DNA of 42,410 bases, taken from the NCBI GenBank assembly GCA_016213335.1, contig JACRAQ010000001.1:1-42410 (forward strand), written 5' to 3'. The position numbers were made by a program, and so were the translations under genes. A model generated the notes under the pieces. That model worked only from the letters and a program-made list of their open reading frames with translations. It did no database searches and had not been told where the DNA came from. Shown here piece by piece: positions 1 to 42,410 of this stretch. Position 1 is the stretch's first letter; each line of letters begins with the position of its first letter. This stretch comes from Nitrosomonadales bacterium (lineage in GTDB: Bacteria > Pseudomonadota > Gammaproteobacteria > Burkholderiales > Gallionellaceae).

Positions 1-129
1 GGGTTTGATGGCGTTGAGCCGTTCGGTGGCCGACACGAATTCTGACATAATGCCGAACACGCGCCAGGCCTCTTTCGAGTTCCACAGTTCCGGCAATTGC
101 GAAGAGGGTATTTTGGGCTGGCTGCTCAT
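1..129 (-). CDS. LOG-family (TIGR00730-like) Rossmann protein, N-terminal fragment
   Basis: Only the first 43 codons lie in the window; the gene runs off the left edge. The visible residues include ELWNSKEAWRVFGIMSEFV followed by an ATERLNAIKP stretch. I recognise this as the leader before the Rossmann core in betaproteobacterial LOG/TIGR00730 proteins. Family members hydrolyse nucleoside 5'-monophosphates (cytokinin riboside monophosphate phosphoribohydrolase) or are annotated as lysine decarboxylase-like. The catalytic PGGxGTxxE motif is outside the window, so activity cannot be judged. The gene is divergent from polA with only 24 bases between the two start codons, so the two promoters must overlap or lie inside the coding regions. 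The family call rests on recall of a short segment. Confidence 0.7.
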   Translation of the reverse strand, partial: MSSQPKIPSSQLPELWNSKEAWRVFGIMSEFVSATERLNAIKP

Positions 130-153
130 GCTGGATGAACCCTTACACGATAA

Positions 154-2910
154 ATGAATTTAAATTCCGGTAAAACATTGCTGCTGGTTGACGGCTCATC
201 TTACCTGTATCGCGCCTTTCATGCGCTGCCGGATTTGCGCAGCCCGCTGGGCGAGCCGACCGGCGCGATCTACGGGGTGCTCAACATGCTGCGCAAATTG
301 CGCGCCGATTACCCGGCGGATTATAACGCCTGCGTGTTTGACGCAAAAGGTAAAACCTTCCGCGAGGAGTGGTACCCCGATTACAAGGCGCACCGCCCGC
401 CCATGCCGGAGGAACTCGCGGCGCAGATTGCGCCGCTGCACGAGGCTGTCGCCGCTTCCGGCTGGAACCTGCTGATGGTGGAAGGCGTGGAAGCGGACGA
501 CGTGATCGGCACGCTGGCGCAGCAGGCGGCGCAAGGCGGGGCGCGCTGCATCATCTCCACCGGCGACAAGGATCTCGCGCAACTGGTCAACCGCCGGGTG
601 CAACTGGTCAACACCATGAGCAGCGAGACGCTGGATGAAGCGGGGGTGCTGGCCAAATTCGGGGTGGCGCCGGAACGCATCGCGGACTATCTCGCGCTGA
701 TGGGCGACACCACCGATAACGTGCCGGGCGTGGCCAAGTGCGGCCCCAAGACCGCCGCGAAATGGCTGGCGCAATACGGCACGCTGGATAACCTGATCGC
801 ACACGCCGGTGAAATCGGCGGCGCGGTTGGCGACAACCTGCGCGCCGCTCTGGATTGGCTGCCGCAAGGCCGCAGGCTAGTCACGGTGAAATGCGATGTG
901 CCATTGCCCGAGCGCTACGATGAGCTGATTGCGCCAACCCAGAACGCGGAAAAAATGCGTGCGCTGCTGGAGCGCTTCGGATTCAGGAGCTGGCTGCGCG
1001 AGGTCAGCGGCGAAGCTGCTGGGCACCGCGCGGCGCCTCCCTTGCGGGCGGCCGATGGGAAGGCTGGCTGGAGGCATGCAGACTCTGCCCTCTCCCCCGC
1101 CCACACCGCCAGCGCGCACTACGAAACGCTCCTCATCGAATCACAGCTCGACGCCTGGCTGGAAACACTCCTGCGCGCCGATCTCGTTAGCCTGGACACC
1201 GAAACCACCGGCCTCGATGTGATGAATGCGCAACTGGTCGGCATCTCATTCGCCATCGAAGCGCACCGCGCCGCCTATCTGCCGCTGGCGCACCGCTACC
1301 CTGGCGCGCCGGATCAGCTCGACCGCGAGCGCACGCTGCATAAACTCAAACCCTGGCTGGAAAGCGCGCGCCACAAGAAGCTGGGGCAGAACCTCAAGTT
1401 TGATCAGCACGTTTTCGCCAACCACGGTATCCGCCTTGCTGGCATACACGACGATACGCTTCTGCAATCCTACGTGCTGGAATCACACAGGCCGCATGAC
1501 CTGGAAAACCTGGTGCAGCGCCACCTGGGGCTGCATACTCTCAGCTATGCAGATGTAGTGGGTAAAGGCACAAAGCAGATCGGGTTCGACCAGGTCGAGC
1601 TTGCTACCGCCACGCGCTACGCGGCAGAGGACGCCGACATCACCCTGCAACTGCACCAGTTTTTCGCGCCGCAACTGACCGGCAGGCTGGCCGGGGTTTA
1701 CCGCGATATCGAGATGCCGGTGCGCGAAGTACTATTCAAGATGGAGCGCAACGGGGTACTGATTGATTGCGCCATGCTGGCGCGGCAGAGCCGTGAGCTG
1801 GGCGAAAAACTCATCGCCATCGAGGCGCAGGCTTTCGCGGCGGCGGGACAGCCGTTCAACCTGAGTTCCCCCAAGCAGTTGCAGGAGATCCTGTTCGACA
1901 AGCTCGGCATCCCGCCGAAGAAAAAAACTGCGGCCGGAGCGCGCTCCACCGACGAGGAGGTGCTGCAGGAACTGGCTCTCGATTACCCACTGCCGAAAAT
2001 CCTGCTGGAGCACCGCAGCCTGGCCAAACTGAAATCCACCTACACTGACAAGCTGCCGCAGATGGTGAACAGGCGCACCGGGCGCGTGCACACCAGCTAC
2101 GCGCAGGCGGTGGCGATAACGGGAAGACTGGCTTCCAGCGACCCCAACCTGCAAAACATTCCGATCCGCACCCAGGAAGGCCGGCGTATCCGCGAGGCAT
2201 TTATCGCGCCGCCCGGCAGCCGCATCGTGTCGGCGGACTACTCTCAAATCGAATTGCGCATCATGGCCCACCTCTCCGGCGACGAGGGGCTGCTGCGCGC
2301 ATTCGCCAAAGGGGAGGACATCCACCGCGCCACCGCCGCAGAAGTGTTCGGCATCGCGCCCGGCACGGTGAGCAATGAGCAGCGCCGCTATGCCAAGGTC
2401 ATCAACTTCGGTTTGATCTACGGCATGTCTTCCCACGGCTTGGCCAGACAGCTTGGCATCGAGCGTGCCGCCGCGCAGCAATACATGGATTTGTATTTTG
2501 CGCGCTACCCCGGCGTAAAAAATTATATGGACAGCACGCGGGAGCAGGCCAGACAGCAAGGTTTTGTCGAAACCGCCTTCGGCAGGAGATTGTGGCTGCC
2601 GGAAATCAACGGCGGCAACGGCATGCGCAGGCAGGCCGCCGAGCGCGCCGCCATCAACGCCCCGATGCAAGGCACGGCGGCGGACCTGATCAAGCTCGCC
2701 ATGACCGCCGTGCAGGACTGGCTGGATAAAGAAAAGCTGCAAACCCGCCTCATCATGCAGGTGCATGACGAACTGGTGCTCGAGGTGCCGGAGCACGAAC
2801 TGGCCCATACACAAGAAAATCTGCGCGGCCTGATGTGCGGCGTCGCCAAGCTCAAGGCATCGCTGGAAGTGGGGATGGGGGTGGGGAGTAACTGGGATGA
2901 GGCGCATTAG
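154..2910 (+). CDS. polA: DNA polymerase I
   Basis: This 918-residue protein fills gaps and removes RNA primers during lagging-strand synthesis and excision repair. All three domains are present. The N-terminal 5'-3' exonuclease begins with LLVDGSSYLYRAFHALP near residue 10. The 3'-5' proofreading domain keeps its acidic motifs: DTETTGLD near residue 347, GQNLKFDQH near 413 and the YAAEDAD motif near 490. The polymerase domain has motif A (DYSQIELRIMAHLSGD, near 694), the O-helix (RRYAKVINFGLIYG, near 743) and motif C (MQVHDELVLEVP, near 867). Length is close to the E. coli enzyme (928 residues). About 30 residues after the exonuclease domain, near residues 285-315, are Ala/His-rich and look like a linker. 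The ATG at 154 is the natural start because the N-terminal motif follows at once. Nothing looks broken. Confidence 0.98.
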   Translation: MNLNSGKTLLLVDGSSYLYRAFHALPDLRSPLGEPTGAIYGVLNMLRKLRADYPADYNACVFDAKGKTFREEWYPDYKAHRPPMPEELAAQIAPLHEAVAASGWNLLMVEGVEADDVIGTLAQQAAQGGARCIISTGDKDLAQLVNRRVQLVNTMSSETLDEAGVLAKFGVAPERIADYLALMGDTTDNVPGVAKCGPKTAAKWLAQYGTLDNLIAHAGEIGGAVGDNLRAALDWLPQGRRLVTVKCDVPLPERYDELIAPTQNAEKMRALLERFGFRSWLREVSGEAAGHRAAPPLRAADGKAGWRHADSALSPAHTASAHYETLLIESQLDAWLETLLRADLVSLDTETTGLDVMNAQLVGISFAIEAHRAAYLPLAHRYPGAPDQLDRERTLHKLKPWLESARHKKLGQNLKFDQHVFANHGIRLAGIHDDTLLQSYVLESHRPHDLENLVQRHLGLHTLSYADVVGKGTKQIGFDQVELATATRYAAEDADITLQLHQFFAPQLTGRLAGVYRDIEMPVREVLFKMERNGVLIDCAMLARQSRELGEKLIAIEAQAFAAAGQPFNLSSPKQLQEILFDKLGIPPKKKTAAGARSTDEEVLQELALDYPLPKILLEHRSLAKLKSTYTDKLPQMVNRRTGRVHTSYAQAVAITGRLASSDPNLQNIPIRTQEGRRIREAFIAPPGSRIVSADYSQIELRIMAHLSGDEGLLRAFAKGEDIHRATAAEVFGIAPGTVSNEQRRYAKVINFGLIYGMSSHGLARQLGIERAAAQQYMDLYFARYPGVKNYMDSTREQARQQGFVETAFGRRLWLPEINGGNGMRRQAAERAAINAPMQGTAADLIKLAMTAVQDWLDKEKLQTRLIMQVHDELVLEVPEHELAHTQENLRGLMCGVAKLKASLEVGMGVGSNWDEAH

Positions 2911-3151
2911 GACTGCCAGCCACACATCTATCCCGTAACCGGCAATTTCCTCAAGCTGCCGGGACCGAAATTTCCCAAAACTGATAATTCCGGTCTGCCG
3001 CAATGATTGGGGCAGGAGAATTTGTCCCGGCATAATTGGCCGCACCGCTTATTTCCAGATAAGGATGAGGCGGCGTTACTGCTTACTTTCAGGGAGGCAG
3101 CCTGGTTACGCGCCCCCCGAATTGCCATAGCCGGAACCAGTCCTTGATGGA

Positions 3152-3168
3152 TGGCATAAAATTTGCGT
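3152..3168 (+). promoter_or_regulatory. Sigma-54 (-24/-12) promoter for the PEP-CTERM gene
   Basis: The sequence TGGCATAAAATTTGCGT has GG at 3153-3154 and GC at 3165-3166, exactly 10 bases apart as RpoN promoters require. It matches the TGGCAC-N5-TTGC consensus at most positions. It lies in the 405-base gap after polA, about 160 bases before the PEP-CTERM start. PEP-CTERM genes are known to be driven by RpoN with the PrsK/PrsR two-component system in several betaproteobacteria, so the site fits its gene. The predicted start is near 3178, giving a leader of about 135 bases. Confidence 0.75.
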
Positions 3169-3208
3169 CTTAAACTCGTCCCAGTAGCGAAATCTGGCTT
3201 AATGTACC

Positions 3209-3222
3209 TGTACTTTAGTACA
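3209..3222. promoter_or_regulatory. Perfect palindrome TGTACT-TT-AGTACA in the PEP-CTERM leader
   Basis: Two perfect 6-base arms are separated by TT, and an extra TGTACC half-site sits just before them at 3203-3208. The element lies about 30 bases downstream of the predicted sigma-54 start, so it may be an operator or a small RNA hairpin. No known regulator is assigned. Confidence 0.35.
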
Positions 3223-3315
3223 ATGGCGGCGGCTGAAATTATTTAGTATGCTCGGCTCCGCAAAGTAAATCAGCTTTTGCAGCAAACCGGCGGGTTGCTG
3301 TTCATGGAGGTTATT

Positions 3316-4218
3316 GTGAGAATCAAAACGTTATCGCTATCGGCTGCGCTTTTGACCGGCTTGACCTGTAGTCAAGCCTGGGCGCAGGTAGCATGGATTG
3401 ACAGCGCTTCGCTCATCAGTTCAACAGAATATTACACGGAGATGGCCGGGCTGGATCTGGGCAATGTCGCCGTAATGACAGGCGGAGGGAACGGCGCGAA
3501 CGTTGGCGATCCCACTGGCCGGAATGACGATGGCTTCATGGCTGTCTCGCTTGGCTTCTCATTTTCGTTCTACGGCAACAGCTACTCGAGTCTCTATGCC
3601 AACAATAATGGCAATATCACCTTTGGCAATGGATTGGCCGCCTATACCCCCGATGCGATGGAGCCGCTGGGAGCAAACCTGCCAATCATCGCCCCCTTCT
3701 TCGCTGATGCGGATACGCGTAACCCCCTGAGCGGCGTGATGCACGTGAACACCACCGTTGCCAACCAGGCCATCGTGACCTGGGATTCGGTCGGCTATTA
3801 TAATCAGCACGCTGACTTGCTCAATTCCTTTCAGCTGGTGATACGCGGCGCCGACTATACGGTTCCTGCCGGCGAGGGAATGATCGGCTTCTTCTGGAAA
3901 ACGATGGGGTGGGAAGTGGGCGATTCGAGCGGTGGCAGCGGCGGGTTTAACCAATCGGGGTTTGGAACTGCTGCTGCGATCGGGTTCGGCGACGGGTCGT
4001 CAAACGGACTGGTGCTGGATTACTCCATGCTGGATGGCGTCGCCAGCGTCGTGCAGAACCACCACATCTGGTTCAATATCAGCGGGGGGCAGCCCGTACT
4101 TGCCACCGCGCCACCTCCTCCTCCGGCTGTCCCCGAGCCAGAAACCTATGCCATGCTGCTGGCTGGCTTGGGCTGGCTGGGTTTCACCGCACGGCGCAGG
4201 AAACAGCGCAACGCCTGA
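3316..4218 (+). CDS. PEP-CTERM sorting-signal exported protein
   Basis: An exported protein of about 300 residues, probably processed by an exosortase encoded elsewhere. The tail carries the signature: VPEPETYAM, a short hydrophobic helix (LLAGLGWLGF) and a basic end (ARRRKQR). A Pro-rich spacer precedes it. The N-terminus is a signal peptide with likely cleavage after SQAWA. I chose GTG 3316 because a GGAGG sits 5 bases upstream at 3306-3310; an in-frame ATG at 3304 overlaps that ribosome site and a TTG at 3277 has none. The body is rich in Gly, Asn and Tyr and contains SLGFSFSFYGNSYSSLYANN, which resembles nidogen-like or beta-sandwich domains of other PEP-CTERM proteins. Substrate and role are unknown; such proteins usually go with exopolysaccharide or biofilm production. 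A terminator follows directly, so it is monocistronic. Confidence 0.9.
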   Translation: MRIKTLSLSAALLTGLTCSQAWAQVAWIDSASLISSTEYYTEMAGLDLGNVAVMTGGGNGANVGDPTGRNDDGFMAVSLGFSFSFYGNSYSSLYANNNGNITFGNGLAAYTPDAMEPLGANLPIIAPFFADADTRNPLSGVMHVNTTVANQAIVTWDSVGYYNQHADLLNSFQLVIRGADYTVPAGEGMIGFFWKTMGWEVGDSSGGSGGFNQSGFGTAAAIGFGDGSSNGLVLDYSMLDGVASVVQNHHIWFNISGGQPVLATAPPPPPAVPEPETYAMLLAGLGWLGFTARRRKQRNA

Positions 4219-4240
4219 GCTAGATGCTGATTTCTCCCGC

Positions 4241-4270
4241 AACCCCGCTCCCGCAGCGGGGTTGGTTTTT
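4241..4270 (+). terminator. Rho-independent terminator after the PEP-CTERM gene
   Basis: A perfect 9-base stem, AACCCCGCT with AGCGGGGTT, encloses a 5-base loop and is followed by GGTTTTT. It starts 22 bases after the stop codon at 4218. Confidence 0.9.
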
Positions 4271-4333
4271 GTGGCGGCACCCCGCGGAAAATCAAAAAAC
4301 TGCGCTTGACCGGTATCGCCCCCTGCACGCAGA

Positions 4334-5578
4334 TCAATCCGGCAAGGCGATCTTGTTGCCGGTGCTGAACTGGTAATCGTGAAAGATGTGCTCGGCGCTG
4401 AGGATCTGGTAGCTGCCATCCGCCAGGCGGCGTGTGGTGTCCTTGAGGCGGTAGGTGTAATGCCCGCAGGTCCAGCATTTGAAATTGCGCATGTGGGTAC
4501 ACAAGCAGGTCTTGTCCATCACGGAAATATTCTTCGCGTCCGGGTGCGCCGCCACCTCGCGGTTATAGGCGTCAATGTAGGAACAGTTGCCGCTGGCATC
4601 AAGCAGATAACCGTAGGATTCGCAGCCGGGGCGGATGCCGGACCCGATGGCCGGAGTGTTTTTCAGCATGCGCATGGGGTAACCGGTCGGTGAAATGGTG
4701 TTAACCACGATGTCGTCTTCGCCGGCCTTGTAGTATTCCTGCATTACGTCTTTCGGCAATCCGCATTCGCGCGCCACGGTAAAGCGGGTCGCCACCTGAA
4801 CCGCTGCCGCTCCCTGCTCGAGAAACGATACGGCATCACTGCCGGTAAAGATGCCGCCTGCCGGAATCAGCGGAATATCGAGTTTCTCGGCCTGCAAATA
4901 CTGCCGGATTTCGTTCACGATGGTGCGCAAATCATATTTCGCCCAATCCATACCGAACCCGAGGTGGCCGCCCGCCAGGGGGCCTTCCACCACCACGAAG
5001 TCCGGCAACCGGCCGGTCTTGGCATTTTTGCGCAGGAACAGCTGCAGCGCGCGCAGCGAGGAGACGATGATTCCCAGCTTGGCGTCACGGAAACGCGGGT
5101 GGTCTTCCATGAGAGCAAACGAGCCGAGATGGAGACCGGCTGCCAGCGTGATGCCGTCAATCCCGGCATCCAGCGCACCGCGCAAACGCACCGCAAGGGT
5201 TTCACGCGGGGCGTTCATGGTGAGCTTTTCCATGCAGTTGATAAAGATCATGCCCGCGCCGCGCTTGCTCTGCATGGTGTGCTCAACGTGCAGGCGCGTA
5301 GCCTCGGCAACCTGGCCGAGGTCAAATTTCACCGCCGACTTGTTGGAGTTGTCCAGGTTGTACTTGTACTGCCGGAGCTTATCCTTGACGAAATCGGTGT
5401 CGTAGCGGCGGTCTGTTACGGTGGGCAGCATGGCATCGGAAATGTGCCCCACACCGCCCAGGCGGGCCGCTTCCAGTGCCAGCTCCGCCGTGGAAATATC
5501 CACGCCCATGCCGCCGATCACGACCGGCACCAGTTCCTGCTTGCCGAAGCGCAAGCGGAAGTCATCCACGCATTTCAT
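4334..5578 (-). CDS. Nitronate monooxygenase / 2-nitropropane dioxygenase-like flavoprotein
   Basis: A TIM-barrel FMN enzyme of about 414 residues. Family motifs seen are VVIGGMGVDIS at the N-terminus, LPDFVVVEGPLAGGHLGFG (phosphate/FMN loop), IPLIPAGGI and AAAVQVATRF. Known relatives oxidise alkyl nitronates, but many homologues are enoyl-ACP reductase-like or uncharacterised. The last 60 residues carry a tight Cys cluster (about C360, C362, C370 and C373, pattern CxC-x7-CxxC) that the classical enzyme lacks; it may bind zinc or an Fe-S cluster. Two ATGs compete at 5584 and 5578. The AAAGG abuts the first and is 6 bases from the second, so I prefer 5578. The gene begins 24 bases after the hemN stop and is probably co-transcribed with it. 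Exact substrate unknown. Confidence 0.8.
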   Translation of the reverse strand: MKCVDDFRLRFGKQELVPVVIGGMGVDISTAELALEAARLGGVGHISDAMLPTVTDRRYDTDFVKDKLRQYKYNLDNSNKSAVKFDLGQVAEATRLHVEHTMQSKRGAGMIFINCMEKLTMNAPRETLAVRLRGALDAGIDGITLAAGLHLGSFALMEDHPRFRDAKLGIIVSSLRALQLFLRKNAKTGRLPDFVVVEGPLAGGHLGFGMDWAKYDLRTIVNEIRQYLQAEKLDIPLIPAGGIFTGSDAVSFLEQGAAAVQVATRFTVARECGLPKDVMQEYYKAGEDDIVVNTISPTGYPMRMLKNTPAIGSGIRPGCESYGYLLDASGNCSYIDAYNREVAAHPDAKNISVMDKTCLCTHMRNFKCWTCGHYTYRLKDTTRRLADGSYQILSAEHIFHDYQFSTGNKIALPD

Positions 5579-5601
5579 TGCCATCCTTTCGAAACAGGCT
5601 G

Positions 5602-7005
5602 CTATATTACCTTGGAATAGCGGGCATGCTCCTGTCTCGTGCGCAGATATTTGTCAAAAACCATGCAGATGTTGCGGATCAACATGCGCCCCTTGGGGGT
5701 AACGCCGATCCATTCGGGGGTGAGCTTGAGCAGCCCTTCGCGCTCATATTCGCGCAGCTCCTCCAGCTCGGTGGCAAAATAGCGATCAAAATCTATCAGA
5801 TAGGCGATGTTGAACGATTCCTTGGAAATCTCGAAATGGCACATCAAAGCCTGGATGATGGCACGGCGCACCAGGTCGTCGGCATCCAGTTCCATGCCTC
5901 GCATTATGGGCAGTTCGTCGCGGTCCAAGGCGTCGTAGTATTCTTCCAGCTCGCGGTAATTCTGGCTGTAAGTCGGCCCTATCTTGCCGATCGCGCTCAC
6001 GCCCAGCGCCACCAGATCGCAGTCGGAATGTGTGGAATAACCTTGAAAGTTGCGGTGCAGCCTGCCTTGGCGCTGCGCCACCGCCAGCTCGTCGTCCGGC
6101 TTGGCAAAATGATCCATGCCGATATAGACATAACCGGCGTCAGTCAAGGTTCTCACCGCAAGGCTTAAAATGTCCAGTTTGACCTGCGGCGCCGGTAACT
6201 CTTCTTCGTGAATGCGGCGCTGCGGCTTGAAAATGGTGGGCATGTGCGCATAGTTATAAATGGACAGGCGATCCGGATTTGCGGCAATCACCTTTTCCAG
6301 CGTGGCCTTGAATCCATCCAGACTCTGTTTCGGCAAGCCGTAAATGAGGTCTATGCTGACTGACTTGAAGCCGTTGGCGCGCGCCGCGCGGATGACCTGG
6401 AGGGTTTCTTCTTCGCTCTGGATACGGTTTACCGCGCGCTGCACCAGCGGGTCAAAGTCCTGCACGCCAAGGCTGATGCGGTTGAAACCCAGCTCGGAGA
6501 GCAATATGACGGTTTGGTCGCTGACCTTGCGCGGGTCAATTTCGATGGAATACTCGCCGTTTTCCACCAGCTTGAAGTGCTGGCGGGTCGCATCCATCAG
6601 CCTGCGCATCAAATCATCGCTGAGGAAAGTCGGCGTACCGCCCCCCCAGTGCAGTTGCTCGACCCGCTGCCCTTCGCCCAGCAAGGCGGCTTGCATGGAT
6701 AGCTCCTTGATTAGATAGCGAACATAATCATCCGCCTTACTGAGATCCTTGGTGATGATTTTGTTGCACGCGCAATAAAAACACAGCGTATTACAGAACG
6801 GGATATGCACATATAGCGACAGTGGCCTGCTGATGCCGCCAATCTCGCGCTTGGCTACCCAACTGCGATAGCTTTCTGCGTTGAATTCCTCGACAAAACG
6901 ATCGGCGGTGGGATAGGAGGTATAGCGCGGGCCGTTCTTGTCCAGCCTGCGGATCAAGTCCAGATCCACTTCCAGTTCAGATGTTGCTTTTACGCTCGAT
7001 GGCAT
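5602..7005 (-). CDS. hemN: Oxygen-independent coproporphyrinogen III oxidase
   Basis: A radical-SAM enzyme of 467 residues that decarboxylates coproporphyrinogen III to protoporphyrinogen IX without oxygen in the cytoplasm. The N-terminal NGPRYTSYPTADRF is typical of true HemN rather than HemW. The SAM cluster motif is CNTLCFYCAC (C71, C75, C78 and the extra C80 characteristic of HemN). The SAM-binding LHWGGGTPTFL follows near residue 120, and the GVQDFD and IDLIYGLP motifs are present. Length matches E. coli HemN (457). It is divergent from fnr; a perfect FNR box at 7063-7076 lies 40.5 bases from the start site expected from a CATAAT at 7041-7036. This is the arrangement of an FNR-activated promoter, as known for hemN in other bacteria. 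Confidence 0.97.
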   Translation of the reverse strand: MPSSVKATSELEVDLDLIRRLDKNGPRYTSYPTADRFVEEFNAESYRSWVAKREIGGISRPLSLYVHIPFCNTLCFYCACNKIITKDLSKADDYVRYLIKELSMQAALLGEGQRVEQLHWGGGTPTFLSDDLMRRLMDATRQHFKLVENGEYSIEIDPRKVSDQTVILLSELGFNRISLGVQDFDPLVQRAVNRIQSEEETLQVIRAARANGFKSVSIDLIYGLPKQSLDGFKATLEKVIAANPDRLSIYNYAHMPTIFKPQRRIHEEELPAPQVKLDILSLAVRTLTDAGYVYIGMDHFAKPDDELAVAQRQGRLHRNFQGYSTHSDCDLVALGVSAIGKIGPTYSQNYRELEEYYDALDRDELPIMRGMELDADDLVRRAIIQALMCHFEISKESFNIAYLIDFDRYFATELEELREYEREGLLKLTPEWIGVTPKGRMLIRNICMVFDKYLRTRQEHARYSKVI

Positions 7006-7035
7006 AGTGGCTCCGAAAATTTAAAAACGTCACGA

Positions 7036-7041
7036 ATTATG
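7036..7041 (-). promoter_or_regulatory. Candidate -10 box of the hemN promoter
   Basis: Read on the minus strand the hexamer is CATAAT (5 of 6 match to TATAAT). Transcription would start near 7029. The FNR box centre (7069.5) is then about 41 bases upstream, the class II activator position. No -35 hexamer is needed in that class. Confidence 0.55.
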
Positions 7042-7062
7042 CTAGTTAGCCGTATTGTGCAT

Positions 7063-7076
7063 TTGATGTAAATCAA
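7063..7076. promoter_or_regulatory. FNR box between hemN and fnr
   Basis: TTGATGTAAATCAA is a perfect match to the FNR consensus TTGAT-N4-ATCAA. It lies in the 115-base gap between the divergent hemN and fnr genes. It is well placed to activate hemN, and could also mediate autoregulation of fnr. Confidence 0.9.
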
Positions 7077-7120
7077 AACACGTGCCATAATTAACCACTA
7101 AGTAATAAAGAAACAACGAC

Positions 7121-7855
7121 GTGCAAAAACCTGTCTCTCTGGCCCCGCTTAGAGTCGCTTGCTCCGGTTGCAACCTGCGCGAGCTGTGCATGCCCATGGA
7201 CCTCACCAACACGGACATGGAACAGCTGGACGAGCTAACCTGCATCAAACACGCCTACCAGCGCGGCGACTTCCTGTACCGTAGCGGCGCAAAATTCCAG
7301 TCGTTGTACGCCATCCGTACCGGTTTTTTCAAAACCCAGGTGCTGCATGAAGACGGACGCGAACAGGTTACCGGCTTCCAGATGGCCGGGGAGATCATCG
7401 GCATGGACGCCATCAGCAGCGATGCACACGCCTGTGACGCCATCGCCCTGGAAGACAGCGAAGTCTGCGAAATCCCCTTCAGCCGCATGGAAGAGCTCAG
7501 CCGCAAGCTCCCTTCGCTGCAGCGCCATCTGCACCGCATCCTGAGCCGCGAAATCGTGCGCGACCAGGGCATCATGTTGCTGCTCGGCTCGATGCGCGCG
7601 GAAGAACGGCTGGCTGCCTTCCTGCTTAACCTGTCGCAACGCTTTGCGGCGCGCGGCTACTCCCCGACCTCGTTCTATTTGCGCATGACGCGCCAGGAAA
7701 TCGGCAGTTATCTCGGCATGAAACTCGAAACCGTCAGCCGCACTCTGTCGAACTTCCAGGGGGCGGGCCTGATTACCATACGCAACAAATCGGTGGAAAT
7801 CCACAACCTGCAAAAACTGCAACGATTTGTCGGCCCCCCGCCTGAATGCGGCTGA
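7121..7855 (+). CDS. fnr: FNR-type oxygen-sensing transcription regulator
   Basis: A Crp/Fnr-family activator of 244 residues. It carries the full cysteine set for an oxygen-labile [4Fe-4S] cluster: C14, C17 and C23 in ACSGCNLRELC plus C105 in the cNMP-like domain. The helix-turn-helix near residues 185-212 has the recognition helix ETVSR, whose Glu-Ser-Arg contacts define TTGAT specificity. So it should recognise the boxes at 7063, 8123 and probably 20196. The start is GTG 7121, confirmed by the position of the N-terminal cysteines; no strong ribosome site is visible, only an AAAG 11-14 bases upstream. It could alternatively be called Anr. Target genes in this window include heme synthesis and terminal reductases. 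Confidence 0.96.
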   Translation: MQKPVSLAPLRVACSGCNLRELCMPMDLTNTDMEQLDELTCIKHAYQRGDFLYRSGAKFQSLYAIRTGFFKTQVLHEDGREQVTGFQMAGEIIGMDAISSDAHACDAIALEDSEVCEIPFSRMEELSRKLPSLQRHLHRILSREIVRDQGIMLLLGSMRAEERLAAFLLNLSQRFAARGYSPTSFYLRMTRQEIGSYLGMKLETVSRTLSNFQGAGLITIRNKSVEIHNLQKLQRFVGPPPECG

Positions 7856-8236
7856 CAATGCCGCTGGTTGCCGTTGGCCTCCCATGTAGCGACAGGACAA
7901 TGTGACCATGCATCGCCGCGCGGGTTTCACGTTACGCCGGCAATTATTATGAAGTGCTGTCAACGAAGCATTCGGCTAAACCGTTTTATTCCTTGACCGC
8001 AGTTCTGTTTGACTGTTGCGGACTGCGGTTAAGAGAGCGGCACGGATAGTTTGCCGCCGCCACCCCTTCCACGCGACTCATCATCAGAAGGGGGTGTTAC
8101 CGGCGCTGGCCCCTGTCGAAACTTGATTTACATCAAGCGGCACAGGGTTGTTCTGACACAAAATACCGGCGGCTGAAATTAGGCTGCCGTGACTGTACGA
8201 TGTTGTATTAATTAACCCCCATAGGAGAAATGCGAA
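7856..8236. other. fnr-cytochrome c intergenic region (381 bases)
   Basis: No gene is seen here. It holds a perfect inverted repeat, ACCGCAGT at 7996-8003 with ACTGCGGT at 8022-8029 around an 18-base loop, of unknown role and without a T tract. It also holds an FNR box at 8123-8136 and a weak -10 (CAAAAT, 8159-8164). A good ribosome site, AGGAG at 8223-8227, precedes the cytochrome. Confidence 0.6.
8123..8136. promoter_or_regulatory. FNR box upstream of the cytochrome c gene
   Basis: TTGATTTACATCAA is a perfect FNR consensus. Its centre (8129.5) is about 41.5 bases before a start expected near 8171 from the CAAAAT hexamer at 8159-8164, which is again the class II activator spacing. Confidence 0.88.
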
Positions 8237-8548
8237 ATGAAAAAAGCCTTGATCATTGCTGGAATCGCCGCCTGCTGCCTGAGCGCTCCCGCCATTGCCG
8301 ATCCCGCAGCCGATGCCAAAAAAGCAGGCTGCATGAACTGCCACGCGGTGGACAAGAAAGTCGTCGGCCCCAGCTTTAAAGACGTCTCTGCCAAATACAA
8401 AGGCGATGCCGGCGCCGTAGACAAGATGATCGCCAAAGTAAACGCTGGCGGATCTGGCGCTTGGGGCCCGATGCCGATGCCGGCGCAAAAAGGCAGGCTG
8501 CCCGATGCCGAGCTGAAAGCGGTGGTAACTTGGGCGCTGGCGCAATAA
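8237..8548 (+). CDS. Small periplasmic class I cytochrome c (c551/c552 type)
   Basis: A 103-residue precursor with a signal peptide cleaved near SAPAIA-DP, leaving a mature protein of about 82 residues. It has one heme c motif, CMNCH at residues 32-36, and an axial Met in the GPMPMPAQ loop (M81 likely). Cytochromes of this size shuttle electrons in the periplasm to terminal oxidases, nitrite reductases or nitric oxide reductases. An AGGAG lies 9 bases before the ATG. The upstream FNR box predicts expression at low oxygen. It is a plausible donor to the CuA subunit encoded at 19161-19706, but that link is inferred from context only. A stem-loop follows at 8602, so it is probably transcribed alone. 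Confidence 0.93.
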   Translation: MKKALIIAGIAACCLSAPAIADPAADAKKAGCMNCHAVDKKVVGPSFKDVSAKYKGDAGAVDKMIAKVNAGGSGAWGPMPMPAQKGRLPDAELKAVVTWALAQ

Positions 8549-8601
8549 GCCGCAGGCCGCAAGAGTAGCAACTGCTTTATTGGGTTTTGTAAACCGAGCA
8601 A

Positions 8602-8640
8602 CGGCGCGCCGTGCAAGTCATGGCGCGCCGCTGTCTTTTT
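8602..8640 (+). terminator. Probable terminator after the cytochrome c gene
   Basis: CGGCGCGCC at 8602-8610 pairs perfectly with GGCGCGCCG at 8622-8630. CTGTCTTTTT follows, so the T tract is offset by about five bases from the stem. Confidence 0.7.
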
Positions 8641-8739
8641 CAGAAGCGCCATCACCTGCACCGGCGGCACCACACCGGCAAAATTGCGCGGCTTCCGCTA
8701 ATCTCCGGAACGCTCTAGATAGCGCGGAGCACAAACATT

Positions 8740-8916
8740 ATGGGATACCTCTACTACACCCTGATCGGCATCGGCCTCTATTTCGTATCGGACTGGCTGC
8801 TGGATCGCCTCGAAGAGATGTACGGCGCCCGTTTCAAGTACCGCAGCCTGGTTTTCTTCGCCATTATCACAACCTTGGCACTGCTGACCGCACAGATTGC
8901 CAGCCTTTATGGCTGA
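8740..8916 (+). CDS. Small membrane protein, 58 residues
   Basis: A short reading frame with two predicted membrane helices: YLYYTLIGIGLYFVSDWLL near the N-terminus, and LVFFAIITTLALLTAQIA near the C-terminus. A charged loop between them contains DRLEEMYGARFKYR. It lies between the cytochrome c terminator and ctaA. A GGAG 11 bases before the ATG (8726-8729) could serve as ribosome site. I do not recognise the family. Its position next to heme A synthase suggests an assembly or accessory role in a terminal oxidase, but this is only inferred. The clean hydrophobic pattern argues that it is real rather than chance. Confidence 0.65.
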   Translation: MGYLYYTLIGIGLYFVSDWLLDRLEEMYGARFKYRSLVFFAIITTLALLTAQIASLYG

Positions 8917-8959
8917 AGCCAGGCCCGTTGTGATTTCATGCAAAGCACCCTGATGCCTC

Positions 8960-9883
8960 ATGACTGATGGCAACCGCACGTTTCACCTTCTGGTGCAGCT
9001 CACTTTTGCCCTGATGGCTGTGGTGGTAGTGCTGAGCGCCTACATGCGCCTGTCCGCCACCGGCCTGGGCTGCACTGGCTGGCCAAGCTGCTATGGGCGC
9101 ATTCTGGCCGGACTTGCTCCTCCCCGTCCGGAGTGGATAAACGCCACGCACCGCATTGCGGCGAGCATCATGGGGCTCGCCGCGCTCGTGCTCGCCATGC
9201 TCGCTTGGCGCCGTCGCGCCACGGCACCCCGCGACTTGCCGCTGGCACTCGCGCTGCTTGGCGTGACCGCCTTGCTTGCCGCGCTCGGCAAATGGACACA
9301 CGATGCGCGCCTGCCCGCCGTTGCGCTCGGAAACCTGCTGGGCGGGGTGGGCATGCTGCTGTTGCTGTGGCGCCTGCATCTCGGGCATGCGCCGCAACCC
9401 GCCGCCCCTTCCGGCCTGCGCGGCTGGATATTGCCTGGCTTGGCACTGGTTGCGGCGCAAACCGCACTGGGCGGCATGGCCAGCGCAAACTTTGCCGCAT
9501 CCAGTTGCGCCGGTCTGAGCGGTTGCGAAGGATGGTGGCACCAGGCAGCGTTGGCGTCATTCAACCCGTTTGCAACGCTGGATGTGGCGCAGGGCGGCAA
9601 TTTCTCGCCAAGCGCCACGCAACAGACCCTGCACATGACACACCGGCTCTTGGCGCTGCCGGTTATCTGTTATCTGGTTTGGCTGGGAATTCGCCTGCTC
9701 CAGGAAAACCGGCGGGGCAGCGGTTTGCTGCTGATCTCCACCCTCGCGTTGCAGGCCGCACTGGGGATCGGCGCCATCACCGGCGGTTCACCGCTCTGGC
9801 TCATACTGTTGCATAACATTGCGGCAGCGTTCCTGTTGCTCATTCTGCTTACTCTCGGCTACCGGTTGCGCAAGCGCGCATAA
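8960..9883 (+). CDS. ctaA: Heme A synthase (COX15/CtaA family)
   Basis: An integral membrane protein of 307 residues with about eight helices that oxidises the C8 methyl of heme O to the formyl of heme A. Conserved heme-binding histidines are seen in ATHRIAAS near residue 55, GKWTHD near 113, MTHRLLAL near 225 and LLHNIAAAF near 290. The N-terminal motif RLSATGLGCTGWPSCYG, with a Cys pair in the first periplasmic loop, is typical of the betaproteobacterial class. With ctaB at 16486 it supplies heme O/A to terminal oxidases, which says that at least one heme-copper enzyme of this organism uses heme A. It is convergent with the cytochrome b gene ending at 9947; I see no clear terminator in the 63 bases between. 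Confidence 0.93.
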   Translation: MTDGNRTFHLLVQLTFALMAVVVVLSAYMRLSATGLGCTGWPSCYGRILAGLAPPRPEWINATHRIAASIMGLAALVLAMLAWRRRATAPRDLPLALALLGVTALLAALGKWTHDARLPAVALGNLLGGVGMLLLLWRLHLGHAPQPAAPSGLRGWILPGLALVAAQTALGGMASANFAASSCAGLSGCEGWWHQAALASFNPFATLDVAQGGNFSPSATQQTLHMTHRLLALPVICYLVWLGIRLLQENRRGSGLLLISTLALQAALGIGAITGGSPLWLILLHNIAAAFLLLILLTLGYRLRKRA

Positions 9884-9946
9884 CTGCCAAACGGCCCTCC
9901 CGCGACGCCTTGGCTGCTATTGTTCGCACTGGCTTGTGAGCGTTGC

Positions 9947-11500
9947 TCAATGATTTTCATGCTCCTGCTCGCCTTCATCCGCGAACGATGCTCGCGGCAA
10001 ATGCGCGATTCGCTCCCGCAACAAGGATAGCGCCGCGCGCGCCTGTCTCTCATCCTGGGGGCCGGCCCAGCAGGTCTCGATCCGCTGGAGCGGGACGCGC
10101 TGGCGCAATTTTGGCTCGCGCCCGCGCGCCAGCCGCTGCTCGGTCCAGTGTATGCCCAGGCGATACTGGCAGTCGCACTCGCGGCAACCGGCGATCAGTA
10201 CGCCATCCGCACGCGCATCGCGCAATACGTAATCAATGAATGCCGGCGGCAGCATGCCGATACAAGGCAGCGACAGCACGGCCACCCCTTCCGACCGCAG
10301 CCCGCGCACATCAAAAGCGCAATCGCAGCCAAACACCATGACACGGGCTTCTCCCTGCAGCTCGTCCAGCGCCCGGTCCGCTTCGGTGCGCAACGCCGCC
10401 AGCAGTTTATCCGGCAGCTCGATGCCACTCACCAGCTCGCTGCTCCGGAATGGCATCGAGGATGGACAAGCACCCACGCAAATGCCGCAGCTCGCGCATA
10501 ACTTTGGATCCACCACCGGCTGCAGTGCGTGCTGGCGGCCATCGTTGCGCGGCTGCATCATGATGGCCGAATAGGGGCAATCGTTGAAGCAGCGCTCGCA
10601 GCCATTGCAGTTATCCAGATGAACTTCGGCTACCGGTGCTCGGGCGCGCGGCTTCAAGAGCCACGGCACCGCGAGCAGCAGCAAGGTGGCCCCGCCAACC
10701 AGCGCCCACACCGCACCCGGCGACCAGGAATAAATCAGCGGATACGGCGCAAGGTAAAACCAGTCGAGCTGGAGCGCTGCGGGCACCAGCGACAAATCGG
10801 CCTGGGCGTGGCTCAGCGCTGGTTTGATCAGCGAAAGCGCCAGCAACGCCAGCAGCGTGCCGATGGCCAAGCTTCGCGGCGGATTGGTCTCGGCGTGGTT
10901 CATGCGCTTGGTATGCACCCACATGAACAGGAACAGCAATAACGGAATAAAGATGTGGGTGAAGGACAGCATGTTGATGAAGCGATCGCTGACGTTGCTT
11001 TGGAACAGAAAGTTTCTCGCCAGCGGCTGGCTGAACAGCGGCAGCCAATCGAACCATTCCGTGGTGGCCACTGCCACAAACTGCGCCAGCCGGTCCCACA
11101 CCATCCAGTACCCATTGATGCCGCAAATATAAACCAGCCAGACCAGCAGTACTCCAGTCACCCAGGAAAACCAGCGGAAACCGGAATATCGTCCGAATAT
11201 GAAATTGCGCAGCAGATGCAACAGCATCGCCACCACCATACCGTCGGAAGCATAGCGGTGCAGGCTGCGCATCACGCCGCCGGCATACGGCTGGTCATGA
11301 GTCAGGGACTCGACCGTTTGGTATGCTTCATTCACCCCGGTCCGGTAAAAGATATAGAGGTAAATCCCGCTGACAACCACGATCCAGAACAGGAAATAAA
11401 GGATCGCACCGAGGTGGTACCATGGGTTCAGCGCCTGGCCGAACGGCGTGTCGAACAGGCCTTCCATGCGCCGCCAGAAATTCCGGGGTTGATTATTCAT
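9947..11500 (-). CDS. Cytochrome b fused to 2x[4Fe-4S] ferredoxin and MvhD-like domain
   Basis: A 517-residue fusion protein. Residues 1-285 are a cytochrome b6-like membrane domain with two bis-His pairs, H81/H95 and H182/H196, each with 13 residues between. Residues 298-345 hold two [4Fe-4S] motifs (C298, C301, C304, C308 and C335, C338, C341, C345). Residues 385-490 resemble the MvhD/FrhD delta subunit of hydrogenase-heterodisulfide reductase complexes, with Cys in VFGCDC, SLPCIG and GCRECDC. Known relatives of that domain pass electrons between Fe-S carriers. The membrane part is clearly homologous to the cytochrome b at 13539-15464, so the two are paralogues with different electron-input modules. 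A 119-base gap separates it from the upstream subunit I; no strong ribosome site is seen. Likely role: moves electrons from a low-potential donor into the heme-copper module. The donor is unknown. Confidence 0.8.
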   Translation of the reverse strand: MNNQPRNFWRRMEGLFDTPFGQALNPWYHLGAILYFLFWIVVVSGIYLYIFYRTGVNEAYQTVESLTHDQPYAGGVMRSLHRYASDGMVVAMLLHLLRNFIFGRYSGFRWFSWVTGVLLVWLVYICGINGYWMVWDRLAQFVAVATTEWFDWLPLFSQPLARNFLFQSNVSDRFINMLSFTHIFIPLLLFLFMWVHTKRMNHAETNPPRSLAIGTLLALLALSLIKPALSHAQADLSLVPAALQLDWFYLAPYPLIYSWSPGAVWALVGGATLLLLAVPWLLKPRARAPVAEVHLDNCNGCERCFNDCPYSAIMMQPRNDGRQHALQPVVDPKLCASCGICVGACPSSMPFRSSELVSGIELPDKLLAALRTEADRALDELQGEARVMVFGCDCAFDVRGLRSEGVAVLSLPCIGMLPPAFIDYVLRDARADGVLIAGCRECDCQYRLGIHWTEQRLARGREPKLRQRVPLQRIETCWAGPQDERQARAALSLLRERIAHLPRASFADEGEQEHENH

Positions 11501-11619
11501 CGTGGGTGAGCCTGAATTTCACCGCGCGCTTCCCGCCGTAAGTCATGTAGCGCGCAGGATGGCTGACGTATGCCTGCCAAACAAACCTGAAATGACAAAA
11601 ATGGCGCTGCAAACAGGCG

Positions 11620-13026
11620 CTAGCTTACCCGCTCTTTCAGCGCGCGATATATCACCACAAGAAACATTATGCCGCCGACCACGGCGATCAAACCGCCGAT
11701 ACCCATCAATCCCATGCCGGCAATCTGCGAAAAGCTGTGCAACTCCTGATCTGCTCCCGCAACCTTGCGTTGCACCCCGTATCCGCCCGACCACAGCAGT
11801 CCAATGATGTGCAGCAATTGCCCCACGCAATATACGTAGGGCATCCACAGGGCAAGCTTGAAGTTGACCACCTTGTACCCCAGCTTGTGCAATAACACCA
11901 GAGACATCCCCATGAAGGACAGGCTCACCCCCCCGCCCGTGCCGTGGTAATGCGCGGTAATGATGGTATTGCTGTCCTTGATCAGGAAGCTGATGCCGCC
12001 GCCTACTGCAAACAGAATCAGGGAACACAGCAAATGCCCGAATAGCGGGCCCATTTGCGGATCCGGATAGCCTCGCTTCCACATGGCATACATCACCGCC
12101 AGCCCGACCGGCACGACCGCCAGGCCGCCGCCAGCTTTCATCATGACGATAAACATTTCCATGTTGGCACTGGTGTTGGTCTCGTAGCTGGAATAAATCA
12201 GCGGCGTGAGCAGAACCGGCGCAACCCCGAGAGCAAACATGGCAAGCACCACGCGCGGGGTCATGGTGATTTGAGCGCCATATTCGGACGCCAGCCACAA
12301 CCATCCCACCATCATCAGCAGGGTGTAGGAAAACTGCATTACATGGCCGCCGCCCCAGAATAGCGCCTCGAAATAAGGCAGGCCCTTCACAAAAAACGGA
12401 ATGGTGGCAAAAGCCCAGGCAAAAGCGACCAGCGCCATGGCTGTCGCAAACGCGGCCGTAACCAGCCCGAAACACAGCACCCCGCCCTCTCTGTCCGGGC
12501 CAAATCCGGTAAGCGGCACGGTCAGCAAACCGCGCAAGGCAAGCAGTCCTATGCTGCAACCAAACAGAAACAGCCCGGTGAGAAACACCTTGTTTTCCAG
12601 CACCGGAATATAGTTGTTCATGAGCGGGCCGCCGCTGCCGACAAAAGGCGAAAGCATCACGACCAGAACACCCGCTACCGCAAGCAGCAACGCGACCCAG
12701 CCGAGCGGCATCAGCTTTGGCGGAGATGCCGCGCTCCACAAGACGCCGGCAAATGCAAAAAACCACACCAGCACCGACAAGTCAACATGCACTACCAGAG
12801 CGCTGCGGAAGAAATCCACCGTAGGGAAGAGGTCGGATACGTAAGGTGTGCGCGCCAGCACCACGAATAAGGCAAACAATCCCGCGCCCACCAGCGCGGC
12901 AAAGCTCAGCCACAGCCATCCCGCAGCCAGCTTCTGGTTGTCGGAATGAGGTGTCGGCAACGCAAAAACGCCACCCACATCGGGTAGCGCGCCGTAAGGA
13001 TTTTTCACTGCTTCAGAATCAGCCAT
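11620..13026 (-). CDS. Divergent heme-copper oxidase superfamily subunit I
   Basis: A 12-helix-like membrane protein of 468 residues. Superfamily landmarks are seen: a low-spin heme His in VVHVDLSVLVWF (H80), the first CuB His in FWGGGHVMQFSY (H228), and the paired heme His in TAHYHGTGGG (H359, H361). Two things are odd. The position four residues after H228, Tyr in oxygen reductases, is Phe. The tandem His-His that completes the CuB site is absent; the expected region near residues 270-290 reads PLIYSSYETNTSANMEMF. Oxygen reduction by the usual mechanism is therefore unlikely. A nitric oxide reductase-like role (a gNOR-type class has been named in the literature) is my best guess and was not tested. 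It starts 6 bases after the preceding gene and is surely co-transcribed. Confidence 0.8.
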   Translation of the reverse strand: MADSEAVKNPYGALPDVGGVFALPTPHSDNQKLAAGWLWLSFAALVGAGLFALFVVLARTPYVSDLFPTVDFFRSALVVHVDLSVLVWFFAFAGVLWSAASPPKLMPLGWVALLLAVAGVLVVMLSPFVGSGGPLMNNYIPVLENKVFLTGLFLFGCSIGLLALRGLLTVPLTGFGPDREGGVLCFGLVTAAFATAMALVAFAWAFATIPFFVKGLPYFEALFWGGGHVMQFSYTLLMMVGWLWLASEYGAQITMTPRVVLAMFALGVAPVLLTPLIYSSYETNTSANMEMFIVMMKAGGGLAVVPVGLAVMYAMWKRGYPDPQMGPLFGHLLCSLILFAVGGGISFLIKDSNTIITAHYHGTGGGVSLSFMGMSLVLLHKLGYKVVNFKLALWMPYVYCVGQLLHIIGLLWSGGYGVQRKVAGADQELHSFSQIAGMGLMGIGGLIAVVGGIMFLVVIYRALKERVS

Positions 13027-13032
13027 GGCATT

Positions 13033-13542
13033 CTAATTTTTAAACATGAAACCGGGAGCGCCGGGAACGTCGGCCTTGAAATCAATTACCAGCACGTGAC
13101 CAGCAGCCAGGGTAACGGTCTCGTTGCGTACAAAATCAAAATCGCCTTCCACCTTGTCTTTCAGGCGCGCCACAAACCGGTGCGTGCCGGCGGGAACCTG
13201 CAAGCGCCGGTAGATTGATGCAGCGCCATCGTGCGCCAGGCCCGGCGGCGGCAACACAACATGGTACAGCTGCTTGCCATCCATTTCCAGCTCTACCACC
13301 ACGTCGGCCCGTTCGCGTGGGCAATCCTTTTGTACCCGCATATTGGGCTTCAGCTTGGCCAGTTCCTCACCGGTGCGCTCACGGCACGCGCCCTTGCGTT
13401 GCGCGGCGTGGGTGAAGCTCAGCTTGACCAGCGCCTGGCCGGGTGAAATGTGCAGGTACTCAGGGGAGGTGGAGAAATAACCCAGCACCACGGCAAACAG
13501 CGTGTAAGCCAACCCTTGGCCCAGATAATTCAATGGTTTCAT
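13033..13542 (-). CDS. Membrane-anchored unknown protein linked to divergent subunit I
   Basis: A 169-residue protein of unknown function. An N-terminal helix (about residues 8-24) anchors a periplasmic domain. The soluble part holds ISPGQALVKLSFTHAAQRKG, two Cys about 25 residues apart (RKGACRER and KDCPRER) that could form a disulfide or bind copper, and a late beta-rich stretch. The fold looks like a beta-sandwich. The ATG at 13542 overlaps the TGA of the upstream cytochrome b gene as ATGA, so translation is coupled; a longer frame starting upstream is unlikely. It ends 6 bases before the subunit I gene. Tight packing between a cytochrome b and subunit I argues for a structural or assembly subunit of the same complex. 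Confidence 0.8.
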   Translation of the reverse strand: MKPLNYLGQGLAYTLFAVVLGYFSTSPEYLHISPGQALVKLSFTHAAQRKGACRERTGEELAKLKPNMRVQKDCPRERADVVVELEMDGKQLYHVVLPPPGLAHDGAASIYRRLQVPAGTHRFVARLKDKVEGDFDFVRNETVTLAAGHVLVIDFKADVPGAPGFMFKN

Positions 13543-15464
13543 GGCAAGGCCTCCGTGGCGGGCTGCGCCGCTTTGGGCTGGGACAGGGTGAATGCGTCCG
13601 AGAAACACGCCTCCTCCGGCAAACCGTGCGCAAGAAACGACGGCCGCGCCGCCTGTACCATCATCAGCGAACCGCAGGCATAAATCTGGAAGCCGCTCAA
13701 GTCCGGGTGATCCTGCAAGATAGCCTCGTGCACCATGCCGGTTCGCCCCCGCCAGCCATCGCCCGGATCTGCCTCTGACAACACCGGAACAAAAGTGAAA
13801 TTCTCATGATCCCGCTGCCAGCGCTCGGCCAGGTCGGCCATGTATAAATCCTCGCGCTTCCTTGCCCCCCAATACAGTATCATGCGCCGCCTGGTGCCAG
13901 CATGGAATGCGTGTTCCAGCATGCTTTTCACCGGCGCAAAGCCCGTTGCGCCTGCCACAAAGATCACCGGCGCGTCGCTGTCATCATGCAGATAGAAGCT
14001 GCCCAGCGGGCCTTCGACGTCCAGCTCATCACCTTCTTTCATTTTTGTAAACACGTGAGTGGTGAACCGGCCACCCGGAATATGGCGGATGTGCAACTGG
14101 ATAAACTCGCCATCGTGCGGGGCATTGGCAAATGAGAAACTGCGGCGCACCCCATCTTCCAGCAAGACGTCGAGATACTGGCCGGCAATGAACTTCAGTT
14201 CGTTGCCTGGCGGCAATTTCAGGTGCAGCACCATCACCTCCGGTGCAGCTCGCACCATCCTGTGCACTTGGCACTTCAGGCGTTTGACCGGGATCTGTTT
14301 CAGCTTCTCGTCTTCGCAATATTCGATCTCCAGGTCGGATAGCGGTATGGCGCAGCAAAACAGCGCCTTCCCCGCCTGCTTCTCCTGCTCGCTCAGCGCG
14401 CTTTCCTGATAGACGCCATAATCCACCGAGCCGCTCAAAATGGTACCCTTGCAGTTGCCGCAGGCTCCGTCGCGGCAGGTGTGCGGCAAGCGCACATCCT
14501 GGCGCAATGCCGCCTCCAGCACCGTCTCGCCCGGCTTGGTCTTGATCATGTGTGCGGCGGGTGCAGTCGTAATCTGGAAACCTGCGCTGCGCTTGGCCCG
14601 TGCCAGCAGCGGCAGCAGCAGCAAAACGGCCATAACGCCCCCTGCCAGGCCCCACAATTGCCCATGTGGCCATGTGTATATCAGCGGATAGGCCGCCATG
14701 TAAAACCAGTCCAACTGGACTTGCGTGGGAACTGCGCCCAGATCGGCCTGTCCCTGGCTCAAGGCTGGTTTGACCAGCGACAATATCAGCAGCGTGAGAC
14801 CGAAGCCGTAGGCAAGCGGGGTGGACGGAAAGGTTTTGGCACCGCTCACGCGCTGGGTGTGAACCATGATAAAAACCAGCATCGCCAGCGGAATACCGAT
14901 ATGCGCAAAGGCGAGCATCGAAAAGAAGCGGTCGTTGACGCTGTCCGGAGTAAGGAAGTTTCTTACGAGGGGAGAAGCGAAAATCGGCAGCCAGTCAAGA
15001 AACTCGGTGCTGGCCACTGCGACGAATTGCGCAAGCTGATCCCACACCAGCCAATAGCCGTTTATTCCCGATACGAATAACAGTAGCAGAAGCACGATAC
15101 CGGTAAGCCAGGAGAATGCCCGGAAGCCGCTCATCCGGTTCATCGCAAAGTTGCGTGCCATGTGCACCAGCACCAGGATGACCATGGCGTCCGACGCGTA
15201 CCGGTGCAGGCTGCGCATGATGCCGCCCAGATACCATTGCTCGTGGGTGATTTTTTCGACCGAGGTATACGCCTCGTTTATTCCGGTGCGGTAAAAAGCA
15301 TAAATAAAAAACCCGCTAACCAGCACGACCCAGAACATGTAAAACGTGATTGCGCCCAATTGGTACATCGGGTTCATCTCTGCGCCAAACACGGCGTTAA
15401 ACCCTTTCTCCACGCGCAAAAACAAAGCCTGCCCAAAACGTTGCAATAGCTTGATCACGACCAC
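13539..15464 (-). CDS. Cytochrome b fused to [2Fe-2S] ferredoxin and FAD/NAD(P)H reductase
   Basis: A 641-residue fusion. Residues 1-290 are a cytochrome b6-like membrane domain with heme pairs H87/H101 and H188/H202. Residues 297-385 are a plant-type [2Fe-2S] ferredoxin (CRDGACGNC with C330, C335, C338, then C370). Residues 393-640 are a ferredoxin reductase-like module: FAD motif RSFSFANAP near 441, and NAD(P)H-binding GATGFAPVKS near 505. The order implies electron flow from NAD(P)H through FAD, [2Fe-2S] and two hemes b, probably to the co-transcribed subunit I. The track start is GTG 15464; GTG 15458 is an equally good choice, since GGGGTGG lies just ahead. It overlaps the next gene by ATGA. 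A candidate promoter lies 75-100 bases upstream. A membrane NAD(P)H-linked reductase serving a heme-copper enzyme is unusual. Confidence 0.85.
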   Translation of the reverse strand: MVVIKLLQRFGQALFLRVEKGFNAVFGAEMNPMYQLGAITFYMFWVVLVSGFFIYAFYRTGINEAYTSVEKITHEQWYLGGIMRSLHRYASDAMVILVLVHMARNFAMNRMSGFRAFSWLTGIVLLLLLFVSGINGYWLVWDQLAQFVAVASTEFLDWLPIFASPLVRNFLTPDSVNDRFFSMLAFAHIGIPLAMLVFIMVHTQRVSGAKTFPSTPLAYGFGLTLLILSLVKPALSQGQADLGAVPTQVQLDWFYMAAYPLIYTWPHGQLWGLAGGVMAVLLLLPLLARAKRSAGFQITTAPAAHMIKTKPGETVLEAALRQDVRLPHTCRDGACGNCKGTILSGSVDYGVYQESALSEQEKQAGKALFCCAIPLSDLEIEYCEDEKLKQIPVKRLKCQVHRMVRAAPEVMVLHLKLPPGNELKFIAGQYLDVLLEDGVRRSFSFANAPHDGEFIQLHIRHIPGGRFTTHVFTKMKEGDELDVEGPLGSFYLHDDSDAPVIFVAGATGFAPVKSMLEHAFHAGTRRRMILYWGARKREDLYMADLAERWQRDHENFTFVPVLSEADPGDGWRGRTGMVHEAILQDHPDLSGFQIYACGSLMMVQAARPSFLAHGLPEEACFSDAFTLSQPKAAQPATEALP

Positions 15465-15538
15465 CCCGCTCTAACTCATGGATGTTGCCAGCGCCATCAT
15501 CCTGCACTGACAGACAAATAACTGTATCTTATATGCAT

Positions 15539-15567
15539 ATTATGGCAGCTCATATGCTTGCTGGCAA
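15539..15567 (-). promoter_or_regulatory. Candidate sigma-70 promoter for the cytochrome b-subunit I operon
   Basis: On the minus strand a TTGCCA (15567-15562) is followed after exactly 17 bases by CATAAT (15544-15539). It lies in the 184-base gap between sco and the cytochrome b fusion, an otherwise empty AT-rich stretch. It suggests that module 2 can be transcribed apart from module 1. No FNR box is visible here. Confidence 0.5.
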
Positions 15568-15648
15568 TTCCTTTTCGGTTCTCGGGTGGCTGATTGCCGG
15601 GTAGCCTGCGTATAACAAGGCCAGGCGCCGGATGCAGGTGACCTCAAG

Positions 15649-16482
15649 CTACTGCGGCCCCTGATTGGGATTGGGCGAGCGCTTAGGAGCGTTACGCCAT
15701 GCACGAATGAGCCAGGCAGCGAAAAAATAAATCATCACTACGCTGATAAACATCCCTACAAAAAACGAATAGTCGCTGACGTAGGTTTTGGTTTTCGGAT
15801 CGTATACGGTGCAGAACAGGCGGATACGGTTGCGCAAACCCTCCCACCCCGGATACTGGGTTTCCACGTTCCCCACCATTTTTTTCAGCGGTTCGCCCAG
15901 CGAAGGAAGTTCGAAGCTATCGCCATAAACTTGACCGTAGATTTTGCCGTTCTGGTCTATCAGCGTAAGGAGGGAGATATGGTTGAAGCCTGCGACGGAA
16001 TATTCATAGCTGAACCCCAGGTTACGGGTAAAGCTTTTCATCGTTGCCGCATCTGCGCTCGCGAATTCCCAGTTCGGCAATTTGATGTTTTGCCTTTTAG
16101 CGAAGTCGCGCATGGTCATCGGTGAATCCCAGGGCGCGTTGAACCCCACCGTAAGCACGGCAAAGCTGTCCGCCCCGAGTGCGGACTGCATGTATTTCAC
16201 TGCCTTGGCAAGATACTGGGTAGTGGCAGGGCAGACTTCCGAACAGCTGGTATAGATAAAGCTTACCAGCAGAGGTTTGCCGCGATAATCGGAAATCCTG
16301 AACGGCTTGCCGTTGCGGTCGAGCAGAGTATAGTCGGCCACCTGCTGGCCGACCACGCTCTCGCTGAATTTCAGTGCTGACTCACTGCTGAGCTTGATGG
16401 GGGATGCCGCTTGGCCGCCCTCTTCCAGGGCATACGCAACCCCGAAACCCAGCAGCAGGCCAAGAAGCAACAATAGGCGCAT
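15649..16482 (-). CDS. SCO1/SenC/PrrC-family copper chaperone
   Basis: A thioredoxin-fold protein of 277 residues that delivers copper to the CuA or CuB site of heme-copper enzymes. The copper ligands are visible: Cys pair in YTSCSEVCPATT (CxxxCP) and a His in FNHISLLTLID. There is an N-terminal signal or anchor (residues 1-19) and, less usual, a C-terminal membrane helix in DYSFFVGMFISVVMIYFFAAWLIRAW followed by a basic tail. It begins 3 bases after the ctaB stop, so the two are co-transcribed. A sco/senC gene next to a CuA subunit II and a Tyr-less subunit I recalls the norSY-senC arrangement known from ammonia oxidisers. Confidence 0.9.
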   Translation of the reverse strand: MRLLLLLGLLLGFGVAYALEEGGQAASPIKLSSESALKFSESVVGQQVADYTLLDRNGKPFRISDYRGKPLLVSFIYTSCSEVCPATTQYLAKAVKYMQSALGADSFAVLTVGFNAPWDSPMTMRDFAKRQNIKLPNWEFASADAATMKSFTRNLGFSYEYSVAGFNHISLLTLIDQNGKIYGQVYGDSFELPSLGEPLKKMVGNVETQYPGWEGLRNRIRLFCTVYDPKTKTYVSDYSFFVGMFISVVMIYFFAAWLIRAWRNAPKRSPNPNQGPQ

Positions 16483-16485
16483 CAG

Positions 16486-17343
16486 CTACACAGACGCATC
16501 CAGCATGGCGGAAACCAGCAGCAAGGTCAGTTGCATGAGCGAAGCGTGAAAGCACGACATTGCCGTGGCGCGGCTGGGAGCGCGCGCCAGCTTTACGCTT
16601 TTCGACAGGAAATATGCGCCGCCGATCGCTGCACCAGCAAAATAAAGCCAGCCCATCCCGAAAAAAACCGGGGTCAGCGAAGTCGCTACCAGCAGCACGG
16701 TGCTGCCAAAAATCACGCGCGCCGCACGCTCATCCCCGACCACCACCGGCAGCATGGGCACCTTGGCGGCATCGTAGTCCTTGTGGTAGGCAATCGCCAA
16801 GCTCCAGAAATGCGGAGGAGTCCACAAAAACAGTATGGCCGCCAGAACCAGCGCTTGCGAGCTCAGTTCCGGGTTGACCGCAGCTGCCCCAGCCAGCACC
16901 GCAAAACTGCCAGCCAGCCCGCCGATTACGATGTTCATCCAGGTGCGGCGCTTCAGCCACACCGTATAAACCACGGCATAAAAAAACGCACCCAGAAACA
17001 CGAATAACGCAGAGGTTGCATTGAGCGCCACAGCCGCAGCCGATACCGAGCCAGCCAGCATGGTCAGAATCACGCACAGCCAGAATGGCCCATGCCGAAG
17101 CGTACCGGTCACGAAAGGGCGTTTCCGGGTACGCGCCATGCGCACATCTATATCCCGCTCTACATATTGGTTGAATGCACCCGCACTGGCCGAGGATATC
17201 AGTACCGCCAGCCCAAGCAACACGATTTTCCAACCGGCCAGCGTACCCGGCGTCACCGCCACACCAGCCAGAGCAGTAAAGCTGATGACGATACCGATTC
17301 TCAGCTTGAACAAATCGGTAACTTGTTTAATAGCTGCTCCCAT
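16486..17343 (-). CDS. ctaB: Protoheme IX farnesyltransferase (heme O synthase)
   Basis: A UbiA-family membrane prenyltransferase of 285 residues that adds a farnesyl group to heme B, the step before CtaA. The Asp-rich motif NQYVERDIDVRMARTRKRP near residue 58 binds farnesyl diphosphate, and the second motif ending in YHKDYDAAKVPMLPVV lies near residue 190. Nine hydrophobic helices are apparent. I placed the start at ATG 17343 (MGAAIKQVTDLFKLR), which matches the family N-terminus; the frame extends 20 codons upstream without homology. It lies 115 bases after the subunit I gene, with a perfect stem-loop in between. The pairing with sco indicates an operon for cofactor loading of the upstream heme-copper enzyme. 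Confidence 0.95.
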   Translation of the reverse strand: MGAAIKQVTDLFKLRIGIVISFTALAGVAVTPGTLAGWKIVLLGLAVLISSASAGAFNQYVERDIDVRMARTRKRPFVTGTLRHGPFWLCVILTMLAGSVSAAAVALNATSALFVFLGAFFYAVVYTVWLKRRTWMNIVIGGLAGSFAVLAGAAAVNPELSSQALVLAAILFLWTPPHFWSLAIAYHKDYDAAKVPMLPVVVGDERAARVIFGSTVLLVATSLTPVFFGMGWLYFAGAAIGGAYFLSKSVKLARAPSRATAMSCFHASLMQLTLLLVSAMLDASV

Positions 17344-17407
17344 ATTACGAACCCCAAGTGGTTGGACGTGAAATGCGCCACGCCTTTGCCGATAACTCCA
17401 CAAACGA

Positions 17408-17427
17408 GGGGAGGTATAAACCTCCCC
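17408..17427 (-). terminator. Stem-loop between subunit I and ctaB, possible attenuator
   Basis: GGGGAGGT and ACCTCCCC form a perfect 8-base stem with a 4-base loop. In the sense of transcription (minus) it is followed by TCGTTTG rather than a T run, so it may be an mRNA-stabilising or processing hairpin rather than a full terminator. It could lower expression of ctaB and sco relative to the two structural subunits. Confidence 0.5.
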
Positions 17428-17458
17428 TTCGTATGGCGTGCCTCAGGTCAACTCGCCA

Positions 17459-19156
17459 TCAGGTCAATGGCCACAAGGTAGCCAGATACTTGAAGTTGAC
17501 GAAGTAGTACAGCACCAGGCAAACGAACAGCGTCAGAGCCAGGACAAACGTGCCAGGAGCCTCGAAGCCGCCCATGCCGATTTTCTTGTGTCCGCCTGCG
17601 TCGGCAGGGGGTGCCACGATACACTTGGCGTTTGCCGGAACCGGCTCACCCATCAGGATGGAGCCCACAATGATCAGGATAAATGCTGCTCCGCCGACCA
17701 CCGATATCACGCCGCCAATTTCTCCGATAGCCATCAGCAACTGGTTCATGCCGCCGTAGTCATATGCCAGCGCCTGCCCGGCAAAGGTCATATCCTGGTG
17801 GCGGCGCGGAACGCCAAGCGTACCTGCACCCATCAGGGCGACCGCAAATACCGCCATGCCGCCGCCAAACAGCCATGGCTGAATTGCCGCCAATGGTTTC
17901 AGGATGAGCTGGCGCTGGAACAGCACCGGAACCAGATAGTAGGTCAATCCCATGAACGCCAGCGTAGTACCGCCCGCCACCGTTCCGTGGAAATGGCCCG
18001 GCACGTAGATGGTGTTGTGGATGATCATGTTGATCTGTTCCACGCTCATCACCACGCCGCTGATCCCGCCGATAAAGCCGAAAATGATGATGGACAGGAT
18101 CGTGGACGAAAATACCGGGTTACCCCATGGGCATTTGCGCAGCCACTCGAACAAACCGTTGTCCAGCCCGTTTCTGCGCTGTGCCACCTCGATTGAGCCG
18201 GGAACAGTCAGACCGTGGATCAGGCTGGCCAGCACCGCCAGGTACATCATGTAGCTGGTGTTCACAATTTTCCACGATGCGCTCAGGCCGGGGTCGGACA
18301 GCAAGTGGTGGGTCGAGCCCAGTTGCAGGAAGCAGATATACAGCAGGAAAGCTGTGCGGCTGACTTTTTCCGACATCGGCTTGGCGCCGAAGGCCAGTCC
18401 AGCAACGGTGTACCAGATCGTGATATGAGCGGTCACGTTGATTTGCTGCGAAGAGTGGCCGAACCCCCAAAACACCACGCGGTACATCATCGGATCCACG
18501 CTCTTGATCAGGCCCAGCGACCACAGAAACGCCGGGATCAAAATGACGGCGCCCGTAGCGAGCGTGAATACCGCGATCACCACTGCAATCATGCAGCCAT
18601 ATACTGTCAGCGGCAAAGAGCCTTCATAAGTCTTCTCTTCCTTGGCGATTACCAGCGTACCCCAGAATACGAAGCAGCCGATCAGCGCCCCCACCGCAAA
18701 CAGGATGATCCCCAGATAAAAATGCGGGGCTGCAGCAAGCGGAACATACGCCGAGAACATCACGCTGGACTCGCCCTGCAATACGGCAACGGTAGTGATA
18801 GCGGTACCGACTGTCATCAGCACGACCTGCGCCCAAGCCCATTTCGGGGCAGCCAAACGGCAGTTGAGCAGGGATGTGGCGCAGAAGTAGATAACTGCCA
18901 TTTCAAAAAAGACGATCCAAACCACCAGCGCTACCAAGCCATGCGCAGTCAGCGCCATGTAAAACAGGTCAGCGGGCAACAAGTGCACTGCGGGCCAGCG
19001 TGTCAGGGCGACCAGCAGGCCAGCAAGACCTCCCACCAGCAGGAATACGACCGCGAGCACGGCGTTGGTTTTTACCAGTGCCTGCGCCGTGAGGTCTATG
19101 CGCAGACCGGTCAGCGGATCCGTGCGGAACGGGGATTGAGCGGTTGTTATAGCCAT
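17459..19156 (-). CDS. Heme-copper oxidase subunit I without the active-site tyrosine (sNOR-like)
   Basis: A 565-residue membrane protein of the heme-copper superfamily, closest in motif style to the B (ba3) family. Ligands seen are H72 (low-spin heme, ALTAHGLVALVVW), H234 (CuB), H283-H284 (CuB, STHHLLSDPG) and H388/H390 (hemes, YVPGHFHGTVAGG). In oxygen reductases H234 is followed four residues later by a cross-linked Tyr; here the motif is GHSSQQ and that position is Gln238. Loss of this Tyr is the hallmark of nitric oxide-reducing members. Together with the CuA subunit II, sco and an FNR/DNR-type box this fits sNOR (NorSY) of nitrifiers, though I could not run a phylogeny. An AGGAG ribosome site is embedded in the end of the subunit II gene, 4 bases upstream. 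It could still be a divergent cytochrome c oxidase. Confidence 0.85.
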   Translation of the reverse strand: MAITTAQSPFRTDPLTGLRIDLTAQALVKTNAVLAVVFLLVGGLAGLLVALTRWPAVHLLPADLFYMALTAHGLVALVVWIVFFEMAVIYFCATSLLNCRLAAPKWAWAQVVLMTVGTAITTVAVLQGESSVMFSAYVPLAAAPHFYLGIILFAVGALIGCFVFWGTLVIAKEEKTYEGSLPLTVYGCMIAVVIAVFTLATGAVILIPAFLWSLGLIKSVDPMMYRVVFWGFGHSSQQINVTAHITIWYTVAGLAFGAKPMSEKVSRTAFLLYICFLQLGSTHHLLSDPGLSASWKIVNTSYMMYLAVLASLIHGLTVPGSIEVAQRRNGLDNGLFEWLRKCPWGNPVFSSTILSIIIFGFIGGISGVVMSVEQINMIIHNTIYVPGHFHGTVAGGTTLAFMGLTYYLVPVLFQRQLILKPLAAIQPWLFGGGMAVFAVALMGAGTLGVPRRHQDMTFAGQALAYDYGGMNQLLMAIGEIGGVISVVGGAAFILIIVGSILMGEPVPANAKCIVAPPADAGGHKKIGMGGFEAPGTFVLALTLFVCLVLYYFVNFKYLATLWPLT

Positions 19157-19160
19157 TGTT

Positions 19161-19706
19161 TTACTCCTTTACGTAAATTCTGCCGAGCATGGTATGGTGG
19201 CCAAGACCGCAATAATCATTGCACACGATCCCATAGGTGCCGGCCTTGTTGGGGGTCACCGTGATCACCTGCTCATATCCGGGATAAGCCTGGAAGTTGA
19301 TGTTTTCCGGCTGCAACGAAAACCCGTGAACATAGTCCAGCGACGAAATATGAAGGCGGTAGCTCTTGCCTTTCTGGAGCTCCAGTACCGGGCGCCACTG
19401 AAATATGCTACCCGCGATATACACGTCACTGCCCGGGGGCGGCGCTACTACCGGCAAGCTGGGATCGCTCGCATCCTGGCGCACAGTGTATTGTTTCGTG
19501 AACTCCTCGGTCTTTTTAGCATAGACATCCGTAAAGGTCTTATATGCTTCGGTGTTCATGTTCTGGTTGCCGATCCAGTGCCACGCGATCATCCAGACAA
19601 ACATGAAAAGACACCATGAACCCGCGATGATGATCCACAGTATTTCCGTTCTTTCAATCGGCTCTCTTGCCCAGTTCTTGTCTGGCGCCGTGAATGAATA
19701 TCCCAT
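19161..19706 (-). CDS. CuA-containing heme-copper oxidase subunit II
   Basis: A 181-residue protein with one N-terminal membrane helix (about residues 24-45) and a periplasmic cupredoxin domain. The binuclear CuA site is intact: an upstream His in LDYVHGFSL and the loop CNDYCGLGHHTM, which gives Cys-x3-Cys-x3-His-x2-Met. The short N-terminus with a single helix is the ba3/B-family pattern rather than the two-helix aa3 pattern. The usual Glu between the Cys residues is Tyr or Asp here. It receives electrons from a periplasmic donor, perhaps the cytochrome c at 8237, and passes them to subunit I. It has a GGGG ribosome site and is followed by subunit I after 4 bases. In the sNOR reading it corresponds to the CuA partner of the NorSY pair. 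Confidence 0.92.
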   Translation of the reverse strand: MGYSFTAPDKNWAREPIERTEILWIIIAGSWCLFMFVWMIAWHWIGNQNMNTEAYKTFTDVYAKKTEEFTKQYTVRQDASDPSLPVVAPPPGSDVYIAGSIFQWRPVLELQKGKSYRLHISSLDYVHGFSLQPENINFQAYPGYEQVITVTPNKAGTYGIVCNDYCGLGHHTMLGRIYVKE

Positions 19707-19748
19707 TGAAACCCCCTCTTAAAAATTAAATTGTCCCGGATGCCGAAA

Positions 19749-19898
19749 TTACCTTGCTATCGGAAGAGAAGCAACCTCCATGACTCCCCACAGCGTATAA
19801 AGCACTGTCGGTATCACCAACCCCAGCATCATTATGAAATTGATGTCATCCAAGACGCGCTGCAATACAGTTTGTTGTTCAACTGGCTCATTCGACAT
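19749..19898 (-). CDS. Small single-helix membrane protein, 49 residues
   Basis: A short frame starting at ATG 19898 with GGAGG five bases upstream (19904-19908) and ending 42 bases before subunit II. The N-terminal half is polar (MSNEPVEQQTVLQRVLDD). One membrane helix follows, INFIMMLGLVIPTVLYTLWG. It was too short for most gene callers. The strong ribosome site and its place as second gene of the operon argue that it is translated. It may be an extra subunit like CbaD/subunit IIa of ba3 oxidases, which is also a single-helix peptide of about 35 residues. That analogy is from size and position only. Confidence 0.75.
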   Translation of the reverse strand: MSNEPVEQQTVLQRVLDDINFIMMLGLVIPTVLYTLWGVMEVASLPIAR

Positions 19899-19951
19899 AA
19901 AAACCTCCCAAGTTACGATAACAAAAAAAACCTAAGTTCAAGAATTCAGAA

Positions 19952-20098
19952 TTACGAAATTACCTTGACAATACCCCAAACCACATAAAAAGCAGTGAGC
20001 GCCATTACACTTGCGAGAATCATTCGGGGCTTGGACATTGGCATTTTCTGCCTGCCGGTTGAAGTAACCACCCCTTCTTGCTGCTTTACGGCTTCCAT
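19952..20098 (-). CDS. Small single-helix membrane protein, 48 residues, first gene of the operon
   Basis: Starts at ATG 20098 with GGAGG six bases upstream (20105-20109); an in-frame TTA stop complement is at 19952-19954. The first 25 residues are polar and basic (GRQKMPMSKPR), then one membrane helix MILASVMALTAFYVVWGIVK. It is the first coding frame behind the FNR/DNR-like box at 20196. It resembles the 49-residue neighbour in size and topology but not clearly in sequence. Likely an accessory subunit or assembly peptide of the heme-copper enzyme; unrecognised family. Confidence 0.7.
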   Translation of the reverse strand: MEAVKQQEGVVTSTGRQKMPMSKPRMILASVMALTAFYVVWGIVKVIS

Positions 20099-20128
20099 AC
20101 TCAACCTCCAAACTCCATTTTTCAATTA

Positions 20129-20153
20129 AATAGGTATTTAAAAAACACCTATT
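20129..20153. promoter_or_regulatory. Inverted repeat AATAGGT..ACCTATT in the operon leader
   Basis: AATAGGTATTT at 20129-20139 faces AAACACCTATT at 20143-20153: 11-base arms with one mismatch and 3 bases between. It lies between the expected transcription start (near 20161, minus strand) and the first ribosome site. It recalls the 11-1-11 AT-rich palindrome of the NO sensor NsrR, but sequence and spacing differ, so the binding protein is unknown. It could also act as an RNA hairpin. Confidence 0.45.
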
Positions 20154-20195
20154 CACCGTGCCGGACGATTTTCGTTTCCTGGACCCGAAAGTTCT

Positions 20196-20209
20196 TTGAC
20201 GTAAATCAA
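20196..20209 (-). promoter_or_regulatory. FNR/DNR/NNR-type box of the heme-copper operon
   Basis: TTGACGTAAATCAA matches TTGAT-N4-ATCAA at all but one position; the TTGAC half-site is the form favoured by NO-responsive Dnr/NNR proteins. Its centre (20202.5) is 41.5 bases before a start near 20161 on the minus strand, with a GAAAAT -10 at 20173-20168. A further GTCAA at 20215-20219 makes a larger inverted repeat, TTTGACG-N12-CGTCAAA (20195-20220). Confidence 0.7.
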
Positions 20210-20421
20210 CTTTCGTCAAAATGAGCGCTGCAATCAAAAACCCTATTTAACAAGTGGTAAAGCCCTTTGCGAGCTTATTTTCGAAAACTTAAGAAGCAGT
20301 GTAGCGGAAACACCAGCACGGCGTCATGACCGCTCATCATGCGGAAAAGGCTTGCGGTTGGGAAAGCGCCAGAACTGGCGTATATTTATGGATTGCCCCT
20401 GCCATGGCAGCACTGCACCTA

Positions 20422-23241
20422 ATGGAACAGATACGGATACGCGGCGCACGCACGCACAACCTGAAAAACATCAACCTGGATTTGCCGCGCAACCAGCTCG
20501 TGGTGATTACCGGCTTGTCCGGTTCGGGCAAATCTTCGCTCGCCTTCGACACCCTGTACGCCGAGGGACAGCGGCGCTATGTGGAGTCGCTTTCCGCCTA
20601 CGCGCGCCAGTTTTTGCAGTTAATGGAAAAACCCGACGTGGACTTGATCGAGGGCTTGTCGCCCGCCATTGCGATCGAACAGAAGGCGGCCTCGCACAAT
20701 CCGCGCTCCACCGTCGGCACCGTTACCGAAATCCACGATTACCTGCGCCTCTTGTTCGCGCGCGCGGGCGACCCCTATTGTCCGCAGCACGACCTGGTGT
20801 TGCAGGCGCAAAGCGTGGGTCAGATGGTGGATCACGTGCTGCAATTGCCGGAAGGCGCGCGCGTGATGGTTCTTTCGCCTTTGGTCGTGGAGCGCAAAGG
20901 CGAGCAGCTCGAGCTCTTCGATGAGCTGCGGGCGCAAGGCTTCGTGCGCCTGCGCGTGAACGGCACGGTGGTCGAGATGGACAAGCTGCCCAAACTGCAC
21001 AAGCACCAGAAACACACCATCGAGATCGTGGTAGACCGGCTGAAGGTCGGTGCGGACGCCAAGCAACGGCTGGCGGAATCGTTCGAGACTGCGCTTCGCC
21101 ACGCAGACGGGCGCGCGCTGGCAGTAGAGATGGATTCCGGCCGCGAACATCTGTTTTCAGCCAAATTTGCGTGCCCGATCTGCAACTACTCGCTACCCGA
21201 GCTGGAGCCGCGCCTGTTTTCATTCAACAACCCGATGGGCGCCTGCCCCAAGTGCGACGGCCTGGGCAACATCAGTTTCTTTGACCCCAAACGCATTGTC
21301 GCCTTTCCGCAACTATCCTTGAGCGGGGGCGCAATCAAGGGGTGGGACCGGCGCAACCAGTTCTACTACCAGATGCTGGACAGCCTGGCCAGGCATTACG
21401 ATTTTGACCTCGAACGCCCTTTTGAAAGTCTCCCGGAAAAAATCCAGCAGCTTGTCCTGTATGGCAGCGGCAAAGAGAAAATCGCCTTCCGCTACCTCAA
21501 TGAGCGCGGCAAACCCACGCAGCGCGAGCACCCTTTCGAGGGTATCGTTCATAACCTGGAACGGCGCTATCAGGAATCCGTTTCGCCCACCGTACGCGAG
21601 GAGCTGGCGAAATACCTCAATACCTGCCCATGCCCGGAATGCGGGGGCGCGCGCCTGCGCCTGGAAGCGCGCCATGTGCGCGTTGCGGGCCACACCCTGC
21701 ACGAGCTCAGCGCGCTGCCGCTAAAGCAGGCGCTGAATTTCTTCCGGGACATGAGTCTTGCCGGTCACAAGCAATCCATCGCGGCAAGAATCGCGCAGGA
21801 AATCACCAGCCGCCTTACTTTCCTCAACAATGTCGGCCTGGATTACCTGTCGCTGGAACGCTCGGCAGAAACGCTATCCGGCGGAGAATCGCAACGCATC
21901 CGCCTGGCCTCGCAGATCGGCTCGGGGCTTACCGGCGTGATGTATGTGCTGGACGAACCTTCCATCGGCCTGCACCAGCGCGACAATGACCGGTTGCTGG
22001 CTACCCTGAAGCGCCTGCGCGACATGGGCAACTCCGTGATCGTGGTGGAGCATGACGAAGAAGCCATCCGCTCCAGCGACTACGTGGTTGACATGGGGCC
22101 GGGTGCGGGCGAGCACGGCGGCAGCGTCGTCGCGCAGGGCACGCCCGCAGAAATTTGCGCCAGCAGCCAATCGCTCACCGGTGATTATCTGGCTGGCCGG
22201 CGCAGCATTGCCGCACCAAAAAAGTATCGCGAGCCCGACCCGGAGCGCATGCTGCAAATCAGGGGCGCCTGCGGCAACAACCTGAAGGGAGTCACACTGG
22301 ATCTGCCGGTCGGCCTGCTGATATGCATCACCGGCGTATCCGGCTCCGGCAAGTCCACCCTCATCAACGACACCCTGTATCTGGCCGTGGCGCAGCACCT
22401 GTACGGCAGCCACGCCGAACCCGCGCCGTTCGCCGAAATTGGCGGACTGGAGTTTTTCGACAAGGTGATCGCCGTGGACCATAGCCCCTTCGGACGCACG
22501 CCGCGCTCCAACCCCGCCACCTACACCGGCCTGTTTACCCCCATCCGTGACCTGTTCTCCGCCGTGCCGCAGGCGCGCGAGCGCGGCTACGGGCCGGGGC
22601 GTTTCTCCTTCAACGTCAAGGGCGGGCGCTGCGAAGCATGCCAGGGTGACGGCGTCATCAAGGTGGAAATGCATTTCCTGCCGGACGTGTACGTGCAATG
22701 CGACGTGTGCCACGGCCAGCGCTACAACCGCGAAACCCTGGAAGTGCTATACAAGGGCAAAAACATCCACCAGGTTCTGCAAATGACGGTGGAGCAGGCG
22801 CGCGAATTTTTCGCGCCGGTGCCGATCGTCGCGCGCAAGCTGCAAACCCTGCTCGATGTGGGCCTGGGCTATATCACGCTGGGGCAAAGCGCCACCACGC
22901 TTTCCGGCGGCGAAGCACAACGCGTGAAACTCTCTCTCGAATTATCCAAACGCGACACCGGGCGCACACTTTATATTCTGGACGAGCCTACCACCGGCCT
23001 GCACTTCCACGACATTTCAATGCTGCTGAAAGTTATCCACCAACTGCGCGACCAGGGCAACACCGTGGTGGTGATCGAGCACAATCTGGATGTCATCAAG
23101 ACCGCCGACTGGATATTTGACCTTGGGCCGGAAGGTGGCGAAGGCGGGGGACGCATCATCGCGCAAGGGTCGCCGAAAGAGATTGCGGGCAACCCGGACA
23201 GCGTGACAGGAGCATATTTGAAACAGGTGCTCAAAAAGTAA
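20422..23241 (+). CDS. uvrA: Excinuclease ABC subunit A
   Basis: The damage-recognition ATPase of nucleotide excision repair, 939 residues from ATG 20422 (E. coli: 940). The start was set by the family N-terminus [17 protein letters not shown]; the frame extends 32 codons upstream without homology, and ATG 20404 is an alternative. Two ABC modules are complete: Walker [13 protein letters not shown] and [12 protein letters not shown], with signatures [12 protein letters not shown] and [12 protein letters not shown]. Zinc-binding Cys sets lie in [15 protein letters not shown], in CPCPECGG, and in the [17 protein letters not shown] module near residue 735. I see no clear LexA operator in the upstream gap; it contains only a TTTTCGAAAA palindrome at 20278-20287. 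The gene is divergent from the heme-copper operon. Confidence 0.98.
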
Positions 23242-23430
23242 GGGGTGCCCCGGTATTTTCTGGCGCAAATTCCTGCCCGAAGCTCAGGCAGATACCGCTA
23301 CCGCATTCCTCCAACACTCCCTGTGCTATATTGTTCAAACCGTTGGACGTTTCACGATGGACTTCCAAACGGCATTTCGCAGGTTCCTCGTTGCTTGTTT
23401 TAACGTGAAACTCGCGTAGCGAGCCTTCGT

Positions 23431-23464
23431 CCCCTCTCCCCTTGGGAGAGGATAGGGTGAGGGA
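23431..23464. repeat. Dispersed GC-rich palindromic repeat (REP-like) in the uvrA downstream gap
   Basis: CCTCTCCC and GGGAGAGG form an 8-base stem with a short loop, followed by ATAGGGTGAGGG. This form is common between genes in proteobacteria. A sister copy sits inside the ABC ATPase gene at about 38848-38892. The rest of the 287-base gap (23242-23528) holds a small CTCGC-GTA-GCGAG hairpin at 23411-23423 but no gene I can support. Confidence 0.6.
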
Positions 23465-23528
23465 ACGGACATAACGGGGTTTCATTTTCAGGGGCGGCTC
23501 TTTGCCATGCCCGTCAGGGAGAGCGATC

Positions 23529-23870
23529 ATGCATACATTTAACTCGTTTGCTGTATTAATTGCGGCCAGCTGTTGTATTCCGCTTGCGCTTGCCGGCGAT
23601 GCTTCAGTCACAATTTCCTCGCCAGCCGATGGCGCCAAACTGAACTGGGCGGAACCGACAAAAATCAATTATGAAGTCATGCCGGGAGCGAAAGGCGACC
23701 ATGTGCATCTTTATGTGGATGACAAGGAAACAAGCGTATTGCGTCAGTTAAAGGGCAGCCACACGCTGGAAACATTGAAGCCGGGCAAGCACGAAATCTG
23801 CATCAAGATAGTAAACAAAGGGCACACCCCGATCGGCGTGCAGCAATGCGTTAAAGTCACCGTGGAATAG
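23529..23870 (+). CDS. Exported Ig-like small protein of unknown function
   Basis: A 113-residue precursor with a clear signal peptide ending at LALAGD. The mature part begins with VTISSPADGAKLNWAEP and contains GDHVHLYVDDKE and a KPGKHEICIKIVNKGHTPIG stretch, ending in a beta strand with a second Cys. The pattern resembles small periplasmic Ig-like or DUF4399-type domains, in which a HVHLYVD-like segment is conserved. ATG 23529 follows GGGAG by 7 bases and is preferred over an upstream frame extension. The next gene starts 4 bases after the stop, so the two are an operon. Two His in the conserved strand could bind metal, which is only a guess. Confidence 0.75.
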   Translation: MHTFNSFAVLIAASCCIPLALAGDASVTISSPADGAKLNWAEPTKINYEVMPGAKGDHVHLYVDDKETSVLRQLKGSHTLETLKPGKHEICIKIVNKGHTPIGVQQCVKVTVE

Positions 23871-23874
23871 CCGC

Positions 23875-24291
23875 GTGATTGACCTGCAAAACCTGGCTTA
23901 TGCCGTAGTGCAGGTGGTGCATAATTTCGGCGCTGCTACCGTAGTGGGCGGCGCCGCATTCATGTTGCTCACGGCGCCGCAGCCCGCTTCTCTGGAACGC
24001 AGATTTGCCTGGCTGACCGGATTCGGATGGGGCGCGCAAGTATTGAGCGGCATGGGGTTCGGGGCAATCAGCCACTACTACTACGGGAAATTCCCGGACA
24101 TACATGACCTCGCCATCGCCGCGCTGATTGTTAAAATACTGTGTGCCATGTCGGGGCTGGCCGTGGTTATGTTGTATCTGCGCTACGCCGATGGATGGGC
24201 AGTCAAACAGCGCCATGTTGCGTGGCAAACCCTGTTTGCGCTAGGCGGAACAGCGCTGACCGCAGCCGCTTTTTTGCGCTGGTTCTCTTAA
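23875..24291 (+). CDS. Four-helix membrane protein, CopD-like
   Basis: 138 residues from GTG 23875, with four hydrophobic helices. The first helix contains VVQVVHNFGAATVVGGAAFM, which resembles the His- and Gly-rich first helix of CopD/YebZ-type copper-transport domains; a further His lies in AISHYYYGKFPDIHD. No soluble domain follows. It directly follows the exported Ig-like protein (4-base gap), a pairing like CopC-CopD, where a periplasmic copper binder lies next to a membrane partner. That is an analogy of layout; the metal has not been shown. The family is otherwise not recognised. Confidence 0.65.
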   Translation: MIDLQNLAYAVVQVVHNFGAATVVGGAAFMLLTAPQPASLERRFAWLTGFGWGAQVLSGMGFGAISHYYYGKFPDIHDLAIAALIVKILCAMSGLAVVMLYLRYADGWAVKQRHVAWQTLFALGGTALTAAAFLRWFS

Positions 24292-24531
24292 ACCGGGTGA
24301 TTCATGAATTCGCGTGAAATGGAGCGCAGGATTTTGCTTGACAGGCAAATGGCGCCTCTTTGCGAGGCCATGTAAAAATCAGGAAGCGGATAAGATAAAT
24401 CTGCTTCATCATCTGCTGAAGCGCTGTGCTAACCGGGCGCCCGCGCTCCCGGAATTGCCGGATTGGAGGCCGCCTGCAAGCGTTGCGCGAGCGCAAGACA
24501 GATTAGATATGCCCCAGGCTTGTCCGAATTT

Positions 24532-25563
24532 ATGAGCACTAAAACATTTCTTCGTAACGGTGCGGCCGGATTTCTTTTTCTGACAGGGGTCACCGCACCG
24601 CAGCGGCGTGCCGTCGGCCGCCTCTCGATTGCGACCTTTCACCGGGTGCTTCACGAGGCTGAACGCCAAGCCTACCCATTTCCGGGCCTCGCCGTAACGC
24701 CGGAAGAGCTCGATGCGTTTCTGGCCTACTTCACCGAATATTTCGATTGCGGCACGCTCGCGCGCCAGCACGAGCGCTACCTGGGCAGCGAGGCAACGGC
24801 CCGGCCGCTGCTCGCCCTCACTTTCGACGATGCCCAGCACGACAACTACCGCAACGCCCGCCCGCTGCTCGCCCGCCATCATATCAAGGCCACCTTCTTC
24901 GCCCCGGTGATCGCGGTAGAACGACAGGAGCTGCTGTGGCACGACCGCATGGGCTTCGCGGTTCTCGCCTTGCTGCAGCAACCGCGCGGCGGGCGGGAGC
25001 GGCTGATGGAGATTCTGGCAAATGCGGGCTTGTCAGGAAACGGTCCGCTCAGCCTGGTGCGAAACGCGGTTCACGAAGCGAAGGGTCTCGCGCTGGAGGC
25101 GCGGCTGCACCTGGTCGAGGAGCTCGCGGCAGCGGCGGACGGATCGCACCCGCCCGAGTTCGCACGGCTCATGACCTTCGGGGAACTGGCGGAACTTGCC
25201 GCCGATGGGCACGAAATCGGTTCGCACAGCATGACGCACTGCCTGATGCCGGAATGCGATGACCGCGCGCTCGCCTACGAGGTTGGCGAGTCCCGCCGCA
25301 TACTGCAAGCGCGCCTCGGACAGCCCATCGAAACTTTCTGTTACCCGAACGGAAACACCGACGCGCGCACCGCCCGCGCGGTAGCCGGCGCCGGCTACCG
25401 GAGGGCGGTGACCACCGCCTGGGGCAGCAATGGGCGGGAAACGGATCATTTCCGGTTGCGCCGCTGCGACATGGTCACCGAACACGCGCGGGATTCGCGC
25501 GGAAACATCGTGCCCGCCACCGTTGCTTTCAGGATGAGCGGTCTCTACCCCGGCTTGAAATAG
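24532..25563 (+). CDS. Polysaccharide deacetylase (NodB homology, carbohydrate esterase 4)
   Basis: 343 residues from ATG 24532. The NodB motifs are present: motif 1 LALTFDDAQHDNY near residue 98 (catalytic and metal Asp), motif 2 HSMTH in EIGSHSMTHCLMP near 235 (zinc histidines), and FCYPNG near 272. An insert of about 90 residues lies between motifs 1 and 2, containing LLWHDRMGFAVLALL, as in deacetylases of exopolysaccharide clusters. The family removes N- or O-acetyl groups from polysaccharides. No signal peptide is obvious, so it may act in the cytoplasm or at the membrane. The upstream 240-base gap holds a 23-codon frame (24304-24375) of doubtful value. No exopolysaccharide genes adjoin it, but the PEP-CTERM gene and two glycosyltransferases are in the same window. 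Confidence 0.9.
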   Translation: MSTKTFLRNGAAGFLFLTGVTAPQRRAVGRLSIATFHRVLHEAERQAYPFPGLAVTPEELDAFLAYFTEYFDCGTLARQHERYLGSEATARPLLALTFDDAQHDNYRNARPLLARHHIKATFFAPVIAVERQELLWHDRMGFAVLALLQQPRGGRERLMEILANAGLSGNGPLSLVRNAVHEAKGLALEARLHLVEELAAAADGSHPPEFARLMTFGELAELAADGHEIGSHSMTHCLMPECDDRALAYEVGESRRILQARLGQPIETFCYPNGNTDARTARAVAGAGYRRAVTTAWGSNGRETDHFRLRRCDMVTEHARDSRGNIVPATVAFRMSGLYPGLK

Positions 25564-25658
25564 ACCGCAGGAAATCTGGTAGCATGAATGCCGCCCGGCG
25601 GGTGACCATACCGGAACAAGCCTGTCGGGCCATTTGGCAGCCTCAAGGAGTGGCCGTA

Positions 25659-27281
25659 ATGAGCAGAGCCGCAACCGGAACCGCGAGATTTTGCCCCTGC
25701 CATCAGCGCGGCGCGGCGCTGATGGTGATGCTGGTAATTCTGGTGATGGGCGCCGCCGCGTCTCTGGTTGTCTCGCTCAGCAAGGCGAAAATCAATATCG
25801 AGCGCGACAGGAAAAGCGGCGATGCGCTGGCGCAAGCCAGGGAGGCGCTGATCGGGCGCGCATCGAGCGACGACAACATGCCGGGCAGCCTGCCCTGCCC
25901 CGACACGAACAATGACGGCTCCGCCGAAATGTTGAGCGGAAACAATTGCCCGAGCTATATCGGCAGGCTGCCGTGGCGCACCCTCAAGCTGGCCGATTTG
26001 CGCGATGGCGACGGCGAGCGGTTGTGGTATGCGTTATCGGTCAACTTCCGCGATGATGATTCGGCGCGCCCGCTCAACAGCAACACGCGAGGGCAGCTTA
26101 CCGTCAAGGATGCAAGCGGCAACACCCTCGCCAGCGAGGCCATCGCGATCATCTTCGCGCCCGGCGCGACTATCGGCAGCCAATCCAGGGGCGGTGCGGA
26201 CGCCAATACCGTGGCCAATTTTCTGGAAGAGGAAAATGCGGACGGCGATACGGTTTTCTTATCCGGCCAGGCATCGGCTATTTTCAACGACCGCCTGCTG
26301 GCCGTTTCCGGCGACAGCCTGTGGCCAACGGTCGAAAAACGCGTCAGCAGCGAAATCAAAAAAATACTCGGCGCTTACCATATCGCCTGGGGCGCGTACC
26401 CCTTCGCCGCGCCCTTTGCCGACCCGGCCACTTCAACATTTACCGGACAATCCATTCCAGCAACCTTCAGCGGCCTGCTGCCCGTCGGCGATAACATCAT
26501 GCCGGCCTGGGCCGGCATTCCGGCAGTTACGTTTAGCGGCGGCGGCAGCCATGACTACTGCGAGCTGCGCGATGGCAGCGCCCCCAATTCGCGCTGGCGG
26601 TGCATAAACATTGCTATCGCACCGGGCGAAACGATAACCATCACGGGCACGTTAACCAATGTTGGCCGGGGGCTTTGGCGCCCGCACCACATCCATAACA
26701 TATGCGAGGTTCGCGCAAGAGACGCAGGCGGGGTAAACGTGCTTGCGGCCAGCGTTCTGGACAATGTCACGGTGACTGGCAATCTGAACTCGAACGGCAG
26801 CGCGACCATCGTGTTTCAGGCAACAGGCAAGGCGGGGTACGGGACACTGCAACGCATCGAGCTCAGAGATATTCTCGATTACACTACCGACATAAAAAAT
26901 CACTCCGACACCGTAAATTGCTCACCAACTTCTTCTGCTCCGGTCATTCCCGCATGGCTGTTCAACGACACAAACAATGGCAACAACTGGCATCAGGTTG
27001 CGTACTTCGCTGCCTCACCGGGCTTTGCGCCCGGCGGCGGCAACAGCTGCACCCCCTTGCCGGGGGCGCCACCCTGCCTGACAATTGACGGCAGCGGGGG
27101 GGGGGACGACAAACGCGCGATGGTCGTGATGACTGGCGCCGCCCTCCCCAGCCAGTCTCGCCCTTCTGGCGTCATTGCGGACTATCTGGAGGACGGAAAT
27201 GCAACACCGGGAGATTTCACTTATGAGCACAAGACGCGCACCGGCAGTTTCAACGACCAGGTAATTGTCGTCGCGCCATGA
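25659..27281 (+). CDS. Pilin-like/PilX-like surface protein with G10 tract
   Basis: 540 residues starting at ATG 25659, which has an AAGGAG 9 bases upstream. The N-terminus has a short basic leader with QRGAALMVMLVILVMGAAAS, a hydrophobic helix resembling the class III signal of PilX-like minor pilins (cleavage after Gly, although Glu5 is missing). The long exported part has paired Cys (LPCPDTNNDG, NNCPSY, HDYCELRDG, RWRCIN) and Asn/Asp-Gly-rich segments; no enzyme domain is recognised. A run of ten G at 27096-27105 lies near the C-terminus within DGSGGGDDKR, so slippage would truncate or change the last 60 residues. It overlaps the next pilin-like gene by ATGA. Probably part of a type IV pilus or type II secretion-like assembly. 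Confidence 0.75.
   Translation: MSRAATGTARFCPCHQRGAALMVMLVILVMGAAASLVVSLSKAKINIERDRKSGDALAQAREALIGRASSDDNMPGSLPCPDTNNDGSAEMLSGNNCPSYIGRLPWRTLKLADLRDGDGERLWYALSVNFRDDDSARPLNSNTRGQLTVKDASGNTLASEAIAIIFAPGATIGSQSRGGADANTVANFLEEENADGDTVFLSGQASAIFNDRLLAVSGDSLWPTVEKRVSSEIKKILGAYHIAWGAYPFAAPFADPATSTFTGQSIPATFSGLLPVGDNIMPAWAGIPAVTFSGGGSHDYCELRDGSAPNSRWRCINIAIAPGETITITGTLTNVGRGLWRPHHIHNICEVRARDAGGVNVLAASVLDNVTVTGNLNSNGSATIVFQATGKAGYGTLQRIELRDILDYTTDIKNHSDTVNCSPTSSAPVIPAWLFNDTNNGNNWHQVAYFAASPGFAPGGGNSCTPLPGAPPCLTIDGSGGGDDKRAMVVMTGAALPSQSRPSGVIADYLEDGNATPGDFTYEHKTRTGSFNDQVIVVAP
27096..27105. repeat. Poly-G tract of ten bases inside a coding region
   Basis: Ten consecutive G encode part of a Gly run in the pilin-like protein. 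Homopolymers of this length are prone to slippage and are the classic switch in phase-variable genes. Confidence 0.9.
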
Positions 27282-28015
27282 ACGGATATCAGACCATGAA
27301 AATCGCACCACATAAAATATCCGGCGGCTTCAGCCTGGTGGAAATGGCGATTGTGCTGATGATCGTCGGGTTGCTGCTGGGCGGGCTGATCCCCGCGCTG
27401 TCCGCGCAGATGGAATCGCAGCACATCAACGAAACGCGCCGCCAGATGAATGAAATCAGGGAGGCGCTGACCGGATTTGCCCTGATCAATGGCCGCTTGC
27501 CCTGCCCGGCCGATGGCGCCGCTGCCGCCGGAAGCGAACTGGTCACGGGAAGTGGGGTAGCCGCCGTTTGCACCCTCTCCAAGGGCGTATTGCCGTGGGC
27601 CACGCTGGGGACAAATGAAGCCGATGCGTGGGGCAGGCGTTTCACCTACCGGGTTGCCGCAAATTTTGCTGATGGGGCCGACGGAACCGGCACAGTTACC
27701 TGCTCGACCGCCGCCGGCGTGTCGTTCCAGTTATGTTCCAGCGCAAACCTGAACGTCCAGGCAACTTCCGGGGGGCCGAGCGTAGCGGCCGCCGTGCCAG
27801 CGGTCGTGGTGTCGCATGGCAGAAATGGTCTCGGCGCCTACCCGGCTGGCGGCGGCGCGCAAATCGGCACGGCAACGGGCGATGAAAGCGAGAATGCCGA
27901 CGACGACAACACTTTCGTCAGCAAAGACTTCTCCAACGACTTCGATGACATGGTTGCCTGGCTTTCCCCAAATACCTTGCTTAACCGCATGGTCGCGGCA
28001 GGTCGACTGCCTTGA
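27278..28015 (+). CDS. Type II pseudopilin / prepilin-like protein
   Basis: 245 residues with a textbook prepilin leader: a short basic stretch, then GGFSLVEMAIVLMIVGLLLGGLIPAL. Prepilin peptidase would cut after Gly before FSLVE, and Glu5 of the mature protein is present. The exported part has a LINGRLPCPADG motif also seen in the preceding gene (MPGSLPCPDTNNDG), so the pair share a domain type. ATG 27278 overlaps the upstream stop as ATGA; ATG 27296 is an in-frame alternative. The two genes form a translationally coupled unit. Members of this family are minor pilins or pseudopilins; the exact machine cannot be told because no ATPase or secretin gene is in the window. Confidence 0.85.
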   Translation: MNGYQTMKIAPHKISGGFSLVEMAIVLMIVGLLLGGLIPALSAQMESQHINETRRQMNEIREALTGFALINGRLPCPADGAAAAGSELVTGSGVAAVCTLSKGVLPWATLGTNEADAWGRRFTYRVAANFADGADGTGTVTCSTAAGVSFQLCSSANLNVQATSGGPSVAAAVPAVVVSHGRNGLGAYPAGGGAQIGTATGDESENADDDNTFVSKDFSNDFDDMVAWLSPNTLLNRMVAAGRLP

Positions 28016-28049
28016 TTTGCTCTTGGCGAGAATCCTGTGCCCCGGGTCA

Positions 28050-28742
28050 TTACCTTGCGGCACACAAACTCTCGCACGGCAAGCCGTTGCCGTCGCTGTC
28101 CAGAGTCTTTACCCCGCAGTGCCTCAAGTAGAAATGCGCCTCGTCGCACGAGCGCATTTGAGAGCAATAGCGCTTGGTGCCGCAGGCGTAATCGCGCGGC
28201 GGCACGCGTTGCGGCGACGGACTGGCCGCGTGGGCTTTGCGCCATAACCAGGGCGGCTCGGGATCAGCCTGCGCCCACAGCCCTCGTTTTGCCCGGCGCG
28301 CTTCGTTCTGCAGGGCGAGATACGCCTTGTGGCCATGGCGGCTGGAGTATTCCCATGCCATGCCGCGCCGCACCTGCTCTTCGTTGACGTTGCGCCCATC
28401 CGCCTCGAGGCGCGCCACCAGCCTGCCGTAATCGTCCGTGGCCAGGGTATTCACGCGTACCGGCTTTTTCAGCACCAGATCGGACAGCGATTGCCTGGAC
28501 ATCAGGCCATATGCCTGATCCTTTTCCGGCGCATCAATATCGGCCAGGCGAACCTTTACCGGCTGGCGGTTGCGCGAGCCGCGCAGCACCAGCACCGTAT
28601 CGCCATCCAGCACCGCGATGACTTTGGCGGAAAAGGTTCTGGCAGGGATGCCGCCGCAAGGCGGCACCTCGCAAAATTCTTCTGCATGCGCCGGATTGAA
28701 CAGGCAGGCCAGCAACAGAAAAGATACGGCGGAATCTTTCAC
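28050..28742 (-). CDS. Secreted thermonuclease-like nuclease with excalibur domain
   Basis: A 230-residue exported protein with a signal peptide ending near PAHAEE. Residues 35-150 are a staphylococcal nuclease (SNase) fold with VIAVLDGDTVLVL, KVRLADIDAPEKDQAYG, DDYGRLVARL and RGMAWEYSSRHG, covering the calcium and catalytic Asp/Arg/Glu positions. The C-terminus is an excalibur-type calcium-binding domain: CGTKRYCSQMRSCDEA, then LDSDGNGLPCESLC. This nuclease-excalibur fusion is known in many proteobacteria. It would cleave extracellular or periplasmic DNA/RNA. It stands alone: convergent with the pilin pair, and separated from pgpA upstream by a 235-base gap with repeats. Confidence 0.9.
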   Translation of the reverse strand: MKDSAVSFLLLACLFNPAHAEEFCEVPPCGGIPARTFSAKVIAVLDGDTVLVLRGSRNRQPVKVRLADIDAPEKDQAYGLMSRQSLSDLVLKKPVRVNTLATDDYGRLVARLEADGRNVNEEQVRRGMAWEYSSRHGHKAYLALQNEARRAKRGLWAQADPEPPWLWRKAHAASPSPQRVPPRDYACGTKRYCSQMRSCDEAHFYLRHCGVKTLDSDGNGLPCESLCAAR

Positions 28743-28825
28743 GGTGAACCTAAAAAACAGTCAGCCACATAACCAGCGACTTGGCTGGCGTCTTTCCCCA
28801 GCCTAGTCGAATGGCTAGTAATTAC

Positions 28826-28952
28826 ATCAGAGAGCACAGAGTTCACAGAGTAAAAACAAATAACTATCGAGGATAGGCTTGCTCACCTTTCGGGTGCGGC
28901 CACAAAAACTGTCTAAACTTTGCATTCTCTGTGCCCTCTGTGATCTCTGTGG
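28826..28952. repeat. Inverted repeat built from CACAGAG units
   Basis: The left arm (about 28831-28850) contains two CACAGAG units and the right arm (about 28927-28951) three CTCTGTG units, all spaced 9 bases apart, facing each other across about 75 bases. It fills most of the 235-base gap between the nuclease and pgpA. The CACAGAG-nn repeat type is widespread as a dispersed element in betaproteobacterial genomes (from memory, unverified). No gene is seen inside. Confidence 0.65.
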
Positions 28953-28977
28953 CTTGAATTGAGGTTTTCAGGGTGAA

Positions 28978-29481
28978 TCAGGAAAGCATGCTTTTGACCA
29001 GCGCAAGGCACAGCAGGGTATAGCCCGCCGCCAGGATATCGTCGAACATGACGCCGAGGCCGCCGTGCCAGGTGCGGTCAAAGTGGCGGATGGGCGGGGG
29101 CTTGGCGATGTCGAAGAAACGGAACAGCGAAAAGGCGAGCAGCGACCAGAAAAAACCGTCCGGCGTAAAAAACAGCACCAGCAGGAAGGCCACGATCTCG
29201 TCCCACACGATGCCGCCGTAATCCGCCGCGCCCAGCGCGCGCCCCGTCCTGTCGCACACCCACACACCGATGGCAAACGCCCACACCAGCACCAGGATGA
29301 ACAGTGCATCGGTCAGACGCGGCGCGAGGTACCAGTAGAGCGGGAAGGCAACCAGGGTGCCGGCCGTGCCGGGCGATCCCGGAAACAGGCCGCTGCCGAA
29401 GCCGAAGGAAATGAGGTGCGCGGGGTGGCTCAGAATGAAACGCCACGAGGGTTGCACGCGCAAGTCAGCGGAAGTGGTCAT
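28978..29481 (-). CDS. pgpA: Phosphatidylglycerophosphatase A
   Basis: 167 residues from ATG 29481. An inner-membrane phosphatase that converts phosphatidylglycerol phosphate to phosphatidylglycerol. Family motifs are seen: [20 protein letters not shown] near residue 27, [12 protein letters not shown] near 88, and [17 protein letters not shown] near 124, with [14 protein letters not shown] near the end. Four hydrophobic helices are apparent. The start overlaps the last 17 bases of thiL, a classic thiL-pgpA arrangement in proteobacteria. A longer frame starting at 29523 lies wholly within thiL and is unlikely. Confidence 0.95.
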
Positions 29482-30439
29482 AGCCGGATTTTTCCAGGTG
29501 GATTGCGCTGCCGTCCGGGGCACGCACGATGCAGCCGCATCCCGCCACGATAGACCCGATGCGGGTAAGCGGCAGGTTCAATCGCCCGGAAATGCTTTCC
29601 ACACCGGAGCGGCGCGAAACGGGCACAGTGAAGCAAAGCTCGTAATCGTCGCCGCCGGCGAGGGCACAGCGCTGCGCCACCTCGCCGCGCCCTTGGGAAG
29701 AAAGGGTGCGCAATATTTCCGGGACCGGCAACGCGTCGAACGCTATCTCCGCCCCGGCGGCAGAGCTCTCCAGAATGTGCCCCAGATCGGCCAGCAGGCC
29801 ATCTGAAATATCTATCGCGCTGTGCGCCATCCCGCGTAACGCCAGTCCCAGCGCCACGCGCGGCGCAGGCTGGTGCAAGGCTGCGGTACAGTCGACAAGC
29901 TCTGCCGTGGGCAGCCGCACGGCTCCCTGATGGTGCGCCAGCGCCAGCGCCGCTCTCCCCAGCATGCCGGACACCCAGATGTCGTCGCCCGCGCGGGCAC
30001 CATCGCGCCGCAGCGCGCCGCCCTGCGGCACTTCACCCATGATGGTCACGCACAGGTTGAGCGGACCGCGCGTGGTATCGCCGCCAACCAGCTCCACGCC
30101 ATGCTGGTCCGCCAGCGCGAAAAAACCCGCACTGAAGCGCTCCAGCCAGCTTTCGTCGGCGGCCGGCAGCGCCAGGGAAAGCAGCGCCCAGCGCGGCAGC
30201 GCGCCCATCGCCGCAAGGTCGGAAAGGTTCACTGCCAGCGTCTTGTGCCCAAGCAGGAAAGGATCGGCATCGGGAAAGAAATGCGTGCCGGAAACCAGCA
30301 TGTCGGTGGATACCGCCAGCTCCATCCCGTTGCCCACGCGCAGCAATGCGGCATCATCGCCCACCCCCAGCACCGCTCCCGGCGCGGGGCGGGTAAAATA
30401 GCGCTTGATCAAGTCAAACTCGGAAGAGCTCGGTTTCAT
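29465..30439 (-). CDS. thiL: Thiamine-monophosphate kinase
   Basis: 324 residues. ATP-dependent phosphorylation of thiamine monophosphate to thiamine diphosphate, the active cofactor. The PurM-like fold is recognised by [19 protein letters not shown] near residue 26, [12 protein letters not shown] (substrate and metal), [10 protein letters not shown] and [13 protein letters not shown] near 211. Length fits the family (about 325). It overlaps pgpA downstream. The 80-base gap to the WecG-type glycosyltransferase on the other side has no visible promoter or terminator. Confidence 0.96.
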
Positions 30440-30519
30440 TTATGCAATGCGCCGGATTCCGGGGCCATTATCTTGCGCATGTTCTGTCGCCAGCGATTTG
30501 AACTGAACAGGCAATCCGG

Positions 30520-31314
30520 TTACTCCTTGGGCGGGAACCCTGCCCGCCGCAGCAGGTTGCGGGCAAACAGCCTGATTGCGAACGGACTGCCGATGATGAA
30601 ATAGCGCCTGAACAGGCGTTTGGGTTCTTGCAAAACGCGAAAAAACCATTCCAGGCCAACTCTTCTCATCCAGACCGGCGCGCGTTTGACATCGCCCGCC
30701 ACGAAGCTGAAGCTGACACCTATCCCCAGCCACCACGAGCGCGGCAACAGCTCGCGCAGCGCGGCAATCAACTGTTCCTGCTTGGGCGACCCCAAACCGA
30801 CAAATACAATGTCCGGGCGCGCCGACTCCAGCAGCTGGCGTATCTTCGCCATTTCCTCCGCATCACGCTCAAAGCCGAACGGCGGCGCATAGCAGCCGGC
30901 AAGCCGGAGCGCGGGAAACTTTTCCAGCAATACCCTGGCAGCCACTTCCGCAACGCCCGGCGTGCCTCCCAGAAGATAAACCGACTTGCCGCATCGCGCG
31001 GCTTCGGCTACGAGCTCGACAAAAACATCCGAACCGGCGACACGTTCGGGGAGCGGCGTGCCCAGCAGGTAGCTCAGCCAGACAATCGGCATCCCGTCTG
31101 CCGTATAAAGCGTAGTCTCGGTGTTGACGAGGCTGCGGAAGGATCGGTCCAGCATCAGGCGCCGCAGAATATCGAGGTTGGGTGTCACCACCCAGCCGCC
31201 TTGCCCTTCCGAATGTCTGCGGATAATCAGGCTGACGACTTCGCTCAGCCGTAGCGCCACGAATGGCACGCCCTCAATCCACACCACATCCGCGCCAGGC
31301 TGCGGCGCATTCAC
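30520..31314 (-). CDS. WecG/TagA/CpsF-family glycosyltransferase (GT26)
   Basis: 264 residues. A cytoplasmic enzyme at the membrane face that adds N-acetylmannosamine-type or related sugars to a lipid-linked acceptor in polysaccharide synthesis. Motifs seen: VVTPNLDILRRL near residue 42, LYTADGMPIVW near 70, SVYLLGGTPGVAE, and FVGLGSPKQEQ near 170, plus the C-terminal RRVGLEWFFRVLQEPKRLFRRY. It overlaps the upstream GT2 gene by ATGA, so the two glycosyltransferases are translated together. The sugar and acceptor are not determined. Confidence 0.9.
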   Translation of the reverse strand: MNAPQPGADVVWIEGVPFVALRLSEVVSLIIRRHSEGQGGWVVTPNLDILRRLMLDRSFRSLVNTETTLYTADGMPIVWLSYLLGTPLPERVAGSDVFVELVAEAARCGKSVYLLGGTPGVAEVAARVLLEKFPALRLAGCYAPPFGFERDAEEMAKIRQLLESARPDIVFVGLGSPKQEQLIAALRELLPRSWWLGIGVSFSFVAGDVKRAPVWMRRVGLEWFFRVLQEPKRLFRRYFIIGSPFAIRLFARNLLRRAGFPPKE

Positions 31315-32246
31315 GATTGCGCTCGCCGGGCTGCGGCCAGTATCTTCTCGTCAATTTCCCCGGTGGCCTTTTTCTTCCCCACCAGCAGGCAGCGCTTCTG
31401 GTAAGCGCGGAGAAACTGCACAAATTCAGCGTTCTGGTATCTGGGCAAGTTTTTCGCCCAACTCTTCACGTAACCCCACAGCATCGCCATTCCACCTGCA
31501 ACCAGCGGGGGGCGGGTCATGCGGAACACCGCGCTGGCGACCATATAGGGGAACCAGGTGCCCATGAAATACTGGCCGAAACCGTGGCGTTGCCGCCCGG
31601 TGAGTATGCCCTTGTGGCTCGACCCCATGGCGCGCAAATGAAGAAATCGCAGCTCCGGCTCGTCCCAGCTGCGCGCGATCCAGCCTTTCATCCGGCAAGT
31701 GTGGCAATCAATCCCGTCCCACATCACCTCGCGCACGAAACCGCCGATTTCCTCAAAACACCGGGTGCGGTAGAACTTCGTCATGCCCACCGACATTTCG
31801 TCCCCGCACTTCTCGCTGATCAGCTCGCCGGTAACCGGGTGGGGAAAGTACGGTTTGCCGCTGCAGGTGCCGAGGCGGGGTTGCTGCTCCATCCGCTCCA
31901 TCAGGATTTCAAAATAGCGCGGCGGCATTTCCAGATCGAGGTCAAACTTGCAGACATAATCAAAGTCCATTGCCTTGATGGTTGCATATCCCTCATAAAA
32001 AGCCTCGATCACGCCCGGGCCGACCGCGCGCCGGCCCCGGTTGTTGCGGGTCACGATTTCGATCCAGTCGTGCCGCCCCGCATACTCCGCCAATATTTGC
32101 GGCGTTTCATCGGTCGAACCGTCGTCCACGATGACCCACTTTGCCGGGCGCACCGTCTGCGCGATCACGGAATCGAGCGTCCGCCGCATGTAGTCGGCTT
32201 CATCGCGGCAGGGGGAAATCAGCACATAGTTGCCGGTGGTTTGCAT
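31311..32246 (-). CDS. Family 2 glycosyltransferase
   Basis: 311 residues with a GT-A fold: ISPCRDEADYMRRTLDSVIAQ at the N-terminus, the nucleotide-binding WVIVDDGSTDETPQIL near residue 38, and a DXD-like FDLDLEMPP near residue 100. There is no strong membrane segment, so it is cytoplasmic or peripheral. It is coupled (ATGA overlap) to the WecG-type gene, which suggests a shared role in building an exopolysaccharide or O-chain repeat. A mild inverted repeat, ACATACC/GGCATGT, lies in the 63-base gap to recJ. Sugar specificity is unknown. Confidence 0.88.
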   Translation of the reverse strand: MQTTGNYVLISPCRDEADYMRRTLDSVIAQTVRPAKWVIVDDGSTDETPQILAEYAGRHDWIEIVTRNNRGRRAVGPGVIEAFYEGYATIKAMDFDYVCKFDLDLEMPPRYFEILMERMEQQPRLGTCSGKPYFPHPVTGELISEKCGDEMSVGMTKFYRTRCFEEIGGFVREVMWDGIDCHTCRMKGWIARSWDEPELRFLHLRAMGSSHKGILTGRQRHGFGQYFMGTWFPYMVASAVFRMTRPPLVAGGMAMLWGYVKSWAKNLPRYQNAEFVQFLRAYQKRCLLVGKKKATGEIDEKILAAARRAQS

Positions 32247-32309
32247 GACAAGAAGTAAGAGAAGGGGCGCGCAAAACTACCCGACATGCCGGTATGTGTC
32301 AACACGGTT

Positions 32310-34040
32310 TCAACCTTCCGCAGCCTGCCAATGACGGACGACCAGTTGCAAGCTGGCGCTGCCATTGAATTCGTTGATGGCCAGGCTAAACACCGCGCAA
32401 ATGCGCTCCGGCAGCGGCTCGATGGAAAAGAAATGGATGGCATCGCATGCGCCCGCCGCAGGAGAGGAACTCTGTTCCGGGCTCGACCTGAGGGATAACT
32501 TGAGGTGTTTTTCGCCCACCACGCGCTGCGATTCCACCTCGAATTGCCCCTCGAACAGCGGCTGCGGGAAACCCTGCCCCCACACTTGCTGTTCCAGGCT
32601 GCGCGCGACGCCTACCGAAAAATCGGAAGGCGCAAGCGCGCCGTCGGTCTCGATCACCCTGGTGAGGTCGGCGGGAGCCAGCAGGCTTTGCGCGACGCTT
32701 TCGAAAGCGTCCCGGAATTCGGCGAAATGCTCTTCGCGGATACTGAGCCCGGCCGCCATCGCGTGGCCGCCAAACTTTTGCAGCAGATGCGGATGGCGCT
32801 TCGATACCAAGTCCAGCGCATCGCGCAGGTGCAGGCCGGGTATGCTGCGCCCGGAGCCTTTTAACTCGCCGTCTTGCGCGCGCGCGAAAGCGATCACGGG
32901 ACGGTGAAACTTGTCCTTGAGCCGCGAAGCGAGGATGCCGATGACGCCCTGGTGCCAGCTTTCGTCAAACATCGAAAGGCTATGACTGTCCGCCGGGTTG
33001 ATGCGCTCCAGCGCGGCCAGCGCCGCTTGCTGCATGCCGGCCTCGATGCTGCGCCGCTCGCGGTTGAGCGCATCCAGTTGCGCCGCCAATTCTGCTGCTT
33101 CGGCAGGATCATCGCTAAGCAGGCAGGCTATGCCCAGACCCATGTCTTCCAGCCGTCCGGCGGCATTCAGCCTCGGCCCGACGACAAATCCCAGCTCATA
33201 AACGGACGCCTGCGCCGGGGATTTTTTCGCCGCCTGCAGCAGCGCGTTGATGCCGCAGCAGGCGCGCCCGGAGCGGATGCGCTGCAAACCCTGCTGCACC
33301 AGAATGCGGTTGTTGTCATCCAGCTTCACCACGTCCGCCACCGTGCCCAGCGCCACCAGGTCGAGCAGGTTGCCGAGGTTCGGCTCTGTTTTTTCGTCCG
33401 CAAATGCCCCCCTCGATCGCAGCTCAGCCCGCAGCGCCAGCAACACATAGAACATCACTCCCGCACCGGACAGGTTCTTGCTGGGGAAATCGCAGCCGGG
33501 CTGGTTCGGGTTGACGATGCACAGGGCATCCGGCAAGGCCTCACCGGGCAAATGGTGGTCGGTGACCAGCACCTGCATGCCCAGCCGGCTGGCCTCGGCC
33601 ACCCCTTCCACGCTGGCGATGCCGTTGTCCACCGTGACAAGAATGTCCGGCCTGGATTGCGCGGCGAGGCGCACGATTTCCGGCGTCAGCCCATAGCCGT
33701 ACTCGAAGCGGCTGGGCACGATGAAATCCGCCCGCGCGCCCATCGCGCGCAGCCCGCGCAGGCCTAATGCGCAGGCGGTGGCGCCGTCGGCATCGTAATC
33801 GGCCACAATCAGCAGCTTCTTGTTTTGCGCGATGGCATCGGCCAGCAGTATCGCCATGGCCTGCGCATTTTTCAGTTGCGTGAAAGGCAGTAAATTGCCC
33901 AGGCCGGTATCCAGTTGCGCTGCATCGAGAATGCCGCGCGCCGCATAAATCCGCGCCAGCAGGGGGGTGATGCCCGAAGTGGCAAGGTGCCGCGCGACGT
34001 TTTCCGGGTAACCGCGAGGAATTATCTTTGGCATCCGCAA
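32310..34040 (-). CDS. recJ: Single-strand DNA-specific exonuclease RecJ
   Basis: 576 residues, typical length. A 5'-3' exonuclease acting in recombination and mismatch repair. The DHH core motifs are complete: ADYDADGATAC near residue 80, VTVDNGIAS near 135, and VTDHHLPGE near 159; DHHA1 motif GGHAMAAGL lies near 425. The start at 34040 is the frame limit; a second ATG at 34034 gives MPKIIPRG, matching family N-termini. The gene is divergent from lysC with 137 bases between. Confidence 0.96.
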   Translation of the reverse strand: MRMPKIIPRGYPENVARHLATSGITPLLARIYAARGILDAAQLDTGLGNLLPFTQLKNAQAMAILLADAIAQNKKLLIVADYDADGATACALGLRGLRAMGARADFIVPSRFEYGYGLTPEIVRLAAQSRPDILVTVDNGIASVEGVAEASRLGMQVLVTDHHLPGEALPDALCIVNPNQPGCDFPSKNLSGAGVMFYVLLALRAELRSRGAFADEKTEPNLGNLLDLVALGTVADVVKLDDNNRILVQQGLQRIRSGRACCGINALLQAAKKSPAQASVYELGFVVGPRLNAAGRLEDMGLGIACLLSDDPAEAAELAAQLDALNRERRSIEAGMQQAALAALERINPADSHSLSMFDESWHQGVIGILASRLKDKFHRPVIAFARAQDGELKGSGRSIPGLHLRDALDLVSKRHPHLLQKFGGHAMAAGLSIREEHFAEFRDAFESVAQSLLAPADLTRVIETDGALAPSDFSVGVARSLEQQVWGQGFPQPLFEGQFEVESQRVVGEKHLKLSLRSSPEQSSSPAAGACDAIHFFSIEPLPERICAVFSLAINEFNGSASLQLVVRHWQAAEG

Positions 34041-34177
34041 GCGATGTATAACCAGGGGGCGCCAGTGTATCAGAGCCGCCGCTTGCGTTTACCCCGAGGC
34101 GGCCTGCACCCTCGTTTTTTATGCCCGCTTGGGGTAGAATGCCGCCCTGATTTTTTCAAGACAAGTGCAGGAATATC

Positions 34178-35410
34178 GTGGCATTAATTGTTCAGAAATA
34201 TGGCGGCACTTCGGTGGGCAGCCCGGAGCGCATCCAGGCGGTGGCGCGCCGCGTGGCGAAATACAAGGCGCACGGTCACCAGGTAGTGGTGGTGGTTTCC
34301 GCAATGAGCGGCGAAACCAACCGACTGATTGATCTGGCGAAAAAAATTCAGTCGCAACCCGACCCGCGCGAGCTGGATGTGGTGATCTCCACCGGCGAGC
34401 AGGTGACCATCGGGCTGGTGTCCATGGCGTTGCTGGAGCTGGGGCTGAAAGCCAAAAGCTACACCGGCGGGCAGATCAGAATCCTCACCGACAGCGCTTT
34501 CACCAAGGCGCGCATCCTCAGCATAGACGAACAGAATATCCGTGCCGACCTGGCCAACGGCAATGTGGTGGTAGTGGCAGGCTTCCAGGGGGTGGACGAA
34601 AAGGGCAACATCACCACGCTGGGGCGCGGCGGTTCCGACACCACCGGGGTGGCCATCGCCGCAGCGCTGCGTGCCGATGAATGCCAGATATACACCGACG
34701 TGGACGGCGTGTATACCACCGACCCGCGCCTGGTACCGGAGGCGCGCCGCCTGAAAACCATCACCTTCGAGGAGATGCTGGAAATGGCCAGCCTCGGCTC
34801 CAAGGTGCTGCAAATCCGCTCGGTCGAGTTTGCCGGAAAATACAAGGTCAAGCTGCGCGTGCTCTCCAGCTTCGAGGAAGAAGGCGACGGCACGCTGATT
34901 ACTTTTGAGGAAGACGACAAAATGGAACAGGCAATTATTTCGGGCATAGCATTCAACCGCGACGAAGCCAAGATTACCGTGCGGGGTGTGCCGGACAAAC
35001 CGGGCATCGCGTACCAGATACTCGGCCCGGTGAGCGACGCCAATATTGATGTGGACATGATCATCCAGAACGTCAGCCTGGACGGCACCACGGATTTTTC
35101 CTTTACCGTGCACCGCAATGAGTTCGACAAGGCAATGGGTATCCTGAAGAACCAGGTGCAGAAACACATCGGCGCGCGCGAGGTGGCAGGCGACAGCAGG
35201 ATCGCCAAGGTATCGGTGGTCGGCGTCGGCATGCGTTCGCACGTGGGCATCGCCAGCAAGATGTTCCGCACCCTGGCCGAGGAAGGCATCAACATCCAGA
35301 TGATTTCCACCTCGGAAATCAAAATCTCCGTGGTGATAGACGAAAAATACATGGAGCTGGCCGTGCGGGTGCTGCACAAGGCATTCGATCTGGACCAGGA
35401 AGACTTATAA
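34178..35410 (+). CDS. lysC: Aspartokinase
   Basis: 410 residues from GTG 34178 with AGGA 7 bases upstream. It phosphorylates aspartate in the first step of lysine, threonine and methionine synthesis. The kinase core shows IVQKYGGTSVGSPERIQ, VVSAMSGETNRL, and GRGGSDTTGVAIAAAL near residue 147. Two ACT domains in the C-terminal 150 residues bind feedback effectors (VRGVPDKPGIAYQIL near 270 and VVGVGMRSHVGIASKMF near 345), so it is the single-function class. An internal start for a beta subunit, as in Bacillus, is possible but not evident. A TAGAAT -10 at about 34134-34139 could be its promoter. No lysine riboswitch is visible upstream. Confidence 0.97.
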   Translation: MALIVQKYGGTSVGSPERIQAVARRVAKYKAHGHQVVVVVSAMSGETNRLIDLAKKIQSQPDPRELDVVISTGEQVTIGLVSMALLELGLKAKSYTGGQIRILTDSAFTKARILSIDEQNIRADLANGNVVVVAGFQGVDEKGNITTLGRGGSDTTGVAIAAALRADECQIYTDVDGVYTTDPRLVPEARRLKTITFEEMLEMASLGSKVLQIRSVEFAGKYKVKLRVLSSFEEEGDGTLITFEEDDKMEQAIISGIAFNRDEAKITVRGVPDKPGIAYQILGPVSDANIDVDMIIQNVSLDGTTDFSFTVHRNEFDKAMGILKNQVQKHIGAREVAGDSRIAKVSVVGVGMRSHVGIASKMFRTLAEEGINIQMISTSEIKISVVIDEKYMELAVRVLHKAFDLDQEDL

Positions 35411-35424
35411 ACCGGAAACCACCT

Positions 35425-35549
35425 TTAGCCACAGATGAACACCGATAAAGCACTTGCGGAAAATATTGCGCCAGTTATCCGCCAGATGGTCAGTGAGTAT
35501 CATTCAAGACACGGGTAATCCATGAACATCCGTGTTAATCCGTGGCTAA
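35425..35549. repeat. Inverted-repeat element with TTAGCCAC ends and a 27-codon frame
   Basis: TTAGCCACAGATGAACACCG at 35425 faces ATCCGTGTTAATCCGTGGCTAA ending at 35549, about 20-base arms with a few mismatches. The left arm supplies an ATG at 35435 opening a 27-codon frame (MNTDKALAENIAP...) that ends at 35518. Sequences of this type often flank GxxExxY (PDDEXK-like) genes whose N-terminus reads MNTDKH; here only a stub remains. The whole lysC-mltD gap (35411-35648) holds nothing else I can identify. Confidence 0.6.
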
Positions 35550-35648
35550 TTGTCTTGCCGGGCAAAGGCTCTACCCACTCCGAGCCTTGACGCTCCTTGA
35601 TTCCCTCGGCTACCATCGCCGCAGTCAAAATTTTCCGGGCATCGCCTA

Positions 35649-37181
35649 GTGTTCTCCAACAGACCGTTTCTGCTCGCTTTTGCCGCTATTGTTGCGCTCA
35701 CGCCAGCGCGTGCCATGAGCGCAGATGGTGAAACACCCGCCCCGGATACAAGTGGAAAGGCCGTTCAGGACTCGAGAACAGGCCCGGTAGTGGCGCATGC
35801 CACCGAGCCGCCCGCACTGATTGATTCCCCTGCAATCCCGCCGGCAGATTCCGCAACCGGGCCGCTTGCCGTTCCCCCCGCCACTGGCGATACGACCCCT
35901 CCCCCTGCCGCAGATGCCGCGCTCGCCGATGGCGATTTGTGGCAGCACATCCGCAGCGGTTTCGCGATGGGCGAACTGAAAAGTCCGCTGATCGCGCGCT
36001 ATGAGAAGTGGTACGTCAACCACCCGGATTATGTGGAGCGCATGACAGGCCGCGCGCAACGCTATCTCCATTTCATCGTGGAGGAAGTGGAAAAACGCGG
36101 CATGCCGATGGAAATTGCCTTGCTGCCCATGATCGAAAGCGCCTTCAACCCCGATGCCTATTCGGTGGCGCGTGCTTCCGGCATCTGGCAGTTCATTCCC
36201 TTTACCGGGAAGAAATATGGCATGCAGCAGAACTGGTGGTACGACGGGCGGCGCGACATCATCAGCGCAACCAACGGCGCGCTGGATTACCTGCAGAAAC
36301 TGCGCGACCAGTTTGGTGACTGGGAGCTGGCGCTGGCCGCATACAACTGGGGCGAAGGGGCGGTGCAGCGCGCGCAGGAGCGCAACCGCAAGCGTGGCAA
36401 GCCGACCAACTATGCCAGCCTGAAACTACCGAAAGAAACGCGCGGCTATGTGCCCAAGCTGCTGGCAGTCAGGAACATTGTCAGCGATCCGGCCCGCTTC
36501 GGCCTTGCGCTGCAACCCATTCCGGATCGCCCCTATTTTGCAGCCGTCACCACAACGCGACACATGGATGTAAAGCTTGCTGCCGAGCTTGCCGAAATTT
36601 CCCTGGAAGAATTCAACGCCCTCAACCCGGCGCACAGCCGCCCGGTCATTCTGAATGAAAACGATAATGTACTGCTGCTGCCGGCAGACAAGGTGGAAAC
36701 CTTCCGCGCCAACCTGGAAAACTACGGCGAGCCGCTGGTGTCCTGGCAGGCCTACCGGAGCAAAAAAGGCGAGCCGCTGGACCAGCTTGCCCCGCGCTTT
36801 GGCCTTTCGGTTGAAAAGCTCAAGCGGATCAACGGAATTCACCCGCGTGCCAAGCTGTGCGACGGCCAGGCGCTGCTGGTGCCCAGGAGCAACGAAGAAG
36901 CGGACAGCGAATTTGAGGCCTTCAACACCCACCTGCCCCCCAGCGATCCGCTGCTCTTGAATGCCATCACCCACACTGTGCGCAAGGGCGATACCCTGGG
37001 CGCCATCGCACGGCGCTACCATGTAAAGCTGGCCAGCCTGAAAAGCTGGAACAGCGGCGTGAGAATTCTCCGGCCCGGCCAGAAAATTTATGTCGTACCG
37101 CGCATCAAACCCGCCACTGCAACCAGATCGGCCACGAGCCGTACTAAAACTGCAATTACGAGTACCAGCCCGGCCATCTAG
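35649..37181 (+). CDS. mltD: Membrane-bound lytic transglycosylase D-like, LysM protein
   Basis: 510 residues from GTG 35649. A signal peptide ends near PARAMSA, and a Pro/Ala/Thr-rich linker runs to residue 95. The GH23 lytic transglycosylase domain follows with the catalytic Glu163 in ALLPMIESAFNP, then GIWQFIPFTGKKYGMQ and AAYNWGEGAVQRA. C-terminal repeats near residues 370-415 and 436-482 (HTVRKGDTLGAIARRYHVK) are LysM peptidoglycan-binding units. It cuts glycan strands with anhydro-muramyl formation during wall turnover. There is no lipobox Cys in the signal peptide, unlike E. coli MltD. It is convergent with the ABC ATPase gene, 26 bases away. Confidence 0.93.
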   Translation: MFSNRPFLLAFAAIVALTPARAMSADGETPAPDTSGKAVQDSRTGPVVAHATEPPALIDSPAIPPADSATGPLAVPPATGDTTPPPAADAALADGDLWQHIRSGFAMGELKSPLIARYEKWYVNHPDYVERMTGRAQRYLHFIVEEVEKRGMPMEIALLPMIESAFNPDAYSVARASGIWQFIPFTGKKYGMQQNWWYDGRRDIISATNGALDYLQKLRDQFGDWELALAAYNWGEGAVQRAQERNRKRGKPTNYASLKLPKETRGYVPKLLAVRNIVSDPARFGLALQPIPDRPYFAAVTTTRHMDVKLAAELAEISLEEFNALNPAHSRPVILNENDNVLLLPADKVETFRANLENYGEPLVSWQAYRSKKGEPLDQLAPRFGLSVEKLKRINGIHPRAKLCDGQALLVPRSNEEADSEFEAFNTHLPPSDPLLLNAITHTVRKGDTLGAIARRYHVKLASLKSWNSGVRILRPGQKIYVVPRIKPATATRSATSRTKTAITSTSPAI

Positions 37182-37207
37182 CCCGGGTCAGCTCCAGCCT
37201 CTACCCC

Positions 37208-39265
37208 TTAACTGCCGTACAAATGGCAATGCACACTGTGCGTCTCAGTGATGGCCGTTGCTTGCGGGTAAGCAGTCTGGCACTGCGGCATGGCGTGGCT
37301 GCAGCGCGGATGGAAGTGACAGCCCTGCGGCGGTTTTGCGGGCGATGGCATGTCGCCGGGCAGGCGCACCACCTCAACACCATGCCGGTCTATCTGCGGC
37401 ACAGCAGACAGCAGCGCCCGGGTGTAGGGGTGCTGTGCGTGATGCAACACTTCCTGCGCCGTGCCACGCTCCACGATGCGCCCAAGGTACATCACGCAAA
37501 CTTCGTGCGCCAGATATTCCACCACCGCGAGGTTGTGCGTGATGAAAAGGTAGCTCAACCCTAATTCCCGCTGCAAGGCTTTCAGCAGGTTCAGTATCTG
37601 CGCCTGCACCGATACATCCAGCGCACTGGTCGGCTCGTCGCAGATCAGCAGCTTCGGGCTCACCGCCAGCGCACGCGCGATGGCGATACGCTGGCGCTGC
37701 CCGCCGGAAAATTCATGCGGATAACGCCACTTCGTTTCCTGTGGCAGGCCGACCTGCTCCAGCAGCTTGTCTATCTGTTGCTGCCTCGCCTCGCTGTTTT
37801 TTGCAACGCCCAGCGCATCCATCCCTTCCTGCAAAATCTCCGCCACGCGCATCTTCGGGTTGAGCGACGCATACGGGTCCTGAAACACCATCTGCATCCC
37901 GGCGCGTTTCTCCCGCAGCGCATCATGGCCAAGGCCAACCAGCTCGCTGCCCGCAAAACGCACGCTGCCCGCCATCGGGCGGATCAGCTGCAACAGCGCC
38001 TTGCCTGCCGTGGTCTTGCCGCAACCGGATTCCCCCACCAGCGCCAGCGTGCGCCCCGCTGCGATGGAAAGTGAAACGCCGTCCACCGCTTTCACATATC
38101 CCGCTGTACGCTGCAGGATACCCTTGCGGATAGGGAAATGGACTTGCAGGTTTTCAACCTGCAAGAGCGGGTAGCCGGTAGCGGGTAGCGGGTAGCCAAC
38201 CCCCGCATGACCGCTCTCGGCCGCCTGATTTTCGCCTTCGGCTACACGCAACGAGCTGCCCGCTGCCAGCCCGGAATATAAATGGCACCTCACGGCCCCG
38301 TTTCCAACTGCTACCCGCTCCGGCTCCTTTTCATGGCATAGCACCCATGCCCGGTCGCAGCGCGGTGCAAACCGGCAGCCTTTGGGGATGTCGTGCAATT
38401 GGGGAACGGTGCCTGGAATCGCAGCCAGGGGCTGGCCGCTTTTCGCGGCACCGGGCAGCGCCGCGAAAAGCTTCTGCGTGTATGGATGCGCAGGCTGCGC
38501 GAACAGCTGCTCGCGCGACGCCAGCTCGACGATCTGCCCCGCATACATCACCGCCACCTGGTGGGCCATTTGCGCCACCACGCCGAGGTCATGCGTAATC
38601 AGCAGCAGCGCCATGCCGCTGCTCTTCTGTGTATCGCGCAGCAGCTGCAGCACCTGCGCCTGTATGGTAACGTCCAGCGCGGTGGTCGGCTCGTCCGCAA
38701 CCAGTAACTTCGGCTGCCCCGCCAGCGCCATCGCGATCATCACCCGCTGCTTCATGCCGCCGGAGAGCTGGAACGGGTATTCGTACAGGCGGCGCGGCGC
38801 ATCGGGGATGCCCACCTGCTCCAGCAGTTCGATGCAGCGTTGCTCGATGCGCTCCCTCTCCCTCCGGGGGAGGGCTGGGGTGGGGGAAGCCTCGCCGCAC
38901 TGGTGCGGCCCGCCGTGCAGTACCAGCGCCTCCGCGATCTGCTCCCCCACCGTCATCACCGGATTCAAACTCAATCCCGGTTCCTGGAAAATCATCGCCA
39001 TCCTGCCGCCGCGCACCTCGCGCATGGCGCGCTCGGGGAGCGCCAGAATGTCGCCCCCGTCGAGCCATACCCCGCCGCTTTCGATGCGTATGCCATCGGG
39101 CAGCAATCGCATCAGAGACAGCGCGGTCATGGATTTGCCGCAGCCGGATTCGCCCAATAGCGCGAAGGTTTCACCTGCCTTGATATCGAACGAAACGCCG
39201 TCCACGATGCGCGCACCGTTGTACAAGGATGTAGTCAGCGATTTGACGGAAAGAATTTCGTTCAT
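37208..39265 (-). CDS. Double ABC ATPase of a peptide/nickel-type transporter (YejF/DppDF-like)
   Basis: 685 residues with two complete ABC units, as in YejF. Unit 1 has Walker A GESGCGKSMTAL, signature LSGGMKQRVMIA and Walker B LLVADEPTTALD. Unit 2 has GESGCGKTTAGKAL, FSGGQRQRIAIARA and LLICDEPTSALD. Each ends in the oligopeptide-type domain with paired Cys (GCRFAPRCDRA and GCHFHPRCSHAMPQC). It would power import of oligopeptides or microcin-like peptides; no permease or binding protein is in the window. Two segments look repeat-derived: a 15-residue insert in unit 1 (near GEASPTPALPRRERE, about 38848-38892), and a linker coded by heptamers at 38168-38198. Length is about 140 residues above the E. 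coli protein. Confidence 0.93.
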   Translation of the reverse strand: MNEILSVKSLTTSLYNGARIVDGVSFDIKAGETFALLGESGCGKSMTALSLMRLLPDGIRIESGGVWLDGGDILALPERAMREVRGGRMAMIFQEPGLSLNPVMTVGEQIAEALVLHGGPHQCGEASPTPALPRRERERIEQRCIELLEQVGIPDAPRRLYEYPFQLSGGMKQRVMIAMALAGQPKLLVADEPTTALDVTIQAQVLQLLRDTQKSSGMALLLITHDLGVVAQMAHQVAVMYAGQIVELASREQLFAQPAHPYTQKLFAALPGAAKSGQPLAAIPGTVPQLHDIPKGCRFAPRCDRAWVLCHEKEPERVAVGNGAVRCHLYSGLAAGSSLRVAEGENQAAESGHAGVGYPLPATGYPLLQVENLQVHFPIRKGILQRTAGYVKAVDGVSLSIAAGRTLALVGESGCGKTTAGKALLQLIRPMAGSVRFAGSELVGLGHDALREKRAGMQMVFQDPYASLNPKMRVAEILQEGMDALGVAKNSEARQQQIDKLLEQVGLPQETKWRYPHEFSGGQRQRIAIARALAVSPKLLICDEPTSALDVSVQAQILNLLKALQRELGLSYLFITHNLAVVEYLAHEVCVMYLGRIVERGTAQEVLHHAQHPYTRALLSAVPQIDRHGVEVVRLPGDMPSPAKPPQGCHFHPRCSHAMPQCQTAYPQATAITETHSVHCHLYGS
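38168..38198. repeat. Tandem heptamer GCGGGTA, about 4.4 copies, in the ATPase linker
   Basis: GCGGGTA, GCCGGTA, GCGGGTA, GCGGGTA, then GCC. On the coding strand this reads GYPLPATGYPLL. A seven-base unit changes the frame when copies are gained or lost. Confidence 0.75.
38848..38892. repeat. REP-like palindromic repeat inserted in frame in the ABC gene
   Basis: CCCTCTCCCTCC and GGGGGAGGG form a stem followed by CTGGGGTGGGGG, the same layout as the intergenic copy at 23431-23464. On the minus strand it codes GEASPTPALPRRERE, a peptide not expected in this ATPase family. Confidence 0.6.
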
Positions 39266-39349
39266 TGCAACATCTGCTCGGCAGTCTGGACAGTGTTCTT
39301 TTCTTTGATCGGCGTCACAACGGGCGGCTCGCGGTTTGGACGAGGAAAG

Positions 39350-39952
39350 CTAATTCTCCCCCCATCTCTTCACCAGATCATGCTCCACAGCAAGGTGATC
39401 CAGTATCCGTGCCACCACAAAATCCACCATATCCGGCACGCTCTGCGGGTGGTGGTAGAAGCCGGGGTTGGGCGGCAGAATGACCGCGCCGGCATGGGAG
39501 AGCTTGAGCATGTTCTCCAGATGGATGGCAGAAAACGGTGTTTCGCGCGGCACCAGGATCAAGGGGCGTTTTTCCTTGAGCATGACATCCGCCGCGCGGC
39601 AGATCAGATCATCGCTGATGCCGCCTGCAATTTTGCCCAGCGTGCCCATGGTGCAGGGGCAGACCACCATGGCGTCGCCGGGGCTGGAACCGGAAGCCAT
39701 CGGCGCGTACCAGTCGTCTCGCCCGTACACGCGCAGTTCGCCGCCAAACTTTCCCAATCGCTCCGCCAGCATTTTTTCCGCATCCTGCGGGCGGTTGGGC
39801 AGCGTGAAATCCAGTTCCTGCTTGGCGACGATCTGCGCGGCTTGGGAATACGCCAGATGCACCCGCTGCCCGCTTTGCAGCAGGCATTCGAGCAGGCGCA
39901 TCGAATAGGGCAGGCCGGATGCGCCGGTGATGGCAAGGGTGATGGTTTTCAA
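39350..39952 (-). CDS. ubiX: Flavin prenyltransferase UbiX
   Basis: 200 residues. It makes prenylated FMN, the cofactor of UbiD-type decarboxylases, for ubiquinone synthesis. Motifs seen: LAITGASGLPYSMRLLE at the N-terminus (FMN-binding), MASGSSPGDAMVVCPCTMGTLGKIAGG near residue 85, and VPRETPFSAIHLENML near 135. Length is close to E. coli UbiX (189). It is the third gene after manB and waaC on the minus strand, with an 84-base gap to the ABC ATPase. Confidence 0.96.
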   Translation of the reverse strand: MKTITLAITGASGLPYSMRLLECLLQSGQRVHLAYSQAAQIVAKQELDFTLPNRPQDAEKMLAERLGKFGGELRVYGRDDWYAPMASGSSPGDAMVVCPCTMGTLGKIAGGISDDLICRAADVMLKEKRPLILVPRETPFSAIHLENMLKLSHAGAVILPPNPGFYHHPQSVPDMVDFVVARILDHLAVEHDLVKRWGEN

Positions 39953-39996
39953 GTTTTGGCGCCTCCAGAAATCCCAACAGTCATGAGCAGCAATGG

Positions 39997-40962
39997 TTAA
40001 TCATGCAGCCCCGCCTGGCGTAGTGCAACCATGACCTGCTTCACATCCGGCTGCTGCCGCTTCCCGCCGAGGTTGATCGCGCTGCCGCCTGCGTGCAGCC
40101 CGGTCAAGCCTGGGTCGGTGGCAGTATAGATGCCGACAGTCGGCACGCCCAGTGCGGCTGCGAGGTGGCTCAGGCCGGTATCCACTCCGATCGCGGCGCG
40201 CGCCCGGCCCAGCAGCGCCGCTGCTTCATCCAGCCTGATAGCGGGGGGGCAAATTGCGCCGGGGATAGCCGCGCGCAGACGCTCGCTGCGCGCCTGCTCC
40301 GTTGTGCTGCCCCACGGCAGCACGATGCGCATCCCCGCCTGGCTCAGGTGTTTGCCCAAGGCAACCCAGTTCGCTTCGTCCCATAATTTTTCATCGCGGC
40401 TGGTGGCGTGCAGCAGCACGGCATAGGGTTCAGGCGGCAGCCAGGGCAGTTCGCGGGCGGGCGCACGGATACCGTAATCCGGCGCGCCCTGTGGGACATA
40501 GCCCAGCGCCTGCCCCGCCAGCTGGCGGTTGCGCTCCACCGCGTGCAGGTTCTTTGCCACAAAAAAGGTACGGTCGTAAAACAGGCTGGCGAGCGGCTCA
40601 CGCACGCTCTTCCGGTCAAAGCCTCAGCGCCTGGCGGAAGCACAACGCGCAATCAGCGCGCTCTTCAACAGTCCCTGCGTGTCGAGCGCACAGTCGTAAT
40701 GGCTGGCGCGCAGATCGCGGCAGGCCGCCCGCATCTCGCCGCACGACTGCCACAGCGACTTGCGCCAGCGGCGCATGGCTACCGGGATAACCCGTTTGAC
40801 CCTGGGATGCAGCGCGGGAAGCGGCGCAAAACCTTCTTCCACCACCCAGTCAATGCGCGCATCCGGGGCATGCCTGCAAATGTCCGACACCACCGGGAGA
40901 TTGTGCAGCACATCGCCCAGCGAGGAGGTTTTTATTAAAACGATGTTCAGCGCATTTTGCAT
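39997..40962 (-). pseudogene. waaC: Lipopolysaccharide heptosyltransferase I interrupted by one in-frame TGA
   Basis: The minus-strand frame from ATG 40962 reads 112 residues (LIKTSSLGDVLHNLPVVSDI, typical of WaaC), then a single TGA at 40626-40624. It continues in the same frame with GFDRKSVREPLASLFYDR to the end at 39997. The second part has the GT9 motifs YAVLLHATSRDEKLWDEANW and GVDTGLSHLAAALGVPTVG. Total length (about 321 residues) is that of an intact enzyme, which adds the first heptose to Kdo in the LPS core. There is no base insertion, so this is a nonsense change at a spot usually occupied by a residue before GFD/GMD. The second half could start at GTG 40605. Either a recent mutation or a sequencing error; WaaC loss would give a deep-rough LPS. 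Confidence 0.9.
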
Positions 40963-40984
40963 TTTCGCCGGAGCAAAAACGGCC

Positions 40985-42352
40985 TCAGCCGTTCCCGCCG
41001 ATCAGCGCGGCAATCTCGGCCACGCGCCTGTTGACCTGCGCGGCATCGCCGCGCGCCTCGACATTGAGCCGCAACAGGGGTTCGGTGTTGGAGGCGCGCA
41101 GGTTGAAACGCCACTCCGAAAATTCCAGACTGATACCGTCCGTTTCATCAACAACGGGATGATCTTTGGCGAAGTGCGCCAGCACGCGCTCGGTAACTCT
41201 CGCCACGTTTTCGACGCGGTAGTTGATTTCGCCGCTGCACGGAAAGGCGCGGATACGCTCCCCCACCAGGCGCGACAAGGGCTGCTTGCGCGCGCTGACC
41301 AGCTCGGCCACCAGCAGCCACGGAATCATGCCGCTGTCGCAATAGGCGAAGTCGCGGAAATAGTGATGCGCGCTCATTTCGCCACCATAGATGGCATTTT
41401 CGGCGCGCATCCGCTCCTTGATAAAGGCGTGGCCGGTTTTGCACTGGATGGGGACACCGCCTGCGCCGGCGACGATGTCTATGGTGTTCCAGGTGAGCCG
41501 CGGGTCATGGATGATTTTTTCGCCGGGATGCTTGAGAAGGAATGCTTCCGCCAGCAGGCCGACGATGTAATAGCCCTCGATAAATTCCCCGTTCTCGTCG
41601 AACAGGAAACAACGGTCGAAGTCGCCATCCCAGGCAATGCCCATATCGGTCTTGTGCTGCCTGACGGCTGCTGCGGTGGCAGCACGATTTTCCGGCAGCA
41701 GCGGGTTGGGGATGCCGTGCGGGAAAGTGCCGTCCGGCTGATGGTGCAGCTTGATGAACTCCAGGGGTACACCGGCTTTCTTCAGCTTGGCTTCGATGGC
41801 ATCTATCACGTGCCCGGCGGCGCCGTTGCCCGCGTTGACAACCAGCTTTAGCGGCCTGATGGCGTCAAGATCAATGTAACTCAACAAGTGGGAAACATAG
41901 TCCTCCAGCACGGACAACCGTTGCAGGGTGCCGCGCCGCGACACCGGCGGAAACTCGTTGCGCTCGGCCAGACGCCGGATTTCATCGAGCCCGCTGTCGC
42001 CGCTGATGGGCTGTGCGCCACGGCGCACCAGCTTCATGCCGTTGTAGTCCAGAGGGTTATGGCTGGCCGTGACCTCGATGCCGCCATCCACGTCCAGGTG
42101 AAATGCGGCAAAGTAAACCTCCTCGGTGCCGGTGAGGCCGAGGTCAATCACATCCGCCCCCGAATCCATCAACCCCTCCGCGAGGGCGAGCTTGAGCGCC
42201 TCGCTGCTCAGGCGCACATCCGACCCCACCACCACGCGGCGCGGACGGATGCTCTCGCCATAGGCGCGACCTATGCGGTAAGCGATGTTTTCGTCGAGTT
42301 CTTCGCCGAGCTTGCCGCGAATGTCGTAAGCCTTGAAGCAAGTCAGTTTCAT
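40985..42352 (-). CDS. manB: Phosphomannomutase/phosphoglucomutase
   Basis: 455 residues from ATG 42352 ([16 protein letters not shown], the family N-terminus). A TTG 24 bases upstream also opens the frame but adds no homology. It interconverts hexose 1- and 6-phosphates for GDP-mannose or nucleotide-sugar pathways. The phosphoserine loop is [14 protein letters not shown] (about residue 95), the metal loop [11 protein letters not shown] (about 235), the sugar-binding [19 protein letters not shown] (about 320) and phosphate-binding [14 protein letters not shown] (about 425). It is the first visible gene of a minus-strand group with waaC and ubiX (22-base gap to waaC), a cell-envelope context. 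The symbol could equally be algC or cpsG. Confidence 0.93.
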
Positions 42353-42410
42353 TGAAGGGCACCTGTTACCGGACAATTGACTATTGATCCTAGAAAAAGC
42401 AGTTAGCCAC

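Follow-up and report, generated by a model that had tools for sequence, protein, structure and literature searches.

A predicted sNOR-type gene cluster with two cytochrome b fusions and a subunit-I paralogue that lacks the CuB histidine pair

Divergent members of the heme-copper superfamily such as gNOR, eNOR and nNOR, families that were reportedly delineated by Murali et al., have been proposed as NO reducers. In a published table of active-site residues, gNOR carries an Asp, eNOR a Gln and sNOR an Asn (PMC8756737), and a further account assigns the three metal His to the superfamily signature, six His in all (PMC3475470). The described systems closest to the locus studied here are of the sNOR/qCuANOR type (norSY-senC of Nitrosomonas; cbaAB of Bacillus azotoformans). 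The accessible sections on sNOR systems list NorS, NorY, SenC and small membrane proteins (PMC3475470, PMC6967387), place a SCO/SenC gene beside the sNOR/qCuANOR-type genes and a CtaB gene likewise in B. bataviensis (PMC3475470), and describe the sNOR substrate as debated, either NO or O2 (PMC6967387). Our locus has the same two neighbours, and shares with these systems the His sextet, the Asn and the CuA subunit; unlike it, the same sections mention neither a second subunit-I paralogue nor cytochrome b/Fe-S/flavin fusions (PMC3475470, PMC6967387).

The window, a stretch of 42,410 nucleotides from a Nitrosomonadales bacterium, contains the following features:

7121-7855, plus strand: Fnr-type regulator (NCBIfam Fnr 256.1 bits, cut-off 228)
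8237-8548, plus strand: small cytochrome c (Pfam Cytochrom_C 6.5e-8)
8960-9883, plus strand: CtaA-like heme A synthase paralogue, convergent with CBFS (Pfam COX15-CtaA 9.7e-34)
9947-11500, minus strand: CBFS, cytochrome b with two [4Fe-4S] and an FlpD/MvhD-like domain (Pfam, 64 rows)
11620-13026, minus strand: HCOX, heme-copper-superfamily paralogue without the CuB His-His pair (ligand alignment, AF2, fold comparison)
13033-13542, minus strand: SML, anchored small protein (ATGA overlap, 51-row alignment, AF2)
13539-15464, minus strand: CBFNR, cytochrome b with [2Fe-2S] and an FAD/NAD(P)H reductase (Pfam/NCBIfam, conserved ligands)
15649-16482, minus strand: SCO1/SenC copper chaperone (Pfam 3.1e-14)
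16486-17403, minus strand: CtaB, heme O synthase (NCBIfam cyoE_ctaB 272.8 bits, cut-off 210.3; Pfam UbiA 7.5e-51)
17459-19156, minus strand: sN1, sNOR-type catalytic subunit I (Pfam COX1 8.2e-67)
19161-19706, minus strand: sN2, CuA subunit II (Pfam COX2 2.8e-5)
20196-20209, no strand assigned: FNR-box-like site with one mismatch, about 490 bases upstream of sN2

The original prediction had treated CBFNR, SML, HCOX and CBFS as a separate module. The four genes are indeed as it described them, all on the minus strand and with the domain order found by Pfam and NCBIfam, and both junctions are real, namely the ATGA in which the CBFNR stop overlaps the SML ATG (13542-13539) and the 6 bases that separate SML from HCOX (13032-13027). 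Rather than standing apart, they make up the latter half of an sNOR supercluster of eight genes, the first half of which (15649-19706) holds the sNOR-type enzyme with its CuA subunit, subunit I, CtaB and SCO. The order conserved in relatives is sN2-sN1-CtaB-SCO-(CBFNR/CBFS)-SML-HCOX-(CBFS/CBFNR). Both the sNOR genes directly upstream and the absence of the CuB His-His pair in HCOX had been overlooked. A second CtaA is encoded elsewhere in the same genome.

sN1 has the full His sextet together with the active-site Asn240, and H234, H283, H284 and N240 are found in all 54 rows with a residue there in a 55-row alignment. The CuA residues of sN2 (H127, C162, C166, H170, H171 and M173) are kept in at least 95% of 51 rows, and C80, C84 and H168 of SCO in at least 95% of 55 rows. 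With the His sextet, the Asn and the CuA subunit, sN1 and sN2 are predicted to form an enzyme of the sNOR type. The proposal that electrons bypass cytochrome c is unsupported, because the partner subunit sN2 keeps its copper ligands; cytochrome c may thus be the real donor.

Pfam recognises four domains in CBFNR (Cytochrome_B 1.5e-24, Fer2 3.3e-13, FAD_binding_6 3.1e-14, NAD_binding_1 1.4e-23) and three in CBFS (Cytochrome_B 8.3e-21, Fer4_7 9.3e-10, FlpD 8.2e-10). The ligand residues that had been read from both fusions are borne out in at least 95% of their relatives: H87, H101, H188 and H202 with C330, C335, C338 and C370 in CBFNR (45 rows), these four Cys being plant-type [2Fe-2S] ligands, and four cytochrome b His, eight Cys for two [4Fe-4S] and four FlpD Cys in CBFS (64 rows). 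The ferredoxin-FAD-NAD half of CBFNR is like BenC/MmoC-type reductases (BenC 209.9 bits, below the cut-off of 430), from which it differs in being fused to a four-His cytochrome b. The C-terminal domain of CBFS resembles MvhD/FlpD, which is part of hydrogenase-heterodisulfide reductase complexes, but sits behind two [4Fe-4S] and a membrane cytochrome b. The reading frame of SML extends from 13608 to 13033, with a likely ATG start at 13542, and encodes an N-terminal membrane anchor followed by a beta-strand-rich, presumably periplasmic domain (AF2 mean pLDDT 92.1), with C75 and C96, numbered from 13608, invariant in 51 rows (alignment A3). The window SML has no Pfam or NCBIfam match, the 51 members reached six Pfam families with one member each (best E 0.0066), and Foldseek found nothing in the PDB at E<=0.001. 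A likeness to part of human HGSNAT (VIA Z 9.5, 97 residues, rmsd 3.0) was read as a common beta arrangement only.

HCOX is recognised in Pfam by COX1 only, with a score of 39.0 bits where the cut-off is 34.8; the window protein has no NCBIfam match, none of 67 family members was matched by any NCBIfam model at 0.001, and the HCOX profile had no match among PDB sequences at E<=1. The predicted structure nevertheless has the 12-helix fold of a heme-copper subunit I (AF2 mean pLDDT 89.1), and its best comparison with solved subunits I gave Z 31.6 and rmsd 3.2 over 414 residues. The heme ligands are kept across 117 distinct members of the family (H80 in 116, H359 and H361 in 117), corresponding to a low-spin bis-His heme and the proximal His of a high-spin heme, and so are the first CuB histidine H228 and Q231 (117/117 each) and R420 and K421 (116/117 each). 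The CuB His-His pair is lost, with His at both 277 and 278 in 0/117 rows. Position 277 is Ile in 84 and Ala in 16 of the 117; position 278 is Tyr in 102, the remaining 15 rows having Leu (4), Phe (4), Glu (2), His (2), Ser, Pro or Gln. A lone His at 277 is confined to L042 and one at 278 to L013 and L014, and the three His of a catalytic CuB/FeB site are not found together. His288 was considered as a substitute CuB ligand and discarded, being present in only 70/117 and replaced by Asn in the window HCOX. An extra conserved His is H406, Phe232 occupies the position of the active-site Tyr in 81/81, and, unlike in sN1, no Glu or Thr is conserved at 95% or more, the HCOX set being more divergent. 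Judged by its sequence, HCOX is no ordinary terminal reductase, and since two of the three CuB ligands are missing it is unlikely to be the electron-receiving heme-copper centre of the original prediction. In one genome collection at least 575 stretches match the HCOX patterns and tblastn, some of which may be other heme-copper proteins; a plasmid collection gave no match.

The 12-helix fold and the heme ligands are common to HCOX and to aa3, bo3, cbb3 and cNOR/qNOR, from which it differs by the absence of two of the three CuB/FeB His and by its separate clade with sNOR. In a tree with 19 other references HCOX is one clade (support 100/100) placed outside the cbb3 and aa3 clades, in agreement with the expectation that it is not an ordinary oxidase of either kind. 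Among the families sampled, which did not include gNOR and nNOR, it is sister to sNOR (100/99) in a tree from which long-branched rows were left out by our own choice, which may favour the result; in a first tree including them HCOX, sNOR and one long reference joined at only 65. HCOX is, like gNOR and eNOR, a divergent heme-copper protein, and is set apart from them by the listed residue, Phe232 standing in place of the Gln of eNOR and the Asp of gNOR. The gNOR identity that had been suggested for it was rejected on this residue and on the absence of the CuB His pair.

Across genomes the predicted co-occurrence of the genes stands as a strong linkage in many of them. Where at least 7.5 kb of upstream sequence was available, 49 of 56 close relatives carried sNOR; these 56 loci, taken from the best 80 matches and hence biased toward the query's kin, contained sN1 in 49, sN2 in 48, SCO in 50, SML in 48, CBFS in 50 and CBFNR in 35. 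Among 273 other genomes of the class, sN1 and CBFS were each found in 23 and together in 22, CBFS being the partner that tracks sNOR, and HCOX was found in 29, in 18 of them alongside sN1 (Fisher p ~3e-30 and ~1e-16, respectively, uncorrected for kinship). SML is the nearest recognised upstream gene in 56 of 98 HCOX loci, which argues for linkage beyond chance. The association does not hold throughout, and the scattering that would speak against the original prediction is partly seen: sNOR is absent from 11 of the 29 HCOX genomes, HCOX is absent from five sNOR genomes among the 273, and CBFS and SML accompany sNOR at L135-L138 though HCOX and CBFNR are missing. HCOX also adjoins an A-type oxidase at L128-L130 and, in other scans, at L079, L082 and L173-L176, where CBFS, CBFNR and SML all went unrecognised, and the idea that HCOX accompanies NO reductases only was abandoned. 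HCOX loci carry 11 A-type oxidase genes; the TM6 motif was readable in 10 of these, and the Tyr is kept in 10/10 (HPAVY in 8, HPEVY in 2), so that these are not eNOR; the gene of L082 is truncated and its motif unreadable. The presence of HCOX with A-type oxidases in sNOR-less genomes points to an accessory protein. Cytochrome d1-type, heme d1 or NosR-like genes lie near HCOX at L067, L091, L099 and L126.

We regard it as an evenly balanced judgement that the locus encodes an sNOR with a dedicated cytoplasm-facing electron input and a degenerate subunit-I paralogue. sN1/sN2 would be the NO-reducing enzyme, supplied with its cofactors by CtaB and SCO. Low-potential electrons from the cytoplasm would enter CBFS through FlpD and pass by way of two [4Fe-4S] to two membrane hemes b, while CBFNR, where present, would let NAD(P)H feed in via FAD and [2Fe-2S], and SML may serve as an anchored adaptor. 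HCOX, which is paralogous to the sNOR catalytic subunit and has lost the CuB pair while keeping both heme sites, would most likely have no catalytic role and, as a heme relay or partner subunit, take electrons over from the cytochromes b and hand them to sNOR; alternatively it may aid maturation. Its occurrence beside A-type oxidases without CBFS, CBFNR and SML indicates that such a relay is not its sole job. The cluster would be regulated anaerobically and would reduce or detoxify NO, and possibly O2 too.

Maturation can also be taken as the whole function of HCOX, which could hold heme A, act as a template for its insertion or supply electrons to heme A synthase for CuA-type heme-copper enzymes; we consider this rather unlikely. 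Such a factor would accompany both sNOR and A-type oxidases, and these are the partners observed, the latter with intact Tyr and HH. CtaA lies on 55 of 98 HCOX loci and adjoins HCOX in 21, four of which (L173-L176) are HCOX-CtaA pairs, CtaB and SCO are often close, and the kept heme ligands with a lost CuB pair fit the same role. A review, moreover, describes the mechanism of heme A insertion after synthesis as not known (PMC9145763). Against it, CtaA is found in 26/29 HCOX genomes and in 148/244 others, and none was detected in the HCOX genomes G298 (98% complete) and G306 (96% complete), which, with the incomplete G254, weaken an obligate HCOX-CtaA link. There is no trade-off with SURF1 (19/29 HCOX genomes, 146/244 others), and the idea that HCOX replaces SURF1 is unsupported. 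At L125 and L127, finally, HCOX lies beside a sigma-70-family gene on stretches where neither sN1 nor an A-type oxidase was recognised.

A modified form of the original prediction, in which HCOX is itself a reductase of NO or another small molecule, fed by the cytochromes b and with a new distal site of H228, Q231 and Tyr278 in place of CuB, appears improbable to us. H228 and Q231 are invariant (117/117), Tyr278 is found in 102/117, and at L067 and L099 HCOX neighbours nir-type genes on contigs where sNOR went unrecognised; yet position 278 varies in 15/117 rows, no Glu or Thr reaches the conservation seen in sN1, in a set that is more divergent, and three metal His belong to the superfamily signature in a published account (PMC3475470). 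We think it highly improbable that in chemolithotrophs high-potential reduction by sNOR drives electrons from quinol or cytochrome c uphill to NAD(P)+/ferredoxin by bifurcation or reverse transfer, a flow for which the presence of distinct NAD(P)H and FlpD/Fe-S ends on the two cytochromes b and the many carriers labelled Gallionella or other lithotrophs speak, and against which stand carriers labelled Comamonas, Herbaspirillum, Piscinibacter and Rhodoferax, the lack of any sign of a bifurcating flavin and the 21 of 56 loci in which CBFNR is unrecognised.

Returning to the sNOR with a cytoplasm-facing input, the cluster is a candidate answer to how the iron oxidiser 'Ca. Ferrigenium straubiae' removes NO. 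A publication on this organism reports canonical nor as absent and NO removal as dependent on its neighbours (PMC12622760). The record labelled with its name (L054) contains the complete cluster, its sNOR residues preserved; the other COX1-family genes detected in that genome comprise HCOX, a single A-type oxidase that has the Tyr and a CcoN exceeding the NCBIfam cut-off. A bolder proposal, which we hold to be unlikely, is a new respiratory assembly in which an NO reductase, a copper-less twin acting as internal heme wire and cytochromes b linked to NAD(P)H and to ferredoxin/FlpD would let cytoplasmic reductant drive NO reduction directly, or be recharged by it; such an assembly would clear NO in nitrate-reducing iron oxidisers that have been regarded as lacking any means of doing so. 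The uncharacterised HCOX family gains a testable place in nitrogen-oxide respiration, and, if it kept its hemes and lost the copper pair, would represent a natural experiment on the role of copper. Literature searches listed no publication on the cluster or on a CuB-less family; since the main NOR classification lies outside their coverage, novelty in print is unproven.

As regards regulation, 14 of 49 loci have FNR-like boxes with at most one mismatch on the upstream side of sN2, compared with 7 of 245 random stretches. The box at 20196-20209 could equally serve the gene on its opposite side. Rfam gave nothing at the gathering score between 4000 and 21000, and promoter-like sites showed no excess (6 against 5.9 in shuffles), one of them, at 15567-15539, falling in the gap that precedes CBFNR. 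Terminator-like sites numbered 30 against 14.4 in shuffles and lie mostly within genes.

The four genes, all on the minus strand, were borne out by gene calls and a domain search, with the domain orders of the original prediction:

13539..15464, minus strand, CBFNR, cytochrome b fused to [2Fe-2S] and FAD/NAD(P)H reductase domains
13033..13542, minus strand, SML, small anchored protein without known family
11620..13026, minus strand, HCOX, divergent heme-copper subunit I paralogue
9947..11500, minus strand, CBFS, cytochrome b fused to two [4Fe-4S] clusters and an FlpD domain

The sequence confirms the ATGA overlap at 13542-13539 and the gap of 6 bases at 13032-13027. The four histidines of each cytochrome b are conserved at at least 95% of rows, as are the four ferredoxin cysteines of CBFNR (45 rows) and the eight plus four cysteines of CBFS (64 rows). 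Three more FlpD/MvhD proteins are encoded in the same genome (contigs 56, 62 and 115).

Directly upstream lie genes for a SCO protein, CtaB (scoring above the NCBIfam cut-off), a heme-copper subunit I of sNOR type (sN1) and its CuA subunit II (sN2). An HCOX pattern scan together with tblastn in one genome collection gave at least 575 stretches encoding a relative, some of which may encode different heme-copper proteins; the top 80 were retained and the window's proteins were mapped onto them. The recurrent order among these best 80 of at least 575 is sN2-sN1-CtaB-SCO-(CBFNR or CBFS)-SML-HCOX-(CBFS or CBFNR). In the 56 of the best 80 loci with at least 7.5 kb upstream, HCOX is accompanied by sN1 in 49, sN2 in 48, CtaB in 45, SCO in 50, SML in 48, CBFS in 50 and CBFNR in 35, counts that are upper estimates because the sample consists of the query's nearest kin. 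The four genes are thus part of a larger unit including the sNOR genes.

A survey of 273 further genomes from across the class counted HCOX in 29 (above 130 bits, fragments counted; five more were excluded for weaker or sN1-only matches), sN1 in 23 (excluding seven genomes at 126-181 bits and ~30% identity, whose matches were judged to be different heme-copper enzymes) and CBFS likewise in 23. Since sN1 and CBFS are found together in 22 and sN1 and HCOX in 18, CBFS is the closest partner of sNOR. Five sNOR genomes are devoid of HCOX; in four of them (L135-L138) CBFS and SML adjoin sNOR and CBFNR was not recognised on the stretch, and in the fifth (L134) the stretch stops at sN1. CBFNR and HCOX appear to have joined an sNOR-CBFS-SML core. 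The clusters of L135-L138, readable through, have a hemerythrin-like gene behind SML in 4/4.

Six histidines are the signature of the heme-copper superfamily, and one metal histidine is replaced by Asp in certain NORs (PMC3475470). Across 117 distinct HCOX members the heme ligands are kept, low-spin H80 in 116 and H361 in 117 and high-spin H359 in 117, together with the first CuB ligand H228 (117/117), Q231 (117), R420 (116) and K421 (116). The neighbouring CuB histidines of sN1, H283 and H284, are present in 54/54; at the HCOX counterparts, Ile (84 of the 117) or Ala (16) mostly occupies position 277 and Tyr (102) position 278, and no row carries His at both. L042 alone has His at 277, and the distant paralogues L013 and L014 are the sole rows with His at 278. 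H288 is found in 70/117, being Asn in the window's HCOX, and an extra histidine, H406, in 113/117. Polar residues reaching 95% conservation are numerous in sN1 (55 rows); HCOX (81 rows) has few, none of them Glu or Thr, and the greater divergence of the HCOX set accounts for part of this contrast. Structure prediction (mean pLDDT 89.1) gives HCOX a heme-copper fold, with a best match to solved subunits I of Z 31.6 and rmsd 3.2 over 414 residues. HCOX is a degenerate paralogue in which the CuB copper pair is lost. L013 and L014, like L139 and L140, show Ile-His instead of Ile-Tyr and, with one more CuB His, appear intermediate-like in copper-site loss.

With long-branched rows removed, and against 19 aa3/bo3-like, cbb3 and cNOR/qNOR references in a tree without ba3, eNOR, bNOR, gNOR or nNOR, HCOX forms a single clade (100/100) joined to sNOR at 100/99, apart from those references; the join is weak (65) when the long-branched rows are included. 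NCBIfam models at 0.001 matched none of 67 HCOX members.

Of the original prediction, a stand-alone complex running from NAD(P)H to a heme-copper centre, half is right. The electron-input proteins exist and are tied to a heme-copper reductase, which is the neighbouring sNOR and not the divergent subunit I once given that role; activity, heme content and complex formation are putative.

Our best guess for HCOX is a relay, the main rival being a maturation factor. sN1 is absent in 11/29 HCOX genomes, three of them below 90% complete (G138, G250 and G254). A-type oxidase genes are found close to HCOX in L128-L130, as in L079, L082 and L173-L176 from separate scans; CBFS, CBFNR and SML were not recognised in these loci, all of which except L128 also have CtaB and/or CtaA. 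In L072, CBFS and HCOX stand behind an A-type oxidase, and a sigma-70-family gene is beside HCOX in L125 and L127. The active-site Tyr is kept in 10/10 A-type oxidases with a readable motif on HCOX loci. HCOX thus works with more than one partner, and on that account the maturation hypothesis stays viable. Of the tests of that hypothesis, the one by CtaA was mildly positive (26/29 HCOX genomes vs 148/244 others) and the one by SURF1 negative (19/29 vs 146/244). L173-L176 come from genomes of other classes than the window's; in them HCOX and CtaA overlap or adjoin each other as a pair, and an FYSHPAVY-bearing A-type oxidase lies several kb off. Besides the window's CtaA (8960-9883), the genome has another, higher-scoring heme A synthase on contig 93.

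The window contains an Fnr gene and perfect FNR-like boxes at 7063-7076, between hemN and fnr, and at 8123-8136, upstream of a cytochrome c gene, plus one with a single mismatch at 20196. Of 49 loci, 14 have a box with at most one mismatch ahead of sN2, compared with 7 of 245 stretches drawn at random from those loci. HCOX has a NosR-like gene, or cytochrome d1-type or heme d1 genes, in its neighbourhood in L067, L091, L099 and L126; in the first three the neighbours are of the d1 kind, and a CtaA reading in the opposite direction separates them from HCOX. The substrate of sNOR is debated, Nitrosomonas europaea transcript data having been taken to point to a high-affinity oxidase (PMC6967387).

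A complete sNOR-CBFNR-SML-HCOX-CBFS cluster with all sNOR residues is present in 'Ca. Ferrigenium straubiae' KS03 (L054:2946-13309). This matters because a 2025 description presents the organism as devoid of canonical nor and nod genes and hence dependent on community members (PMC12622760). A 2023 pangenome paper reports eNOR in 4/6 Nar-bearing Gallionellaceae genomes, the four not being named in its section 11 (PMC10734462). Four COX1-family genes were found in the KS03 genome, namely A-type, CcoN, sNOR and HCOX, and the A-type gene carries HPEVY, an oxidase motif, not the Gln of eNOR. The complete cluster is also present in 'Ca. F. bremense' (L063).
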